Below, piece after piece: positions 1-64,000 of a stretch of DNA of 64,000 nt; within the stretch, counting starts at the first letter, position 1, and every line of letters begins with the position of its first letter. The position numbers and the translations under genes are program-made. The notes below the pieces were generated by a model. The model had not been told where the DNA came from, did not search any database, and saw only the letters and a list, made by a program, of their open reading frames with translations. Source of the stretch: Geodermatophilus sabuli (GTDB lineage: Bacteria > Actinomycetota > Actinomycetes > Mycobacteriales > Geodermatophilaceae); the NCBI RefSeq assembly GCF_010686765.1, contig NZ_JAAGWF010000018.1, positions 62,001-126,000 on the forward strand, written 5' to 3'.

Positions 1-439
1 CCCCGCCTGCGCGGTCGGCGAGCCGCACCGTCGCTACACCGGGGAGTCGCGGCCCCCGCTGCTCGTCCAGAACCTGCACCGCTACGCGCTCTACGCGGCC
101 CTGGTCTTCAACGTCATCCTCACCTACGACGCGGTCCTCGGGTTCCGCGACGAGACCGGCGAGTGGGGCCACATGGGCCTGGGCACGCTCGTGCTCCTGG
201 CCAACGCCGCCCTGCTGTGGCTGTACTCGCTGTCGTGCCACTCGTGCCGGCACATCGTCGGCGGCCGGCTCAACCACTTCTCGAAGCACCCGTTGCGCTA
301 CAAGGCCTGGACCCAGATCTCCCGGCTGAACGCGATGCACGCGAAGTTCGCCTGGCTGTCGTTGTTCAGCGTCGCGATCGCGGACGCCTACGTCTTCCTG
401 CTGGCCACCGGCACGATCTCCGATCTCCGCTTCTTCTGA
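1..439 (+). CDS. sdhC: Succinate dehydrogenase membrane anchor subunit (3' part)
   Basis: Only the C-terminal 145 residues or so lie in the window; the reading frame is open from the first bases (frame 2), so the start is upstream. The visible part holds three hydrophobic helices with His residues between them (LHRYALYAALVFNVILTYD, LGTLVLLANAALLWLYSLSC, FAWLSLFSVAIADAYVFLL) and a CHSCRH motif. This suits a haem- and quinone-binding anchor in the cytoplasmic membrane. It sits 16 nt upstream of the flavoprotein gene and in the same order as the actinobacterial Sdh1-type operon (anchor, SdhA, SdhB). The family call rests mainly on this context plus the helix/His pattern. Confidence 0.8.
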   Translation, partial: PACAVGEPHRRYTGESRPPLLVQNLHRYALYAALVFNVILTYDAVLGFRDETGEWGHMGLGTLVLLANAALLWLYSLSCHSCRHIVGGRLNHFSKHPLRYKAWTQISRLNAMHAKFAWLSLFSVAIADAYVFLLATGTISDLRFF

Positions 440-455
440 GGACGGTGCACCCCTG

Positions 456-2246
456 ATGGAGCTCGAACGGCACGAGTACGACGTCGTGGTCGTCGGGGCG
501 GGAGGTGCGGGCCTGCGGGCCGCCATCGAAGCCCACGAGTCCGGCGCCCGGACCGCCGTGGTCTGCAAGTCGCTGCTGGGCAAGGCGCACACCGTGATGG
601 CCGAGGGCGGCATCGCCGCGGCGATGGCCAACCTCTGGCCCGAGGACAACTGGCGGGTGCACTTCCGCGACACCATGCGCGGCGGGAAGATGCTCAACCA
701 CTGGCGGATGGCGCAGCTGCACGCGCAGGAGGCGCCCGACCGGGTCCGCGAGCTCGAGGACTGGGGCGCGCTGTTCGACCGGACGGCGGACGGCCTGATC
801 AGCCAGCGCGACTTCGGCGGCCACCGCTACGCCCGCCTCGCCCACGTCGGTGACCGCACCGGCCTCGAGCTGATCCGCACGCTGCAGCAGCGCACCGTCG
901 CCCTCGGCATCGACGTGTACATGGAGTGCACCGTCACCCGGCTGCTGACCGACGAGCAGGGCATCACCGGCGCGTTCGGCTACTGGCGCGAGTCCGGCCG
1001 CTTCGTCGCCTGGCAGGCGCCGTCGGTGGTGCTCGCGACGGGCGGCATCGGCAAGTCCTACAAGGTCACCTCGAACTCGTGGGAGTACACCGGCGACGGG
1101 CACTCACTCGCACTCCAGGCCGGCGCGACGCTGGTGAACATGGAGTTCGTGCAGTTCCACCCGACGGGGATGGTCTGGCCGCCGTCGGTGCGCGGGATCC
1201 TCGTCACCGAGAGCGTCCGGGGTGACGGCGGCGTCCTGAAGAACTCCGCCGGGAACCGCTTCATGTTCGACTACATCCCCGACTTCTTCCGCAAGGAGAC
1301 GGCGGAGACCGAGGACGAGGCCGACCGCTGGTACGAGGACAAGAAGAACAACCGGCGGCCGCCCGAGCTGCTCCCCCGCGACGAGGTGGCCCGGGCCATC
1401 AACAGCGAGGTCAAGGCCGGCCGCGGCACGCCGCACGGCGGCGTCTTCCTCGACATCGCCTCGCGGCGGTCGGCCGACTACATCCGCAAGCGCCTGCCGT
1501 CCATGTACCACCAGTTCAAGGAACTGGCCGAGGTGGACATCACCGCCGAGGCGATGGAGGTCGGCCCCACCTGCCACTACGTCATGGGCGGTGTCGAGGT
1601 CGACCCCGACACCGAGGCGGCCCGCGTGCCCGGCCTGTTCGCGGCCGGCGAGGTCGCCGGCGGCATGCACGGGTCCAACCGGCTGGGCGGCAACTCCCTG
1701 TCCGACCTGCTGGTCTTCGGCCGGCGCGCGGGGGCGGCCGCGGCCGGACACGCCGCGGGCCTTCCGCACCGGAGCGAGCTGCCGGACGCCGCCCTGGCCG
1801 ACGCCGCGCGGGCGGCGCTGGCACCGTTCGAGCGGGAGGGGGGCGAGAACCCCTACACCGTGCAGCACGACCTGCAGCAGACGATGCACGACCTCGTCGG
1901 CATCATCCGGACGGCGCCGGAGATGGAACAGGCGCTGGAGCGGATCGCCGTCCTCAAGGAGCGGGTCGCCAACCTCTCGGTCGAGGGGCACCGGCAGTAC
2001 AACCCCGGGTGGCACCTCGCGCTGGACCTGCCGCACATGCTCGTCGTCAGCGAGGCCATCGCCCGCGCCGCCCTGGCCCGGGAGGAGAGCCGCGGCGGGC
2101 ACACCCGCGACGACTTCCCGGCCACGGACGCGGAGTGGGCCCGCACCAACCTCATCTGCGCCAGCGCGCCGGACGGCTCGGTCGCGCTGACCCGGCAACC
2201 GCTCCCCCAGATGCCCTCGGAGCTCGCCGAGATCTTCGAGTCGTGA
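456..2246 (+). CDS. sdhA: Succinate dehydrogenase/fumarate reductase flavoprotein subunit
   Basis: 596 aa, normal length for SdhA. It oxidises succinate to fumarate at the membrane and passes electrons to SdhB. The N-terminal FAD Rossmann motif is VVVGAGGAGLRAAIEA (residues 11-26). His45 in KAHTVMAEGGIAAAM is at the place of the covalent FAD attachment in this family. Further marks are the substrate-site HPTG (QFHPTGM), GPTCHYVMGGV and the C-terminal GSNRLGGNSLSDLLVFGRRAG block. The ATG start follows a GAGGAC stretch overlapping the end of the anchor gene. It is the middle gene of the sdh operon; SdhB follows after 31 nt. Confidence 0.96.
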   Translation: MELERHEYDVVVVGAGGAGLRAAIEAHESGARTAVVCKSLLGKAHTVMAEGGIAAAMANLWPEDNWRVHFRDTMRGGKMLNHWRMAQLHAQEAPDRVRELEDWGALFDRTADGLISQRDFGGHRYARLAHVGDRTGLELIRTLQQRTVALGIDVYMECTVTRLLTDEQGITGAFGYWRESGRFVAWQAPSVVLATGGIGKSYKVTSNSWEYTGDGHSLALQAGATLVNMEFVQFHPTGMVWPPSVRGILVTESVRGDGGVLKNSAGNRFMFDYIPDFFRKETAETEDEADRWYEDKKNNRRPPELLPRDEVARAINSEVKAGRGTPHGGVFLDIASRRSADYIRKRLPSMYHQFKELAEVDITAEAMEVGPTCHYVMGGVEVDPDTEAARVPGLFAAGEVAGGMHGSNRLGGNSLSDLLVFGRRAGAAAAGHAAGLPHRSELPDAALADAARAALAPFEREGGENPYTVQHDLQQTMHDLVGIIRTAPEMEQALERIAVLKERVANLSVEGHRQYNPGWHLALDLPHMLVVSEAIARAALAREESRGGHTRDDFPATDAEWARTNLICASAPDGSVALTRQPLPQMPSELAEIFES

Positions 2247-2277
2247 CCGAGTTCGCGAGCTCCGGGAAGGACAGAGC

Positions 2278-3033
2278 GTGACCTACGACGCGAGGTTCCG
2301 GGTGTGGCGCGGCGACGCCACCGGCGGCGACCTGCAGGACTTCACCGTGCAGGTCAACGAGGGCGAGGTCGTCCTCGACATCATCCACCGCCTGCAGGCG
2401 ACCCAGGCCGGCGACCTCGCCGTCCGGTGGAACTGCAAGGCCGGCAAGTGCGGGTCGTGCAGCGCCGAGATCAACGGCCGCCCGCGGCTGATGTGCATGA
2501 CGCGGATGGGCACCTTCGGCGAGGACGAGACGGTCACCGTCACCCCGCTGCGGACCTTCCCGGTGATCCGCGACCTGGTCACCGACGTGTCGTACAACTA
2601 CGACAAGGCCGCCCAGATCCCGGCGTTCACCCCACGCGCCCGGGACGGCGACGGCAACCACCGCATGCAGCAGGTCGACGTCGAGCGCTCGCAGGAGTTC
2701 CGCAAGTGCATCGAGTGCTATCTCTGCCAGGACACCTGCCACGTCATCCGGGACCACGAGGGGAACAAGGCCGCCTTCGCCGGCCCACGGTTCCTCATCC
2801 GGCTGGCAGAGCTCGACATGCACCCGCTGGACGTCGTCGACCGCCGGGCGGCCGCCCAGGACGAGTTCGGCCTGGGCTACTGCAACATCACCAAGTGCTG
2901 CAGCGAGGTCTGCCCGGAGGGCATCCACCTCACCGACAACGGGATCATCCCGCTCAAGGAGCGGGTGGTGGACCGCCGGTACGACCCGCTCACCTGGCTC
3001 GGGTCGGTGATCCGGCGCCGGCCGAGGGACTGA
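2278..3033 (+). CDS. sdhB: Succinate dehydrogenase iron-sulfur subunit
   Basis: 251 aa, the usual SdhB size. An N-terminal 2Fe-2S ferredoxin domain carries CKAGKCGSC followed by a fourth Cys in RLMCMTRM. A C-terminal 4Fe-4S/3Fe-4S domain carries CIECYLCQDTCH and CNITKCCSEVCPEG. It carries electrons from the SdhA flavin to the membrane anchor. GTG start at 2278 with a GGAAGG stretch shortly upstream. Last gene of the operon. Confidence 0.96.
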   Translation: MTYDARFRVWRGDATGGDLQDFTVQVNEGEVVLDIIHRLQATQAGDLAVRWNCKAGKCGSCSAEINGRPRLMCMTRMGTFGEDETVTVTPLRTFPVIRDLVTDVSYNYDKAAQIPAFTPRARDGDGNHRMQQVDVERSQEFRKCIECYLCQDTCHVIRDHEGNKAAFAGPRFLIRLAELDMHPLDVVDRRAAAQDEFGLGYCNITKCCSEVCPEGIHLTDNGIIPLKERVVDRRYDPLTWLGSVIRRRPRD

Positions 3034-3048
3034 CGAGGAGGGGTCCGC

Positions 3049-3264
3049 TCACTGCTGTTCGGCCGCGCGTCGTTCGGCGCCGGTCTCGCCCGCGTAACCC
3101 ACGTCCTGGCCGGACACCCGGCCGACGAAGGTCCCGGACTCGCCGGTCCCGGTGGTGCTCGCTGCGTCCGGGTCGCGGCTGTCGCCGCCGCCGGTGGCAC
3201 GGGTCAGCGCCTCGCCGTCGTCGCGGTCGACGTCCTCCTCACCGGGCCGGGGGTCGGGGTGCAC
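3049..3264 (-). CDS. Small acidic hypothetical protein
   Basis: 71 aa if begun at the GTG at 3264, which has a GAGAGGGAGG ribosome binding site just upstream on the minus strand; a longer in-frame start at 3348 is less convincing. The product is hydrophilic and rich in Asp, Glu, Gly and Thr (HPDPRPGEEDVDRDDGEAL at the start, GYAGETGAERRAAEQQ at the end), with no membrane segment or cysteine, so it is probably disordered. It converges on sdhB. I do not recognise a family. Codon third positions are G/C rich, which supports coding, but nothing else does. Confidence 0.5.
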   Translation of the reverse strand: MHPDPRPGEEDVDRDDGEALTRATGGGDSRDPDAASTTGTGESGTFVGRVSGQDVGYAGETGAERRAAEQQ

Positions 3265-3484
3265 GGCGTCCTCCCTCTCGCGTGGACGGCTGGTCCTGGC
3301 CGCGGTGCTACCCGGCTGGAGGCCGTGCCATCCGCAGTCACGACACACGAGTCACTTGTCGCAGGGCGCGGCGTCACATGCCGCATGGTGAGCGCGATCC
3401 CCGGGCGCTACGTTTCTGCCAGGTGATGCGCGTCTCACACGTGGGCCCGGCGCCGCGGGCACGCGGAGTCCCAGGAGGAGCAGC

Positions 3485-4432
3485 GTGACGAGTCGACAGC
3501 CGGAGCTCGACCCACGCGGGTCACCGGGTGCGGGAGGACCGTCCGACCCGTCGGGTGTCGACGGCGTCCGGAACACCCCCCGTGAGCTGGCCGGGGAGGC
3601 CCCCGCACTGCCCGAGACGGCGGACAGTGCCCTGGCCCCCGCCCCTCCCTCGCGGCCCCGGCGCAGCCCGCGGGGCATGGCCCTGCCGTTGCTCGGCGTC
3701 GCCCTGGCCTTCTTGCTGTTCGAGTTGATCCCGCGGGTGGGGCTGGTCGACGAGGCGTTCTTCCCGCCGGCGTCGGCGATGATCGCCGCCCTGGTCGAGC
3801 AGATCGCCGACGGCTCCCTGTGGCAGCCGCTCGGTGACACGCTGCAGGGCTGGGCGCTGGGCCTGGGCCTGGCCCTGCTCATCGGGGTACCGCTCGGGAT
3901 CGCGATCGGCTCGGTGTACCTGGTGTTCATGGGCAGCCGGTCGATCCTGGAGTTCCTCCGGCCGGTGCCCTCGGTGGCGCTCATCCCGCTCGCCGTCCTC
4001 GTGTTCGGCGCGGGCCTGGAGAGCAAGGTCTTCCTGGCCGCCTTCGCGGCCACCTGGCCGATCCTCCTGCAGACGCTCTACGGCGTCCGTGACGTCGACC
4101 CGACCGCCATGGACACCGCCCGGTCCTTCGGGATCGGCCGCGCGCAGCGGCTGTGGCGGGTCACCCTCCCCAGCGCGCTGCCCTACATCGCCACCGGTGT
4201 CCGCATCTCCTCCTCGGTGGCGCTCATCCTCGCCGTGACCGCGGAACTGGTGCTCGGCATCGACGGCCTCGGACAGGTCATCAACGTCGCCCGCCAGAGC
4301 GGCGCGGTGGAGAACATGTACGGGCTGATCATCGCCACCGGCCTGCTCGGCTGGGGCCTCAACGGCATCATGACGCTGCTGGAACGGCGCCTGCTGCGCT
4401 GGCACCCCTCGGTCCGGGGAGCCACCCGATGA
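3485..4432 (+). CDS. ABC transporter permease, SsuC/TauC-like
   Basis: 315 aa, GTG start preceded by AGGAGGAGCAGC. Inner-membrane permease of a nitrate/sulfonate/taurine-type importer (binding-protein-dependent transport family). It has about six hydrophobic segments after residue 60 and the cytoplasmic EAA loop GVRDVDPTAMDTARSFGIG, which docks on the ATPase. The first 60 residues are Pro/Ala/Glu rich and look disordered, longer than usual for this family; an internal start is possible. Its stop overlaps the next permease by 4 bp, so the two permeases are co-translated and most likely form a heterodimer. The substrate is not evident. Confidence 0.9.
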   Translation: MTSRQPELDPRGSPGAGGPSDPSGVDGVRNTPRELAGEAPALPETADSALAPAPPSRPRRSPRGMALPLLGVALAFLLFELIPRVGLVDEAFFPPASAMIAALVEQIADGSLWQPLGDTLQGWALGLGLALLIGVPLGIAIGSVYLVFMGSRSILEFLRPVPSVALIPLAVLVFGAGLESKVFLAAFAATWPILLQTLYGVRDVDPTAMDTARSFGIGRAQRLWRVTLPSALPYIATGVRISSSVALILAVTAELVLGIDGLGQVINVARQSGAVENMYGLIIATGLLGWGLNGIMTLLERRLLRWHPSVRGATR

Positions 4433-5214
4433 GAGACAGCACCCGCCAGCTGCGGGTCCTCGGCGTCGGCCTGGAGATCCTGGTGCCGATCCTGGTGCTG
4501 GTGGTCTGGGGCCTGTTCTCGGCGCAGAGCTCGTCGTTCTACTTCCCGCCGCTGCTGGACATCTTCCGCGCGTTCGGTGACACCTGGCTGTTCGAACGGG
4601 TGGACTCCGACGTGCTGCCCAGCCTGGGCCGGATGTTCGCCGGCTACGCCATCGCGGTGGTCGCCGCCGTCGTCCTCGGCGTCGCGCTGGGCTCGTCGAA
4701 GACCCTGGGCCGGATCGTCGACCCCGTGGTGCAGTTCCTGCGCGCCATCCCCGCGCCGGTCCTCATCCCCGCCGGCATCCTCGTGCTCGGCGTCGGCTCC
4801 ACCATGAAGGTCGCGCTGATCGCCTTCGTCTGCCTGTGGCCGGTGCTGCTCAACACCATCGACGGCGTGGCCGGGGTCGACCCCGCACTGCGGGAGACCG
4901 CCCGCAGCTTCCAGATCACCCCGGCCGACCGGCTCTTCCACGTCATCCTGCCCTCGGCCGCGCCGCAGATCTTCGCCGGTGCCCGGGTGGCGCTCTCCCT
5001 CGCCGTGATCATGATGGTGGTCTCGGAGATGGTGGCCAGCACCAACGGCATCGGCTACTTCGTCCTGCAGTCCCAGCGCACCTTCGCGATCACCGCGATG
5101 TGGGCCGGGATCTTCCTGCTGGCGATCCTGGGCTACGTCCTGAACGTCCTGTTCCTGCTGGTCGAGCGCAAGGCCCTGCGGTGGCACCGCGGAGCCCGCG
5201 CCGGAGCCGGCTGA
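4429..5214 (+). CDS. ABC transporter permease, SsuC/TauC-like (second)
   Basis: 261 aa, ATG at 4429 overlapping the upstream TGA (ATGA). It has the same fold as its neighbour: an N-terminal helix (LEILVPILVLVVWGLF), further helices, and the EAA loop GVAGVDPALRETARSFQIT. It makes a heteromeric channel with the 3485 product and the ATPase 18 nt downstream. The family handles sulfonates, nitrate, pyrimidine precursors and aromatic acids, so the sequence alone does not identify the substrate. The downstream ThDP enzyme, hydrolase and demethylase hint at a methylated or acyl organic compound. Confidence 0.9.
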   Translation: MRDSTRQLRVLGVGLEILVPILVLVVWGLFSAQSSSFYFPPLLDIFRAFGDTWLFERVDSDVLPSLGRMFAGYAIAVVAAVVLGVALGSSKTLGRIVDPVVQFLRAIPAPVLIPAGILVLGVGSTMKVALIAFVCLWPVLLNTIDGVAGVDPALRETARSFQITPADRLFHVILPSAAPQIFAGARVALSLAVIMMVVSEMVASTNGIGYFVLQSQRTFAITAMWAGIFLLAILGYVLNVLFLLVERKALRWHRGARAGAG

Positions 5215-5232
5215 CCCGTGGAGGCATCTGCC

Positions 5233-6015
5233 ATGTTGCGCGTCGAGCACCTCAAGAAGGTCTACGGACAGGGCACCAAGAAGGCCTTCGAGGCCGTCTC
5301 CGACCTCACCTTCACCATCGACGAGCGCGAGCTGGTCTGCATCGTCGGCCCGTCCGGAGCCGGCAAGACCACCCTGCTGAAGATGATCGCCGGGCTGCTG
5401 CCGCAGACCTCCGGCGCGGTCCACCTGGACGGCGAGAAGGTGGTCGGCCCGCCGGAGAAGATGGCCCTGGTGTTCCAGGACTACTCCCGGTCGCTCTACC
5501 CGTGGATGACCGTGGAGCAGAACGTCGCCTTCCCGCTCAAGCGCAAGAAGCTCGGGAAGTCGGAGATGGCCACCCTGATCCGCGACACCCTCCAGTCGGT
5601 GGGGCTGTCCGGGCACGGGCAGAAGTACCCGTGGCAGCTGTCCGGCGGCATGCAGCAGCGCGTCGCGATCGCCCGCGCGCTGGCCTACCAGCCCGAGATC
5701 CTGCTCATGGACGAACCGTTCGCCTCGGTCGACGCGCAGACCCGCGCCGACCTCGAGGACCTCGTCCTCGACCTGCGGGACCGGTACGGCATCACCGTCG
5801 TCTTCGTCACCCACGACATCGACGAGTCGGTCTACCTCAGCGACCGGGTGATCGTGCTGACCCCCTCACCGACCCGTGTGCAGGAGATCGTCGACATCCC
5901 CCTGCCCCGGCCGCGCGACCAGGTCGAGACCAAGGAGCTGCCCGACTTCGCGCACCTGCGGGCCTACGTCTGGCGCTCGATCAAGCGCCCGGAGCCGGCC
6001 GAGGTCCCCGCCTGA
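5233..6015 (+). CDS. ABC transporter ATP-binding protein, SsuB/TauB-like
   Basis: 260 aa. It energises the two upstream permeases. Walker A GPSGAGKTT, Q-loop VFQDYSRSLYPWM, signature LSGGMQQRVAIARAL, Walker B ILLMDEPFASVD and switch VTHDIDES are all intact. I place the start at ATG 5233, with GGAGG about 8 nt before it; a GTG at 5218 in the same frame would add five residues. The gene is in one operon with the permeases. Confidence 0.93.
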   Translation: MLRVEHLKKVYGQGTKKAFEAVSDLTFTIDERELVCIVGPSGAGKTTLLKMIAGLLPQTSGAVHLDGEKVVGPPEKMALVFQDYSRSLYPWMTVEQNVAFPLKRKKLGKSEMATLIRDTLQSVGLSGHGQKYPWQLSGGMQQRVAIARALAYQPEILLMDEPFASVDAQTRADLEDLVLDLRDRYGITVVFVTHDIDESVYLSDRVIVLTPSPTRVQEIVDIPLPRPRDQVETKELPDFAHLRAYVWRSIKRPEPAEVPA

Positions 6016-6046
6016 GCCAGGGGTGCCGAGAGGCCGCGACCAGGGA

Positions 6047-6064
6047 GGTCACGGTCTGGTGACC
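6047..6064. promoter_or_regulatory. Inverted repeat upstream of the binding-protein gene
   Basis: GGTCAC-N6-GTGACC, perfect 6-bp arms, in the 139-nt gap between the ATPase gene and the binding-protein gene. Possible regulator site or weak hairpin. No regulator gene is adjacent, so the partner is unknown. Confidence 0.3.
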
Positions 6065-6124
6065 ACTCCCGCCACACCGGCTCGCCCACCTCTCCGGCGT
6101 GCGAGCCTGGACGACCCACAGCGC

Positions 6125-6140
6125 AGTGACGCACGTCACG
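6125..6140. promoter_or_regulatory. CRP/GlxR-like palindrome before the binding-protein gene
   Basis: AGTGACGCACGTCACG contains a perfect GTGACG-CA-CGTCAC palindrome and fits the GTGA-N6-TCAC core recognised by CRP-family regulators (GlxR/Crp in actinobacteria). It lies directly before the AAGGAG ribosome binding site of the lipoprotein gene at 6155. There it would act on translation initiation or as a repressor site rather than an upstream activator site. This is inferred from motif shape only. Confidence 0.4.
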
Positions 6141-6154
6141 GAGAAGGAGAACAC

Positions 6155-7162
6155 ATGGAGCACGGGGTAGTCCGGAAGCGTGCCCGCACGGTCGTCGGCG
6201 GCCTGGCCGTCGTGGCCCTGACCGTCACCGCGTGCGGCGGTGACGACGAGGGCGGAGGCGGCGGAGGCGGCGGCGGTGGGGGTGGCGGCGAGGGCGACGT
6301 GACCACGATCAACATCGGCACGTTGCCCACCGCCAACGCCGCCGCGATGTACCTGGGGATGCAGGAGGGCTTCTTCGAGGACGAGGGCCTGGAGATCGAG
6401 CCGACCGTCCTGGGCGGCGGCAACGAGATCATCACCGGCATGGTCGCCGGCGACTACGACTTCGGGTTCGTCGGCTACATCTCCGCGGGCGTCGCGGCCA
6501 GCCAGGGCGTCCCGGTGTGCGTGGTGACCGCCAGCGACGCGGCCGGCACCTCGGCCGAGGACGACTTCCAGGTCATGCTGGCCGCCGGCGACAGCCCCAT
6601 CAACGGCCCGCAGGACCTCGCCGGTCAGACCATCGGCATCAACGCGCTGGGCGGCGTCGCCGAGGTCATGATCGAGGCGGCGCTCGACGAGGCCGGGGTC
6701 GACCCGGGCTCCGTGGAGTTCATCGAGATCCCCTTCCCCGAGGTCCCCGCCGCGATCTCCGCCGGGCGGATCGACGCCGGGTTCACCGCCGAGCCGTTCG
6801 TCACGACGGTGCTCGACCAGGGCGGCAAGGTCGTCTTCGCCCCGCAGTCAGCGCTCGCCCCGGAGTACCCGAACGGGTCCTACGCCGCCAGCCAGCAGTA
6901 CTACGAGGGCAACCCGGACATCATCGAGCGCTTCACCGCGGCGATGACCACCTCCCTCGAGTACGCGCGGGACAACCCGGACGCCGTCCGGGAGATCATC
7001 CCGACCTACACCCAGATCCCGCCGGACGTGGCCCAGCGGATGCGCCTGCCGGTCTTCACCGCCGAGCTGGACGAGGAGGCCATCGACGAGCAGATGGGCT
7101 TCCTCGAGCAGTACGTCGACGTCGCGGAGGCCCCCTCGGCCGACGACCTCATCTGCGGCTGA
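6155..7162 (+). CDS. Lipoprotein ABC substrate-binding protein, NMT1/THI5-like
   Basis: 335 aa, ATG after AGAAGGAGAACAC. The signal peptide ends in a lipobox with Cys27 (TVTACGG), so the protein is tethered to the outer face of the membrane. A run of 13 glycines (residues 33-45) links the anchor to the domain. The mature part is a periplasmic-binding fold of the nitrate/taurine/thiamine-precursor type (INIGTLPTANAAAMYLGMQ, IEIPFPEVPAAISAGRIDA, AGFTAEPF, PTYTQIPPDVAQRM). It delivers substrate to the 3485-6015 transporter. Three further paralogues in the window (38128, 42657, 44915) share the FP-E/D-M-x-A-A and TYTQ blocks. Confidence 0.93.
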   Translation: MEHGVVRKRARTVVGGLAVVALTVTACGGDDEGGGGGGGGGGGGGEGDVTTINIGTLPTANAAAMYLGMQEGFFEDEGLEIEPTVLGGGNEIITGMVAGDYDFGFVGYISAGVAASQGVPVCVVTASDAAGTSAEDDFQVMLAAGDSPINGPQDLAGQTIGINALGGVAEVMIEAALDEAGVDPGSVEFIEIPFPEVPAAISAGRIDAGFTAEPFVTTVLDQGGKVVFAPQSALAPEYPNGSYAASQQYYEGNPDIIERFTAAMTTSLEYARDNPDAVREIIPTYTQIPPDVAQRMRLPVFTAELDEEAIDEQMGFLEQYVDVAEAPSADDLICG

Positions 7163-7167
7163 TCGAC

Positions 7168-7201
7168 CCCGCCGCGCCCGGGTGTGCCCGGGCGCGGCGG
7201 G
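7168..7201 (+). terminator. Hairpin terminator/attenuator after the binding-protein gene
   Basis: Perfect 15-bp G/C stem with a TGTG loop, beginning 5 nt after the binding-protein stop. There is no U tract, as is common in high-GC actinobacteria. It may end most transporter transcripts, protect the 3' end of the abundant binding-protein message, and let only part of transcription into the ThDP gene. Confidence 0.75.
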
Positions 7202-7240
7202 CACACCCCGACCCGCACCACCCCGACGGGAGCACAGGAC

Positions 7241-8917
7241 ATGCGAGTAGCGGATGCAATCGGCCGGGAGCTGGCTCGGCTGGGGATCGACCAGGTCTTC
7301 GGCGTCGTGGGCAGCGGCAACTTCTACGTCACCAACGCGCTGGTGGCCAACGGGGCACGGTTCGTCGCCACCCGCCACGAGATGGGCGCGGCGATGATGG
7401 CCGACGCCCACGCGCGCACGACCGGCCGGGTGACCGCCCTGACCGTCCACCAGGGGTGCGGGCTCACGAACGCGCTCACCGGGATCACCGAGGCCGCCAA
7501 GAGCCGCACTCCCCTGCTGGTGCTGGCGGCCGACACCGCGCGGCCGCACGGCACGTCGAACTTCAACATCGACCAGCCGGCCGTGCTCCGCGGGCTCGGG
7601 GTCGTGTCCGAGACGATCACCACGCCGGAGTCCGCGGTCCACGAGGCCACCCGCGCGCTGCGCCGGGCGGTCGTCGACCGGCGCACCGTCGTCCTCAACC
7701 TGCCGCTGGACGTCCAGGACGCGGAGCTCCCCGACGACGCGCTGCCCCCCGCGCCGCTGCCGGAGCTGTTCCCCACCGAGCCGGCCCGCGAGTCCGTCGA
7801 GCGGCTCGCCGAGCTGCTGCGCTCGGCCGAGCGCCCGGTGTTCATCGCCGGCCGCGGCGCCCGGCTCTCGGGTGCCCGCCAGAGCCTGGTCGAGCTGGGC
7901 GAGCTCTCCGGCGCGCTGCTGGCCACCTCCGGCGTCGCCCGCGGGTTCTTCGTCGGCGAGCGGTGGGACATCGACGTGTCCGGCGGGTTCTCCTCGCCCC
8001 TGACCGCCGAGCTCGTGTCCGGCGCCGACCTCGTGGTGGGCTGGGGCGCCTCGCTCAACACCTGGACCCTGCGCAACTACGAGCTGCTGGGCGCCGGCGC
8101 CACCCTGGTCCAGGTCGACGAGGACCCCACCGCCATCGGCGTCCACCCGCCGCGGGTGGACCTCGGCGTCGTCGGGGACGTCGGCCGCACGGCCGAGGCC
8201 ACCGCCGCGGCACTGCGGACGACGCCGCGGACCCGGCCGTCGTGGCGGACCGACGAGCTGGCCGACCGGATCGCCGCCCGCCGGCGCTGGCGGGACGAGC
8301 CGTACGAGGACACCAGCACCGGCGACCTCATCGACCCCCGGACCCTGAGCATCGCGCTGGACGACCTGCTGCCGGCCGAGCGCGTCGTCGTCCCCGACGG
8401 GGGCAACTTCAACGGCTACCCCGCGATGTTCCTCGGCGTCCCGGACGACAAGGGCTTCTGCCTCACGCTGGCCTTCCAGTCGATCGGCCTGGCCCTGTCG
8501 ACGGCGATCGGCGCGGGGCTGGCCAGCCCCGGACGGATCGCCGTCGCCGGCGTCGGGGACGGCGGCCTGATGATGAGCATGGTCGAGCTGGACACCGCCG
8601 TCCGGCTGGAGCTCCCGCTCGTCGTGATCTGCTACAACGACCACGCCTACGGCGCCGAGGTGCACCACTTCGGTCCCGAGGGCGCGGCCCTGGACACCGT
8701 GCGGTTCCCCGAGACCGACATCGCCGCCATCGCCCGCGGCTACGGCTGCGAGGGGGTCGTCGTCCGGCGCGTGGACGACCTCAAGGCGGTGCAGGACTGG
8801 GTCGACGGGCCGCGGGACCGGCCGCTGGTCATCGACGCGCGGATCACCGACTTCGCGTCCTGGATGATCGCGCACAGCTTCGCCGGTGAACTGGGCGGGA
8901 CACCCGACCCGTCCTGA
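7241..8917 (+). CDS. Thiamine diphosphate-dependent enzyme (acetolactate synthase/benzoylformate decarboxylase-like)
   Basis: 558 aa with the three-domain layout of the family. The N-terminal Pyr domain has the ThDP-activating Glu47 in RHEMGAAMM. A central domain follows, then a C-terminal PP domain with the GDG...N cofactor motif (GVGDGGLMMSMVELD ... VVICYNDHAYG; the usual NN is ND). Members decarboxylate or carboligate 2-oxo acids; the substrate cannot be read from sequence. There is no regulatory small subunit nearby, which argues against branched-chain amino acid synthesis. It lies between an importer and a hydrolase/O-demethylase, so a catabolic role is more likely. Confidence 0.85.
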   Translation: MRVADAIGRELARLGIDQVFGVVGSGNFYVTNALVANGARFVATRHEMGAAMMADAHARTTGRVTALTVHQGCGLTNALTGITEAAKSRTPLLVLAADTARPHGTSNFNIDQPAVLRGLGVVSETITTPESAVHEATRALRRAVVDRRTVVLNLPLDVQDAELPDDALPPAPLPELFPTEPARESVERLAELLRSAERPVFIAGRGARLSGARQSLVELGELSGALLATSGVARGFFVGERWDIDVSGGFSSPLTAELVSGADLVVGWGASLNTWTLRNYELLGAGATLVQVDEDPTAIGVHPPRVDLGVVGDVGRTAEATAAALRTTPRTRPSWRTDELADRIAARRRWRDEPYEDTSTGDLIDPRTLSIALDDLLPAERVVVPDGGNFNGYPAMFLGVPDDKGFCLTLAFQSIGLALSTAIGAGLASPGRIAVAGVGDGGLMMSMVELDTAVRLELPLVVICYNDHAYGAEVHHFGPEGAALDTVRFPETDIAAIARGYGCEGVVVRRVDDLKAVQDWVDGPRDRPLVIDARITDFASWMIAHSFAGELGGTPDPS

Positions 8918-8931
8918 CCCCTCCCGCTCCC

Positions 8932-8964
8932 CGGCGGCCCGGCTGCTCGACGGCCGGGCCGCCG
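8932..8964 (+). terminator. G/C hairpin between ThDP enzyme and hydrolase genes
   Basis: 11-bp perfect stem (CGGCGGCCCGG/CCGGGCCGCCG) with an 11-nt loop in the 71-nt gap. Possible weak terminator or processing site; there is no U tract. Confidence 0.45.
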
Positions 8965-8988
8965 GGCGGCGCCGGCCCGAGGAGCTCC

Positions 8989-10680
8989 GTGGACCACGAC
9001 GACGACGTCGAGCTGGTGTTCCGCGCACCCCGCAGCACACCGGAGTCGCGGGCCGGCCGCCCGCCGGAGCACCGGGTGGAGCACCGTCCGGGGATGGTGG
9101 TCGAGCGGGACGTCGCCGTCCCTGTCGGCAGCGCCGGAGAGCGGGTGTACGTCGACGTCTACCGTCCCGACACCGACGTCCCGGCGGCTCCGCTGGTGAG
9201 CTGGTCGCCCTACGGCAAGCACAACCCCGCACCGATCGGGGTGATCTACCCGGCGAGCGGGGTGCGGCCCGAGCACACCGGGGCGCTGACCACCTTCGAG
9301 GCGCCCGACCCCGAGTACTGGGTGCCGCACGGCTACGCGATCGTGCTGGCCGACATCCCCGGCACCTGGTACTCCGAGGGGCGGGCGACGTACTGCTCGC
9401 CGCAGGAGGCGCGGGCGTTCGCCGACCTCGTCGAGTGGGCCGGCACCCAGCCGTGGAGCGCCGGCAAGGTGGGGCTGTCCGGGGTCTCCTACCTGACGGT
9501 GTCGCAGTGGCGGGTCGCGGAGCTCGACCCGCCGCACCTCGCGGCGATCAACCCCTGGGAGGGCTGGAGCGACACCTACCGGGAGGTGGCCCGCCACGGC
9601 GGCATCCCCGAGACCTCCTTCTGGCCCTACATCTGGGAGCGGTGGGGGGCCAGCGCCACCGAGATCGAGGACCTCGAGGCCGAGACTGCCGCGCACCCCT
9701 GGTACGACGACTTCTGGGAGTCCAAGAGCGCACGGCTCGAGGCGATCCGGGTGCCGGCGTTCGTGGTGGCCAGCTGGTCGGACCAGGGCCTGCACACCCG
9801 CGGCACACTGGAGGGCTTCCGGCGGATGTCCTCGCCGCAGAAGTGGCTGGACGTGCACGGGCGCAAGAAGTGGGCCTACTACTACGAGCCCGAGCAGGTC
9901 GAGCGGCAGCGGGCCTTCTTCGACCACTTCCTGCTCGGGCGCGACACCGGGATCGAGGACTGGCCGCGGGTGCGTGTCGAGGTCCGCCGCTCCTACTACG
10001 ACGGCGGCACCCGGACGGCGCAGCAGTGGCCGCTCGAGGACGTCGAGTACCGCCGCCTGCACCTGCGGGCCGGCGACGGCACCCTCGCCTGGGAGCCGGC
10101 CGGGCAGGAGGAGTCGGTCGGGTACTCCGCCCTCGGCAGCGGCCTGGCCCCCCACCGCGCGGCGTTCGAGATCCGGTTCGACGAGCCGGTCGAGCTGGTC
10201 GGCCACATCACCGCCGCGCTGCACGTGTCGACCACCGAGGGCGACGACCTCGACGTCTTCGTGGCGCTGTTCAAGCTCGACGCCGAGGGCCGGCAGGTCG
10301 GGTTCCCCTACTACGCCCAGTTCGAGGACGGCCCGGTCGCCGTCGGCTGGCAGCGTGCCTCCCACCGGGAGCTCGACGAGGACCGGTCGACCGAGTACCT
10401 GCCGGTGCTCGCCCACCAGCGGGAGCTGCCCGTCGACCCAGGCGAGGTGGTGCGCGTCGACGTCGAGGTGTGGCCCTCGGGCACCCGGTTCGAGGCCGGC
10501 GAGCGGCTGCTGCTGGTCGTGCAGGGCAGCGACGTCATGCGCTACCCGAAGCCGCTCACCTACGCCCGCCACGAGGACACGGTGAACCGCGGCACCCACC
10601 GGGTGCACACCGGTGGCCGGTACGACTCCCACCTGATCGTGCCGGTGCTCCCGCGGGACCGGCCTGCCGACCCGGCCTGA
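8989..10680 (+). CDS. CocE/NonD-family serine hydrolase (X-Pro dipeptidyl-peptidase S15-like)
   Basis: 563 aa, GTG start with GAGGAG just upstream. The alpha/beta-hydrolase part has the nucleophile motif GLSGVSYLTVSQW (catalytic Ser167), an SWSDQGLHTRG block that would hold the acid, and DVHGRKKW with the likely catalytic His. The C-terminal part is the jelly-roll found in cocaine esterase and acylaminoacyl esterases. There is no signal peptide, so it is cytoplasmic. Such enzymes cleave esters or amides; the substrate is unknown. Its position suggests it hydrolyses an imported ester or amide before ThDP- or THF-dependent steps. Confidence 0.88.
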   Translation: MDHDDDVELVFRAPRSTPESRAGRPPEHRVEHRPGMVVERDVAVPVGSAGERVYVDVYRPDTDVPAAPLVSWSPYGKHNPAPIGVIYPASGVRPEHTGALTTFEAPDPEYWVPHGYAIVLADIPGTWYSEGRATYCSPQEARAFADLVEWAGTQPWSAGKVGLSGVSYLTVSQWRVAELDPPHLAAINPWEGWSDTYREVARHGGIPETSFWPYIWERWGASATEIEDLEAETAAHPWYDDFWESKSARLEAIRVPAFVVASWSDQGLHTRGTLEGFRRMSSPQKWLDVHGRKKWAYYYEPEQVERQRAFFDHFLLGRDTGIEDWPRVRVEVRRSYYDGGTRTAQQWPLEDVEYRRLHLRAGDGTLAWEPAGQEESVGYSALGSGLAPHRAAFEIRFDEPVELVGHITAALHVSTTEGDDLDVFVALFKLDAEGRQVGFPYYAQFEDGPVAVGWQRASHRELDEDRSTEYLPVLAHQRELPVDPGEVVRVDVEVWPSGTRFEAGERLLLVVQGSDVMRYPKPLTYARHEDTVNRGTHRVHTGGRYDSHLIVPVLPRDRPADPA

Positions 10681-10844
10681 GGGGCACCGGTCCCGCCGGC
10701 CCGCCCGCGTCATCCGTCGCGGTCGGACTGCGACACCCGGCCCCGCAGGTGCCGTCATTGCCGTGATCCGCGGCGGAGGCGGTCTCCCTAGGGTGGTGAC
10801 CGGGACCACAGGTCCCCCTCCCCGATGAAAGGTCCCCACGGATC

Positions 10845-12206
10845 ATGTCCGCTGAAACCCTCGCCGCGGCCCTCGCCCGCGTCGGCAGCCCGGTCGACCT
10901 GCTGCGCAACGTCGCCACCCGCGCGCACACCTTCCCGGTGACGCCGGAGTTCACCAACTGGCGCTCCGAGCAACGCGCCTGGGCCGAGAGCTGCGCGCTG
11001 CTCGACCAGTCCCACCACATGACCGACCTGTTCCTGTCCGGCCCGGACGCCCTGCGCCTGCTGCGAGACCTGGCGGTCAACTCCTTCGAGGGCTTCGGCC
11101 CCGGCAAGGCCAAGCAGTACGTCGCGGTCAGCCCCGACGGGTACCTCATCGGCGACGCGATCCTGTTCCACCTCGACGAGGGCTCCTTCGACCTCGTCGG
11201 GCACCCGATGGTCCTCGACTGGGTGCAGTTCCACCTGGAGCGCGGGGACTACGACGTCACCGCCGAGCGCGACGACAACTCCGCCGTCCGCGCCTCCGGG
11301 CCGCCGGTGCTCTACCGCTACGAGCTGCAGGGCCCGACCGCCCTCGCCCTCGTGGAGCAGGCGAGCGACGGCCCCGTGCCGACCACCAAGTTCTTCAACA
11401 TGGCCGAGCTGACCATCGCGGGGCACCGGGTCCGGGCCCTGCGGCACGGCATGGCCGGGCAGCCGGGCTTCGAGTTGTTCGGGCCGTGGGCCGACGGGCA
11501 GGACGTTCTCGACGCGCTGGTGACCGCCGGCGCCGACCACGGTCTCGTGCGCGCCGGCGCCAAGGCGTACTCCACCGCCAACCTGGAGTCGGCCTGGGTG
11601 CCCGCCCCGCTGCCGGCGATCTTCGGCGACGACCCGCTGCTGCAGGCCTACCGGGAGTGGCTGCCCCTCAGCGCGATCGGGTCCCTCGGCGGCAGCCACG
11701 CCCCGGCCGACATCACCGACTACTACCTGACGCCCTACGACGTCGGCTACGCCCGCACCGTCAAGTTCGACCACGACTTCGTCGGGCGCGCGGCGCTGGA
11801 GGCGATGGCCGGCCAGCAGCGCCGGACCAAGGTCACGCTCGTCTGGAACAGCGACGACGTCACCGCCGCCGTCGGGTCGATGTACCGGGAGGGCCCCGGT
11901 GCCAAGTTCATGGACCTGCCGAAGATCCGCTACGCGCTGCACCAGGAGGACGCCGTCCTCGTCGGGGGCGAGCAGGTCGGCATCTCCCTGGACTGCGGCT
12001 ACGTCGCCAACGAGCGGCTCATGCTCTCCCTCGCCACGATCGACACCGCGCACGCCGAGCCGGGCACCGAGGTCACCGTGGTCTGGGGCGAGCAGCCGAA
12101 CACGGCCAAGCCGCAGGTCGAGGAGCACCGCCAGGTGGAGATCCGGGCGACCGTGGCGCCGGCCCCGTTCGTGCAGTTCGCCCGCGACGCCTACCGCACC
12201 CGCTGA
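10845..12206 (+). CDS. LigM-like tetrahydrofolate-dependent O-demethylase (GcvT fold)
   Basis: 453 aa, close to the length of vanillate/3-O-methylgallate O-demethylase LigM and longer than glycine-cleavage T protein. It shows the GcvT fold: YELQGPTALALVEQ, RHGMAGQPGFELFGPW, KFDHDFVGRAAL, KVTLVWNSDDV and a C-terminal GYVANERLMLSLATID barrel. Such enzymes move a methyl group from a methoxy or similar substrate to THF. A paralogue at 40937 shares the same blocks (LLRN at the N-terminus, EQRAW, HHM, AKQY, PAPLPA, YREWLP). Its own promoter probably lies in the 164-nt upstream gap. The exact methyl donor is unknown. Confidence 0.82.
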   Translation: MSAETLAAALARVGSPVDLLRNVATRAHTFPVTPEFTNWRSEQRAWAESCALLDQSHHMTDLFLSGPDALRLLRDLAVNSFEGFGPGKAKQYVAVSPDGYLIGDAILFHLDEGSFDLVGHPMVLDWVQFHLERGDYDVTAERDDNSAVRASGPPVLYRYELQGPTALALVEQASDGPVPTTKFFNMAELTIAGHRVRALRHGMAGQPGFELFGPWADGQDVLDALVTAGADHGLVRAGAKAYSTANLESAWVPAPLPAIFGDDPLLQAYREWLPLSAIGSLGGSHAPADITDYYLTPYDVGYARTVKFDHDFVGRAALEAMAGQQRRTKVTLVWNSDDVTAAVGSMYREGPGAKFMDLPKIRYALHQEDAVLVGGEQVGISLDCGYVANERLMLSLATIDTAHAEPGTEVTVVWGEQPNTAKPQVEEHRQVEIRATVAPAPFVQFARDAYRTR

Positions 12207-12210
12207 GCGT

Positions 12211-12237
12211 CGGGGGGCTCCGCGGCGGAGCCCCCCG
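12211..12237. terminator. Bidirectional hairpin terminator
   Basis: Perfect 12-bp stem CGGGGGGCTCCG/CGGAGCCCCCCG with a 3-nt loop, placed in the 37-nt gap between the convergent demethylase and response-regulator genes. It serves both strands. Confidence 0.85.
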
Positions 12238-12243
12238 ACCGCC

Positions 12244-12903
12244 TCACCGCGGCCCGGTGATGCCCTCCTTGACCGCGAGCAGCGCCGCCTGGGTGCGCGA
12301 GGTGAGACCGAGCTTGGTGAGCAGATGGCTCACGTGCGTCCGGGCCGTGCGCTCGCTGATCGTCAGGTGAGCGGCGATCTCCTTGTTGGTGCGGCCCTCG
12401 GCCACCAGTGCCAGCACCTCCCGCTCCCGGGCGGTGAGGACGCCGACGCCGGTGCGGGGCCGGCGCAGCTCCTCGGTGAGCCGGCGGGTGACGGCGGCGT
12501 CGAGGAACACCTCGTCGCGCACCGCGGCCCGGAGCGCGGCGTCCACCTCGGCCGGCCCGGCGTCCTTGAGCAGGTAGCCCGACGCGCCGTTGCCCAGGGC
12601 CGCGTGCACCCGTTCGGTCTCGCCGAAGCTGGTCAGCACGACCACGCGGACACCGGGGTGCCGCCGGACGATCTCGGCGGTGGCGGCCACGCCGTCCATC
12701 CCCGGCATGAGCAGGTCGATGAGGACGACGTCGGGCAGGCCGTCGTGGGCGGCCATCCGCTCCAGCTGGTCGAGCGCCTCCTGCCCGTCGGCGGCCTCAC
12801 CGGCCACGGCGACGTCCCCCAGCGCCTCCAGGTAGGCGACCACGCCACGGCGGACGACGGCGTGGTCGTCGACGACGAGGACGGTGAGCTCCGGCGCGGT
12901 CAC
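12244..12903 (-). CDS. NarL/FixJ-family response regulator
   Basis: 219 aa. Receiver domain with acidic pair VVDDHAVV, phospho-acceptor Asp63 ([12 protein letters not shown]) and LLKDAG. C-terminal LuxR-type [23 protein letters not shown] then [24 protein letters not shown] start at 12903 overlaps the stop of the upstream kinase (GTGA), so the pair is translationally coupled. The target genes are not shown by the sequence; the adjacent demethylase and ABC genes are candidates only by position. Confidence 0.95.
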
Positions 12904-14474
12904 GACGTGGCCGCCCAGTGCGCCCCGGCGCCGGTGGGCACCGTCCGCGGCAACGGCAGGGTCAGGCGCAGCCGGGTACCTCCGCCTCCGACGTCCCGGA
13001 CCCGCACCACCCCGCCCCAGCGGGCCGCCCGCTCGCGCATCGCCGTCATGCCGAAGCCGCTGGAGCCGGCGGCACCGGCCGCCGTCCGGCTCCCGTCGCC
13101 GAGCCCGATCCCGTCGTCGACGACCTCCGCCGTCAGCCGGCGGCGCCGGCTGCTGTCGGCCAGCGCCAGCCGGACGGCGACCCGGGAGGCGGAGGCGTGC
13201 TTCACGCTGTTGTGGACGGCCTCGGCGACGACGCGGTAGACGTCCTCCACGAGGTCGGGGTCGAGGCCGGCGAGCTCGTCCGACGGGTCGCGGACCGCCA
13301 GGGTCACCCGCAGGCCGGACCGGGCGGCGGTGGTGTCCGCGAGCGACTGCAGCGCCGGGACCAGCCCCGGACCGGCCGGGGTCACCGGCCGCAGCTCGAC
13401 GACCATCCCGCGCAGGTCGGCCAGCACGTCCTCGGCCACGCCGGAGAGCTCCTCGGCGACGCGGGCCACCTGCTCCGGCGGGGGCGGCAGGCCCCGGCCC
13501 ACCAGCACGCCGAGCGACTTGGCCTGCATCATGATCGAGAACACCTGCTGGACGACCGAGTCGTGCAGGTCGCGGGCCAGCCGCTGGCGCTCCTCCCGGC
13601 GCGCCACCTCGCTCTCCCGTTCCAGCCGGGACGCCTGGTCGACGGCCATCGCCGCCTGCTCGGCCATCGCCACGAGGAAGGACAGGTCGGTGTCCCCGAC
13701 CGTCCGGCCCGGCGCGAAGAACGCGTTGAGGACGCCGACCAGCTGGCCGCGGGCGACCAGCGGCACGCTGGCGAACGCGTCCCACCGCGGATGGCGCAGG
13801 AAGTCCTGCATCGGCTCCCAGGCCGGGTCGTGCATGACCTCGTCGTAGCGGTGCGGCAGCACGACCGGTCCCCCGCCGGCGAGCGCCTCCAGGGTGACCA
13901 GCCGCGCACCGCGGGCGTGGCACTCCTGCAGCTTCTCGAAGAACCCGGAGGTCCGGCCGAAGCCGGCGGCGCCCATGACGTGCAGCCGGTCACCGACGGA
14001 GTTCACCGTCAGGATCTGCACGCCGGCCAGCGCGTCGGCCTGGAGGACCTCCTGGGCGAGGGTCTCCAGGGTGCTGGTCAGCGACCGTTCGGAGGCGACC
14101 CGGGAGGCCGCCTTGGCGATCGCCGCCAGCCGGCGCTGGTGCAGCCGGCTCTCGGTGACGTCGCGGAAGGCCACCACCCAGCGGTCGGTGCCGGGGACCG
14201 GGTCCAGCACGTAGGAGAACTCGCGGACGGTGCCGGCCGCCGGCTCCCACTCGGCCGTGCGGTCACCCCCGCCGTCACCGGCACCCGGGCGGAACGGCGA
14301 CCGCCGGCCCGGGAGGTCGTCGGGGTCCAGGCCGCAGAGGGCCGCGGCGGCCGCGTTCCCGGCCACGAAGACCCCGCCGGCGTCGATCTCCGCCAGCCCT
14401 TCACCGGTGTGCTGCAGGACCTCGTCCGCCCACCCGTGCGGGGCAGCCGGGACCGGACTCCGACCGGGGTCCAC
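12900..14474 (-). CDS. Cytoplasmic sensor histidine kinase (PAS-GAF-HisKA_3)
   Basis: 524 aa from a GTG at 14474 that has a GAGGAGG site upstream. Order: PAS domain (about residues 15-105, ending in [15 protein letters not shown]), GAF domain (about 130-280), dimerisation/phosphoacceptor helix [17 protein letters not shown] with His304, and an ATPase domain with DDGIGLGDG and [11 protein letters not shown]. No membrane helices, so it senses an intracellular signal, ligand or redox state. It pairs with the overlapping response regulator at 12244. Confidence 0.92.
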
Positions 14475-14681
14475 GTCGACCTCCTCGTGACGGCACGGAC
14501 GGCGGGGACCGGCCGTCCGCCCCCATCCTGCCCGGGCGCTGCCGGGCGGCGACCGGTGGCCGCACGGGCCGTTCCGACGCCGGAGCGCCGGCCGGTCTTG
14601 GCGAGACTCGCCGAAGTCCGTGCGGCGGATTCGTGAGACCGGACACACCAGTCGCGGCCCCGGGACGCCGATAGAGCCCAC

Positions 14682-16313
14682 ATGGCACGCAGGCTCACCA
14701 GCGCGGGGATCTCCACCCGACCGCAGCTCGCCCCTGCCGCCGCACCGTCCGAGTGGTGGCGCAGTGCGGTGGTCTACCAGGTGTACCTGCGCTCGTTCGC
14801 CGACAGCGACGGCGACGGGATCGGTGACCTGACCGGCCTGCGCCAGCGGCTGCCCTACCTCGCCTGGCTCGGCGTCGACGCCCTCTGGATCAACCCGCAC
14901 TACCCCTCGGGTGGGGCCGACGGCGGCTACGACGTCATCGACTACCGCGCGGTCGACCCCGACTACGGCGACGTCGCGGACCTCGAGGCGCTGGTGGACG
15001 ACGCCCGCCGGCTCGGCCTCCGGGTGGTGCTGGACGTGGTGCCGAACCACACCTCCGACCGGCACGCCTGGTTCCAGGCCGCGCTGGCCGACCCGCACTG
15101 CCCTGAGGCGGCCCGGTACCACTTCGCGCCGCCGTCGGAGGAGCCGCCGAACAACTGGCAGTCGCTGTTCGGCGGGCCGGCGTGGTCGCGCACGCCCGAC
15201 GGCCGCTGGTACCTGCACCTGTTCGCCCCGGAGCAGCCCGACCTGAACTGGCGGGACCCGGCCGTGGCGGCCGACTTCGAGGAGACCCTGCGGTTCTGGC
15301 TGGACCGCGGCGTCAGCGGCTTCCGGGTGGACGTCGCCTACGGCCTGTACAAGGACGCCGCGCTCCGGGACAACCCGGGCGTCTACGCCCCCACCCTCTT
15401 CGGGCACGGCCCGGAACAGGCCATGACCTGGAACCAGCCCGAGGTGCACGACGTCTGGCGTCGCTGGCGGGAGATCTGCGACGAGTACCCGGGCACCATG
15501 CTCGTCGGCGAGGTCTGCCTGGCCGACCTGGAGCAGGTCGCGCTCTACTCGCGGCCCGACGAGATGCACCAGTCGCTGTCGTTCCGGCTGCTGAAGTCGC
15601 CGTGGGACACCACGTCCTTCGCCGAGGCGATCAGCAGCGCGCTGGACTCCTTCGCGACGGTGGGCGCCCCGGTGTCCTGGGTGCTGGGCAACCACGACAA
15701 GGACCGTCAGGTCACCCGCTTCGGCGGCGGGGCCGTGGGCCGCGCCCGCGCCCGGGCCGCGGCGCTGCTGATGCTGGCCCTGCCCGGCTCGGCCTACCTC
15801 TACGCCGGCGACGAGCTGGGCCTGCCCCAGGCCACCGTGCCCGACGAGGCGAAGCGGGACCCGATCTTCCTCCGCAGCGGCGGTACGCGGTCCGGCCGCG
15901 ACGGCTGCCGCATCCCGATGCCCTGGAACGCGACGTCCGGCGTCGGTTTCTCCCCCGACGCCGCCGCCGACCCGTGGCTGCCGATCCCCGCCGACTGGGG
16001 CCGGTACGCCGTCTCCCGGCAGACGTCCCGCAGCGGCTCGACCCTCAACCTGCACCGGCGGGCCCTGGCCCTGCGCAAGGAGCACCCCGCCTTCGGCTCC
16101 GGCCGGGCGACGGTCAGCACGCAGGGCGACGTCCTGACGGTGCGCTGCGCCGGGGACGACGAGACGGTGCGGTGCGTGGTCAACATGGGCGCGGAGACGG
16201 TCCTGGTCGGGGACGCCGGCCCGGTCCTGCTCGCCTCGACCGCGCGTGTGCGGCGCTCCGGCGACACCGTCGCGCTGCCGCCCAACAGCGCCGTGTGGCT
16301 GACCGAGAGCTGA
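14682..16313 (+). CDS. GH13 alpha-glucosidase / oligo-1,6-glucosidase-like
   Basis: 543 aa. The GH13 conserved regions are all present: DVVPNHTS, GFRVDVAYG (nucleophile Asp217), LVGEVCL (acid/base Glu277) and VLGNHDKDR (Asp339), plus the SFADSDGDGIGDLTG calcium/loop motif near the N-terminus. There is no signal peptide, so it probably hydrolyses imported maltose- or isomaltose-type oligosaccharides or trehalose in the cytoplasm. It is a single gene, divergent from the kinase. The 207-nt upstream gap should hold both promoters. Confidence 0.92.
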   Translation: MARRLTSAGISTRPQLAPAAAPSEWWRSAVVYQVYLRSFADSDGDGIGDLTGLRQRLPYLAWLGVDALWINPHYPSGGADGGYDVIDYRAVDPDYGDVADLEALVDDARRLGLRVVLDVVPNHTSDRHAWFQAALADPHCPEAARYHFAPPSEEPPNNWQSLFGGPAWSRTPDGRWYLHLFAPEQPDLNWRDPAVAADFEETLRFWLDRGVSGFRVDVAYGLYKDAALRDNPGVYAPTLFGHGPEQAMTWNQPEVHDVWRRWREICDEYPGTMLVGEVCLADLEQVALYSRPDEMHQSLSFRLLKSPWDTTSFAEAISSALDSFATVGAPVSWVLGNHDKDRQVTRFGGGAVGRARARAAALLMLALPGSAYLYAGDELGLPQATVPDEAKRDPIFLRSGGTRSGRDGCRIPMPWNATSGVGFSPDAAADPWLPIPADWGRYAVSRQTSRSGSTLNLHRRALALRKEHPAFGSGRATVSTQGDVLTVRCAGDDETVRCVVNMGAETVLVGDAGPVLLASTARVRRSGDTVALPPNSAVWLTES

Positions 16314-16331
16314 CCTCCGCGGGCGCGCCGG

Positions 16332-16940
16332 TCAGCGCGGGGCCGCGCGCAGGCCGGAGAAGGCGGTGGTGACGAGGGCGTCGGCGAGGGCGTCGGCGGA
16401 CAGGCCGCCGTCGGGCCGGTACCACTCGGTCAGCGAGTTGACGGTGCCGAACAGCAGCCGGCCGGTGACGGCGGGGTCGACGTCGGGACGGACGTCACCC
16501 TCCTCCGCGGCGGCCCGGACCAGGTCGGTGACGAACCGGTCGAACGCGCGCCGGCGGGCGAGCGCGGCCCGCTCGACGGCGGAGTTGCCGCGCACCCGCA
16601 GCAGCAGGGTGACCGACGGCAGCTCGGCGGTGAGCACTCGCACCGAGCCGCGGACCACGTGCTCGAGGCGGTCGATGGCCGGTCCGGTGGTGGCGCCGGG
16701 CTCCTCGGTGACCGCCGACAGGGCGTCCAGCGCCCGGTCCAGGGCCAGGCGGAGCAGCTCGCCCTTGCTCGGCACGTGGTGGTAGATGGCCGACTTGGTG
16801 ATGCCCAGCCGGGCCGCCAGCTCGTCCATGCTGGTCGCCTCGTAGCCGCGCTCGATGAACGCGGCGACGGCGACGTCCAGCAGGGACTCCAGGGAGTGCC
16901 CGGGCCGCCCGCGCCGTCCGGTGACCGCTCCGGTCGTCAC
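16332..16940 (-). CDS. TetR-family repressor, PaaR-like
   Basis: 202 aa. N-terminal HTH: DVAVAAFIERGYEATSMDEL then AARLGITKSAIYHHVPSKGE; the C-terminal ligand-binding domain is the TetR_C type. GTG start overlaps the paaK stop (GTGA), so it is co-expressed with paaK. In actinobacteria such regulators bind phenylacetyl-CoA and release the paa promoters. Two palindromes of TetR type lie between paaK and paaA (see 18342 and 18441). Assignment to phenylacetate control is by context. Confidence 0.9.
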   Translation of the reverse strand: MTTGAVTGRRGRPGHSLESLLDVAVAAFIERGYEATSMDELAARLGITKSAIYHHVPSKGELLRLALDRALDALSAVTEEPGATTGPAIDRLEHVVRGSVRVLTAELPSVTLLLRVRGNSAVERAALARRRAFDRFVTDLVRAAAEEGDVRPDVDPAVTGRLLFGTVNSLTEWYRPDGGLSADALADALVTTAFSGLRAAPR

Positions 16941-18277
16941 GTCCGCTCACGCCGGTCGGACAGGCGCTGGAGCTTGCCGACCGACCGGGGCAGCGTCTCG
17001 GGGTCCACGACGACGACGTCCAGGCTGGTGCCGACGGTGTCCTGCACGCCCTGCGCGACCTCGGCGGCCGCCGGGCCCCGGCGCTCCGGCGGGCAGTCGG
17101 GGCGCGCCTCGACCTCGACGGTGAGGTGGTCCAGCCGGCCGCGGGTGGTCAGCACCAGCCGGAAGTGCGGCGACAGGCCCGGCGTCCGCAGGACGACCTC
17201 CTCCACCTGGGTGGGGAAGAGGTTCACCCCGCGCAGGATGATCATGTCGTCGGTGCGACCGGTGATCTTCTCCATGCGCCGCATCCCGGGCCGGGCGGTA
17301 CCGGGCAGCAGGCGGGTGAGGTCCCGGGTGCGGTAGCGGACGACCGGCATGGCCTCCTTGGTCAGCGAGGTGAACACCAGCTCCCCCTGCTCCCCCTCGG
17401 GCAGGACCTCCCCGGTGAGCGGGTCGATCACCTCGGGGAGGAAGAGGTCCTCCCAGACGTGCAGGCCGTCCTTGGTCTCGACGCACTCCTGGGCGACCCC
17501 TGGCCCCATCACCTCGGACAGGCCGTAGATGTCCACGGCGTCGAGGTCCAGGCGGTCCTCGATCTCCTGCCGCATCTGCTCGGTCCACGGCTCGGCGCCG
17601 AAGATGCCGATCTCCAGGGAGCTGGCCCGCGGGTCGAGCCCCTGCCGCTCGAACTCGTCGACGAGGGCGAGCACGTAGGACGGCGTCCCCATGAAGACGC
17701 GCGGCCGGAAGTCCGTGATCAGCTGCACCTGCCGCGGGGTCATGCCGCCGGAGACGGGGACGACGGTGCAGCCCAGCTCCTCGGCGCCGTAGTGCGCCCC
17801 GAGCCCGCCGGTGAACAGCCCGTACCCGTACGCGTTGTGCAGGACGTCGCCCGCCCGCCCGCCGGCCGCCCGGATGGACCGGGCCATCACCATCGCCCAG
17901 GTGCGGAGATCCCGCTCGGTGTAGCCGACGACGGTGGGCCGGCCGGTGGTGCCCGACGAGGCGTGCAGCCGGCGCACCTGCTCCCGGGGGACGGCGAACA
18001 TGCCGAACGGGTAGTTCTCCCGCAGGTCGGCCTTGCTGGTCGTCGGGAACCGCGCGAGGTCCGCCAGCGACCGGCAGTCGTCGGGGTGCACGCCGGCGGC
18101 GTCGAAGGCCGCCCGGTAGTGCGGGACGTTCTCGTAGGCGTGCCGCAGGGTCCACCGCAGCCGCTCCAGCTGCAGGGCGCGGAGCTCGTCGACGCCGATC
18201 CGCTCCGCGGGATCGAGCAGGGCCGGGTCGGGCGCCGTCCCCACCCGGCGGGCGGTCCGGCCGGTCGCAGCCGTCAT
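16937..18277 (-). CDS. paaK: Phenylacetate-CoA ligase
   Basis: 446 aa, ATG at 18277 with CGGAGG upstream. It activates phenylacetate to phenylacetyl-CoA using ATP. Family marks: the P-loop HASSGTTGRPTVVGYTERD, YGLSEVMGPGV, YRTRDLTRLL, and ITGRTDDMIILRGVNLFPTQ with the C-terminal domain. It supplies the substrate of the PaaABCE epoxidase encoded divergently. Followed by the overlapping TetR gene. Confidence 0.95.
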   Translation of the reverse strand: MTAATGRTARRVGTAPDPALLDPAERIGVDELRALQLERLRWTLRHAYENVPHYRAAFDAAGVHPDDCRSLADLARFPTTSKADLRENYPFGMFAVPREQVRRLHASSGTTGRPTVVGYTERDLRTWAMVMARSIRAAGGRAGDVLHNAYGYGLFTGGLGAHYGAEELGCTVVPVSGGMTPRQVQLITDFRPRVFMGTPSYVLALVDEFERQGLDPRASSLEIGIFGAEPWTEQMRQEIEDRLDLDAVDIYGLSEVMGPGVAQECVETKDGLHVWEDLFLPEVIDPLTGEVLPEGEQGELVFTSLTKEAMPVVRYRTRDLTRLLPGTARPGMRRMEKITGRTDDMIILRGVNLFPTQVEEVVLRTPGLSPHFRLVLTTRGRLDHLTVEVEARPDCPPERRGPAAAEVAQGVQDTVGTSLDVVVVDPETLPRSVGKLQRLSDRRERT

Positions 18278-18341
18278 GACGGGCCTCCGTGGGTCGCGAC
18301 GTCGTCCCCCGGACGGCCCGCGGGGTGGACCCCCGCCGTCA

Positions 18342-18363
18342 TTACCGACCGGATGGTCAGGCA
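18342..18363. promoter_or_regulatory. TetR-type operator, paaK side
   Basis: TTACCGACCG-GA-TGGTCAGGCA, 65 nt upstream of the paaK start. It matches the left half of the paaA-side palindrome exactly and the right half with changes. Probable binding site of the TetR/PaaR-like regulator. Confidence 0.65.
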
Positions 18364-18409
18364 ACCAACTCCCCCGGCGGGCGCGCTGTCAAGCCCGGCG
18401 CTCGACGGG

Positions 18410-18438
18410 TTGTGCCGCTCCCGGCGGTCGGGCAGACT
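18410..18438 (+). promoter_or_regulatory. Possible paaA promoter
   Basis: TTGTGC, a 17-nt spacer, then CAGACT; the transcription start would fall in the operator at 18441, which fits repression by occlusion. The -10 box is a weak match. Confidence 0.35.
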
Positions 18439-18440
18439 GA

Positions 18441-18462
18441 TTACCGACCGTGCGGTCAGTAA
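18441..18462. promoter_or_regulatory. TetR-type operator, paaA side
   Basis: TTACCGACCG-TG-CGGTCAGTAA, a 22-bp palindrome with one mismatch pair, 30 nt before the paaA start. The best operator candidate for the PaaR-like repressor encoded at 16332. Confidence 0.75.
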
Positions 18463-18491
18463 ATGTCCGCCGTCTTCACCGAGGGGACGAG

Positions 18492-19448
18492 ATGTCCGCG
18501 CCCACCCTGCAACGTCCCGCGCCCGACGAGGCGGACCTGCAGCGCCACTTCGACGCCGTCATCGCCGCCGAGCACCGGATCGAGCCGCGCGACTGGATGC
18601 CCGACGGCTACCGCCGGACGCTGATCCGGCAGATCGCCCAGCACGCGCACTCGGAGATCATCGGCATGCAGCCCGAGGGTGACTGGCTGCTGGCAGCACC
18701 GAGTCTGCGGCGCAAGGCCATCCTGCTGGCCAAGGTGCAGGACGAGGCCGGCCACGGCATGTACCTGTACTCCGCGGCCGAGACGCTGGGCGCCGACCGG
18801 GCCGACCTCACCGACAAGCTCATCGAGCGCAAGCAGAAGTACAGCTCGATCTTCAACTACCCGACGCTGACCTACGCCGACGTCGGGGTCATCGGCTGGC
18901 TGGTGGACGGCGCGGCCATCTGCAACCAGGTGCCGCTGTGCCGCTCCAGCTACGGGCCCTACGCCCGGGCCATGATCCGCATCTGCAAGGAGGAGTCCTT
19001 CCACCAGCGGCAGGGCTACGAGCTGCTCATGACGATGATGCGCGGCACCCCCGAGCAGCGGGCGATGGTGCAGGATGCCGTCGACCGGTGGTGGTGGCCC
19101 TCGCTGATGATGTTCGGCCCGCCGGACGCCGACAGCCCCAACTCGGCGCAGTCGATGGCCTGGGGCATCAAGCGGCACAGCAACGACGAGCTCCGGCAGC
19201 GCTACGTCGACATGTCGGTGCCGCAGGCCGAGGTCCTCGGCGTGACGCTGCCCGACCCGGACCTCGAGTACGACCCCGCGACCGGGCACCACCGCTTCGG
19301 CGCGATCGACTGGGACGAGTTCCAGCGGGTGCTCGCCGGCGACGGGCCGGCCAACGCCGAGCGGATCCGCCGGCGCCGGGCCGCGCGGGACGACAACGCC
19401 TGGGTGGTCGAGGCGGCCACCGCGTACGCGTCGAAGCACGGGTCATGA
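18492..19448 (+). CDS. paaA: 1,2-phenylacetyl-CoA epoxidase catalytic subunit
   Basis: 318 aa, ATG after GAGGGGACGAG. Ferritin-like di-iron oxygenase subunit that epoxidises the ring of phenylacetyl-CoA. Carboxylate/His ligands are seen in [20 protein letters not shown] and [12 protein letters not shown]. The gene begins the paaABCDE operon; paaB overlaps its stop by 4 bp. Confidence 0.97.
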
Positions 19449-19810
19449 GTGACGTGACAGCGGAGGGCGGACACGGCGCCGTCCCCCTCTCCCCCGACGT
19501 CCCGGTCGAGCCGAGGCCGGCGGTCAGCCGGCGGGACTGGCCGCTGTACGAGGTGTTCGTCCGGGGCAAGCGGGGGCTCAACCACGTGCACGTGGGCTCC
19601 CTGCACGCCTCGGACGACGAGATGGCGATCGACGCCGCACGCGACCTCTACACCCGGCGCAACGAGGGTGTGAGCATCTGGGTGGTCCGGGCCGCCGACA
19701 TCACCGCCTCCAGCCCGGACGAGAAGGACCCGCTGTTCGCCCCGAGCGGTGACAAGGTCTACCGCCACCCGACCTTCTACGAGATCCCCGAGAACGTCCC
19801 CCACATGTAG
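19445..19810 (+). CDS. paaB: Phenylacetyl-CoA epoxidase subunit B
   Basis: 121 aa, ATG overlapping the paaA stop. Small PaaB subunit, needed for the multicomponent epoxidase but without a catalytic centre. The family core is clear ([26 protein letters not shown]-like [15 protein letters not shown]). The first 30 residues are a variable extension. Confidence 0.95.
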
Positions 19811-19854
19811 AGGACCCCCGAGGCTGGGCACGACTCACGAGAGGTTCCGCTGAC

Positions 19855-20766
19855 ATGGCTCACGAGGAGACCGTGTACGAGGCGCTGGACCATGCGTCGG
19901 GCGGGGAGGGGCACTGGGCGTTCGGCACCGGGTTCGACGAGCCGCTCGCGGGCGTGGACACCACCGTCCCCGACGGCGTCGACCCCGTGGACCTCGGCAC
20001 CTACTGCCTGATGCTGGGCGACGACGCCCTCGTGCTCGCCCAGCGCCTCACCCAGTGGGTCACCGCCGCCCCGGAGCTGGAGGAGGAGGTCGCCATCGCC
20101 AACGTGGCCCTCGACCTGCTCGGTCAGGCCCGGCTGCTGCTGGCCCGGGCCGGGTCGGTCGGCGTGCTCGGCCGCTCCCGCTCGCGAGCCACCGCGAGCA
20201 TCCCCGACGAGGACGCGCTCGCCTACTTCCGGGAGCCCGACGAGTTCCGCAGCACCGCGCTGGTCGCGGCACCCAACGGCGACTTCGCCCGGACCATGGC
20301 ACGGCTGCTGGTGGCGGCCACGATCCGGCTGGCCGTCTTCGCTCGGCTGCGGGAGTCCCGTGACTCGGTGCTGGCCGCGATCGCGGCGAAGGGGGTCAAC
20401 GAGCTGACCTACCACCGCGACCACGCCGGGCGCTGGTTGCTGCGGCTGGGCGACGGGACGGCGGAGTCGCACCGGCGGGCCCAGGACGGCGTCGACACCG
20501 TCTGGCCCCTGCTGGCCGACGTCTTCACCCCGACCGACGTCGAGACCCGGCTGACCGCCGCCGGCGTCGCCGTTGACCCCGCGACGGTGCGCGCGGAGGT
20601 GCAGGCAGTGCTCGGCGAGGTGCTGGGACGGGCGACGCTGCGGCTGCCGGACTGGCCGGCGGACACGGCTCCGCGTGGCCGCGCGGGCGAGCACGGTCCC
20701 GAGCTCGGCGACCTGCTCGCCGACCTGCAGGGCCTGGCCCGCCAGCACCCGGCGGCGACCTGGTGA
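19855..20766 (+). CDS. paaC: Phenylacetyl-CoA epoxidase structural subunit
   Basis: 303 aa. Ferritin-like partner of PaaA that lacks a working di-iron site in characterised systems. Family blocks: YCLMLGDDALVLAQRLTQW, EEEVAIANVALDLLGQARL, KGVNELTYHRDHAGRWLLRL. ATG at 19855 with GAGAGG upstream; the stop overlaps the GTG of paaD. Confidence 0.95.
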   Translation: MAHEETVYEALDHASGGEGHWAFGTGFDEPLAGVDTTVPDGVDPVDLGTYCLMLGDDALVLAQRLTQWVTAAPELEEEVAIANVALDLLGQARLLLARAGSVGVLGRSRSRATASIPDEDALAYFREPDEFRSTALVAAPNGDFARTMARLLVAATIRLAVFARLRESRDSVLAAIAAKGVNELTYHRDHAGRWLLRLGDGTAESHRRAQDGVDTVWPLLADVFTPTDVETRLTAAGVAVDPATVRAEVQAVLGEVLGRATLRLPDWPADTAPRGRAGEHGPELGDLLADLQGLARQHPAATW

Positions 20767-21290
20767 CCGCGCCCAGCAGCCATCGTGGCGTCGAAGGCCC
20801 GCCGGACCCGCGGGCGGTGGCGGAGACGGTGACCGATCCGGAGCTGCCGACGCTCACCCTCGCCGACCTCGGCGTCCTCCGCGACGTCCGTATCGAGCGG
20901 GGCACGGTGGTCGTCGAGATCACCCCCACCTACACCGGCTGCCCGGCGATGGGCGTCATGCGCGCCGACCTCCTGCACGCCCTCCACTCCGCCGGCCACC
21001 GCGACGTGGAGGTCCGCACGGTGCTCGCCCCGGCCTGGACCACCGACTGGATCACCGTCACCGGCCGCCGCAAGCTCGCCGAGGGTGGCATCGCCCCGCC
21101 CGGGCCGGCACCGGACCGCCCGGAGGGTCCGATCCCGCTGCGGCTCGGCTCCACGCGGCGCACCGCCGCCTGCCCGCTGTGCGGCTCGCCGGACACCGTG
21201 GAGATCTCGGAGTTCGGCGCCACGGCGTGCAAGGCGCTGCGCCGCTGCCGCGCCTGCCTGGAGCCGTTCGAGCACGTCAAGGAGATCTGA
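20763..21290 (+). CDS. paaD: PaaD-like Fe-S maturation protein
   Basis: 175 aa, GTG at 20763 overlapping the paaC stop (GTGA). Contains the MIP18/SufT-type domain (VTDPELPTLTLADLGVLRDV) and a C-terminal zinc-ribbon-like Cys set (CPLCGS ... CKALRRCRACLEPF). PaaD helps assemble metal centres of the epoxidase system. Confidence 0.93.
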   Translation: MTAPSSHRGVEGPPDPRAVAETVTDPELPTLTLADLGVLRDVRIERGTVVVEITPTYTGCPAMGVMRADLLHALHSAGHRDVEVRTVLAPAWTTDWITVTGRRKLAEGGIAPPGPAPDRPEGPIPLRLGSTRRTAACPLCGSPDTVEISEFGATACKALRRCRACLEPFEHVKEI

Positions 21291-22382
21291 GTGACCGGCA
21301 CCGACGCGCCGGTGCGCAACCGCCGCCGGCCGCAGTTCCACCCGCTGACCGTGGCCCGGGTCGAGCGGCTGACCGACGACGCGGTCGCGGTCACCTTCGC
21401 CGTCCCGCCGGAGCTGGCCGAGGACTACCGCTTCGCCCCGGGCCAGGCCCTGACCCTGCGCCGGGTGGACGGCGGCCGCGACGAGCGCCGGTCGTACTCC
21501 ATCTGCGCGCCGGTCGGCGACCCGCCGCGGGTCGGCGTCCGCGAGGTGCCCGGGGGGTTCTTCTCCTCCTGGCTGGTGCACGAGGTCGCGCCGGGGGACG
21601 CCATCGAGGTGCTGCCGCCGTCGGGCACGTTCACCGCCGACCTCTCCGTCCCGGCCGACCACGTCTTCGTCGTCGCGGGCTCCGGCATCACGCCGGCGCT
21701 GTCGCTGGCGGCGAGCGTGCTCCGGGACGGGCGCTCGACCGTGACCGTCTTCTACGGCAACCGGCGGACGAACACGGTGATGTTCGCCGACGAGCTGGCT
21801 GACTTGAAGGACCGCCACGGCCCTCGCCTGCAGCTGGTGCACGTGCTCTCCCGCGAGCCGCGGGACGCCGAGCTGACCAGCGGCCGGCTCGACGGCGCCC
21901 GGCTGCGGACCCTCGTCGGCCACCTGGTCGACGCCCCGCACGTCGACCACTGGTGGCTGTGCGGCCCGCACGGGATGGTGCAGGAGGCCCGGGAGCTGCT
22001 GGCCGAGCTCGGCGTCCCGGCCGGGAAGGTGCACCAGGAGCTCTTCTACGTCGACGACGTCCCGCCCGCGCCGGTCCGCGGGGACGAGGAGACCGTCCGC
22101 GGGCCGAGCAGCCAGGTCACCGTCGTCCTCGACGGCCGCTCGACCACCCTGGCGCTGCCCCGCGACGTGCCGGTGCTGGACTCGGCGCAGCAGGTCCGCG
22201 GCGATCTCCCCTTCGCCTGCAAGGGCGGGGTGTGCGGCACCTGCCGGGCGCGGGTCACCGACGGCGAGGTGCAGATGCGGCGGAACTACGCGCTGGAGCC
22301 CGCCGAGGTGGCGGCCGGCTACGTGCTGACCTGCCAGAGCCTGCCGCGCAGCGATGCGGTCACGGTCGACTACGACGCCTGA
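21291..22382 (+). CDS. paaE: Phenylacetyl-CoA epoxidase reductase
   Basis: 363 aa, GTG immediately after the paaD stop. FAD domain (RSYSICAP), NAD(P)H domain (VAGSGITPALSLAASVL, FYGNRRTNTVMF, WWLCGPHGMV) and a C-terminal plant-type 2Fe-2S ferredoxin domain (CKGGVCGTCRARV). It passes electrons from NAD(P)H to PaaAC. Confidence 0.95.
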   Translation: MTGTDAPVRNRRRPQFHPLTVARVERLTDDAVAVTFAVPPELAEDYRFAPGQALTLRRVDGGRDERRSYSICAPVGDPPRVGVREVPGGFFSSWLVHEVAPGDAIEVLPPSGTFTADLSVPADHVFVVAGSGITPALSLAASVLRDGRSTVTVFYGNRRTNTVMFADELADLKDRHGPRLQLVHVLSREPRDAELTSGRLDGARLRTLVGHLVDAPHVDHWWLCGPHGMVQEARELLAELGVPAGKVHQELFYVDDVPPAPVRGDEETVRGPSSQVTVVLDGRSTTLALPRDVPVLDSAQQVRGDLPFACKGGVCGTCRARVTDGEVQMRRNYALEPAEVAAGYVLTCQSLPRSDAVTVDYDA

Positions 22383-22517
22383 TCGCGACGGCGGCCGACG
22401 GACCGCGGCCCCGGCGCGGGGGTTGCACGGCCACGCCGGGGCCGGTCGAGGCGGATCTGCCCCGGCCTGCCGAACTGAAACCCCTGTTGCGGAACGATCT
22501 CCCAGGAGGACGACCAC

Positions 22518-23315
22518 ATGGACCTGGAGCTGACCGGCCGGCGCGCGATCGTGACCGGCGCGAGCCGCGGCATCGGGCTGGCCGTGGCGCACGGCCTGGC
22601 GGCCGAGGGGGCGCACGTCGCCCTGGTCGCCCGCGACCCGGAGGTGCTGTCGCGGGCCGCCGACGCGGTGCGGCGGCACGGGACGACGGTGCTCCCCGTC
22701 CCGGCCGACACCCGGGACGACGGCGCCGTCCGCGGCATGGTGGCCCGCGTGGTGGCCGAGCTCGGCGGCGTGGACGTGCTGGTCAACGCCGCCGCGCGAC
22801 CGGCGGTGCCCGGGCCGGTGCCGCCGCTGGCCGAACTGTCCGACGACGCCCTGCGCGACGAGGTGGAGACGAAGGTGCTCGGCTACCTGCGCTGCGCGCG
22901 GGCGGTGGCCCCGCACATGGTCGACGCCGGGTGGGGCCGGATCATCAACATCAGCGGGCTGGGCGCCCGGATCGCCGGATCGCTGGTCGGGTCGGTGCGC
23001 AACGTCGCCGTCGCCGCGATGACCAAGAACCTGGCCGACGAGCTGGGCCCGGCCGGGATCACGGTGACCGTCGTGCACCCCGGCATCACCGTCACCGAGC
23101 GCCTCGCCGACGTGGTGGCCGACCGTGCCCGGAGGGAGGGCCGGACGCCGGAGGAGGTGGGCCGCGCCCTCGCCGCGGGCACCAGCATCGGCCGGCTGGT
23201 CACCGCCCGGGAGGTGGCCGACGTCGTCACCTTCCTCGCCTCACCCCGCAGCGCCGGGATCACCGGGGACGCCGTGACCGTCGGGGGCGGCACCCGGGGC
23301 GCGATCCACTACTGA
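22518..23315 (+). CDS. Atypical short-chain dehydrogenase/reductase
   Basis: 265 aa, ATG with AGGAGG upstream. Rossmann cofactor motif TGASRGIG (13-20), the VNAAAR block and the central Ser146 are present. The catalytic YxxxK is absent: the aligned positions read G158-S-V-R-N162, so both Tyr and Lys are replaced. The rest of the fold is intact (TKNLADELGPAGITVTVVHPG, VTVGGG), so this is a divergent SDR subfamily and not a broken gene. It follows paaE by 135 nt and may belong to the phenylacetate regulon. Substrate unknown. Confidence 0.85.
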   Translation: MDLELTGRRAIVTGASRGIGLAVAHGLAAEGAHVALVARDPEVLSRAADAVRRHGTTVLPVPADTRDDGAVRGMVARVVAELGGVDVLVNAAARPAVPGPVPPLAELSDDALRDEVETKVLGYLRCARAVAPHMVDAGWGRIINISGLGARIAGSLVGSVRNVAVAAMTKNLADELGPAGITVTVVHPGITVTERLADVVADRARREGRTPEEVGRALAAGTSIGRLVTAREVADVVTFLASPRSAGITGDAVTVGGGTRGAIHY

Positions 23316-24220
23316 GCCCACGCCGGGGCCGGCCCCAGGCCCAGACGCCAGCGGGCGGCCTCCTCGGAGGGGCTGTACGGGCCGAGCACCTGCCGCGCCG
23401 CGCGCAGCTGCAGCGCGGCCGCCACGGGCCGGACGCCGGCGGGACGGCTCCGGCCGGGCACCCCGGCGAACGGCGCGACGGTCGGCGACACCAGGTGCGC
23501 GGCGGCTCCGGCGAGCCCCCGGTAGAACACCCGCTCCGCCGGTCCCAGACCCGGCGGAGCGGCGAGGAAGGCCCGCAGCTCCGCCGGCACCGGCGCCAGC
23601 TCGGGCCGGTACCCGGCCAGCGCGTCGACCAGCTCGGCCTCGCTGCCGGGCAGGTCGCCGGCGCCCAGCGCCTGCGCGCTGCGCGCCCACTGGGCGACGT
23701 AGCCGTCCGGCCACCGCCGGCCGAAGCGCGCGGTCAGGTCCTGCCCCACGGCCCGCTGGGCGGCGAGGAACGCGTCGGTGAAGGCGAGGTGCACCCAGCG
23801 CTGGAGGACGGCGTCCTCGGCCGAGTAGGCCCGGCCGTCGGGAGCGGTGCCGCGGACGGTCGCGTGGATCCGGCGGACCCGCGCCGCCTCCCGCCCGGCC
23901 AGCTCGGCGGAGCCGAAGGTGCTGACGACCAGCCAGCGCGCAGTGCCGGCCAGTCGCTTCCACGGGTCCTCGCGGTAGGCCGAGTGCCCTTCCACGCCGG
24001 CCAGGGCGAGGGGATGCGCGGCCTGTCCCATCAGCGCGGCCACCCCGCCGACCAGGGTGGCCAGGTCGCCGTGCACCCGCCAGACCACGCCGTCGGGCTC
24101 GAACCAGCCGGGACCCTCCCCCACCAGCGCGATGTCCCGGACCCAGGCCGGCGCACCGGTCGGGTCCCCGGACACCCGGGCCCGGAACCGTGCGCGGACC
24201 GTCTCCCCCAGTGCGGTCAC
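23309..24220 (-). CDS. MpaB-like (DUF2236) oxygenase family protein
   Basis: 303 aa from GTG 24220. The DUF2236/latex-clearing/MpaB fold is indicated by GDLATLVGGVAALMGQAAHPLALAGV, then RLAGTARWLVVSTFGSAELA, RRIHATVRGT and VHLAFTDAFLAAQ. The conserved Arg/His residues would bind haem or substrate. The function of bacterial members is mostly unknown. Its 3' end overlaps the convergent SDR gene by 7 bp. Start choice is uncertain because the ribosome binding site is weak. Confidence 0.8.
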   Translation of the reverse strand: MTALGETVRARFRARVSGDPTGAPAWVRDIALVGEGPGWFEPDGVVWRVHGDLATLVGGVAALMGQAAHPLALAGVEGHSAYREDPWKRLAGTARWLVVSTFGSAELAGREAARVRRIHATVRGTAPDGRAYSAEDAVLQRWVHLAFTDAFLAAQRAVGQDLTARFGRRWPDGYVAQWARSAQALGAGDLPGSEAELVDALAGYRPELAPVPAELRAFLAAPPGLGPAERVFYRGLAGAAAHLVSPTVAPFAGVPGRSRPAGVRPVAAALQLRAARQVLGPYSPSEEAARWRLGLGPAPAWAQ

Positions 24221-24246
24221 TCGCCCAGCGTCCCAGGGGCCGCCGG

Positions 24247-24603
24247 TCAGCCGGCGGGGTACTGCTCGCGCACCGCCCGCATGTCGAGGTCCCGGATGGT
24301 GGCGATGAGCAGGTCGAGGGAGTCCGCGGCCAGGGCGCCGGGCTCGGCGAACACCAGCACGCCGTCCCGGTAGACCAGCAGGGTCGGCACGGCACGCACC
24401 CCCACCGCGCGGGCGAGGTCCCGTTCGGCCTCGATGTCGACCGCGGCCAGCCGGACGTCGGGGTGCCGCCGCGCGGCGGCCTCGAGGACCGGACCGAACC
24501 GCCGGGACGGGCCGCACCAGGGCGCCCGGAAGTCGACCAGGACGATGCCGTCGCCGGCGACGGTCGCGGCGAAGTCGCGTTCGGACAGGCTGACCGCGCT
24601 CAT
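24247..24603 (-). CDS. Thioredoxin-like protein with CGPS active site
   Basis: 118 aa, ATG at 24603 with GGAGGGG upstream. Thioredoxin fold: VLVDFRAPWCGPS (Cys30), cis-Pro loop VRAVPTLLVYRDG (Pro73). The resolving cysteine of the usual WCGPC is Ser33, so it cannot perform normal dithiol exchange. It may act as a monothiol binder, scaffold or a reader of glutathione/mycothiol-type adducts. Transcribed toward the MpaB-like gene, 26 nt upstream of it. Confidence 0.88.
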   Translation of the reverse strand: MSAVSLSERDFAATVAGDGIVLVDFRAPWCGPSRRFGPVLEAAARRHPDVRLAAVDIEAERDLARAVGVRAVPTLLVYRDGVLVFAEPGALAADSLDLLIATIRDLDMRAVREQYPAG

Positions 24604-24672
24604 CCGGCATCCCCTCCTCAACCGCTCTCCGCAGTGTGCGGGGCCGGCCGGGCGGGCGCATCCGGCGGGGCC

Positions 24673-24702
24673 TTGACGGGCCCTCCCGGCCGCCCCTAGC
24701 GT
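24673..24702 (+). promoter_or_regulatory. Promoter of the SAM-riboswitch transcript
   Basis: TTGACG at 24673-24678, 18-nt spacer, TAGCGT at 24697-24702. The predicted transcription start coincides with the first bases of the riboswitch P1 helix at about 24707-24710, which supports both calls. Confidence 0.65.
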
Positions 24703-24706
24703 CGCG

Positions 24707-24824
24707 CCAGGTCTCGAGTACCAGCGTCAAGCCCCGGCTCGCTGGTCGGCAACCCTCCACTGCGGCGGGGTGCCCCGGGTGACGACCTGGCCCTGCCGCC
24801 GGCAGGGCAAGCGCAGCGGCGTCC
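24707..24824 (+). ncRNA. SAM-IV riboswitch
   Basis: The leader carries the SAM-I/IV-type core: CCAGGTC (24707-24713) pairs exactly with GACCTGG (24784-24790) as P1. Between them are the conserved GAGTACCAGCG, AAGCCCCGGCT, CGGCAACCCTCC, GGCGGGGTGCCCCGGGTGACGA blocks. Directly 3' comes a 7-bp hairpin with a GCC loop (24791-24807), then GCAAGCGC, as in the extra 3' part of SAM-IV from actinomycetes. The regulated gene is the MetE-like CDS at 24923. About 100 nt separate the core from the ATG, so control may be by ribosome access or a terminator; I see no obvious U-rich terminator. Confidence 0.9.
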
Positions 24825-24922
24825 GAGCTCCCTCGCCCGTCCTGCGCTCCGCAGCGACGCGAGGAGACCCCCGTGTTCCGCACCGCTCCCCCCGCCCGGA
24901 CGACCTGTCCGGAGGTCGGGCC

Positions 24923-26119
24923 ATGAGACGCAGCACCGACCGGATCCTGACCAGCCACACCGGCTCGCTCCACCGGAGCGCCGACTTCGAGGCCGTGGCC
25001 GCGCGCCACTTCGACCCCACCACCCCTCCCGACCCCGGCTGGGCCACCCTGCTCCCCCAGGAGGTCGAGGGCGTCGTCCGCACGCAGCGCGAGCTCGGCG
25101 TCGACCTGGTCAACGACGGGGAGTACAGCAAGACCAACTGGATCAACTACGCCGCGACCAGGCTCGGCGGGCTGGTGGAGTCCTCGGCCCTGCCGCCGTC
25201 CATGAAGCGCGGGCTCGGTGGGGCCACCGACATCGCGCGGTTCCCCGGCTTCTACCGCGACGCGGCCGAGCTCGACGGCGTGACCCTGTGGCAACGGCAC
25301 AGCGAGTCGTTCTTCAACACCTCCGGGCCGCCCACCTGGCCGACCTGTGTCGGCCCGATCACCTACGTCGGGCAGGACGCCGTGGCCGCCGACATCGCCG
25401 CGCTCAAGGTCGCCCTGGGGGCCGTCGGCGCCGACCCCGGGGAGGGCTTCATCGGCGTCGCCGCCCCCGGGACGTTCGGCACGCTCTTCGCCGACGAGCA
25501 CTACGGCGACCAGGAGGCCTACCTGTTCGCGCTCGCCGACGCGATCGGCGAGGAGTGCCGGGCGATCGCCGAGGCGGGACTGGTCGTCCAGATCGACGAC
25601 CCGATGCTGCCCTCCACGCACGACATGCTGGAGCTGACCCGCGCACAGACCCTGGAGCTCGGCGAGCTCATCGTGGCGGCGACCAACCGGGCGCTCGAGG
25701 GCATCCCGGAGGAGCAGGTCAGGTACCACATCTGCTGGGGCAGCTGGAACGCGCCGCACACCAGCGACATCGGGCTCGCCGACATCCTCGACCTCGTCTA
25801 CCAGGTGCAGGCGCAGACGTACTCGGTGGAGGCGGCCAACGTCCGCCACGACCACGAGTGGCGGGCGTTCGAGCGGCGGCCGCTGCCCGACGGCAAGATC
25901 GTCATGCCCGGTGTCGTCTCGCACGCGACCAACGTGGTGGAGCACCCGGAGGGGGTCGCCGAACGCATCGTCCGCTACGCCGGGGTGGTGGGCCGGGAGA
26001 ACGTCATCGCCGGGACCGACTGCGGGTTCCGGGCCCGCAGCCACCCGGAGGTGGCCTGGGCGAAGCTGCAGGCGCTCGGCGAGGGTGCCGCTCGGGCCAG
26101 CGAGATCCTCTGGCGGTGA
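24923..26119 (+). CDS. Short cobalamin-independent methionine synthase (MetE C-terminal domain) family protein
   Basis: 398 aa, ATG after GGAGGTCGGGCC. It corresponds only to the catalytic C-terminal barrel of MetE (full MetE is about 750 aa), the UROD/MetE-like fold also seen in epoxyalkane:CoM transferase. Start motif TSHTGSLHR; likely zinc/thiol ligands lie in YHICWGSWN and AGTDCGF; the acidic pair is in IDDPML. The SAM-IV leader strongly implies a role in methionine or methyl-group metabolism, possibly as a core methionine synthase using a methyl donor other than methyl-THF-polyglutamate. The methyl donor is not evident. Confidence 0.85.
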   Translation: MRRSTDRILTSHTGSLHRSADFEAVAARHFDPTTPPDPGWATLLPQEVEGVVRTQRELGVDLVNDGEYSKTNWINYAATRLGGLVESSALPPSMKRGLGGATDIARFPGFYRDAAELDGVTLWQRHSESFFNTSGPPTWPTCVGPITYVGQDAVAADIAALKVALGAVGADPGEGFIGVAAPGTFGTLFADEHYGDQEAYLFALADAIGEECRAIAEAGLVVQIDDPMLPSTHDMLELTRAQTLELGELIVAATNRALEGIPEEQVRYHICWGSWNAPHTSDIGLADILDLVYQVQAQTYSVEAANVRHDHEWRAFERRPLPDGKIVMPGVVSHATNVVEHPEGVAERIVRYAGVVGRENVIAGTDCGFRARSHPEVAWAKLQALGEGAARASEILWR

Positions 26120-26126
26120 GCCGGGA

Positions 26127-26164
26127 CCGCCGGCCACCGCCCCTGTGGGGGCGGTGGCCGGCGG
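26127..26164. terminator. Strong hairpin terminator
   Basis: Perfect 17-bp stem with TGTG loop, 7 nt after the MetE-like stop and in the gap to the convergent dioxygenase gene; bidirectional. Confidence 0.88.
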
Positions 26165-26224
26165 GCGGGTCGGGTCGGCGCGAGCAGGACGTCGTGGATC
26201 GCGCCGATCGAGGCGGTGGTGCGG

Positions 26225-27169
26225 TCAGTCGGGCGGGCCGCCGCGGCCGCCTCCCCCGGGTGCACCGGAGGGAGCGCCGTCGCCCGAGAGCCCGCCGCCG
26301 GTCGGTGTGGTGCCGGTGTCGACGCCCACCGCGAGGGTGACGGCGTAGCCGGCGGTCACGTCGCCGCTCACGGTGGCCAGCTGGCTCGCGCCGCCGTCGT
26401 CACCGAAGACGTTGTCGCTGTCCAGCGTGACCCGTGCCAGCGTCGCCAGCGAGCTCTCGTAGCCGGGCTGGGCGTACACGGCGTCGCAGAGCTCCTGGGG
26501 CAGCGCCACCTGCGACGTGGCGATGGCGCTCGTGGCGTCGGTGAGGGCGGCCTGGTCCGGGTAGACCTCGAAGTGGACGTGCGGCCACCGCCCGGTGTAG
26601 CAGGCCGGGACGATGCTGGTGAAGCGCACCCGACCGGCGGCATCGCTGACCTGGACGCCGCGGAGGTAGTTCTGGTCGGTGATGCCCTCGGAGTACATCG
26701 AGTAGCCGCCGTCGCGGTCGCAGTGCCAGACGTAGACGGCCACCCCCTCGAACGGGATCCCACCACCGGCCAGGTCGGACAGCACCAGTTCCAGCGTCAT
26801 CGGCACCCCCGCCGCGGTGCCGGTCGCCTCGCCGAAGCTGGACCGGATGTCGCTGCGCACGATGCCGCTCTGCTCGAGGACGTCGGGCCCGTTGGAGCCG
26901 TCGCCCGGATAGGGGCCGGCCGTCTCGTCCGGGATCTCGCCCGCGGCGGCCGACGACGCCGCGGAGGCCGTGCCCGAGGTGCCACCGGAGCCGCCACACG
27001 CCGCCAGGCCCGCGGCCGCCGCACCGAGACCGAACACCTGCAGCAGCCGGCGGCGGTCGAGCAGGGTGCCGACGTCGAAGCCGAGCCCCTGGTCGACGAC
27101 CTCCTCCCCGGGCCGCGGGAGGGGACGCCCCTGGTACGTCGCCGGGTCGTGGTGGGGCTGCTGCGGCAT
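26225..27169 (-). CDS. Exported intradiol ring-cleavage dioxygenase-like lipoprotein
   Basis: 314 aa, ATG at 27169. Residues from about 40 read DRRRLLQVFGLGAAAAGLAAC, a Tat-like twin-Arg signal ending in a lipobox Cys. The catalytic domain is related to protocatechuate 3,4-dioxygenase: YVWHCDRDGGYSMY and YTGRWPHVHFEVY supply the Tyr/Tyr/His/His iron site. The C-terminus is Gly/Pro rich. Cytoplasmic catechol dioxygenases lack such a signal, so this one probably acts on the outer face, for instance on lignin- or humus-derived catechols. An enzyme of unknown substrate is the safe call. Confidence 0.85.
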   Translation of the reverse strand: MPQQPHHDPATYQGRPLPRPGEEVVDQGLGFDVGTLLDRRRLLQVFGLGAAAAGLAACGGSGGTSGTASAASSAAAGEIPDETAGPYPGDGSNGPDVLEQSGIVRSDIRSSFGEATGTAAGVPMTLELVLSDLAGGGIPFEGVAVYVWHCDRDGGYSMYSEGITDQNYLRGVQVSDAAGRVRFTSIVPACYTGRWPHVHFEVYPDQAALTDATSAIATSQVALPQELCDAVYAQPGYESSLATLARVTLDSDNVFGDDGGASQLATVSGDVTAGYAVTLAVGVDTGTTPTGGGLSGDGAPSGAPGGGGRGGPPD

Positions 27170-27340
27170 GGATGGTCTCCGAGGTGTCGTCCGGTGCGTC
27201 GGCGCCGAGTCTCGGCGGCTCGACCGGGCTCCGGCTGTGCCCCGACTGGACCTCCGCTGTGAGCCGCGACGGCACGGTCGACCCGGGGGAGCCCGGTCCG
27301 CGACCGGGCGGGTGACCCCCGGGCGTGGGATCGTGGCCCC

Positions 27341-28048
27341 GTGGCCGAGGCCGAGCAGCCCACGGGCCAGCGGACGACGGCGACCCGGTCCTACCGGGGC
27401 CACGGCGTCCACGCCGCCCCCGGGGTGCACGAGTACGCCGTCGAGTTGGTCCGCGCTGCCCTCCCGCACGGCGGCCGGGTGCTGGAGGTCGGCGCCGGGT
27501 GCGGTGCCCTCACCCTGCGGTTGCGGGACGCCGGCTTCGACGTCGTGCCGACCGACCTCGACCCGCCGCACGACTGGATCGCCCGGCTCGACCTCGACGA
27601 TCCCGAGTGGACCGACCAGGCGCGCGGCCCCTTCGACATGGTCGTGTGCGTGGAGACCCTCGAGCACGTGGAGAACCCGCGGAAGGTGCTCCGGTCGATC
27701 CGGTCACTCCTCCGGGCCGGCGACGGGCTGCTGGTGAGCACGCCGAACATCACCCACCCGCACTCGCGGCTGAAGATGCTCCTCCGGGGTGCCCCCTACA
27801 TCTTCGGGCCGGGGCACTACCACCAGCCCGGGCACATCACGATCCTCCCGGACTGGATGCTCACCGAGCACGTCCGGCTGGCCGGTTTCGACCGGATCCG
27901 GGTCACGAACGGCGGCGACACCTTCTACCGCGGGGCGCTCCGGGTGGCCTACCGGGTCGAGATCGCCGTGCTGGCCCTCGTCGGTGTGCGGCAGCGGGCG
28001 CACTCGGGCGACGGCATCTGCACCTTCGTCACCGCCACCGCCGCCTGA
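27341..28048 (+). CDS. Class I SAM-dependent methyltransferase
   Basis: 235 aa, GTG start. SAM-binding motif I is RVLEVGAGCGALTLRLR, the acidic end of strand 2 is VVPTDLDP, and motif IV region is MVVCVETLEHVENP. The shape is that of UbiE/COQ5-like methyltransferases, with PDWMLTEHVRLAGF near the end. Substrate unknown. It diverges from the dioxygenase gene with a 171-nt shared promoter region. Confidence 0.88.
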   Translation: MAEAEQPTGQRTTATRSYRGHGVHAAPGVHEYAVELVRAALPHGGRVLEVGAGCGALTLRLRDAGFDVVPTDLDPPHDWIARLDLDDPEWTDQARGPFDMVVCVETLEHVENPRKVLRSIRSLLRAGDGLLVSTPNITHPHSRLKMLLRGAPYIFGPGHYHQPGHITILPDWMLTEHVRLAGFDRIRVTNGGDTFYRGALRVAYRVEIAVLALVGVRQRAHSGDGICTFVTATAA

Positions 28049-28066
28049 CCGGCTCGCTCCGGCGGG

Positions 28067-28654
28067 TCAGCGGCGCGCGGCCCGGGCCAGCGACCGGACG
28101 CCGACGTACGCGGCCGCCGCACCGGCCACCCACGGCCCGGCCACGACCACCGGGTCGAGGGCGTGGTGGCGCGCATCCGAGCGCCCGCGCCGCGAGCGCA
28201 GCCCCCCGCGGGTGAACTCGCTGCGGACGCCCGTCTCGGTCACCGGGTCGTCCGGGCGGAGCGTGGCGAAGGACCGCAGGTGGCTCCCCCAGGCGTCGAC
28301 CCGGTCCCCGACGATCAGCAGCAGCCAGTGCGCCAGGCGCCCCTCGCTGAACCGCGCGTAGGCGTACCTCCGGATGGCCCCGGACAACCCCCTCGGCGGC
28401 TGGGCGGTGCCGAAGACCGGGGTGACGAAGGCGTGCTCGATGGAGTGCTCCCGCGGCCACTTCTCGGGCTGCCGCTCGGGGAAGTCCCAGTGGGCGCCGG
28501 TGTCCGCGGGGTACTGCAGCTTCGGGTAGGAGGGCCGGTCGGCGGGGTCGAGGTCGACGCCCCACCCGGGGATGCGGGCCCGCAGCTCCTCCCGGCTGGG
28601 CGGCGGCGTGCGCTTGTCCCGGACGTAGGCGCTGGGGATCTCGGGGTCGGTCAT
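28067..28654 (-). CDS. Hypothetical protein with C-terminal hydrophobic segment
   Basis: 195 aa, ATG at 28654 with GGAGCGACG upstream. Soluble, Pro/Arg-rich N-terminal part (YPKLQYPADTGAHWDFPE), an internal LAHWLLLIVGDRVDAWGSHL stretch and one C-terminal hydrophobic helix (VVVAGPWVAGAAAAYVGV) that could be a tail anchor. I do not recognise the family. It lies 13 nt downstream of the Zn-dehydrogenase gene on the same strand and is probably co-transcribed. Confidence 0.75.
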   Translation of the reverse strand: MTDPEIPSAYVRDKRTPPPSREELRARIPGWGVDLDPADRPSYPKLQYPADTGAHWDFPERQPEKWPREHSIEHAFVTPVFGTAQPPRGLSGAIRRYAYARFSEGRLAHWLLLIVGDRVDAWGSHLRSFATLRPDDPVTETGVRSEFTRGGLRSRRGRSDARHHALDPVVVAGPWVAGAAAAYVGVRSLARAARR

Positions 28655-28667
28655 CGTCGCTCCTCGC

Positions 28668-29816
28668 TCACGCCGCGTCGGGCAGGACCAGCGGCTTGAT
28701 GCAGCCGTCGAGCTTGGCCGAGAACACGTGGTACGCCTCGGCGATGTGCTCCAGCGGGAAGCGGTGGGTGACCATCGCCCGGGGCGTCAGGTGGCCGTTG
28801 CGGACGTGCTCGAACATCCGCGGCCACTGCCGCTTCACCGGCGTCTGGTTCATCCGCAGCGTGAGGCCCTTGTTCAGCGCGTCGCCGAACTTGACCGCGT
28901 TGGGGATCGGCCCGTAGGCGCCGACCACCGAGACGGTGCCGCCCTTGCGCACCCCGTCGATCGCCCAGTTCAGCGCGGTGGCCGAGCCGCCCTGCAGCTT
29001 GAACTTCGGACCGGTCAGCTGCTGGGCCAGGTTGCCGTCGGCCTCCGCGCCGACCGCCTCGATCACCACGTCGGCACCGAGGTGGTCGGTCTGCTTCTTC
29101 ATCTCGACGACGATGTCGTCGTACTCGTCGTAGTCGAGCGTCTCGGCGTGGGCCATCGTGCGCGCCTTCTCCAGCCGCTCCTGCAGGTGGTCGATGACGA
29201 TCACCCGGCCGGCGCCCATGAGCCACGAGGACTGCGCGGCGACCAGCCCGACCGGCCCGGCGCCCAGGACGACGACGGTGTCACCCTCGGCGATCTCGCC
29301 GAGCTGGGCGCCGAAGTAGCCGGTCGCGGCGGCGTCGGTGAGCAGCACGGCGTCCTCGTCGTGCATCCAGTCGGGGATCCTCACCGGCCCGACGTCGGCG
29401 AACGGGACCCGCACGTACTGCGACTGACCGCCGTCGTAGCCGCCGGTGGTGTGCGAGTAGCCGTAGATGCCGCCGACCGCCGTGGCGTTCGGGTTGACGT
29501 TGTGGCAGTTGGAGTACAGGCCCCGGGCGCAGAACCAGCAGCTGCCGCAGAAGATGTTGAACGGCACCATCACCCGGTCGCCCACCTGCAGGTTCTGGAC
29601 CGAGGACCCGACCTGCTCCACGATCCCGATGAACTCGTGACCGAACGTGTGGCCGATCCGCGTGTCCGGCATCATGCCGTGGTAGAGGTGCAGGTCCGAC
29701 CCGCAGATCGCCGCCAGCGTCACCCGCACGATCGCGTCGTTCGGGTGCTCGATCGGCGGGACGTCCTTGTCCTCGACCCGGATCTTGTAGGGCCCTCGGT
29801 AGACCATGGCTCGCAT
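28668..29816 (-). CDS. Zinc-dependent alcohol dehydrogenase (threonine/formaldehyde dehydrogenase-like)
   Basis: 382 aa, ATG at 29816 with GGAGGACC upstream. Medium-chain dehydrogenase: catalytic zinc ligands in CGSDLHLYHG and GHEFIGIVE, structural-zinc cysteines in CGSCWFCARGLYSNC, and the NAD motif VVVLGAGPVGLVAAQ. Length and loop layout resemble glutathione-independent formaldehyde or sorbitol/threonine dehydrogenases. A role in aldehyde clearance is possible because the window's demethylases and sarcosine enzymes can release formaldehyde, but this link is speculative. Confidence 0.9.
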   Translation of the reverse strand: MRAMVYRGPYKIRVEDKDVPPIEHPNDAIVRVTLAAICGSDLHLYHGMMPDTRIGHTFGHEFIGIVEQVGSSVQNLQVGDRVMVPFNIFCGSCWFCARGLYSNCHNVNPNATAVGGIYGYSHTTGGYDGGQSQYVRVPFADVGPVRIPDWMHDEDAVLLTDAAATGYFGAQLGEIAEGDTVVVLGAGPVGLVAAQSSWLMGAGRVIVIDHLQERLEKARTMAHAETLDYDEYDDIVVEMKKQTDHLGADVVIEAVGAEADGNLAQQLTGPKFKLQGGSATALNWAIDGVRKGGTVSVVGAYGPIPNAVKFGDALNKGLTLRMNQTPVKRQWPRMFEHVRNGHLTPRAMVTHRFPLEHIAEAYHVFSAKLDGCIKPLVLPDAA

Positions 29817-30063
29817 GGGGGTCCTCCCGGACGCAGCTGCGGCGGCGTGACACCGCACCCTCCGACCTGGTGACCGGAGTACCCCGACCCTGCGTCACCG
29901 TCGGGCTCGCTGCCACTCGGGTGGCGATCGCGGAACCCGTCGATTGGGGGGTGGCGAGCCCCAGCCGCTGGGCTGACGGCCCCGGGGGGCGGGGCCGCAC
30001 GATGCCATCTGTGCGCTCCGGGTACCGGCCAGGTCGCACGGGGGAGAATCGAGGAGAACGTCG

Positions 30064-30549
30064 ATGATCAGGGTCCTCGTCGCGGACGACCACCAGCTCA
30101 TCCGGCAGGCGCTCACCGACCTGTTCGCCGACACGACCGACATCAGGGTCGTCGGCGAGTGTGCGGACGGGGGCGAGGTGGCGGGCGCCGTCGCGCGCAC
30201 CCTCCCCGACGTGGTCCTCATGGACCTGCGGATGCCGGTGATGGACGGGCTGGAGGCCACGCGGGAGCTGCTGGCCACGCACCCGCAGGTGCGGGTGGTG
30301 GTCCTCACCGGCGCCCTCACCCCGGCGACGGTCCGCGAGGCCACGGCGCTGGGCGTCGCCGGCTACCTGCTCAAGGGGGACGACCCCGGCGCACTGCCCG
30401 ACCGGATCAGGACGGTCGCCTCCGGGGGGAGGGCGTGGAGCGCAGCCGCCGCCGCCCTCGTCGAGAACGGCTGGGAGTCGATGACCCTCGCCCCCGCCGT
30501 CGAGGCCCGGTCCACCTACGCGGCGGAGAGCCCCCCGCGGCTGCGCTGA
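30064..30549 (+). CDS. Stand-alone receiver-domain protein
   Basis: 161 aa, ATG after GAGGAGAACGTCG. CheY-like receiver of the NarL subgroup: VADDHQLIRQAL, phospho-acceptor Asp54 in VLMDLRMPVMDG, VVVLTGAL and YLLKGDDPG. The DNA-binding HTH expected in NarL proteins is missing; about 35 residues of unrelated, Ala-rich sequence follow the receiver. No kinase is adjacent. It may act by protein contact, as phosphate sink, or be a truncated regulator. Confidence 0.88.
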   Translation: MIRVLVADDHQLIRQALTDLFADTTDIRVVGECADGGEVAGAVARTLPDVVLMDLRMPVMDGLEATRELLATHPQVRVVVLTGALTPATVREATALGVAGYLLKGDDPGALPDRIRTVASGGRAWSAAAAALVENGWESMTLAPAVEARSTYAAESPPRLR

Positions 30550-30577
30550 CCCGCACCCCTGGCGCCCGGTCCGAGCG

Positions 30578-31648
30578 TCAGGCCGGCGGAGGGGGCGGCT
30601 CGCCGGCCCACGCCGCCTCGAGCAGGGCCTCGACGCCCTCCCGGGTGACCGGCCGCGGGTTGGCGTACGGGCTGGCGACGGCGGCCGCGGCGATCCGCGG
30701 CACGTCGTCCCGGGCCATGCCGAGCTCCCGGAGGGACCGGGGCGCCCCCAACCGGCCGGCCAGTGCCCACAGCTCCCGCGCCGGATCGGCCACCCCGCCC
30801 AGTGCCCGGGACAGCGCAGCGACCGCCGTCGGCGCCGCCGGCTGGTTGAACCCCAGGGCGTGCGGCAGCACCACGGTGTGGGTGGGGGCGTGCGGCAGGT
30901 CCAGCGTCCCGCCCAGGGCGTGGCACAGCTTGTGGTGCAGGGACATGGTCGTCGCGGCCAGCACCGCGCCGCACAACCACGCCCCGTACTGCGCCTCCGC
31001 CCGGGCGTCCAGGTCGGTCCCGTCCGCGACCACCCGGGGCAGCGCCCCGGCCAGCGCCCGTGCCCCCTCCTCGGCCATCAGCGACACGATCGGCGTCGCA
31101 TCGGGGGCGTAGAGCCCCTCCACCGCATGGGCGATCGCGTTCATGCCGCTCGTGGCCGACAACCCGGCCGGCAGGGTGAGCGTGAGCTCCGGGTCGTACA
31201 CGACGCTGCGGGGCAGCACCCGCACGTCCCGGCCGGTCCGCTTCTCGCCGCCCTCGGTCAGCCCCCACACCGGTGTCATCTCCGACCCCGCGTACGTCGT
31301 CGGCACCGCGATGACGGGCAGCCCGTGCTCCAGCGCGATCGCCTTGCCCAGCCCGACCGCCGATCCGCCGCCGACGGCCACGCAGCCGTCCGCCCCCAGC
31401 TCGCGGGCCACGTCGCGGGCGTGACCGGCGACCTCGACCGGCACGTGCATGCGCGCCTCGGCCAGCACGCCCACCGACCGCTCACCCAGTGCGCCGGCCA
31501 CCATCCGGCCGGTCTCCTCCTGCTCCGGCGAGCACAGCACCAGGACCCGGGAGAGCCCGAGCGCCGCCACCTCCTCGGGCAGCGCACGCACCGCGCCCGC
31601 GCCGAACCGCACCCGCATCGGCAGCGCCTGGTAGGTGAACGAGCGCAT
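30578..31648 (-). CDS. Maleylacetate reductase (iron-containing ADH superfamily)
   Basis: 356 aa from ATG 31648 (a GTG one codon earlier at 31651 is also possible, overlapping the regulator stop). GGAGGAGCACC precedes it. It reduces maleylacetate to 3-oxoadipate in resorcinol, hydroxyquinol and chloroaromatic degradation. NAD-binding block [16 protein letters not shown]; family marks [45 protein letters not shown]. No hydroxyquinol dioxygenase is next to it, so its pathway partners are elsewhere; the intradiol enzyme at 26225 is a secreted type and not an obvious partner. Confidence 0.9.
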
Positions 31649-32451
31649 CACGGTGCTCCTCCGGTGGACGGGTCGGTCAACGCGCGCAGCACGGCCGCCG
31701 TGTGCCGGTCGGCGGGCAGGAACGCCTCGATGCTGAGCTCCGCGGCGGTGACGTCGACGGCGGTCCCGAAGGTGGTCACCGTGCTGAGGAAGGCCAGCTC
31801 GCCGTCCCCGTGCCGGATGCGCAGCGGCACCACGATCCCGTCGGCCGGCGACCCGCCGCGGCCGCCGGGCAGCGCGGCCAGCTCGCGGTGCAGCGCGGCC
31901 AGGCCGGGGTCACCGGTGCCGGCCGCCTCCCGGCCGAGGCGGTGCAGCACGTGGGTGCGCCACTGGGTCAGGTTGGCGATCCGCGGCGCCATGCCCTCGG
32001 GGTGCAGGCTCAGCCGCAGCACGTTGACCGGCGGCCGCAGCAACCACTCCGCCGCGCCGTCCAGCAGCAGCGCGACGCTGCGGTTGGCCGCCACCAGGTG
32101 CCAGGTGCGGTCGATGACGACGGCGGGATGGGGCTCGTAGCCGGCCAGCACCAGGTCGAGCGCCTCGCGCACCGGTGCCATGGCGGGGTCGTCCAGGGGC
32201 CGCTCGGCGTAGGCGGGCGCGAAGCCGGCGGACAGCAGCAGCTCGTTGCGCGCGCGCAGCGGGATCTCCAGCTCCTCGGCCAGCCGCAGCAGCATCTCCC
32301 GGGTGGGACGGGCCCGCCCGGTCTCCAGGAAGCTGAGGTGGCGGGTGGACACCCCCGCCTGGCAGGACAGGTCGAGCTGGCTGAGCCGGCGTCGCTGCCG
32401 CCAGGTGCGCAGCAGCGCGCCGGCCGGTGGGCTGGTGGCGAGCTGGGTCAC
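31648..32451 (-). CDS. XRE-family regulator with MmyB-like ligand-binding domain
   Basis: 267 aa, GTG start. N-terminal Cro/C1 HTH (RRLSQLDLSCQAGVSTRHLS, FLETGRARPTREMLLRLAEE) followed by the MmyB-like PAS-type domain (VVIDRTWHLVAANRSVALLL). Its 3' end overlaps the maleylacetate reductase start, so the two are one operon. A perfect palindrome lies 36 nt upstream (32488-32502), between it and the divergent membrane-protein gene. Confidence 0.92.
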   Translation of the reverse strand: MTQLATSPPAGALLRTWRQRRRLSQLDLSCQAGVSTRHLSFLETGRARPTREMLLRLAEELEIPLRARNELLLSAGFAPAYAERPLDDPAMAPVREALDLVLAGYEPHPAVVIDRTWHLVAANRSVALLLDGAAEWLLRPPVNVLRLSLHPEGMAPRIANLTQWRTHVLHRLGREAAGTGDPGLAALHRELAALPGGRGGSPADGIVVPLRIRHGDGELAFLSTVTTFGTAVDVTAAELSIEAFLPADRHTAAVLRALTDPSTGGAP

Positions 32452-32487
32452 GGCCGCACCGTAGCGAGCGACGCGTCGGGCTGTCGC

Positions 32488-32502
32488 TTACCTCGCAGGT
32501 AA
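32488..32502. promoter_or_regulatory. Palindromic operator in divergent promoter region
   Basis: TTACCT-CGC-AGGTAA, perfect 6-bp arms, A/T-rich ends in an otherwise G/C-rich gap between the XRE regulator and the 32538 gene. Probable binding site of the XRE regulator controlling both directions. Confidence 0.6.
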
Positions 32503-32537
32503 TCGACGGTGCGCCCGGCCGGGGCCACCGTTCCGGC

Positions 32538-32963
32538 ATGACCACCACCTCCACCACCACCGGGGCCCGCCCGGTCGTCCGTGCCGACCGGCTGCTCCGG
32601 CCGGCACTGCAGCTCGACGCGGCGGTGACCGGCCTCAACGGGGCCGGCTACCTGCTCGCCGCACCCGTCCTGGCCGGCCTCCTCGGCCTGCCGGCGGGCG
32701 TGCTGCGCGGCGTCGGCGGCTTCCTGCTCGCCTTCGCCGTCGTCGTCTGGGCGGTCGGGCGCCGGACGACGGTCCCCGCCGGACCGGCCGCCGGTGTCGT
32801 CACGGCCAACGTGCTGTGGGCGGCGGCCAGCGTCGCCGTCGCACTCGGCGGCTGGCACACCCCGACGGTCGCCGGGACCACCTGGATCGCCCTCCAGGCC
32901 GCCGTCGTCGCCGGCTTCGCCGCGCTCCAGTGGCGCGGGCTGCGCAGCCGCACCTCGTCCTGA
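32538..32963 (+). CDS. Small integral membrane protein, four helices
   Basis: 141 aa from ATG 32538. Four hydrophobic segments after residue 30 (AAVTGLNGAGYLLAAPVLAG, GVGGFLLAFAVVVWAVG, AAGVVTANVLWAAASVAVAL, IALQAAVVAGFAALQW). No transporter signature that I recognise. 30 nt upstream of the NTF2-like gene and divergent from the XRE regulator, whose palindromic operator lies between them. Confidence 0.82.
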   Translation: MTTTSTTTGARPVVRADRLLRPALQLDAAVTGLNGAGYLLAAPVLAGLLGLPAGVLRGVGGFLLAFAVVVWAVGRRTTVPAGPAAGVVTANVLWAAASVAVALGGWHTPTVAGTTWIALQAAVVAGFAALQWRGLRSRTSS

Positions 32964-32993
32964 CCCCCTACGAGAACCGACAGGAGAACTGCC

Positions 32994-33383
32994 ATGACCG
33001 ACGTCCTCATCGACCACACCGTGCTCGCCGAGCGCTACCTGGCCGTCTGGAACGAGACCGATCCCTCCGCCCGCCGGCGGGCGATCGACGACCTGTACGC
33101 CCCGGACGCCCGCTACGTCGACCCGCTGGCCGACGCCCGCGGCCGGGAGTCGATCGACGCCACCGTCGCCGCGGTCCAGGCGCAGCTGCCCGGACTGGTG
33201 TTCCGGCTGGCGGGCCCGGTCGACGGGCACCACGACGTCGCCCGCTTCACCTGGGAGGTGGTCCCGGCCGGCGCTCCGGCCGACGCGACGGCACCCCTCG
33301 TGGGGTTCGACGTCATCGCCGTCGACGGGCAGGGGCGGCTGCGCGCGGTGGCGGGGTTCCTGGACCGGGTCCCCGCCGCGTGA
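32994..33383 (+). CDS. NTF2/SnoaL-like domain protein
   Basis: 129 aa, ATG with CAGGAG upstream. The cone-shaped SnoaL fold is suggested by the N-terminal helix (ERYLAVWNETDPSARRRAID), DLYAPDARYVDPLAD and the closing strand FDVIAVDGQGRLRAVAGFLDRV. Members are small hydrolases, isomerases or ligand carriers; nothing here fixes the activity. Probably co-transcribed with the membrane protein at 32538. Confidence 0.85.
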   Translation: MTDVLIDHTVLAERYLAVWNETDPSARRRAIDDLYAPDARYVDPLADARGRESIDATVAAVQAQLPGLVFRLAGPVDGHHDVARFTWEVVPAGAPADATAPLVGFDVIAVDGQGRLRAVAGFLDRVPAA

Positions 33384-33389
33384 GGGCGG

Positions 33390-33435
33390 CCGGTCGCGGG
33401 CGGGGACGCAGCTGTCGTCCCGCGCCCGCGACCGG
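33390..33435. terminator. Bidirectional hairpin terminator
   Basis: 19- and 20-nt arms (CCGGTCGCGGGCGGGGACG against CGTCCCGCGCCCGCGACCGG, one bulged base) around a 7-nt loop, between the convergent NTF2-like and GT9-like genes. Confidence 0.82.
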
Positions 33436-33460
33436 TCGCGCCGGACCCGGGCGGGCCGGG

Positions 33461-34594
33461 TCAGAGGTACTGCAGGTGGACCGAGTCGATCGACCAGATC
33501 GCCGAGCTGTCCCCTCCGTGCGCGGCGACCAGCGCAGTGACGTACTCCCGCACCGCTCGCTCGTAACCCAGGGTGCCGGCGAGCAGCTCGCCGGCCGCGC
33601 CGACGATGCGCTCGAGGTCCTCGACGACGCGGGCGCGGGTCATGCTCGGCGTGCGCGGTCCGTCGTCCCCGTCGAGCACCACGACCGCGGGGTCGAACTG
33701 GCTGAAGCTGGGATGACGGCCGGTGTCGGGCAGGACCGAGCGGAACGGCACGTGGTTGAACCAGTACTCGAACCAGCGGCCGCCCGACAGCGCCAGCCAC
33801 GGGGTGCCGACGGCGAGGGCGGCCAGACCGAAGCCGGTGTGCGGGGCGAGGAAGACGTCGCACGCCTCGACGACGGCGAGCTGCTCGGCGAGCGGGACGT
33901 CGAAGCAGTCGACGGGCGACGAACGGTGGCCCCTCAGGGCGCGCAACCCCTCCGCGGTGAGCGCGGTGCTGGTCCGCCGGTCGCGGGCGGTCCGGCCGAC
34001 CAGGACGATCTCGAGACCGGGGAACGCCTCGGTGAGCGCGTCGAGGACGAGCAGCCAGGAGTCCGGGGACGGGTACAGCGAGGCGTCGCTGGACCCGGCG
34101 GGCATGAACGCGATCCGCCCGGCCGGCGGGCGGCCGGGCGCCAGCCGGCGTGCGGCCTGCTCGCGGACGGCCAGGGGCAGGTCAAGGCGCAACCGCTGGT
34201 GGGGGCGGTAACCGGCACGCTCCGCGCCGACGACGGACCGCCGTCCGCCCGGGGTGCGCAGGTGCGCGTCCGAGGCCGCGTAGTAGTCGCGCATGCCGGG
34301 GAACAGCTCGTACTGGAACGGCTGGTGGCGGCGGGTGTCGTCGACCACCCAGTCCCAGTCGCGCGGCAGCTCGCGCAGCCGGTCCGCGGAGTCCTCGCAC
34401 GGCTCCAGGAACGGGTGGTCGACCGGGTGGACGGCCGTCACCGCCGGGCAGAACGCGGCCAGCTCCACCGCCGTCGCCGCGTTCAGCGCGACCGACACCT
34501 CCCGGCCCGGCACCGCCGCCGCGTGCCCGGTGCAGTAGTGCAGGGCCTCGATCGCGTGGCCGACCGGTTGCGCGTAGAAGAGGTTCACCAGCAT
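33461..34594 (-). CDS. Glycosyltransferase family 9-like protein
   Basis: 377 aa from ATG 34594; a GTG at 34609 would add five residues. The C-terminal half has the nucleotide-sugar binding layout of heptosyltransferase-like GT-B enzymes: GRIAFMPAGSS, LEIVLVGRTARD, and VEACDVFLAPHTGFGLAALAVGTPWLALSGG. There is no signal peptide. It stands alone, convergent with the NTF2-like gene. The acceptor is unknown; a role in cell-surface or secondary glycosylation is possible. Confidence 0.7.
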   Translation of the reverse strand: MLVNLFYAQPVGHAIEALHYCTGHAAAVPGREVSVALNAATAVELAAFCPAVTAVHPVDHPFLEPCEDSADRLRELPRDWDWVVDDTRRHQPFQYELFPGMRDYYAASDAHLRTPGGRRSVVGAERAGYRPHQRLRLDLPLAVREQAARRLAPGRPPAGRIAFMPAGSSDASLYPSPDSWLLVLDALTEAFPGLEIVLVGRTARDRRTSTALTAEGLRALRGHRSSPVDCFDVPLAEQLAVVEACDVFLAPHTGFGLAALAVGTPWLALSGGRWFEYWFNHVPFRSVLPDTGRHPSFSQFDPAVVVLDGDDGPRTPSMTRARVVEDLERIVGAAGELLAGTLGYERAVREYVTALVAAHGGDSSAIWSIDSVHLQYL

Positions 34595-34742
34595 CCGTTC
34601 GCGGTCCACCCCTCGATCGTCACGAGCGGGGCAACCGGTTTCCGTGCCGGCCCGGCCCCGGGCTCTCTCCCTTGCCCCGCGCCGAGGTGACCTGCGAGTG
34701 TGGCTCTGCCCGTCCACCAGGGAACACGTTGCGGGGGCTGCC

Positions 34743-36335
34743 GTGCGTACTGCGGTACTGGGTGGCGGACCCGGCGGGCTCTTCGCCGCCACGCTCGCCA
34801 AGGCCAGCGCACCGGATCGCGAGGTCACCCTCGTCGAGCGGAACCGCGCCCAGGACACCTTCGGCTTCGGGGTGGTCTTCTCCGACGCGACGCTGGAGGG
34901 CATCCACGCGGCCGATCCCGTGCTCCGCGACGCGCTCGCCGAGCACGGCGTGCACTGGGACCCGATCGAGGTCCGGCTGCACGGGGAACGCCTGGTCTGC
35001 CGCGGCAACGGCATGGCCGCCGTCGAGCGGCGGACGCTGCTCGACCTGCTGCAGCAGCGGGCCCTGGCGGCCGGTGTCGACGTCCGCTTCGCCACCGAGG
35101 TCGGCCCGGACGAGCTGATCGCCGCCGGCTACGACCTGGTGGTCGCCGCCGACGGCGCCAACTCCCGCCTGCGCGACCGGTTCGCCGACGTCTTCTCGCC
35201 CTCCGCCGAGACCGCCACCGCCCGGTTCATCTGGCTGGGCACCACCCATCCGTTCAGCGGACTCACCTTCCTGCACGAGCGCGGGCCGCACGGGGTCTTC
35301 GCCGTGCACGGCTACCCGATCGGCAACGGCGTCTCGACGTTCATCGTGGAGACCGACGAGGACTCCTGGCGCGCGGCGGGCCTCGACGAGTTCGACGTGG
35401 AGCAGCCGCCCGGACCGAGCGACGAGAAGTCCCGGGTGTACCTGCAGGACCTCTTCGCCGAGCAGATCGACGGGCACCCCCTGCTGGTGAACAACTCCCG
35501 GTGGGGCGTGTTCCGCACCCGCCGGGCCCGCCGCTGGCGGCATCGCGTGGGCGGCACGGCGATCGCGCTGCTCGGCGACGCCGCCCACACCGCCCACTTC
35601 TCGGTCGGCTCGGGCACCAAGATGGCCATGGAGGACGCCGTCGCGCTCGTCGCCGCCCTCGACGAGCAGCCGGACGACGTCGATGCCGCCCTCGCCGTCT
35701 ACGAGAGCGTCCGGCAGCCCGCGGTCGCGAAGATCCAGGACGCCGCGCGCCCCAGCCTGTCCTGGTGGGAGCACGTCGGCCGCTCGCACGACGCCCTGCC
35801 GGCGTGGCAGTTCGCCTACCACTTCTTCACCCGCAGCCTGACCGAGTCGAAGCTGAGCCGCCGCGACGACGCGTTCGTCGCCGGGGTCCACGACCGCTGG
35901 CGGCAGCTGCACGGGGCCGAACCACTGGACAGCCCGCTCGAGGTCGCCGGCCGGCGGCTGGACGGTCGGGTCGTCGTGGTCGGCGGCGGAGCGGCCCACC
36001 TGCCCGGCGGCCCCCTCCCGCTGCGGCCGGGGCCGAGCGACGACGGCGGTCCCTGGGGCCTGTGGGTGACCGCGCCGAGCGGCGAGGACCAGGTGCCCGC
36101 CGCCCTGGAGGTCGTGGCGAGAGGGGTGGCCGCCGGCGCCGCGCTGGTCGCCGTCGGGGGCGGCAGCGCGCTGACCCGCCGGCTGCTGTGCGAGGCGGCG
36201 CGGCTGGAGCACGGCGCGGTCAGCCTCCTGGTCGAGGAGGTCGATCCCGGCCGCGCTCCCGACGTCGCCGTGACCGCCGTGCTCTCCGGCCGCACCGACC
36301 TGGTCAGCGCACCCGTCGAGGAGGTGTCCCCGTGA
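34743..36335 (+). CDS. Salicylyl-CoA 5-hydroxylase-like FAD monooxygenase with partial OYE-like tail
   Basis: 530 aa, GTG start. FAD Rossmann VLGGGPGGLFAATLAKA, the DG motif VAADGANSRLRDRF, the GD motif LLGDAAHTAHFSVGSGTKMA, typical of the salicylyl-CoA / 2-aminobenzoyl-CoA monooxygenase subgroup. This group hydroxylates the CoA thioester of salicylate to gentisyl-CoA. Bifunctional relatives carry a complete old-yellow-enzyme barrel at the C-terminus; here only about 120 residues follow the monooxygenase, including [12 protein letters not shown] and VTAVLSGRTDLVSAP that look like the last OYE strands. The next gene, overlapping by 4 bp, is an aryl-AMP ligase. The hydroxylase call is good; the exact acyl group is inferred. 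Confidence 0.82.
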   Translation: MRTAVLGGGPGGLFAATLAKASAPDREVTLVERNRAQDTFGFGVVFSDATLEGIHAADPVLRDALAEHGVHWDPIEVRLHGERLVCRGNGMAAVERRTLLDLLQQRALAAGVDVRFATEVGPDELIAAGYDLVVAADGANSRLRDRFADVFSPSAETATARFIWLGTTHPFSGLTFLHERGPHGVFAVHGYPIGNGVSTFIVETDEDSWRAAGLDEFDVEQPPGPSDEKSRVYLQDLFAEQIDGHPLLVNNSRWGVFRTRRARRWRHRVGGTAIALLGDAAHTAHFSVGSGTKMAMEDAVALVAALDEQPDDVDAALAVYESVRQPAVAKIQDAARPSLSWWEHVGRSHDALPAWQFAYHFFTRSLTESKLSRRDDAFVAGVHDRWRQLHGAEPLDSPLEVAGRRLDGRVVVVGGGAAHLPGGPLPLRPGPSDDGGPWGLWVTAPSGEDQVPAALEVVARGVAAGAALVAVGGGSALTRRLLCEAARLEHGAVSLLVEEVDPGRAPDVAVTAVLSGRTDLVSAPVEEVSP

Positions 36336-38020
36336 ACCGCGCCCGCGCCGTCGCGCCGATCGCCGACGGCGTCGTCCCGTGGCCCGAGGAGTTCCAGCGG
36401 CGGTACACCGAGCGGGGGTGGTGGCGCGGGATCGCGCTCGGCGCCGAACTGCTCGCCGCCGCCGACGCGCACCCCGACGCGGTGGCGCTGGTGGACGGCG
36501 ACGTCCGGCTGACCCACCGCTCCCTGGCCGCGCGGGCCGACGCGCTGGCCGGCCGCCTGGTCGACGACCTCGGCCTGCAGCGGGAGGACCGCATCGTCGT
36601 CCAGCTGCCCAACTGCTGGCAGTTCGTCGTCCTCACCGTCGCCTGTCTGCGCGCCGGGATCGTGCCGGTGATGGCCCTGCCCGCGCACCGGCGGCACGAG
36701 CTCGGCCACCTGGTGGCGCACAGCGAGGCGGTGGCGATCGCCGTGCCGGCCACGCTGCGCGGCTTCGACCACGCCGGGATGGCCGACGAGCTGCGCGCCG
36801 GATCGGCCACCCTCGAGCAGGTCCTCGTGGCCGGCGACGAGGTCCGCGCCGGCTCGGCCGACCTCACCGCGCTCTGCGCCGAGCCGGACGACCCCGGCGC
36901 GGCCCGCGCCCGCTGGGACGCAGACGGGCCCGCCAGCCGGTCGGTGGCGCTGTTCCTCCTGTCCGGCGGCACCACCGGCCTGCCCAAGCTGATCGCCCGC
37001 ACCCACGACGACTACGCCTACAACGCCCGGGCCAGCGCGCAGCTGTGCCGGCTCGGGCCCGACACCGTCTACCTGGGCACCCTGCCGGCCTCGCACAACT
37101 TCCCGCTGGCCTGCCCCGGGATCCTCGGCACCCTCCTGGCGGGCGGGCGGGTGGTCATGCTCCCCTCCCCCGAGCCCGCGCGGGCGTTCGCCACGATCGC
37201 CGCCGAGGGCGTCACCGTGGCCGCCGCCGTGCCCGCCGTCGCGCAACGGTGGCTGGCCCACGCCGGCGACCACGGCGCCGGTCCGCTGGCCTCCCTGCAG
37301 CTGCTCCAGGTGGGCGGGGCCCGCCTGGCCGACGAGGTCGCCCGCACCGTCCGCCCGGTGCTCGGGTGCACGCTGCAGCAGGTGTTCGGCATGGCCGAGG
37401 GGCTGCTCAACTACACCCGGCTCGACGACCCCGAGGACGTCGTCTGCACCACCCAGGGCCGGCCCCTGAGCGAGGGCGACGAGGTGCGCGTCGTGGACGA
37501 GCGGGACCGGGACGTCCCCGACGGCACGCCCGGCGCGCTGCTGACCCGCGGGCCCTACACCCCCCGCGGCTACTACCGGGCCGCGGAGCAGAACGCCCGC
37601 GCCTTCACCGCCGACGGCTGGTACCGCAGCGGCGACGTCGTCCGCCGCCGTCCCGACGGCAACCTGGTCGTCGAGGGCCGGGACAAGGACATGATCAACC
37701 GCGGCGGTGAGAAGGTCAGCGCCGAGGAGGTGGAGAACCTCGCCTACCAGCTGCTGCCCCCGGTGGCCTCCGTCGCCGCGGTCGCGATGCCGGACCCCGA
37801 GCTGGGCGAGCGGGTCTGCCTGTACGCCGTCCTGAAGCCCGGCACCGCCCTCGCCCTCGACGACGTCCGGCAGGCGCTGGCCCGGGCCGGGGTCGCCACC
37901 TCCACCTGGCCCGAACGCCTCGAGATCGTCGACGAGCTGCCCACCACCACGGTGGGCAAGATCGACAAGTCGGCGCTCCGCGAGGACGTCGCCCGGCGGC
38001 AGGCGGCCGCCTCCGGGTAG
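36332..38020 (+). CDS. Aryl-AMP ligase (salicylate / 2,3-dihydroxybenzoate-AMP ligase family)
   Basis: 562 aa, GTG overlapping the upstream stop (GTGA). Adenylate-forming enzyme of the EntE/DhbE type: LFLLSGGTTGLPKLIARTHD, the A5 region LQQVFGMAEGLLNYTRLDDP, GWYRSGDVVRR and the C-terminal Lys in TTVGKIDKSALR. It would form salicyl-AMP for CoA transfer ahead of the hydroxylase, as in the streptomycete sdg pathway. A separate CoA transferase like SdgB is not present in this window. A siderophore role is unlikely, since no carrier protein or NRPS is near. Confidence 0.87.
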   Translation: MNRARAVAPIADGVVPWPEEFQRRYTERGWWRGIALGAELLAAADAHPDAVALVDGDVRLTHRSLAARADALAGRLVDDLGLQREDRIVVQLPNCWQFVVLTVACLRAGIVPVMALPAHRRHELGHLVAHSEAVAIAVPATLRGFDHAGMADELRAGSATLEQVLVAGDEVRAGSADLTALCAEPDDPGAARARWDADGPASRSVALFLLSGGTTGLPKLIARTHDDYAYNARASAQLCRLGPDTVYLGTLPASHNFPLACPGILGTLLAGGRVVMLPSPEPARAFATIAAEGVTVAAAVPAVAQRWLAHAGDHGAGPLASLQLLQVGGARLADEVARTVRPVLGCTLQQVFGMAEGLLNYTRLDDPEDVVCTTQGRPLSEGDEVRVVDERDRDVPDGTPGALLTRGPYTPRGYYRAAEQNARAFTADGWYRSGDVVRRRPDGNLVVEGRDKDMINRGGEKVSAEEVENLAYQLLPPVASVAAVAMPDPELGERVCLYAVLKPGTALALDDVRQALARAGVATSTWPERLEIVDELPTTTVGKIDKSALREDVARRQAAASG

Positions 38021-38080
38021 TGGCGGCCCGGGTGCGGGTCAGGGGGCGCCCCGGGATGCCGGCCGTTCCGCCGTGGCGAC

Positions 38081-38121
38081 GGGCCCCGCACCGCTCCCCG
38101 GTCGGGAGCGGCGCGGGACCC
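38081..38121. terminator. Bidirectional hairpin terminator
   Basis: Core CCGCTCCC-CGGTC-GGGAGCGG (38091-38111) extended by outer G/C pairs with a few mismatches, between the convergent ligase and binding-protein genes. Confidence 0.8.
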
Positions 38122-38127
38122 GCGCGG

Positions 38128-39123
38128 TCAGTCCTGCTCGACGAGGACGTTGTCGAGCTGCACGTCCCCCTCGATGATCCCGTCCTGCTCACCGAGTTCG
38201 AGCAGCAGCTCCACGGACTCGCGGTTGATCTCCGACTGGTAGGTCGGCAGCGTGAGCTGCTGGGCGATCTCCGGCGCGATCTGGGTGTAGGTCCCGAGGA
38301 CCTCCCGCACCTGGTCGGGGTTGTCCTGCGCGTACGCCTGCGCCTCGGTCATCGCGTCGGTGAACTGCTGCACGACCTCGGGGTTCTCCGCGGCGTACTG
38401 GTCGGAGGTGAACCACCCGGCGACGGTGAGGTCGTCGTCGGTCTCGGTGTAGGGGAAGGCCACCGCCCGGAGCCCCTGGCTCTCCCCCACGGTCGCGAAC
38501 GGCTCCACGGTGAAGGCCGCGTCCACCTGGCCGGTGCCGACCGCGGCCACCATGTCCGGGAACGGGATCTCCACGAACTCGATGCCCGACGGGTCACCGC
38601 CGGCCTGCCGGACGCTCTGCCGCACGACGGTGTCGCTGATGTTGTTGATCGAGTTGATCGCGATCCGGGTGCCGGCCAGGTCCGCGGCGCCCTGGATCGG
38701 GCTGTCGGCCGCGACGACCACCGCGGCGAAGTCGTCCTCGGTGTTGCCGGTCGCGCCCGCGCCCGCCGCCAGCAGGCCCAGCGGGACGCCGCGGCCCTCG
38801 GCCTGCAGCAGGCTCGTGACGTTGATGAACCCGAACTGGGCCTCGCCGTTCACCACCGCGGGCACGATCGCCGCGCCCCCCTGCGCGAGGAACGGGTCGA
38901 CCTCGAGGCCGTGCTCCTCGAAGATGCCCTGCTCCTGGCCGAGGTAGAGGGCGGCGACGTCCACGATCGGGATCGTCCCGACCCGCACGGTGGTGACGGT
39001 GGCAGTGCCACCCGAGTCCGCCGAGCCACCTGCGTCGGTGTTCCCGGACTCCTCGTCCCCGCCTCCGCACGCGGTCAGCACGACCGCGCCGGCGAGGGTG
39101 AGGCTGATCAACCTAGGACGCAC
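38128..39123 (-). CDS. Orphan lipoprotein substrate-binding protein, NMT1/THI5-like
   Basis: 331 aa, GTG at 39123 with GGAGGAGAA upstream. Lipobox Cys19 (VVLTACGGG). Binding-protein core: VRVGTIPIVDVAALYLGQEQ, VEIPFPDMVAAVGTGQVDAA, FTVEPF, GTYTQIAPEIAQQLTLPTY. It is a paralogue of the 6155, 42657 and 44915 proteins. No permease or ATPase gene is adjacent, so it probably feeds a transporter encoded elsewhere, such as the one at 3485-6015. The NTF2-like and IclR genes lie upstream on the same strand, and the second LigM-like gene diverges from them. Confidence 0.9.
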   Translation of the reverse strand: MRPRLISLTLAGAVVLTACGGGDEESGNTDAGGSADSGGTATVTTVRVGTIPIVDVAALYLGQEQGIFEEHGLEVDPFLAQGGAAIVPAVVNGEAQFGFINVTSLLQAEGRGVPLGLLAAGAGATGNTEDDFAAVVVAADSPIQGAADLAGTRIAINSINNISDTVVRQSVRQAGGDPSGIEFVEIPFPDMVAAVGTGQVDAAFTVEPFATVGESQGLRAVAFPYTETDDDLTVAGWFTSDQYAAENPEVVQQFTDAMTEAQAYAQDNPDQVREVLGTYTQIAPEIAQQLTLPTYQSEINRESVELLLELGEQDGIIEGDVQLDNVLVEQD

Positions 39124-39201
39124 TTCTCCTCCAGGACTGCTCCGCCGTCGGGCACGTCCCGACGGATGGTCGGCGGCGGTGCGGGGTGGACGACGGGGTC
39201 G

Positions 39202-39825
39202 TCACAGGGCGAGGGCCTGACCCGGGAGGGCGGAGCCGGCGAGCCACTCGCGCCCCTCCCGGTAGAGGGTCTCGACCTCCGGCCCCACGAGCCCGGGGAG
39301 CGCGGGGTGGATCGTGTAGCCGATCTGGCTCTGCAGGTAGGCGAGGTGGCGGTAGCCGACCGGGAAGGACTCGAGGAGGGTCCGGTCGAGCGTGAGTGCC
39401 GCGTCCGGCGCCACCGGGTCCATGCGGTCCTTCTCGTAGATCGGCTGCCGGCGGACGACACGCCAGCCCTCGGGGTCGCGCCGGAAGAAGTCGTAGAAGC
39501 GCCCGGTGCACACCACGTCGACGTCGACGTCGTGGACGGAGGCCCGCTGGGAGATGGTCATCTTCGTCTGCGCGATCGCCCGGTCGCCGTCGACGTCGAC
39601 GGCCGTCCCGCCCAGGAAGTGCAGGATCCGGACGCCGTTCTCGAAGCCGGTCCGGGAGATCTCGATGAAGTCGGTGGCCGAGCCCTGGAACCAGGTCGCG
39701 GTCATGAACCCGTCGCTCGCCCACACCCCCGCGAAGCGCTCCCAGTCGCCGGCGTCCCGGTAGAGCACCCACTGCTGCAGCACGCGGGTGATCTCGCGTT
39801 CGTCGCGGTCGGGGTCGGTCGTCAT
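39202..39825 (-). CDS. NTF2/SnoaL_4-like protein
   Basis: 207 aa, ATG with GGAGGCAAC upstream. NTF2-like domain: helix ITRVLQQWVLYRDAGDWERF, FAGVWASDGFMTATWFQGS, GRFYDFFRRDPEGWRVVRRQ. It is longer than usual, with about 70 extra C-terminal residues. In aromatic catabolism such folds occur as small subunits of ring hydroxylases or as stand-alone isomerases/dehydratases. No large oxygenase subunit is next to it. Likely in the IclR-controlled group with the binding protein and LigM-like gene. Confidence 0.82.
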   Translation of the reverse strand: MTTDPDRDEREITRVLQQWVLYRDAGDWERFAGVWASDGFMTATWFQGSATDFIEISRTGFENGVRILHFLGGTAVDVDGDRAIAQTKMTISQRASVHDVDVDVVCTGRFYDFFRRDPEGWRVVRRQPIYEKDRMDPVAPDAALTLDRTLLESFPVGYRHLAYLQSQIGYTIHPALPGLVGPEVETLYREGREWLAGSALPGQALAL

Positions 39826-39901
39826 CAGTTGCCTCCGTCGGCGCCTCGGGTGCCGGGGAAAGTAGCAACCGGAGCCGGGCGAGCCCAGCGGAGCGTTCTG
39901 C

Positions 39902-40660
39902 TCAGTGGGACGCGCTGAGACTGCGGCCGATGCCGAAGGCGGCCGTGCGCAACGCGGCCGCGAACCGGTAGGGGTTGGGCACCGTCGACCGGAACACGAT
40001 GGAGACGGCGGCCCGCACCTCGCCGGTGCCGTCGACGATCGGGCAGGCGACCGAGACCGCGCCGGCCGACATCTCTTCGAAGACGTAGGCGATGCCCTGG
40101 GCGCGCGTGCGCGCGAGAGCCGACCTCAGGCGTTTGGGATCGGTGATCGTGTTCGGCGTGAACGCCGGGAGCGGCCGACTCACCAGCTCCCGTTCGGCCT
40201 CCGGGGAGTAGGCGGCGAGCACCTTGCCGACCGCCGTGGCGTGCAGCGGCAGGCGAGCCCCCACCCGCGTGAAGGTGTGCACGGAGTCGCTCCCGCGGAT
40301 GCGCTCGACGACGAGCGCGGCTCCGCGGTCGAGGATCGCGAGCTGCACGTTCTCCGCACTGGCCCGGTGGAGGTCCTCCATGATCGGGTGCGCGACGTCG
40401 CCGAGCACCTTCGTGGACTGGGCGAGCAGGCCCAGCTTCCACACGCGCAGTCCGACCTGGTAGCGCGCGTCCGCACGCCGCTCGATGCCACCCCACTCGA
40501 CGAGGTCGCCGAGCAGCCGGTGCGCGGTGCTCTTGGGCAGACCGGTCCTCGCCGCGATCTCGGCGAGGGTCAGCACGGGGTCGGCCGGGGTGAACGACTC
40601 GAGGACCGCGAGGAGTCGGCTGGAGGTCGCCCGGCCGGCCTCGTTCGCGTTGCCCGCCAT
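39902..40660 (-). CDS. IclR-family transcriptional regulator
   Basis: 252 aa, ATG at 40660 with GAGGAGGGGGACC upstream. N-terminal winged HTH (SRLLAVLESFTPADPVLTLA, EIAARTGLPKSTAHRLLGDL) and C-terminal effector domain (VGKVLAAYSPEAERELV, GIAYVFEEMSAGAVSVACPI). Divergent from the LigM-like gene at 40937, the usual layout for an IclR regulator of a catabolic operon. The 276-nt shared gap contains a short TCGTCGCGACGA palindrome (40761-40772), which could be an operator but could also occur by chance at this G+C content. Confidence 0.93.
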   Translation of the reverse strand: MAGNANEAGRATSSRLLAVLESFTPADPVLTLAEIAARTGLPKSTAHRLLGDLVEWGGIERRADARYQVGLRVWKLGLLAQSTKVLGDVAHPIMEDLHRASAENVQLAILDRGAALVVERIRGSDSVHTFTRVGARLPLHATAVGKVLAAYSPEAERELVSRPLPAFTPNTITDPKRLRSALARTRAQGIAYVFEEMSAGAVSVACPIVDGTGEVRAAVSIVFRSTVPNPYRFAAALRTAAFGIGRSLSASH

Positions 40661-40701
40661 CGCTGGTCCCCCTCCTCGTCCTGCTCAGCGGAACGGCGAC
40701 G

Positions 40702-40731
40702 TTGACCCCTCGGCGACGGGGTGGCGAGACT
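40702..40731 (+). promoter_or_regulatory. Possible promoter of the second LigM-like gene
   Basis: TTGACC, 18-nt spacer, GAGACT, in the IclR/LigM-like divergent gap. The -35 is good, the -10 poor. Confidence 0.3.
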
Positions 40732-40735
40732 CTAA

Positions 40736-42340
<1,605 letters not shown>

Positions 42341-42389
42341 GTTCCCGCGCGGCCCTGCGACCGACCCGGCACGCTGGTTGACTGGGCGC

Positions 42390-42560
42390 ATGGTGGCACC
42401 CCTGCCAGAGCCCGAGCCGGTGATCGACCCGACCGTGCCGGTACCCGACGACCCCGCCGAGCTGCTCCCCGATGCCCCGGAGCCGCTCCCGCCGCCGCCG
42501 ATCGAGGCGACGCCCGACGACCCCGGTGGGGACCCCGGCGGCGTGCCCGAGCCCGCCTGA
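42390..42560 (+). CDS. Small Pro/Asp-rich hypothetical peptide
   Basis: 56 aa from ATG 42390. Almost entirely Pro, Asp, Glu, Leu and Val (PLPEPEPVIDPTVPVPDDPA), so acidic and disordered. No clear ribosome binding site and no recognised family. It lies between the LigM-like gene and a terminator. May be real or a compositional open frame. Confidence 0.35.
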   Translation: MVAPLPEPEPVIDPTVPVPDDPAELLPDAPEPLPPPPIEATPDDPGGDPGGVPEPA

Positions 42561-42597
42561 GCTGAGCCGGCGGTCCCACGCACGGCCGACCGACGGA

Positions 42598-42634
42598 CGT
42601 CGTCCCCCGGTGCCGCATGCGCCGGGGGACGACG
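42598..42634. terminator. Bidirectional hairpin terminator
   Basis: 13-bp perfect stem CGTCGTCCCCCGG/CCGGGGGACGACG with an 11-nt loop, between the 42390 frame and the convergent binding-protein gene. Confidence 0.83.
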
Positions 42635-42656
42635 CGTGTCCGCCTGGCTCGTCGAC

Positions 42657-43655
42657 TCAGTCGACGGGTGCGATCAGCGCATCCAGGTCCTCGACGGGCT
42701 CCTCGATGAACCCGAACTCGATCATGGAATCCATCGTGACCTCGGCCCGCTCAGTACTCGGGGCCCGGTCCTCCAGCCACGCCGGCAGGGTCATGCGCCC
42801 GGCCAGCTCGGGGGTGAGCTGGGTGTAGGTCGGCAGGATGTCGATGACGTTCTGCGGGTCGGACTCGGCCAGTTCCGCCCCGCGCTCCAGGGCGCGGGCG
42901 AACGCCGCGGTGACCTCGGGGTTCTCGGCGGAGTACTGCGACGTGGTCATGAAGCCGATCACCGGCATCTCGGCGACCCGCTCACCGCAGTTCTCGGTGG
43001 GCTCGGCGACCGCGCGCGCTCCCTGGTCCTCGGCGAGGGTGGCGAACGGCTCCCCGATGAAGGCGCCGGCGACGTTGCCCTGCTGGACGGCAGCGGGCAT
43101 GTCGGGGAAGGGGATCTCGACGAGCTCGTAGTCCCCGTCCTGCAGGCCGGCCTCGGCCAGACACTCCCGCACCTGCAGCTCGACCAGACCGGCCAGGGTG
43201 TTCACCGCGATCCGCTGACCGCGCAGTCCGGCCGCGTCCTGGGCCGGGGAGCTCCCCGCGACGAAGATCCCGTTGACCCCCTCCTTCGGCCCTGACATCT
43301 CCCACACCATCTGCGCGGGCAGGCCCTGGGACGCCGCCTGGAGCACCGTCGTCCAGTTCGAGCTGCTGAACTGCAGGTCACCGGCGACCATCGCCGGCAG
43401 CGCCGCGGACCCGCCGGCGACCATCTGCGTCTCGACCTCCAGGCCCTCCTCCTCGAAGTAGCCCTCCTGGATGGCGAGGAACAGCGGGGCGTTGTCCGGG
43501 ATCGGCAGGGTGCCGACCAGGATCGACACGGGGTTCTCCGGGCTCAGCTCCGTGCTCTCCGTGGTGCCCTCGTCGTCGCCACCTCCGCAGGCGACCAGGA
43601 GGCAGGCCGCCATGGCGATGGGGACGCCGCGCCGGACAGAACGACTCGTTGCCAC
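42657..43655 (-). CDS. Orphan lipoprotein substrate-binding protein, NMT1/THI5-like
   Basis: 332 aa from GTG 43655 with AAGGAGAA upstream. Lipobox Cys23 (LLVACGGGDD). Core blocks: SILVGTLPIPDNAPLFLAIQ, VEIPFPDMPAAVQQGNVAGA, FIGEPFATLAEDQG, PTYTQLTPELAGRMTLPAW. Two internal Cys (ECLAE, ENCGE) may form a disulfide. No permease or ATPase nearby. With the 38128 and 44915 paralogues it surrounds the LigM-like and Cys-repeat genes. Confidence 0.9.
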   Translation of the reverse strand: MATSRSVRRGVPIAMAACLLVACGGGDDEGTTESTELSPENPVSILVGTLPIPDNAPLFLAIQEGYFEEEGLEVETQMVAGGSAALPAMVAGDLQFSSSNWTTVLQAASQGLPAQMVWEMSGPKEGVNGIFVAGSSPAQDAAGLRGQRIAVNTLAGLVELQVRECLAEAGLQDGDYELVEIPFPDMPAAVQQGNVAGAFIGEPFATLAEDQGARAVAEPTENCGERVAEMPVIGFMTTSQYSAENPEVTAAFARALERGAELAESDPQNVIDILPTYTQLTPELAGRMTLPAWLEDRAPSTERAEVTMDSMIEFGFIEEPVEDLDALIAPVD

Positions 43656-43904
43656 GTGTTCTCCTTCGGATCCGGGTCCGGACGTGTCGTGCACGCCCGG
43701 CATGTCGCCACGGGCTCCGACGTCGTCCGGACGCTCTCGTTCCGGCCGGGCCGCCGGGGCTCCGGTGGTGTCGCAGGTGTACAGGACGAGGCACGTGCCG
43801 TCGAGGTCAACCGCCCGGTTCGGCCGGGACTGCGGCCGTACTGAGACCGCGGACCGCGTCTGCCGGCGACCGCGGTGCCTGGACGCCGGCTCGCTGGTGA
43901 GGGC

Positions 43905-44369
43905 CTAGCGGCGCCGCTGACCGACGGCGCCGACCGCGCCGACGGCACCGCGGAGTCCGACGCAGCCCACGCAGCCCACGCAGCCCACGCAGTCGACGCA
44001 CGCGATGCAGGCGACGCACGCCGCGCAGCCCACGTTGGCCAAGCCGGCGAGGATCGCGCTGCTGCCGACGACGACGGCGCTGAGGGCGACGCCCGCGCTC
44101 CCGATGACCCCGGCGCTGCCGACCACGCCGGCGCTCCCGGTGACGCCCGCGCTCGCGGCGGTCGCCGCGCTGCCGACGACTGCCGCGGAGGCGACGCCGG
44201 CGGCGCTGCCCACGACGGCCGTGCTGTGCGTGATGGCGGCGCTGCCGACGACGGCGCTGCTCCCGCCGGTCGCGACGCCGCCGGGCTGCGCCACCCGGTC
44301 CGGCGGGCCGCCGTCCCCCGACCCGGTCCGGGCGCCGGTGACTGGGGGGGTGACGTGTTCCTGTGGCAT
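43905..44369 (-). CDS. Val-Gly-Ser/Cys repeat protein with (Cys-X-X)8 tract
   Basis: 154 aa, ATG at 44369 with GGAGGTCC upstream. Residues 1-36 are polar and Gly/Pro rich. Residues 37-110 are near-repeats of about six residues (VVGSAG, VIGSAG, VVGSAA). Residues 115-136 carry eight cysteines at strict three-residue spacing (CAACVACIACVDCVGCVGC and on), followed by GLRGAVGAVGAVGQRRR. The DNA contains matching 9-bp tandem repeats. The hexad and triad periodicity would suit a beta-solenoid; the Cys ladder could bind metal or form disulfides. No established function that I know. High third-position G/C and a good ribosome binding site support coding. Confidence 0.7.
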   Translation of the reverse strand: MPQEHVTPPVTGARTGSGDGGPPDRVAQPGGVATGGSSAVVGSAAITHSTAVVGSAAGVASAAVVGSAATAASAGVTGSAGVVGSAGVIGSAGVALSAVVVGSSAILAGLANVGCAACVACIACVDCVGCVGCVGCVGLRGAVGAVGAVGQRRR

Positions 44370-44686
44370 GGCGGGGACCTCCGCGGTCGGCGTGGACGTG
44401 CGCAGGACGAGGACGAGGATCTCGACGCCAGCCGGCGTCCGTCGCGCGGTGCGTCGCGGACGCCGGTCGGCCCCCTCACCGCCAGGGACGACGTCGCCCG
44501 GGACGCCAGCTCGGCGAGGACGACGCGAGCCAGGCCCACCCCGCCGGCCACGAGCAGCCCGCTCGGGGTCAGGTCGAGGAGCAGGACGTCCTCGCGGACA
44601 GCCGGCGTCGCGAGGGCCAGGACCACGACCGCGGCCATGGCGGCGACGAGTGCGAGCTCCCACCGGGACGGCGGGCATGGCGGCAC
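44370..44686 (-). pseudogene. Possible frameshifted small membrane protein
   Basis: Coding-like sequence changes frame here. From a GTG at 44686 one frame encodes two hydrophobic helices (ALVAAMAAVVVLALATPAV and SGLLVAGGVGLARVVLAEL) with strong third-position G/C down to about 44480. The neighbouring frame then takes over (VEILVLVLRTSTPTAEVPA) and runs into the start of the Cys-repeat gene. An ATG with an ideal GGAGGAGG site at 44678 lies in the second frame, not the first. This looks like one small gene broken by an indel, or a sequencing error, or two overlapping short genes. The remaining 228 nt up to 44914 show no gene. Confidence 0.3.
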
Positions 44687-44914
44687 CTCCTCCGGCCGAG
44701 GGCCCACTGTCGTCGGTCGGTCGCCCGTGCCCGCAGGGTCGGAAGGCCCGAGCCGGGGAGTCAGACGTCGGCCACGCCTGTTCTCTCGCTGGATGAGACA
44801 CCGTTTGGGCCGGTTGTGACCTGCGCCGCACGCTTCGCCTCCAGCACCGCCCGTGCCGGTCGCGCGCACCGACCCCGCCGGGCGCCCCCCGTCCGTCGTC
44901 CCAGGAGGAGATCC

Positions 44915-45916
44915 ATGAGCCACGCCCCCGCCAGCCGCACCCCCGTCCGGCGCCGCATCCTCGCCGCCGCGCTCAGCGCCGGGGCCGTCGTCGCGGTCAG
45001 CGCGTGCGGGTCCGGGGAGAACAGCGGCAGCGGGGACGCTCCCGCGGCGGGCGACGGTGGCGGCGGGACGACGGCGCTCACCCTCGGCTACTTCCCACTG
45101 GTGCACACCGCCTCGGCCGTGCACGCCGCCGAGACCGGGCTGTTCGAGGAGAACGGCCTGGACGTGACCCTGGAGCAGACGGCCGGCGGCGCGCAGGCGA
45201 TCCCGTCGCTGGTCGCCGGCGAGTACGACATCACCTACGCCAACTACACCTCGGGGCTGCTCGCCGCGCAGCAGGGTCTGCCGATCCGCATCGTGGCCGG
45301 CAACGACGTCGGCGCCGACGACCACGCGATCATGGTGCGCGCGGACGCCACGTACCAGTCGGCCGCGGACCTGGCCGGTGCCCGGATCGCGGTGAACAAC
45401 CTGCAGAACGTCGGCACGGTCGCGGTCAACGCCGTGCTCGAGGACGCGGGGGTCGACATCGCCGGCATCGAGTTGCTGGAGCTGCCCTACCCGGAGATGG
45501 CAGCTGCGCTGGCGGCCGGCGACGTCGACGCCATCTGGCAGGTCGAGCCCTTCCAGGCCGCCTCCCTGGGCGCCGGCCACCGGGTGCTCTTCCCGCTCTT
45601 CAGCGGCCCGGTCGAGGACATGCCGGTGGCCGGCTGGCTGACCACCGAGCAGTACGCCCAGGAGAACCCCGAGGTGATCGAGGCCTTCCGCGCGTCGCTG
45701 GCCGCGTCGATCAGCGAGCTGGACGGCGACCGCGAGCGGCTGGTCGAGCTGGTGCCGACCTACACGCAGGTGCCGGCGGAGGTCGTCGAGCAGGTGGCGC
45801 TGCCGGAGTGGGACGCCGAGGCCGACGTCGAGCAACTCCAGGAGATGGCCGACCTGATGCTGGAGTACGGGATCATCAGCGAGGAGTTCGACGTCGAGAC
45901 CATGATGGTCGACTGA
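44915..45916 (+). CDS. Orphan lipoprotein substrate-binding protein, NMT1/THI5-like
   Basis: 333 aa, ATG with AGGAGGAG upstream. Long n-region with RRR, hydrophobic core and lipobox Cys31 (VAVSACGSG). Core blocks: LTLGYFPLVHTASAVHAAET, LELPYPEMAAALAAGDVDAI, WQVEPFQAASLGAGH, PTYTQVPAEVVEQVALPEW. Most divergent of the four paralogues. Its 3' end is only 5 nt from the convergent FUSC-type gene. No transporter partners adjacent. Confidence 0.9.
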   Translation: MSHAPASRTPVRRRILAAALSAGAVVAVSACGSGENSGSGDAPAAGDGGGGTTALTLGYFPLVHTASAVHAAETGLFEENGLDVTLEQTAGGAQAIPSLVAGEYDITYANYTSGLLAAQQGLPIRIVAGNDVGADDHAIMVRADATYQSAADLAGARIAVNNLQNVGTVAVNAVLEDAGVDIAGIELLELPYPEMAAALAAGDVDAIWQVEPFQAASLGAGHRVLFPLFSGPVEDMPVAGWLTTEQYAQENPEVIEAFRASLAASISELDGDRERLVELVPTYTQVPAEVVEQVALPEWDAEADVEQLQEMADLMLEYGIISEEFDVETMMVD

Positions 45917-45921
45917 TCGGA

Positions 45922-47070
45922 TCAGCGGGGGTCGGCTGGGCGGTACGCCTCGAGGGCGAGCAGGCCGCGCTGCACGCCCACCACCGCGGCGCTCAGGGGC
46001 AGCAGGGACCGGTCGCCCGGGAGGGCGCTGAGCCGGTCGACGATCTGGTCCACCGCGGCCGTCGCGGCGGTGATCTGCTCGGTCCTCGGGTCGGGCGTCG
46101 TCCCGTCGCCGGAGTGGTAGGGGTGGCGCACGACGCCGGCGAGCGCGGTGAGCGCCTCGCTGAGCAGGTGGGCGCTGCCCACGTCGGTCCAGTCGCCGCG
46201 GCGGTGCGGCTGCAGTTCGGCGACCAGGGCGGTGAGGTCGTCGATGAGGACGGCGACCCGGTCGAGGGCCCGCGACTCCGCGCGGATGCGCACCGCGGCC
46301 TGCTGCCACCGGCCGGCTCGCGGGTTGGCCTGACGCGCCCGCTCGACGAGGGCCTCGGCGCGGCGCATCCGGTCGAGTTCCGGGCCGAGCACCGCCGTCA
46401 GCCGTCTCTCCTCCTCCGGCGACGGGACCTGGTCACGGGCCAGCCGGACGGCCATCTGTTCCAGGTGCCCGGCGATCGTGTCCCGCGTGCGGTCGATCTG
46501 CTCCACCGCCTGCGTCAGCTGCAGCGGGGGGAACAGGACGCTCGTCACCAGCACGCCGACCGCCGCACCGATCAGCGTGAGGCCGGCATAGCGCAGGACG
46601 TAGGCGCCGGGGTCGTCCGCGCCGACGGTGAGCATGAGGACGGCGGCGAAGGTGACCCAGCCGGCCTGCTGGCCCAGCGCCCGCCACCTCTCCACCCCGA
46701 TGGCCAGTGCCACGAGCAGCGCGATGGTGAGCGCACGGGGCAGACCCGGGGTGGCCTCGTGGACGAGGACGGCGAGGCCGAAGCCGAGCATGATCGCGAG
46801 GACCGTCCGCCAGGCCGCCCCGGCCGAGTCGGCGACCGTGGGGTGGACCGCGATCACCGCGCCCAGAGGTGCGTAGTAGGCGTGGTCCGACAGCAGCGGC
46901 GGCAGGAGGACGGCGACCTGCCACGCGAGCGCGGCGGCGATCGCTGCCCGGACACCGCGCTGGACCGCCGGCCGGCGCAGCAACGCCCCCACGCGCCGGC
47001 GCGTGGGGCCCAGGACGAGCCCGCCCGCCGTGGTGGACCGGCCCCGGCCCCGTCGCTCGCTGTCGGTCAT
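45922..47070 (-). CDS. FUSC/aromatic acid exporter-like membrane protein
   Basis: 382 aa, ATG at 47070. About six N-terminal membrane helices (AAIAAALAWQVAVLLPPLL, YAPLGAVIAVHPTVADSAGA, TVLAIMLGFGLAVLVHEA, ALTIALLVALAIGV, VTFAAVLMLTVGADD, LTLIGAAVGVLVTSVLFPPL) followed by a cytoplasmic helical domain with an EQIDRTRDTIAGHLEQMAVR stretch. This is the layout of the FUSC/ArAE family, implicated in efflux of aromatic acids. In this neighbourhood it could relieve build-up of aromatic intermediates; that is inference. Confidence 0.85.
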   Translation of the reverse strand: MTDSERRGRGRSTTAGGLVLGPTRRRVGALLRRPAVQRGVRAAIAAALAWQVAVLLPPLLSDHAYYAPLGAVIAVHPTVADSAGAAWRTVLAIMLGFGLAVLVHEATPGLPRALTIALLVALAIGVERWRALGQQAGWVTFAAVLMLTVGADDPGAYVLRYAGLTLIGAAVGVLVTSVLFPPLQLTQAVEQIDRTRDTIAGHLEQMAVRLARDQVPSPEEERRLTAVLGPELDRMRRAEALVERARQANPRAGRWQQAAVRIRAESRALDRVAVLIDDLTALVAELQPHRRGDWTDVGSAHLLSEALTALAGVVRHPYHSGDGTTPDPRTEQITAATAAVDQIVDRLSALPGDRSLLPLSAAVVGVQRGLLALEAYRPADPR

Positions 47071-47332
47071 GCCGCCTCATCGCCTGGCTCGTCCCCCGCT
47101 GCCGCGTCCCGGCAGCCCCGCGCTGCCCGAGCGACCGTCGCGCGGCTCTCGTCGACGAGGATCCGCGACGACGGCAGGGCCCCCACACGTGGGCTCCCCC
47201 GGATCCCCACTTCGGGGTCTGAGATCTGTCGTACCCCGGGTCCACGCTCGTGCTGTCCGGGTTCCACCGCCGGTGCCAGCACCCAGCCCACGGCACCCCA
47301 CACCGGCGGTCCGGGGAGGAGGGCGAGCCGAG

Positions 47333-47578
47333 ATGAGGACCTACGACCCGGCCGAGCGCATCGTCTACGTCCACCCGGGGCAGGAGCCCGGCCCGGCCTC
47401 GCGCGCGCACGACGAGTGCGACCGGCTGCCCGCCGACTACGCGAACGCCTCCCTCCGGGCCCGGCTCGGCGACGTCCGCGCGTCCGCCGGCCGGCCGCGG
47501 CTGGTCGTCCTGCCCGGTGGGTCGGCGGCGGCCGCCGGCCAGGCGCCCGCCGCGCCGGCGCTGCGGCTGGCCCGCTGA
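47333..47578 (+). CDS. Small hypothetical protein
   Basis: 81 aa, ATG with GGGGAGGAGGG upstream. Begins [19 protein letters not shown] and ends in an Ala/Pro/Arg-rich stretch; no membrane helix or cysteine cluster beyond one Cys. I do not recognise the family. The good ribosome binding site supports it as real. The 262-nt gap before it should hold its promoter and that of the divergent FUSC gene. Confidence 0.55.
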
Positions 47579-47648
47579 TCGGCCCGCGACTCCCGGCGGC
47601 GTCCGCCGCCCCGGCCCCGGCGTGCGGATCGGGGCACGGGGCGCCTGC

Positions 47649-49022
47649 TCAGCACTCCACGACGTTGAGCGCGAGCCCGCCGCGAGCGGTCTCCTTGTAC
47701 TTGTCGCTCATGTCCGCCCCCGTCTCGCGCATCGTCTTGATGGCCTTGTCCAGCGAGACGTGGTGCCGGCCGTCGCCGCGCACCGCCAGGCGGGCTGCGG
47801 TGATGGCCTTGACCGAGCCGACGGCGTTGCGCTCGATGCACGGGATCTGCACCAGGCCGCCGACGGGGTCGCAGGTGAGACCGAGGTTGTGCTCGATGCC
47901 GATCTCGGCGGCGTTCTCCACCTGCTCCGGAGTGCCGCCGAGGACCTCGGCGAGGCCGGCGGCGGCCATGGAGCAGGCCGAGCCCACCTCACCCTGGCAG
48001 CCGACCTCGGCACCGGATATGGAGGCGTTCTCCTTGAACAGCAACCCGACGGCCGCGGCGGTGAGCAGGAAGCGCACCACGCCGTCCTCGGAGCAGGAGT
48101 CGATGAAGTCGCGGTAGTAGTGCAGGACGGCCGGCACGATGCCGGCGGCACCGTTCGTCGGAGCAGTGACCACCCGCCCGCCGGCGGCGTTCTCCTCGTT
48201 GACCGCCAGGGCGTACAGGGTCACCCACTCCATCGCGCGCAGCGCGTCGGTGTCGTCGCGGTGCGCCTCCAGGTGGGCGCGCAGCGCCGCCGCCCGCCGG
48301 CGGACCCTGAGCCCCCCGGGCAGGACGCCGTCGGTACGGGTGCCGCGCTCCACGCACTCCTGCATGACCGACCAGATGTGCAGCAGACCCGAGCGGATCT
48401 CGGTCTCGGTCCGCCAGGAGAGCTCGTTGGCCAGCATCACGTCACTGATCCGCAGCCCGGTCTCCTGCGTGTGGGCCAGCAGCTCCCCGCCGGTGCGGAA
48501 CGGGTACCGGACGGGCGTGCTGTCCTCGACGATCACCGGGTTGCCGGCCGCGTCCTGGTCGAGGACGAAGCCGCCGCCCACCGAGTAGTACTCGCGGCGG
48601 AGGAGTTCGGCGCCGCTCCGGTCGACGGCGCGGAAGAGCATCCCGTTGCTGTGGAACTCCAGCCGCTTGCGCCGGTGCAGCACGACGTCGTCGTCCACCG
48701 AGAAGGCGATGGGGTGCTCGCCGGCCAGCCGGAGCTCGCCCTCGTCGCGGATGGCCGCGACCCGGGGGTCCGCGCCGCGCGGGTCGACGACGTCGGGCTG
48801 TTCGCCCTCCAGACCCAGGACGACGGCCTTGACGCTGCCGTGCCCGTGCCCGGTGGCCCCGAGCGAACCGAACAGCTCGCACCGGACGCCGGCGACCCGC
48901 GCGAGCAGCCCCTCGTCCCGGAGGCGCGTCGCGAACGCACAGGCGGCTCGCATCGGCCCCACCGTGTGCGAGCTGGAGGGACCGATCCCGACCTTGAACA
49001 GGTCGAAGGTGCTGATGGTCAT
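47649..49022 (-). CDS. sdaA: L-serine ammonia-lyase (iron-sulfur)
   Basis: 457 aa, ATG at 49022; single-chain type. It deaminates L-serine to pyruvate and ammonia using a 4Fe-4S cluster. The beta domain starts with [17 protein letters not shown]; the alpha domain has [45 protein letters not shown] and the C-terminal tail Cys (ALNVVEC). It starts 55 nt after the dimethylglycine-oxidase-like gene on the same strand, so it is the last step of the betaine-to-pyruvate route. Confidence 0.96.
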
Positions 49023-49077
49023 CCGGAGCTCCCGTCTCGGCCGCCGGCTGGGACCGGCGTCTGCTGTCCTACCCGCT

Positions 49078-51558
<2,481 letters not shown>

Positions 51559-51596
51559 CTACCAGTTGGTCCGGGTCGGCCCTCTGCAGGGTCCAT

Positions 51597-51650
51597 GGCC
51601 CCGTCCCGGGTCCCAGCCCGAGCTTGCGAGGGTTGGGAAGGACGGGGTCC
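51597..51650. terminator. Hairpin between soxG and the dimethylglycine oxidase-like gene
   Basis: 10-bp outer arms GGCCCCGTCC/GGACGGGGTC (one G-T pair) enclosing an inner CCCAGCCC...GGGTTGGG stem. It lies just after the soxG stop on the minus strand. It could lower read-through into the next gene. Confidence 0.5.
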
Positions 51651-51654
51651 TTCT

Positions 51655-52233
51655 TCAGCTGTCGTGGGTGAACTCGAGGGCCGCGTCGAGCAGCCAGTCG
51701 GCCAGGTAGCCGGCGAAGGAGGACCGGACGAGGACGGCGACGTCGTCGCCGGTGTCGGACAGGCCCAGCAGCACGACGCCGGCCTGGCCGAGCGTCGTCT
51801 GGGCGCTGCTCCCCCGGCCGAACACCCGTGGGTGCAGGTCGATCGAGCAGCCCGTGGCCAGGACGTCGCGCACCCGGGCGCCGGTCAGCCGCAGGCCGAT
51901 CCGCTGGGCGGAGACGTCGGTGGCGGATCCGCCGAACGGGAGGACGGCGGAGCGGACGCGGGCCTCGAGCTCCTCCGGGGTCTCGTCGGTGCTGGTGAGC
52001 AGCCACTCGTCCGGCCCGAGCCAGACGGCGCGCCCGCTGCCGGCCGGTACCCAGGTGTTGGGCGCCGTCGGCAGTCCGACGCCGAGCGCCGCGGACACGG
52101 CGGCGTCGACGGTGCCGAGCCGGACGTCGACCGTCGCCACGAACGGCTCGGCGGTGACGGCGACGGTGCCGGGCAGGTCCGCGAAGGCGGTGCTCCAGGC
52201 CTCGAGTGGGTGGGTGCGCAGCAGCTCAGCCAT
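51655..52233 (-). CDS. soxG: Sarcosine oxidase gamma subunit
   Basis: 192 aa, ATG at 52233, overlapping the soxA stop region by 8 nt. SoxG family features: WVPAGSGRAVWLGPDEWLL, ATDVSAQRIGLRLTGARVRD, LATGCSIDLHPRVF. Small subunit of the heterotetrameric enzyme, related to GcvT domains and structural in role. End of the glyA-soxBDAG operon. Confidence 0.93.
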   Translation of the reverse strand: MAELLRTHPLEAWSTAFADLPGTVAVTAEPFVATVDVRLGTVDAAVSAALGVGLPTAPNTWVPAGSGRAVWLGPDEWLLTSTDETPEELEARVRSAVLPFGGSATDVSAQRIGLRLTGARVRDVLATGCSIDLHPRVFGRGSSAQTTLGQAGVVLLGLSDTGDDVAVLVRSSFAGYLADWLLDAALEFTHDS

Positions 52234-55096
52234 CGCGGCGGGCTCCTTCGGGATCGACCAGCACCGCGCCGGTGACCTCGACCGGGACGAGGGTGCCGTT
52301 GACGGGGACGTGCACGGTGCCGCCGATGCGGGCCCGCCCGCCCTTCACCAGGGCGAGTGCGAACGGACGGCCGAGCTCGGCGCTCCGGTAGCTCGAGGTG
52401 ACGTGACCGAGCATCGGCACCGGCGGGGGCGGCAGCTGGCCGTCGGCGGCGAACTCGACGATCTGCGAGCCCTCGGGCAGCAGGGTGTCCCGGTCGACGG
52501 GCAGCAGCCCGACCAGCTGCTTGCGCAGCGGGTGCGCGTTGTGGGCGCGGGCGAAGGACCGCTTGCCGACGAAGTCGGCCTTCGTCGCCGAGACCGCCCA
52601 CGCCAGGCCCAGGTCGTGCGGCGTGACGGTGCCGTCGGTGTCCTGCCCGATGATCGGGTAGCCCTTCTCCGCCCGGAGCACGTGCATCGTCTCCGTGCCG
52701 TACGGGGTGATCCCGTACGGGCGGCCGGCGTCGAGGAGCCGCTCCCAGACCGCGACCGCGTACCAGGGGTTGACCGACACCTCGAACGCCAGCTCCCCGG
52801 AGAAGCTGATCCGCGCCAGCCGGACCGGCACCCCGGCGAGCGTCGTGTCCCGCCAGGTCATGAACGGGAAGGCCGCGGCGGAGACGTCGACGTCGGGGAA
52901 CACCGCCCCGACGACGTCGCGGGACCGCGGGCCCACGACCGGGAAGGTCGCCCACTGCTCGGTGACCGAGGTGCAGTGCACGCGCAGGTCCGGCCACTCG
53001 GTCTGGCCCCACTCCTCCATCCAGTCGAGGACCTTGGCCGCGCCGCCGGTGGTGGTGAGGACGAGGAAGCGGTCCTCGGCGAGGCGGAGCACCGTGCCGT
53101 CGTCGATGACCATGCCGTCGACGCCGCACATCACGCCGTAGCGCACGGAGCCGACCGCCAGGCTGCTCATCAGGTTCGTGTAGAGCCGGTCCAGGAGGAC
53201 GGCGGCGTCGGGGCCCTGGACGTCGATCTTGCCCAGGGTGGAGCCGTCGAGGATCCCGACGCCGGTCCGGACCGCGGCGCACTCCCGGAGGACGGCGGCC
53301 GCCATGTCCTCGCCGGGCCGCGGGTAGTGGCGTGGGCGCTTCCACTGACCGACGTCCTCGAAGACCGCCCCGGCCGCCACGTGCCAGTCGTGGAGGGCGG
53401 TGACCCGCTCGGGATCGAAGAGCCGACCGCGGTCGCGGCCGGCCAGCGCGGCGAAGGCGACGGGGGTGTACGGCGGCCGGAAGGTCGTCGTCCCGGTGTC
53501 CCGCACCGGGGTGCCCAGCAGCTCGGCGGTGATCCCGGAGGTGAGGATGCCCGAGGTCTTGCCCTGGTCGTGCGCCGTCCCGATGGTGGTGTAGCGCTTG
53601 ACGTGCTCGATGGAGCGCAGACCGGCGCCGACCGCGCGGGCGATGTCGGCGACCGTGGCGTCGCGCTGCAGGTCGACGAACTGGGTGCTGCCCCCGGCGG
53701 CGGAGGTGTCCGGCACCCGCCAGAGCACCAGCGGCGCGGCGGGGACGACGGGCTCGGGGGCGACGGGCAGCCGGTCGTCGTCCGCCGCCGGGATCCCCCG
53801 GGCGGCCACCGCCGCGCGGGCGGCCCGCCGGCCGTCGGCCAGGCACCCGGCCAGGTCGAACACGCCGGCCGCCGAGCCGGCGACCGACAGACCGTCGAGC
53901 TGCTCACCGGGGAGGAACGCGCCGAGCGCCTCGTCGTAGCGGAGCCGGCCGCGGGCCTGGCTGAACAGGTGCACCGCGGGGTTCCAGCCACCGCTGACCA
54001 GGAGCAGGTCGCAGGCGATCGCGGCAGCGGCGCCCACCTGCCCGTCGGCGAACGGGGCGACGAGGGCGTGGGTGACCCGGTCGACCCCCTGCGTGCCGGT
54101 CACGACCGACATGGGGAGCACCGGGATGCCCGCCGCCTCGCACTCCTCGCGCCGGCGCGGTGAGCCCTCCGGCCGGGCGTCGACCACCGCCTGCACCCGC
54201 ACGCCCGCCCGGTGCAGGTCGAGGGCGGCGTCGTAGGCGCTGTCGTTCGTGGTGGCGACGACCGCCTCGCGACCGGGCAGCACGCCGTAGCGGTGCAGGA
54301 AGGTCCGGGCTGCGCCGGCGAGCATGATCCCGGGCCGGTCGTTGTCGGCGAAGACGACCGGGCGCTCGTGCGCCCCCGTCGCGACGACCACGGAGGAGGC
54401 CCGGAAACGCCACACCCGCTGGCGGGACAGGTGCCGGGGCGCGGCCGCTCCGAGGTGGTCGGTGCGCCGCTCCAGCGCCAGGACGAAACCGTCGTCGTAG
54501 CTGCCGAAGGCGGTCGTCCGCTGCAGGTGCAGCACCTCCGGGTGCCCGGCCAGCTCGGCGACCGCGGACGCCACCCACTCCAGCGCCGGGGCGCCGTCGA
54601 GGACGTCGGAGCCCGACAGCAGCGAGCCGCCGGCCTCGGACTGCTCGTCGACCAGGGCGACGCGGGCGCCGGACCGGGCGGCAGTGAGCGCCGCGGCCAG
54701 ACCGGCGGGGCCGGCCCCCACGACCAGGACGTCGACGTGGTGGTGGACGGCGTCGTAGCGGGCGGAGTCGGGGACGTCGGCCAGGCGGCCCTGCCCCGGC
54801 ACGCCGTGGGCGACGAGCCCGTCGGAGAGCTCGACGGTCGTGGCCAGCAGCATCGGCTCGGGGAAGGGCTCCTCGATCTGCACCAGGCCGCTCGGGTCCT
54901 CGGCCCAGGCGGCGGCGATGCCGCGCGGCCGGCCGAGCTTGATGCTCGTGGCGACCTGGTGCCGGCCCGCGGCGAGGAGGGCGGAGGCCAGGGTGTCGCC
55001 GGGGTGGCCGGTGTAGGGCTGCCCGTCGAAGGTGAACTGGAGGGTGGTGGCCCGGTCGATGCGGCCGCCCTCGCTGATGCGGAACGGGCCCGTCAC
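52226..55096 (-). CDS. soxA: Sarcosine oxidase alpha subunit
   Basis: 956 aa, GTG at 55096 overlapping the soxD stop (GTGA). N-terminal Fer2-like domain (residues 15-90), FAD/NAD-type Rossmann domain with VVGAGPAGLAAAL (125-137), and a C-terminal GcvT domain (from about 570; GILDGSTLGKIDVQGPDAAV, RISFSGELAFEVSVN) that binds THF. With SoxB it turns sarcosine into glycine and methylene-THF, or formaldehyde without THF. Confidence 0.95.
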   Translation of the reverse strand: MTGPFRISEGGRIDRATTLQFTFDGQPYTGHPGDTLASALLAAGRHQVATSIKLGRPRGIAAAWAEDPSGLVQIEEPFPEPMLLATTVELSDGLVAHGVPGQGRLADVPDSARYDAVHHHVDVLVVGAGPAGLAAALTAARSGARVALVDEQSEAGGSLLSGSDVLDGAPALEWVASAVAELAGHPEVLHLQRTTAFGSYDDGFVLALERRTDHLGAAAPRHLSRQRVWRFRASSVVVATGAHERPVVFADNDRPGIMLAGAARTFLHRYGVLPGREAVVATTNDSAYDAALDLHRAGVRVQAVVDARPEGSPRRREECEAAGIPVLPMSVVTGTQGVDRVTHALVAPFADGQVGAAAAIACDLLLVSGGWNPAVHLFSQARGRLRYDEALGAFLPGEQLDGLSVAGSAAGVFDLAGCLADGRRAARAAVAARGIPAADDDRLPVAPEPVVPAAPLVLWRVPDTSAAGGSTQFVDLQRDATVADIARAVGAGLRSIEHVKRYTTIGTAHDQGKTSGILTSGITAELLGTPVRDTGTTTFRPPYTPVAFAALAGRDRGRLFDPERVTALHDWHVAAGAVFEDVGQWKRPRHYPRPGEDMAAAVLRECAAVRTGVGILDGSTLGKIDVQGPDAAVLLDRLYTNLMSSLAVGSVRYGVMCGVDGMVIDDGTVLRLAEDRFLVLTTTGGAAKVLDWMEEWGQTEWPDLRVHCTSVTEQWATFPVVGPRSRDVVGAVFPDVDVSAAAFPFMTWRDTTLAGVPVRLARISFSGELAFEVSVNPWYAVAVWERLLDAGRPYGITPYGTETMHVLRAEKGYPIIGQDTDGTVTPHDLGLAWAVSATKADFVGKRSFARAHNAHPLRKQLVGLLPVDRDTLLPEGSQIVEFAADGQLPPPPVPMLGHVTSSYRSAELGRPFALALVKGGRARIGGTVHVPVNGTLVPVEVTGAVLVDPEGARRDG

Positions 55097-55371
55097 GAGG
55101 TCACCGGCCTGGCGTCGTCGAGGCGGTAGACGCGCTCGAAGCGGTAGGTGGCCGTGTCCCGGATCGCGTTGAACCAGCGGCGGCAGCCGGCGCTGTGGTT
55201 CCACCGCTCGGCGAAACGGCCCTTCGGGTTGTCGCGGAAGAAGACGTAGTGGGCCCACTCCTCGTCGGAGAGCTCGCCCGGGGCGTCCGGGTACGGGACG
55301 TGGGCCTGGCCGCCGTAGGAGAACTCGACCTCCTCGCGGGGGCCGCACCACGGGCATGCGATGAGTTGCAC
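55093..55371 (-). CDS. soxD: Sarcosine oxidase delta subunit
   Basis: 92 aa, GTG at 55371. Small zinc-binding subunit: CPWCGPREEVEFSYGGQAHV then WNHSAGCRRWFNAIRDT supply Cys/Cys/His/Cys ligands. Sits between soxB (14-nt gap) and soxA (4-bp overlap), the standard order. Confidence 0.95.
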   Translation of the reverse strand: MQLIACPWCGPREEVEFSYGGQAHVPYPDAPGELSDEEWAHYVFFRDNPKGRFAERWNHSAGCRRWFNAIRDTATYRFERVYRLDDARPVTS

Positions 55372-55385
55372 GGGGACTCCCTGGG

Positions 55386-56618
55386 TCAGTGCGCGACGGC
55401 GGCAGCGCCGTGCTCGTCGACGAGCGCGCCGGTGACGAAGCGGTCGAGGGTGAACGGCGCCACGGACGGGTGGGGCTCGTCGTGGGCGATCGTGTGCGCC
55501 AGGGCCCAGCCGATGCCGGGCGTGGCCTTGAAGCCGCCGGTGCCCCAGCCGCAGTTGAGGTAGAGGCCGTCGTACGGCGTCATGCCGACGATCGGTGAGG
55601 CGTCGGGACTGACGTCGACGATGCCGGCCCAGGTGCGCAGCAGGTGGGCTCGCGCGAACACGGGGAAGAGCTCCACCGCGGCAGCCATCTGCCGCTCGAT
55701 GACGTGGAACGCGCCCCGCTGGCCGAAGCCGTTGAAGGAGTCGACGCCGGCACCCATGACCAGCTCGCCCTTGTGCGCCTGGGACACGTACACGTGCACG
55801 GCGTTGGACATGACCACCGTGGGGTGCACCGGCTCGAGCAGCTCCGAGACCAGCGCCTGCAGCGGGTGGCTCTGCACGGGCACGCGGATGCCCAGCATGT
55901 CGGTGAGGACCGTGGTGTGGCCGGCCGCGCAGAGGGCGACCCGGCCGGCACCGATGGTGCCGCGCGTGGTGTGCACGCCGGTGACGCGGTTGCCGGTGGT
56001 CGCGAAGCCCGTGACCTCGCAGTCCTGGATGAGGTCGATGCCGGCCTCGTCGGCCCGGCGGGCGAAGCCCCACGCCACGTAGTCGTGCTTGGCGATGCCG
56101 GCGCGCGGCTGGTACGTCGCCCCCAGCACCGGGTAGCGGATGTCGGCCGACGTGTTGACGATCGGGCAGATCTTGCGCACCTCGTCGGGCTCCACCCATT
56201 CGGCGTCGACGCCGTTGAGCTTGTTCGCCTCGACGCGGCGCACGCTGTCGCGGACGTCCTGCAGGGTGTGCGCGAGGTTGAGGACGCCGCGCTGGCTGAA
56301 CAGGATCGGGTACCCGAGGTCCTCCTCGAGCCCCTCCCACAGCTTCAGCGCCTGCTCGTAGATGGCCGAGCTCTCGTCCCACAGGTAGTTCGAGCGGATG
56401 ATCGTGGTGTTCCGGGCCATGTTCCCGCCGGCCAGCCACCCCTTCTCGACCACCGCGACGTTCGTGATGCCGTGGTTCTTCGCGAGGTAGTGCGCGGTGG
56501 CCAGGCCGTGCCCGCCGCCGCCGACGATCACCACGTCGTAGGAGCGCCGGGGCTCCGCGTTCCGCCAGAGGGAGTCCGGGTGCTCCGGCAGGTCCGCGCC
56601 GGGGGTGCGGGGACTCAT
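55386..56618 (-). CDS. soxB: Sarcosine oxidase beta subunit
   Basis: 410 aa, ATG at 56618 overlapping the glyA stop (ATGA), GGAGGTACC upstream. DAO-type FAD domain [18 protein letters not shown]. His178 in [15 protein letters not shown] is at the site of covalent FMN attachment in this family. [17 protein letters not shown] and [16 protein letters not shown] also match. It carries the sarcosine oxidation site. Confidence 0.96.
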
Positions 56619-57943
56619 CGGGGTACCTCCGTGAGGTCGGGGTAGAGCGGGTGGCGGTCGGCCAGCCGGGTCACCCGCGCGCGCAGCCCAGCGAGCTCGT
56701 CGGCCCCGACCGTGGGCCGCAGCGCGGTGGCGATCACGTCGGACACCTCCGTGAAGGCGTCGAGGTCGAAGCCGCGCGCCGCCAGTGCCGGGGTGCCGAT
56801 GCGGACGCCGGAGCTGACCATGGGCGGGCGGGGGTCGAAAGGGACGGCGTTGCGGTTCACGGTGATGCCGATCCCGTGCAGCCGGTCCTCGGCCTGCCGG
56901 CCGTCCAGGTCGGAGTTCCGCAGGTCCACCAGGACGAGGTGGACGTCGGTGCCCCCGCTCACCACGCCGACGCCCGCCGCACGGGAGTCGGCGGCCAGCA
57001 GCCGGTCGGCCAGTATCCGGGCACCGGCGAGGGTCCGCTGCTGACGCTCGCGGAAGGCCGGCTCACCGGCCAGCTTGAACGCCACCGCCTTGGCGGCGAT
57101 GACGTGCTCCAGGGGCCCGCCCTGCTGGCCGGGGAAGACCGCCGAGTTGACCTTCTTGGCCAGGTCAGCCGTGGCCAGGATGACGCCACCGCGCGGACCG
57201 CCGAGCGTCTTGTGGGTCGTCGAGGTGACCACGTGCGCGTGCGGCACCGGGGAGGGGTGCAGCCCGGCAGCCACGAGCCCGGCGAAGTGGGCCATGTCCA
57301 CCATCAGGTAGGCCCCCACCTCGTCGGCGATCCGGCGGAACGCGGCGAAGTCCAGGTGGCGGGGGTAGGCCGACCAGCCGGCCACGATCAGCTTCGGCCG
57401 CCGCCGGCGCGCCAGCTCCTCCACCTCTGCCATGTCGACCCGGTGGTCCTCGCGTCCCACGTGGTAGGCGGCGACGTCGTAGAGCTTGCCGGAGAAGTTG
57501 AGCCGCATGCCGTGGGTCAGGTGTCCCCCGTGCGCCAGGTCGAGCCCGAGGATGGTGTCACCGGGCTCGAGGAGGGCGGACATCGCGGCCGCGTTGGCCT
57601 GTGCTCCCGAGTGCGGCTGCACGTTGGCGTACTCGGCGCCGAACAACGCGGTCAGCCGGTCGATGGCCAGCTGCTCGATGACGTCGACGTGCTCGCAGCC
57701 GCCGTAGTAGCGCCGGCCCGGGTAGCCCTCGGCGTACTTGTTGGTGAGGACCGAGCCCTGGGCCTGCATGACGGCGAGCGGGGCGGAGTTCTCGCTGGCG
57801 ATCATCTCCAGCGTGGTCTGCTGCCGGGTCAGCTCGGCGGCGATCGCCGCGGAGACCTCCGGGTCGGTGTCCGCCAGCGATCGGTCGAGCGCGTGGTCCT
57901 GGACCGCCGAGGCCGGCGGGGCTCCGTCGAGTTGGACGACCAT
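56615..57943 (-). CDS. glyA: Serine hydroxymethyltransferase
   Basis: 442 aa, ATG at 57943 with AGGAGGG upstream. PLP enzyme joining glycine and methylene-THF to serine. Family marks: [40 protein letters not shown], and the PLP lysine Lys245 in [13 protein letters not shown]. The first gene of the glyA-soxBDAG operon. It uses both products of the sarcosine step (glycine and methylene-THF), so it is probably the catabolic copy; a second housekeeping glyA may exist elsewhere. Confidence 0.96.
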
Positions 57944-57975
57944 GCCGGCGTCCCTCCTGTCGTGACAGTCCAGCA

Positions 57976-57989
57976 ACTGGTCCACCAGT
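57976..57989. promoter_or_regulatory. Palindrome upstream of glyA
   Basis: ACTGG-TCCA-CCAGT, perfect arms, 33 nt before glyA. The TGGTCCACCA core resembles GntR-family operators, but no GntR gene is in view. Confidence 0.4.
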
Positions 57990-58064
57990 CGTCTGGAACC
58001 GTGGGAGTTGTCGTGCGGGGTCGAGCGTGCGGCCGCAGTCAGGGCTGCCGGCGGGGGTCGGGCG

Positions 58065-59186
58065 TCAGTCCGACAGGCGCTGCGTCAGCCAGTCGTGGAA
58101 GGCGCCGATGTGGTGTTCGGAGGGCACCAGGACGCCGCCGTGGGCGTAGGCACGGGAGGACATGGCCGGCTGGGTCCGCTCGCAGGCGGCGAAGTCCTGC
58201 TCGTTGACGCGGTGGAACAACTCCACCGACCGCGACACGTCCTTGCCCGACTCGACCACCTCGTGCGTGTACAGCCAGTCGCACTGGACGATCGTCCGGT
58301 CCGCCGAGACCGGGAACATGCGGTGGAAGATGACGTGGTCGGGCACCAGGTTGACGAACACCGTCGGCTTCACCGTGATGGCGTAGTAGCGGCGGTCCTG
58401 GTCCTCCTCGACGCCCGGGAGCCGGTCGAAGCCCTCGCTGCCGTCGACCGTGAAGCCCTGGACGTCGCCCCCGAACTCCGCGCCGTGCCCGACGAAGTAC
58501 TGCGCCGCGTAGCCGTCGGCGAACTCCGGGAGGACCTCGGTGAGCTCCGGGTGGATGGTCGCGCAGTGGTAGCACTCCATGAAGTTCTCGATGATCAGCT
58601 TCCAGTTCGCCTGGACGTCGTAGGTGATGCGGCGCCCCACCGACAGCGCGTCGAGGTCGTAGCGCTCGATCGCCGCCACGCTCCCGAGGCGCTCGACGAC
58701 GGCGCCCATGACGTCGTCCTCGAACGACGGCGGCTGCTCCGCCAGGCACACCCAGGCGTAGCCCAGCCACTCGCGCAACGCCACGGGCAGCAGGCCGTAC
58801 TCGACCCGGTCGACGTCGGGCATCTTCGTCAGGTTCGGAGCCGCGACGAGCTTGCCCTCGAGGTCGTAGGTCCAGGCGTGGTAGGGACACTGGAAGGCCC
58901 GCTTGACCGCACCGGAGTCCTCTGTGCAGATCTGCGCGCCGCGGTGCCGGCAGACGTTGAGGAACGCGCGGAGCCCGCCGTCCCGGCCGCGGACGACCAG
59001 CACGCTCTCCCGGCCGACCTGGACCTTCTCGAACGAGCCGGGCGTCGGCAGGTCGCTCGCGCGCACGGCACAGAACCACATGTCCTCGAAGACGCGGGAC
59101 TGCTCCAGGGAGAACACGGCGGGGTCGGTGTAGTAGTGGCCCGGCAGGGTGGAGATGAGGCTCGCGGGCTGGTCGGTGGTGGTCAT
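58065..59186 (-). CDS. gbcA: Rieske-type oxygenase, probable glycine betaine monooxygenase
   Basis: 373 aa from ATG 59186 (CCGAGGTG upstream). Rieske 2Fe-2S site Cys79-x-His81 (VCRHRGAQI) and Cys100-PY-His103 ([12 protein letters not shown]). Mononuclear iron site in [15 protein letters not shown] (His207, His212) with Glu204 as the likely bridge. The length and pattern suit the GbcA/stachydrine demethylase group that N-demethylates quaternary amines. Flanking dimethylglycine and sarcosine oxidases and a BCCT importer point to glycine betaine. A distinct operon from glyA, 121 nt away, with its own upstream repeats (59308-59343). Other quaternary amines such as carnitine or stachydrine cannot be excluded by sequence alone. 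Confidence 0.85.
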
Positions 59187-59307
59187 ACGGCACCTCGGGG
59201 TTCCGTCGGACGATGCGATGTGGGAGGACACGTCGGTGGTCGCACGACGCAGCGTCTGCGACCCATCACCGTCGTCGTCCAGCCAGCGAGCTCACGACGA
59301 CCGCTGT

Positions 59308-59343
59308 GTTGCACATTACTCATCAGCGTGCGTGATGCGCAAC
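59308..59343. promoter_or_regulatory. GTTGC-type inverted repeats upstream of the Rieske oxygenase gene
   Basis: GTTGCACATTAC (from 59308) and, facing it, GTGCGTGATGCGCAAC (59328-59343); outer arms TGTTGCACAT/ATGCGCAACA pair with one mismatch. Half-sites match the perfect palindrome at 60334-60350, so the same IclR regulator is the likely binder. Confidence 0.6.
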
Positions 59344-59436
59344 AACCTACGCAGACGAGTCCGCGATGTCCCGCCCCTCCGGAGAGGGCCCACGTCACCG
59401 CCGAGCCGGGGCCCTCGCTCGGAGCGCCCCGCCGGG

Positions 59437-60237
59437 TCAGCGGCCGGGACCGAAGAAGCCGAGCCGCCGGCTGAGCTCGTCCGCGCCCGTCACGACCCGC
59501 CGCGCGATCCGCGGGAAGTCCTCCGGGTCCATGCGGAAGGACGGCCCGGAGACACTGAGCGCGGCGATCACGTCGCCTCCCACGCCGCGGACGGGAGCGG
59601 CGAGGGCGTTCAGCCCGACCTCGTACTCCTCGACGGTGGCGCCCCATCCTTGCTCGACGATCCGGTCGAGGTGCTGTCGCAACACCTCGGAGTCGGTGAT
59701 CGTGCCGGGGGTGAAGCGCTGCAGGTCCCGGGACAGCACGTCCTTGCGGACGGCGTCGGGAGCGTGCGCCAGGAGGACCTTGCCGCTCGACGTCGTGTGC
59801 AGCGGCGTGCCCTGCCCCACCCAGTTGTGCGTGCTGAGGGCGGCCGGCCCGCGGGCCTGGCTGACGTTCACCGCCCGGTCGACGTCGAGGATGGCGATGT
59901 TGACCGTCTCCTCGAGGTCCGCGGCCAGCGCCTCGCAGATGGGCCGCCCCTCGCGGGCGATGTCCAGCTGTGCCGCGGCGGCGCCCGCCAGGCGCACGAT
60001 GCCGAAGCCGAGCCGGTACTTGCCCCGATCGGCCAGCTGCTCGACGAAGCCACGGCTCTCCAGCGCGGCGACGAGCCGGAACGCCGTGGACTTGTGCACA
60101 CCGAGCTCCGCGGCCACCTCCGTGACCCCGGCCTCTCCCTGCGCCGCCAGGATCTCCAGGACGCTCAGCGCGCGGTCGACGGACTGGACGACGGCGATCG
60201 ATCCCCGTTCTGCGTTCTCTCCCTGCGGCCCGCTCAT
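59437..60237 (-). CDS. IclR-family regulator of the betaine island
   Basis: 266 aa, ATG at 60237. Winged HTH (QSVDRALSVLEILAAQGEAG, VTEVAAELGVHKSTAFRLVA) and IclR effector domain (TTSSGKVLLAHAPDAVRK, VGLNALAAPVRGVGGDVIA). Sits between the Rieske oxygenase gene and the divergent ferredoxin-reductase operon. Repeats of the same design lie before both units and before its own gene, consistent with control of both and autoregulation. Confidence 0.93.
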   Translation of the reverse strand: MSGPQGENAERGSIAVVQSVDRALSVLEILAAQGEAGVTEVAAELGVHKSTAFRLVAALESRGFVEQLADRGKYRLGFGIVRLAGAAAAQLDIAREGRPICEALAADLEETVNIAILDVDRAVNVSQARGPAALSTHNWVGQGTPLHTTSSGKVLLAHAPDAVRKDVLSRDLQRFTPGTITDSEVLRQHLDRIVEQGWGATVEEYEVGLNALAAPVRGVGGDVIAALSVSGPSFRMDPEDFPRIARRVVTGADELSRRLGFFGPGR

Positions 60238-60314
60238 GATCAGAGCGTAGGGGGCCCGGCGATGCACACGCCCCCGTCGTCCCCTTGACGGGGGAGCCGA
60301 CCCGCCGCCATGCT

Positions 60315-60350
60315 GTTGCGCTATCGGCATCCAGTTGCGATATTCGCAAC
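60315..60350. promoter_or_regulatory. IclR-type operator pair, divergent regulator/ferredoxin promoter
   Basis: GTTGCGA-TAT-TCGCAAC (60334-60350) is a perfect 17-bp palindrome. A degenerate copy, GTTGCGCTATCGGCAT, starts at 60315. It lies 20 nt before the ferredoxin ATG and about 95 nt before the IclR start. Confidence 0.7.
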
Positions 60351-60369
60351 ACGATCTGCTGGAGCGCTC

Positions 60370-60690
60370 ATGATCCCGGTCTGCCCCACGAACGCGCTGC
60401 CGCCCGGCGAGGCGACCCGAGTGGAGGCCGATGAGCCCATCGCGGTCTTCAACGTCGATGGCGAGCTCTACGCGATCGACGACACCTGCACCCACCAGGA
60501 CGCCTCGCTGGCCGACGGCTGGCTGGACGGCTGTGCCGTGGAGTGTCCGCTGCACGCCTCGTGCTTCGACCTGCGGACCGGCAAGGTGTCCGGCCCGCCC
60601 GCGAAGAGGCCGGTCCGCACGCACCGGGTCGTCGTCCAGGACGACATGATCTACGTCCTCCCGCACCCGGCCGAGGAGGGAGCCGCATGA
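60370..60690 (+). CDS. Rieske-type 2Fe-2S ferredoxin
   Basis: 106 aa from ATG 60370, GGAGCG just upstream. Single Rieske domain: Cys40-T-His42 and Cys59-PL-His62 (CTHQDASLADGWLDG, VECPLHASCFDLRTG), the BphA3-type electron carrier. It would shuttle electrons from the reductase at 60687 to the Rieske oxygenase at 58065. The stop overlaps the reductase start (ATGA). Confidence 0.93.
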   Translation: MIPVCPTNALPPGEATRVEADEPIAVFNVDGELYAIDDTCTHQDASLADGWLDGCAVECPLHASCFDLRTGKVSGPPAKRPVRTHRVVVQDDMIYVLPHPAEEGAA

Positions 60691-61859
60691 GCGCCACGGT
60701 CGCCGTGATCGGCGCCTCCCTGGCCGGCCTGTCGGCCGCGCGCGCACTGCGCGCCCGGTCGTACGAGGGCCGCATCGTGGTCGTCGGCGACGAGGTGCAC
60801 GCGCCCTACGACCGCCCCCCGCTGTCCAAGGAGTTCCTCGCCGGCACGGCGTCGCTGGAGGACATCGCCCTGGGCGCCCCCGACGACGAGGCCCTCGGTC
60901 TCGAGTGGCGGCTGGGCACCCGGGCGGTCGGCCTGGACCGCCACACCCGGTCGGTGGTGCTGGACGACGGCAGCGAGCTCCGGGCGGACGGCGTCGTCCT
61001 CGCCACCGGCGCCCGCGCTCGGCGCCTGCCGGGCAGTGACGGGCTCGACGGCGTGCACGTCCTCCGCTCACTGGACGACGCCATCGCCCTGCGCGAGGAC
61101 CTGGCCAGCGCGCGACGGCTCGTCGTCATCGGCGCCGGCTTCATCGGGGCCGAGGTCGCGTCCACGGCCCGGGCGCTCGGCCTGGAGGTCACCGTCGTCG
61201 AGACCCAGCCCGTCCCGCTCGCCGGCCCACTGGGCGCGGACATGGGCGCCGTCTGCGCCGGCCTGCACGCCGACCGCGGCACCCGGCTGCTGGTCGGCAC
61301 GGGGGTCGCCGGGCTGGTCGGCACGGGCAGGGTGCAGGCCGTCGAGCTGACCGACGGCACGCGCCTGCCCGCCGACGTGGTGGTCGTGGGCATCGGCGCC
61401 GTCCCGAACACCGAGTGGCTGGCCGACTCGGGAGTGGCCCTCGGCAACGGCGTCCTCACCGACGCGCGCGGCGCGACGAACCTCCCGGGTGTGGTGGCGG
61501 TGGGCGACTGCGCCGCCGCATGGTCGCCCGCGGCGGAGCGCCACGTCCGCATCGAGCACTGGACCAACGCGCTCGAGCAGCCGGCCACCGCGGCCGCCAC
61601 CCTCCTGGGCGCCACCACGCCGGCGCCGGCGCCGCCGCCGTACTTCTGGTCCGACCAGTACGGGGCCCGCATCCAGTTCGCGGGCGCACGCCGCGACGGC
61701 GACGTCACCCGCGTGGTGGAGGGGAGCTGCGCCGAGCGCAGCTTCCTGGTGGTCTACGAGCGCGACGGGCACCCCGTGGCCGTCCTCGCGATGAACCAGC
61801 CCCGCCTGTTCACCCGGTGGCGCCGGCAGCTGCGCTCGGCCGTGCCGTCCGCCTCCTGA
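60687..61859 (+). CDS. FAD-dependent ferredoxin reductase, BphA4-like
   Basis: 390 aa, ATG overlapping the ferredoxin stop, GAGGAGGG upstream. FAD motif VAVIGASLAGLSAARALR, PYDRPPLSKEFL, NAD motif LVVIGAGFIGAEVASTAR, VAVGDCAAAW and the C-terminal domain EHWTNALEQ. It transfers electrons from NADH to the adjacent Rieske ferredoxin. The two genes form a short operon closed by the terminator at 61901. Confidence 0.95.
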   Translation: MSATVAVIGASLAGLSAARALRARSYEGRIVVVGDEVHAPYDRPPLSKEFLAGTASLEDIALGAPDDEALGLEWRLGTRAVGLDRHTRSVVLDDGSELRADGVVLATGARARRLPGSDGLDGVHVLRSLDDAIALREDLASARRLVVIGAGFIGAEVASTARALGLEVTVVETQPVPLAGPLGADMGAVCAGLHADRGTRLLVGTGVAGLVGTGRVQAVELTDGTRLPADVVVVGIGAVPNTEWLADSGVALGNGVLTDARGATNLPGVVAVGDCAAAWSPAAERHVRIEHWTNALEQPATAAATLLGATTPAPAPPPYFWSDQYGARIQFAGARRDGDVTRVVEGSCAERSFLVVYERDGHPVAVLAMNQPRLFTRWRRQLRSAVPSAS

Positions 61860-61900
61860 CCCCAGGCGCCGCGACCGCCGCGGCCTGCGCCGGGGCCCCG

Positions 61901-61935
61901 CACCCCTGGACCGCCGACACGGCGGTCCAGGGGTG
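61901..61935 (+). terminator. Strong hairpin terminator
   Basis: Perfect 15-bp stem CACCCCTGGACCGCC/GGCGGTCCAGGGGTG, GACAC loop, followed by TTCG; 41 nt after the reductase stop. The next 196 nt (61936-62131) show no gene or motif I can support. Confidence 0.9.
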
Positions 61936-62131
61936 TTCGACGTGAGACACCGGCCCGGGCGAGGTGGAGCGGGTGCGGTGACGCCCCTCCCGGCCACTCC
62001 CGGACCCGGCCGCACGCCGGCCCCGGCGCCCGGGACCGGCCGGCTCCCGTGGACGCGCGTGCGCCGCAGCCCCGCGTGGCCGGGGCGCGGGGCGCGGGGC
62101 ACGGTGGTACCGGGTCGCGTCGACACGAGGA

Positions 62132-62180
62132 GGCCTCCCGGCAGTGGAGGGCGGTCGAGCCGCTCCACTGCCGGGAGGCC
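62132..62180 (-). terminator. Hairpin terminator of the BCCT gene
   Basis: 18-bp perfect stem GGCCTCCCGGCAGTGGAG/CTCCACTGCCGGGAGGCC with a 13-nt loop, 19 nt downstream of the transporter stop on the minus strand. Confidence 0.88.
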
Positions 62181-62199
62181 GCCACGTGCGGCTGGGGTG

Positions 62200-64000
62200 C
62201 TAGTCCCGCGGATCCCGCGGACGTCCCACGGGTTCCGCCTCGGGCTGCACGTGGGAGGGGACGGACGGACCCTCCGCCACGAAGTTGCCGGTGCCGACCG
62301 GCCGCTGGCCAGCCCCTTGCGGGGTCGTCGGGGCCCCCTCCGCCGCGGCGGCGTCCGGTGCACCGGTGCTCCGCGACGGTTCCACGACGATGACGAAGTC
62401 GTCCCCGTGCCGGCTGATGCCGTCGACGACCGCCTGCTCGATGGCCAGGCTGGCGTAGGTGCCGCGCAGCACGATGGGGTCACGCCGCAGGTCCTTGACC
62501 AGGCTCACGGCCATCGCCGCCATCACGAGGGCGAACGGCAGCGCCGCGATGATCGTCAGGTTCTGCAGCCCGGTCAGCGCCGCCCCGTCCTCACCCAGCA
62601 GCAGCATGATCGCCGCGACGGAACCCATCACGACGCCCCAGAAGACGACGACCCAGCGGCTGGGTTCCAGGGTCCCGCGCTGCGAGAGCGACCCCATGAC
62701 GATGGAGGCCGCGTCCGCACCGGAGACGAAGAAGATCGCCACGAGCACCATCACCAGCACCGTCGCGGCGGTGGCGAGGGGGTACTCGCGCAGGACGGCG
62801 AAGAGCTGCCCCTCGGTCGTGCCCTGCCCGGCGACGTCGAGACCGCCGCGCTGGGCGGCGATCCCCGCCCCGCCGAACACGGCGAACCACAGCAGGCTGA
62901 CCAGGCTGGGCACCAGCAGCACGCCCGTGACGAACTGGCGGATGGTCCGGCCGCGGCTGATGCGCGCGATGAACAGCCCGACGAACGGCGTCCAGCTGAT
63001 CCACCAGGCCCAGTAGAAGACCGTCCAGCCGCGCAGCCAGGCGGCCATCGGGTCCCCACCGGTGGCCTCGGTGCGTGCGGCCATCTCGCCGAGGTCGGAG
63101 AAGTAACTGCCGACGGCGTCCGGGATCAGGTTGAGGATGAAGATGGTCGGGCCGACGACGAAGACGAACGCCGCGAGCAGCAGGGCCAGCACCATGTTGG
63201 TGTTGGACAGCCACTGGATGCCGCGCGCGATGCCGGAGACGGCCGAGGCGACGAAGGCTGCGGTGAGCACCGCGACGATCGCGACCAGCACGCCGTTGCC
63301 GACGTCCCCCGCCCAGCCGAGGATCTGCACACCGCTGCCGATCTGCAGGGCGCCCAGGCCGAGCGACGCCGCCGATCCGAACAGGGTCGCGAAGATGGCC
63401 AGGACGTCGATGACCCGGCCGGCCGGACCCGTCGCGCGGCGCTCGCCGAGGAGCGGGATGAACGCGGAGCTGATCAGCTGCCGGCGGCCCCGCCGGAAGG
63501 TGCCATAGGCGACGGCCAGACCGACGACGGCGTACATCGCCCACGGGTGCAGCGTCCAGTGGAACAGCGTGGTGGCCATCGCCGTCTGGATGGCCTCGGC
63601 CGACTCCCCCTGGACCGTGAGCGGCGGCGGGGCGACGAAGTGCGACAGCGGCTCGGCGACCCCGAAGAACATCAGCCCGATGCCCATGCCGGCGCTGAAC
63701 ATCATCGCGATCCACGAGATGGTGCGGAACTCCGGCCGCTCTCCGTCGCGTCCCAGCGGGATCCGCCCGTACTTGCTGGCGGCCAGCCAGATCACGAAGA
63801 CCACGAACGCCGACGCGAGGAGCACGAACAGCCAGCCGAGGTTGCCGGTGACCCATCCGAGCACCGAACCGCTCGCCGTCCCGAGGCCCGTCGGGCTGGC
63901 GAAGCCCCAGACGACGAAGCCCAGTGCCATGGCGGCCGCGATGGCGAACAGGACCCGGTCGACGGCCCAGCGGTGGTCGGCGACGCAGGGCGGCGACTCC
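62200..64000 (-). CDS. BCCT-family transporter, probable glycine betaine importer (5' end off window)
   Basis: About 600 residues visible; the frame stays open to the window edge and the first helix already begins upstream of the ATG at 63930 (VADHRWAVDRVLFAIAAAM), so the true start lies outside. BCCT marks: the Gly-rich MMFSAGMGIGLMFFGVAEPL, substrate-helix TLHPWAMYAVVG, and the signature WTVFYWAWWISWTPFVGLFI with ARISRGRTIRQF. There are about 12 helices. The cytoplasmic C-terminal tail is about 90 residues, Pro/Ala/Glu rich; such tails sense osmotic stress in BetP. It would supply betaine to the catabolic enzymes next door, though choline or carnitine are possible substrates. Confidence 0.93.
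   Translation of the reverse strand, partial: ESPPCVADHRWAVDRVLFAIAAAMALGFVVWGFASPTGLGTASGSVLGWVTGNLGWLFVLLASAFVVFVIWLAASKYGRIPLGRDGERPEFRTISWIAMMFSAGMGIGLMFFGVAEPLSHFVAPPPLTVQGESAEAIQTAMATTLFHWTLHPWAMYAVVGLAVAYGTFRRGRRQLISSAFIPLLGERRATGPAGRVIDVLAIFATLFGSAASLGLGALQIGSGVQILGWAGDVGNGVLVAIVAVLTAAFVASAVSGIARGIQWLSNTNMVLALLLAAFVFVVGPTIFILNLIPDAVGSYFSDLGEMAARTEATGGDPMAAWLRGWTVFYWAWWISWTPFVGLFIARISRGRTIRQFVTGVLLVPSLVSLLWFAVFGGAGIAAQRGGLDVAGQGTTEGQLFAVLREYPLATAATVLVMVLVAIFFVSGADAASIVMGSLSQRGTLEPSRWVVVFWGVVMGSVAAIMLLLGEDGAALTGLQNLTIIAALPFALVMAAMAVSLVKDLRRDPIVLRGTYASLAIEQAVVDGISRHGDDFVIVVEPSRSTGAPDAAAAEGAPTTPQGAGQRPVGTGNFVAEGPSVPSHVQPEAEPVGRPRDPRD

What the first reader, a model, noticed from the sequence alone, without database searches (positions are those of the whole stretch)
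43905..44369. Protein with eight cysteines every third residue behind a Val-Gly-Ser hexad repeat
The (Cys-X-X)8 ladder and the six-residue VGSAG-type repeat give a regular periodicity along nearly the whole chain. This suits a beta-solenoid with a stacked Cys face, which might bind metal, form disulfides or be modified. The DNA shows 9-bp tandem repeats, so length may vary between strains. I know of no described function.
Basis: partly seen in the sequence, partly recalled or inferred. Interest (0 to 1): 0.6.

Follow-up and report, generated by a model that had tools for sequence, protein, structure and literature searches.

The report
Cysteine-cored beta-solenoid beside redox enzymes
A small, previously unclassified bacterial protein, common in mycobacteria and some relatives, probably folds as a tight spiral whose last turns have an all-cysteine core, and its gene often sits close to redox-enzyme genes, so it may hold metal ions.

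Summary
The gene (44369-43905, minus, 154 aa) has Val/Gly/Ser/Ala repeats followed by eight Cys exactly three apart. It belongs to an actinobacterial family without a Pfam or NCBIfam model, present in 173 of 396 Mycobacterium genomes and sporadically elsewhere, and it is selected as protein (dN/dS 0.08-0.40 in 20 chosen pairs). The unit is a 12-residue coil; conserved Ser/Thr/Val and all Cys share one mod-3 register, as in beetle antifreeze helices, where every third residue points inward. The model of one relative aligns with that helix (1EZG, Z 8.8, rmsd 2.6 A, 81 residues), but Foldseek gives only E 1.5. So the Cys probably line the core, four per coil. An odd Cys number in 39 of 69 proteins excludes complete intramolecular disulfide pairing there. 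Close same-strand neighbours are an SDR dehydrogenase (58 of 128 loci), SdhB, a lipoyl E2, FAD and molybdenum enzymes, once a cation-efflux gene; 37 loci, the window's included, have none of those I listed. Most likely a cytosolic metal-thiolate solenoid; metal binding is inferred, not shown.

The parts
43905..44369 (-). Cys-ladder protein gene, 154 aa, ATG at 44369, TAG stop at 43905-43907
44378..44382 (-). GGAGG ribosome-binding-like site, 8 nt before the ATG
   Evidence: sequence
44277..44369 (-). residues 1-31, poorly conserved, low-confidence N-terminal tail
   Evidence: alignment; pLDDT 48, 42 and 54 for the first three blocks of ten
44037..44276 (-). residues 32-111, Ser/Thr/Val-core repeats (12-residue coils made of two hexads)
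   Evidence: 18/36/54-bp repeats
43956..44027 (-). residues 115-138, (Cys-x-x)8 = two coils of four Cys, containing D-C-V-G-C-V-G-C, invariant in the 26-row alignment
43908..43955 (-). residues 139-154, C-terminal cap, counterpart of the family's GLRxAVGLRxVH end
43960..44034 (.). 9-bp tandem repeat, 8.3 copies, coding for the Cys triads
42657..43703 (-). next gene downstream on the same strand (201-bp gap): NMT1-type substrate-binding protein; link to the ladder protein unproven

Best explanation
It is a small cytosolic beta-solenoid with 12-residue coils of four three-residue sides. One residue in three points into a narrow core: Ser, Thr, Ser, Val in the N-terminal coils, four Cys in each of the last two (this genome) to three (the commonest mycobacterial form) coils. 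I propose that each all-Cys coil, in effect two CxxC units, offers four thiolates to a thiophilic metal ion (Zn2+, Cu+ or Fe2+), so that the protein carries a short stack of buried metal-thiolate sites. In many genomes it is encoded close behind or ahead of redox enzymes and would act as their metal- or redox-buffering companion. Shown here: protein-level selection, the 12-residue/mod-3 layout, Cys in one register, close same-strand neighbours in many relatives. Supported but not proven: the beetle-antifreeze-like fold and the core location. Inferred only: metal binding and the partner role.
For: Register: columns with 85% or more of one residue between residues 40 and 136 number 22 in the Cys phase against 5 and 2 in the other phases; 821 of 826 Cys in the examined region of 69 proteins lie in that phase (summed from the table). 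Period 12. Seven Cys are invariant in the 26-row alignment. AF2 of relative L045: ladder blocks pLDDT 81-89, a bridge residue every third position; VIA-align 1EZG Z 8.8, rmsd 2.6 A, 81 of 82 residues, next row 7.6. Inner C2, S5, C8, A11 in the 12-residue beetle coil (PMC8038014, passages). Odd Cys number in 39 of 69. The first in-frame start codon of the ladder gene overlaps or abuts the stop of SDR, SdhB, lipoyl E2, FAD-enzyme and Mo-hydroxylase genes in relatives; one copy lies on the same strand after ArsR and cation-efflux genes.
Against: No metal was measured and no coordinates could be inspected. Only two of five AF2 models of L045 pass mean pLDDT 60; the window protein reaches 64.6, and its own VIA list is led by a left-handed beta-helix (GlmU, Z 7.2, rmsd 10.1) without 1EZG among 28 chains. 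Foldseek finds nothing significant in the PDB (1EZG E 1.5). The tool warns that for repeats a Z below about 13 may mean only a common arrangement, and the 1EZG match covers the Ser/Thr/Val part, not the Cys part. A 12-residue core is narrow. The metal-efflux neighbour is 1 of 128 loci; 37 of 128, the window among them, have none of the neighbours I listed, and that list was drawn up from neighbours already recognised. The SDR also occurs in genomes without the ladder gene.
Confidence: 0.38

Rival explanations
1. Disulfide-stapled solenoid: as in beetle antifreeze protein the core Cys form cross-core disulfides and merely stabilise a surface or exported protein.
For: Best structural alignment is the disulfide-laddered 1EZG; Cys 2 and 8 of that coil pair across the core.
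Against: Odd inward Cys number in 39 of 69 proteins, which excludes complete pairing within one chain but not between chains; no typical signal peptide visible by eye in the starts of A1 (no predictor run); tight junctions with genes of cytosolic enzymes such as the lipoyl E2.
Confidence: 0.2
2. Thiol redox or sulfur reservoir: the stacked thiols hold electrons or persulfide sulfur for the co-encoded oxidoreductases or for lipoyl and Fe-S chemistry, without a fixed metal.
For: Many recognised neighbours are redox genes; in Thermoleophilia LipB and LipA follow the E2-ladder pair, and WhiB is upstream in 7 of 128 loci.
Against: The partners share no thiol chemistry; buried thiols would be poorly accessible.
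Confidence: 0.17
3. Passive scaffold: Cys is just a small core filler; the hydrophobic Val/Ala/Gly outside drives self-assembly or enzyme or membrane docking.
For: Presumed outward positions are mainly V/A/I and G/A, GRAVY 2.4 and 0.15; conserved polar residues in the ladder and cap suggest a binding surface.
Against: Seven Cys are invariant in the 26-row alignment while Ser/Thr/Val serve the same register elsewhere.
Confidence: 0.15
4. Precursor of a thiazole-type modified peptide, like heterocycloanthracin (Cys-x-x) cores.
For: Cys-x-x triads; heterocycloanthracin-type precursors have such triads (recalled).
Against: No YcaO in 11 of 16 ladder-bearing genomes examined, the window's among the 11; no recurrent neighbour that I identified is a peptide maturase (not all neighbours were identified).
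Confidence: 0.03

Closest known systems
Tenebrio molitor type beetle antifreeze protein (PDB 1EZG)
   Same: 12-residue coil; every third residue inward in the beetle coil and one residue in three conserved here; backbone of the L045 model aligns, Z 8.8, rmsd 2.6 A over 81 residues
   Different: Beetle: inward C,S,C,A with one disulfide per coil and outward Thr; here four Cys per coil in the last coils, Ser/Thr/Val before, outward Val/Ala/Gly, no Thr array; no antifreeze protein among PDB sequence matches
Left-handed beta-helix hexapeptide proteins
   Same: Six-residue sub-repeat; GlmU-, LpxD- and DapD-type rows lead or appear in the structure list of the window model; L045 model has short strands every six residues
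   Different: Strongest sequence period 12, not 18
Bacterial Cys-x-x and His-x-Ser repeat peptide precursors (heterocycloanthracin, HxsA4)
   Same: Triad repeats (recalled); HxsA4 is the only NCBIfam row
   Different: HxsA4 11.1 bits against cut-off 55; no YcaO in 11 of 16 genomes
Metallothioneins such as mycobacterial MymT (recalled)
   Same: Small Cys-rich protein, CxxC motifs
   Different: Here the Cys lie almost all in one register of a predicted solenoid; no metallothionein row in Pfam

Membership tests
Beetle (TmAFP) antifreeze proteins | 12-residue tandem coil | tested here: met
   lag 12 identity 0.63 in the N-terminal part
Beetle (TmAFP) antifreeze proteins | conserved core residues at every third position | tested here: met
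   for the sequence register; the inward orientation itself is taken from PMC8038014 (a model built on 1EZG), not shown here
Beetle (TmAFP) antifreeze proteins | right-handed 12-residue beta-helix fold | tested here: inconclusive
   Z 8.8 (below the 13 advised for repeats); Foldseek E 1.5; handedness not seen
Beetle (TmAFP) antifreeze proteins | outward TxT ice-binding array | tested here: not met
   outward phases are V/A/I/L and G/A; Thr about 5% of one phase, not among the 8 commonest letters of the other
Beetle (TmAFP) antifreeze proteins | sequence homology | tested here: not met
   profile of 26 members finds no antifreeze protein in PDB sequences at E 1
Left-handed beta-helix hexapeptide family | 18-residue coil (three hexads) | tested here: not met
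   lag 12 0.63 exceeds lag 18 0.40
Collagen-like repeat (PF01391) | score above Pfam cut-off | tested here: not met
   12.7 bits against 27.2
His-Xaa-Ser HxsA4 precursors | score above NCBIfam cut-off | tested here: not met
   11.1 bits against 55
Thiazole/oxazole RiPP precursors | YcaO cyclodehydratase in the genome | tested here: not met
   absent in 11 of 16 ladder genomes, absent in G000; present in 5
Metallothioneins / metal-thiolate proteins | binds metal through Cys | not testable with these tools
   needs purified protein

The most novel reading that the evidence does not exclude
Each all-Cys coil binds one metal ion in a buried Cys4 site, so neighbouring coils hold a linear stack of two to three metals at beta-sheet spacing: a genetically encoded metal-thiolate stack, present in about 44% of sampled Mycobacterium genomes and often encoded next to oxidoreductases, and a protein architecture for which I know no described precedent.
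Probability: 0.2. Interest if true: 0.85.

Novelty: new variant of a known kind. Interest (0 to 1): 0.62.

Why it matters
A family without a Pfam or NCBIfam model is present in 173 of 396 Mycobacterium genomes sampled, with seven Cys invariant across 26 diverse members. The beetle 12-residue antifreeze repeat is reported as not found in bacterial antifreeze proteins (PMC8038014, passages); here a bacterial protein seems to use the same coil with a core made of Cys. If it binds metals it is a new kind of metal site and a template for design. Its gene neighbours (SDR, succinate dehydrogenase, lipoyl E2, molybdenum and FAD enzymes) give concrete partners to test.

Tried and rejected
Low-complexity artefact or non-coding repeat: rejected by dN/dS and by Ser coded as both AGC and TCG at conserved positions. 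Collagen-like and HxsA4: below cut-offs. Thiazole RiPP. Phage or plasmid cargo: no relative in plasmids (query L045, E limit 1e-5) or in viral contigs (one short pattern); the only phage hits are three Streptococcus phage Sfi19/SFi18 records covering 52% of query L035 at 41-42% identity, residues 16-93, outside the Cys part, and weak PHROG rows, the best 4.4e-7 over the ladder of L045; I judged them low-complexity without following them. SDR as an obligatory partner: rejected, the SDR occurs in 87 of 118 Mycobacterium genomes whereas the ladder occurs in 53 of the 118, and the Opp-SDR operon was seen without a ladder gene in 6 of 8 loci fetched for this. Enrichment of redox neighbours was not tested against a background. 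Fold searches gave no significant PDB relative; 1EZG stands out only in the VIA re-alignment. BFVD best row A0A5B8IEK9, E 2.6e-5, was not followed. Paper searches for the motif CVGCVGC, Cys ladders, solenoid metal sites and mycobacterial Cys-rich proteins listed nothing on this family that I could recognise; only PMC8038014, found, was opened (passages).

Selection and rows dropped: of 53 stretches fetched, six (L137-L142, weak hits) showed no ladder by my pattern, which asks for at least five Cys in triads, and were left out; so four of the 12 phylum hits lack it. Because loci were kept by that pattern and the register table is anchored on three of the Cys, the Cys constancy is partly by construction; (tblastn-selected, though two of six seed patterns held Cys) is the fairer test. 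Duplicate ladders were removed: 133 loci to 128; the 69 are the unique ones of the first 73. Gene calls come from a home-made GC3 caller and include false ORFs. 'Neighbour' means a same-strand hit within roughly 0.4 kb upstream or 150 nt downstream, not a checked gene order.

Full report
Observation. The gene at 44369-43905 (minus) encodes 154 residues with eight Cys exactly three residues apart behind Val/Gly/Ser/Ala repeats. The 9-bp DNA repeat is real. A GGAGG lies 8 nt before the ATG and the frame has the third-position GC of a coding frame. None of 20,000 residue shuffles reproduced the ladder.

Family. Pfam and NCBIfam have no matching model. The own genome has one copy; its five other rows have E 0.4 or worse. 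Among 61 relatives 11 match at E 0.01, four of them at E 1e-10 or better. Across the phylum 12 of 396 match at E 1e-6, four of which show no Cys ladder. In Mycobacterium 53 of 118 (E 1e-10) and 173 of 396 genomes (E 1e-20) have it; four of the 173 show two copies.

Selection. In 20 of 20 hand-picked pairs dN/dS is 0.08-0.40. At conserved Ser columns both AGC and TCG occur, which needs two changes, so the amino acid is what is kept.

Architecture. In the N-terminal part identity at lag 12 is 0.63, at lag 6 0.41, at lag 18 0.40; in the ladder part lags 3, 6, 9 and 12 stand out. In the 26-row alignment the columns with 85% or more of one residue between residues 40 and 136 number 22 in the phase of the Cys, 5 and 2 in the others. 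Thus Ser, Thr, Ser, Val of the repeats and Cys of the ladder occupy the same series of positions. In 69 unique proteins 821 of 826 Cys of the examined region lie in that phase (summed). Read in coils of 12, the consensus of the 69, most of them mycobacterial, is C-V-A-C-L-A-C-x-A-C-x-R / C-V-A-C-V-G-C-V-R-C-T-D / C-V-G-C-V-G-C-V-N-C-S-G, with polar residues recurring at coil positions 8, 10 and 11 and a capping GLRxAVGLRxVH. Seven Cys are invariant in the 26-row alignment; in the 69 they are also constant, the eighth 89%, but that set was chosen by a Cys pattern. Ladders hold 8 to 14 consecutive Cys, 12 in 38 of 69; the window protein and five close kin have the minimal eight.

Fold. AF2 of the window protein is weak (mean pLDDT 64.6, ladder blocks 78-84); its VIA list of 28 chains is led by the left-handed beta-helix of GlmU at Z 7.2 and rmsd 10.1 A. 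AF2 of relative L045 is better (72.6, ladder blocks 81-89), with short strands every six residues, i.e. two per 12-residue coil, and then single-residue bridges every three; two of five models pass 60. Foldseek against the PDB is not significant. VIA-align, a re-alignment of Foldseek's own candidates, puts the beetle antifreeze protein 1EZG first: Z 8.8, rmsd 2.6 A, 81 of 82 residues, next row 7.6. The tool advises caution below Z 13 for repeats, and the match covers model residues 20-100, the Ser/Thr/Val part. The idea of a 12-residue coil with four Cys per coil had been noted from sequence before the L045 model was made. In a beetle homologue modelled on 1EZG side chains are described as out-in-out-out-in..., with C2, S5, C8 and A11 inside (PMC8038014, passages), the same every-third register. 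I therefore place the Cys in the core. No coordinates could be inspected.

What the Cys do. An odd number of core Cys in 39 of 69 proteins excludes complete disulfide pairing within those chains. No typical signal peptide is visible by eye in the aligned starts (no predictor run), and neighbours such as lipoyl E2, LipB and LipA are cytosolic enzymes. Four inward thiolates per coil, two CxxC units, would suit one thiophilic metal per coil. This is inference.

Neighbourhood. In 128 unique loci a close same-strand neighbour (within roughly 0.4 kb upstream or 150 nt downstream, from a list of neighbours already recognised) is an SDR dehydrogenase in 58 (39 upstream, 19 downstream), SdhB in 8, WhiB in 7, an RNase Z-like protein (named by eye) in 5, a lipoyl E2 in 3, a FAD-binding protein in 3, an acyl-CoA-dehydrogenase-like protein in 3, and once each a flavin-monooxygenase-like protein (Pfam Pyr_redox_2), a cation-efflux protein, a molybdenum hydroxylase subunit and an Opp-type ATPase alone; 37, including the window, have none of these. 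These are counts of loci, related ones included. Names come: SdhA, SdhB, LipA, LipB and the FAD-binding protein pass NCBIfam cut-offs; the E2's best row, pyruvate dehydrogenase acetyltransferase, is below its cut-off, and so are the SDR and acyl-CoA dehydrogenase rows shown (the SDR passes Pfam's adh_short cut-off). Junctions can be tight, judged by the first in-frame start codon: 4-nt ATGA overlaps with SDR (L113, L120), SdhB (L146), E2 (L031, L040, L135) and the Mo subunit (L119); 1-nt overlaps with SDR (L025, L026, L106, L127); 1 nt after the FAD protein (L098, L101, L123). In L117 the gene lies on the same strand after ArsR, a cation-efflux gene and a 76-aa ORF. The tree (many forks unresolved) suggests that the addresses broadly follow clades, so the gene has changed address repeatedly. 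The SDR also lives without it: 87 of 118 Mycobacterium genomes have the SDR, and 6 of 8 fetched ladder-free loci keep the Opp-SDR operon. The redox theme is suggestive; no background test was made.

In the window the gene stands between two NMT1-type substrate-binding protein genes; the downstream one (42657-43703) is on the same strand after 201 bp. Close kin in Geodermatophilaceae (L022, L023, L024, L134) have other neighbours, so the local context says little.

Verdict. A real, widespread family that I found nowhere described in the searches named; beta-solenoid with 12-residue coils probable; Cys core probable; metal-thiolate function the most likely single reading, at 0.38.

Noticed in passing
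window 38128-39123 (-), 42657-43703 (-), 44915-45916 (+): Three NMT1/THI5-like substrate-binding protein genes within 8 kb, two of them flanking the ladder gene.
   Followed up: partly
window 40781-42340 (+), 47649-49022 (-), 49078-51543 (-): Two GCV_T-domain proteins (one a FAD oxidoreductase/GCV_T fusion, dimethylglycine-dehydrogenase-like from memory) and an L-serine dehydratase: perhaps a one-carbon or demethylation catabolic cluster.
   Followed up: no
L117 (unnamed Mycobacterium genome G480): A ladder gene in a same-strand array ArsR - cation efflux - 76-aa ORF - ladder; the 76-aa ORF has no Pfam match but its end resembles the end of the efflux protein. The same genome holds a second ladder gene.
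   Followed up: partly
L028, L037, L044: A subfamily starting M/V-x-V-K-L-L-x-x-P-L-S, a hydrophobic start unlike most other members, possibly membrane-associated.
   Followed up: no
L032 and L037 (same MAG): Two divergent ladder paralogues in one actinobacterial MAG.
   Followed up: no
BFVD A0A5B8IEK9, Mimiviridae sp. ChoanoV1: Best predicted-structure match of the L045 model, a viral 'TNFR-Cys' protein, E 2.6e-5 over 138 columns; perhaps another Cys-cored small solenoid.
   Followed up: no
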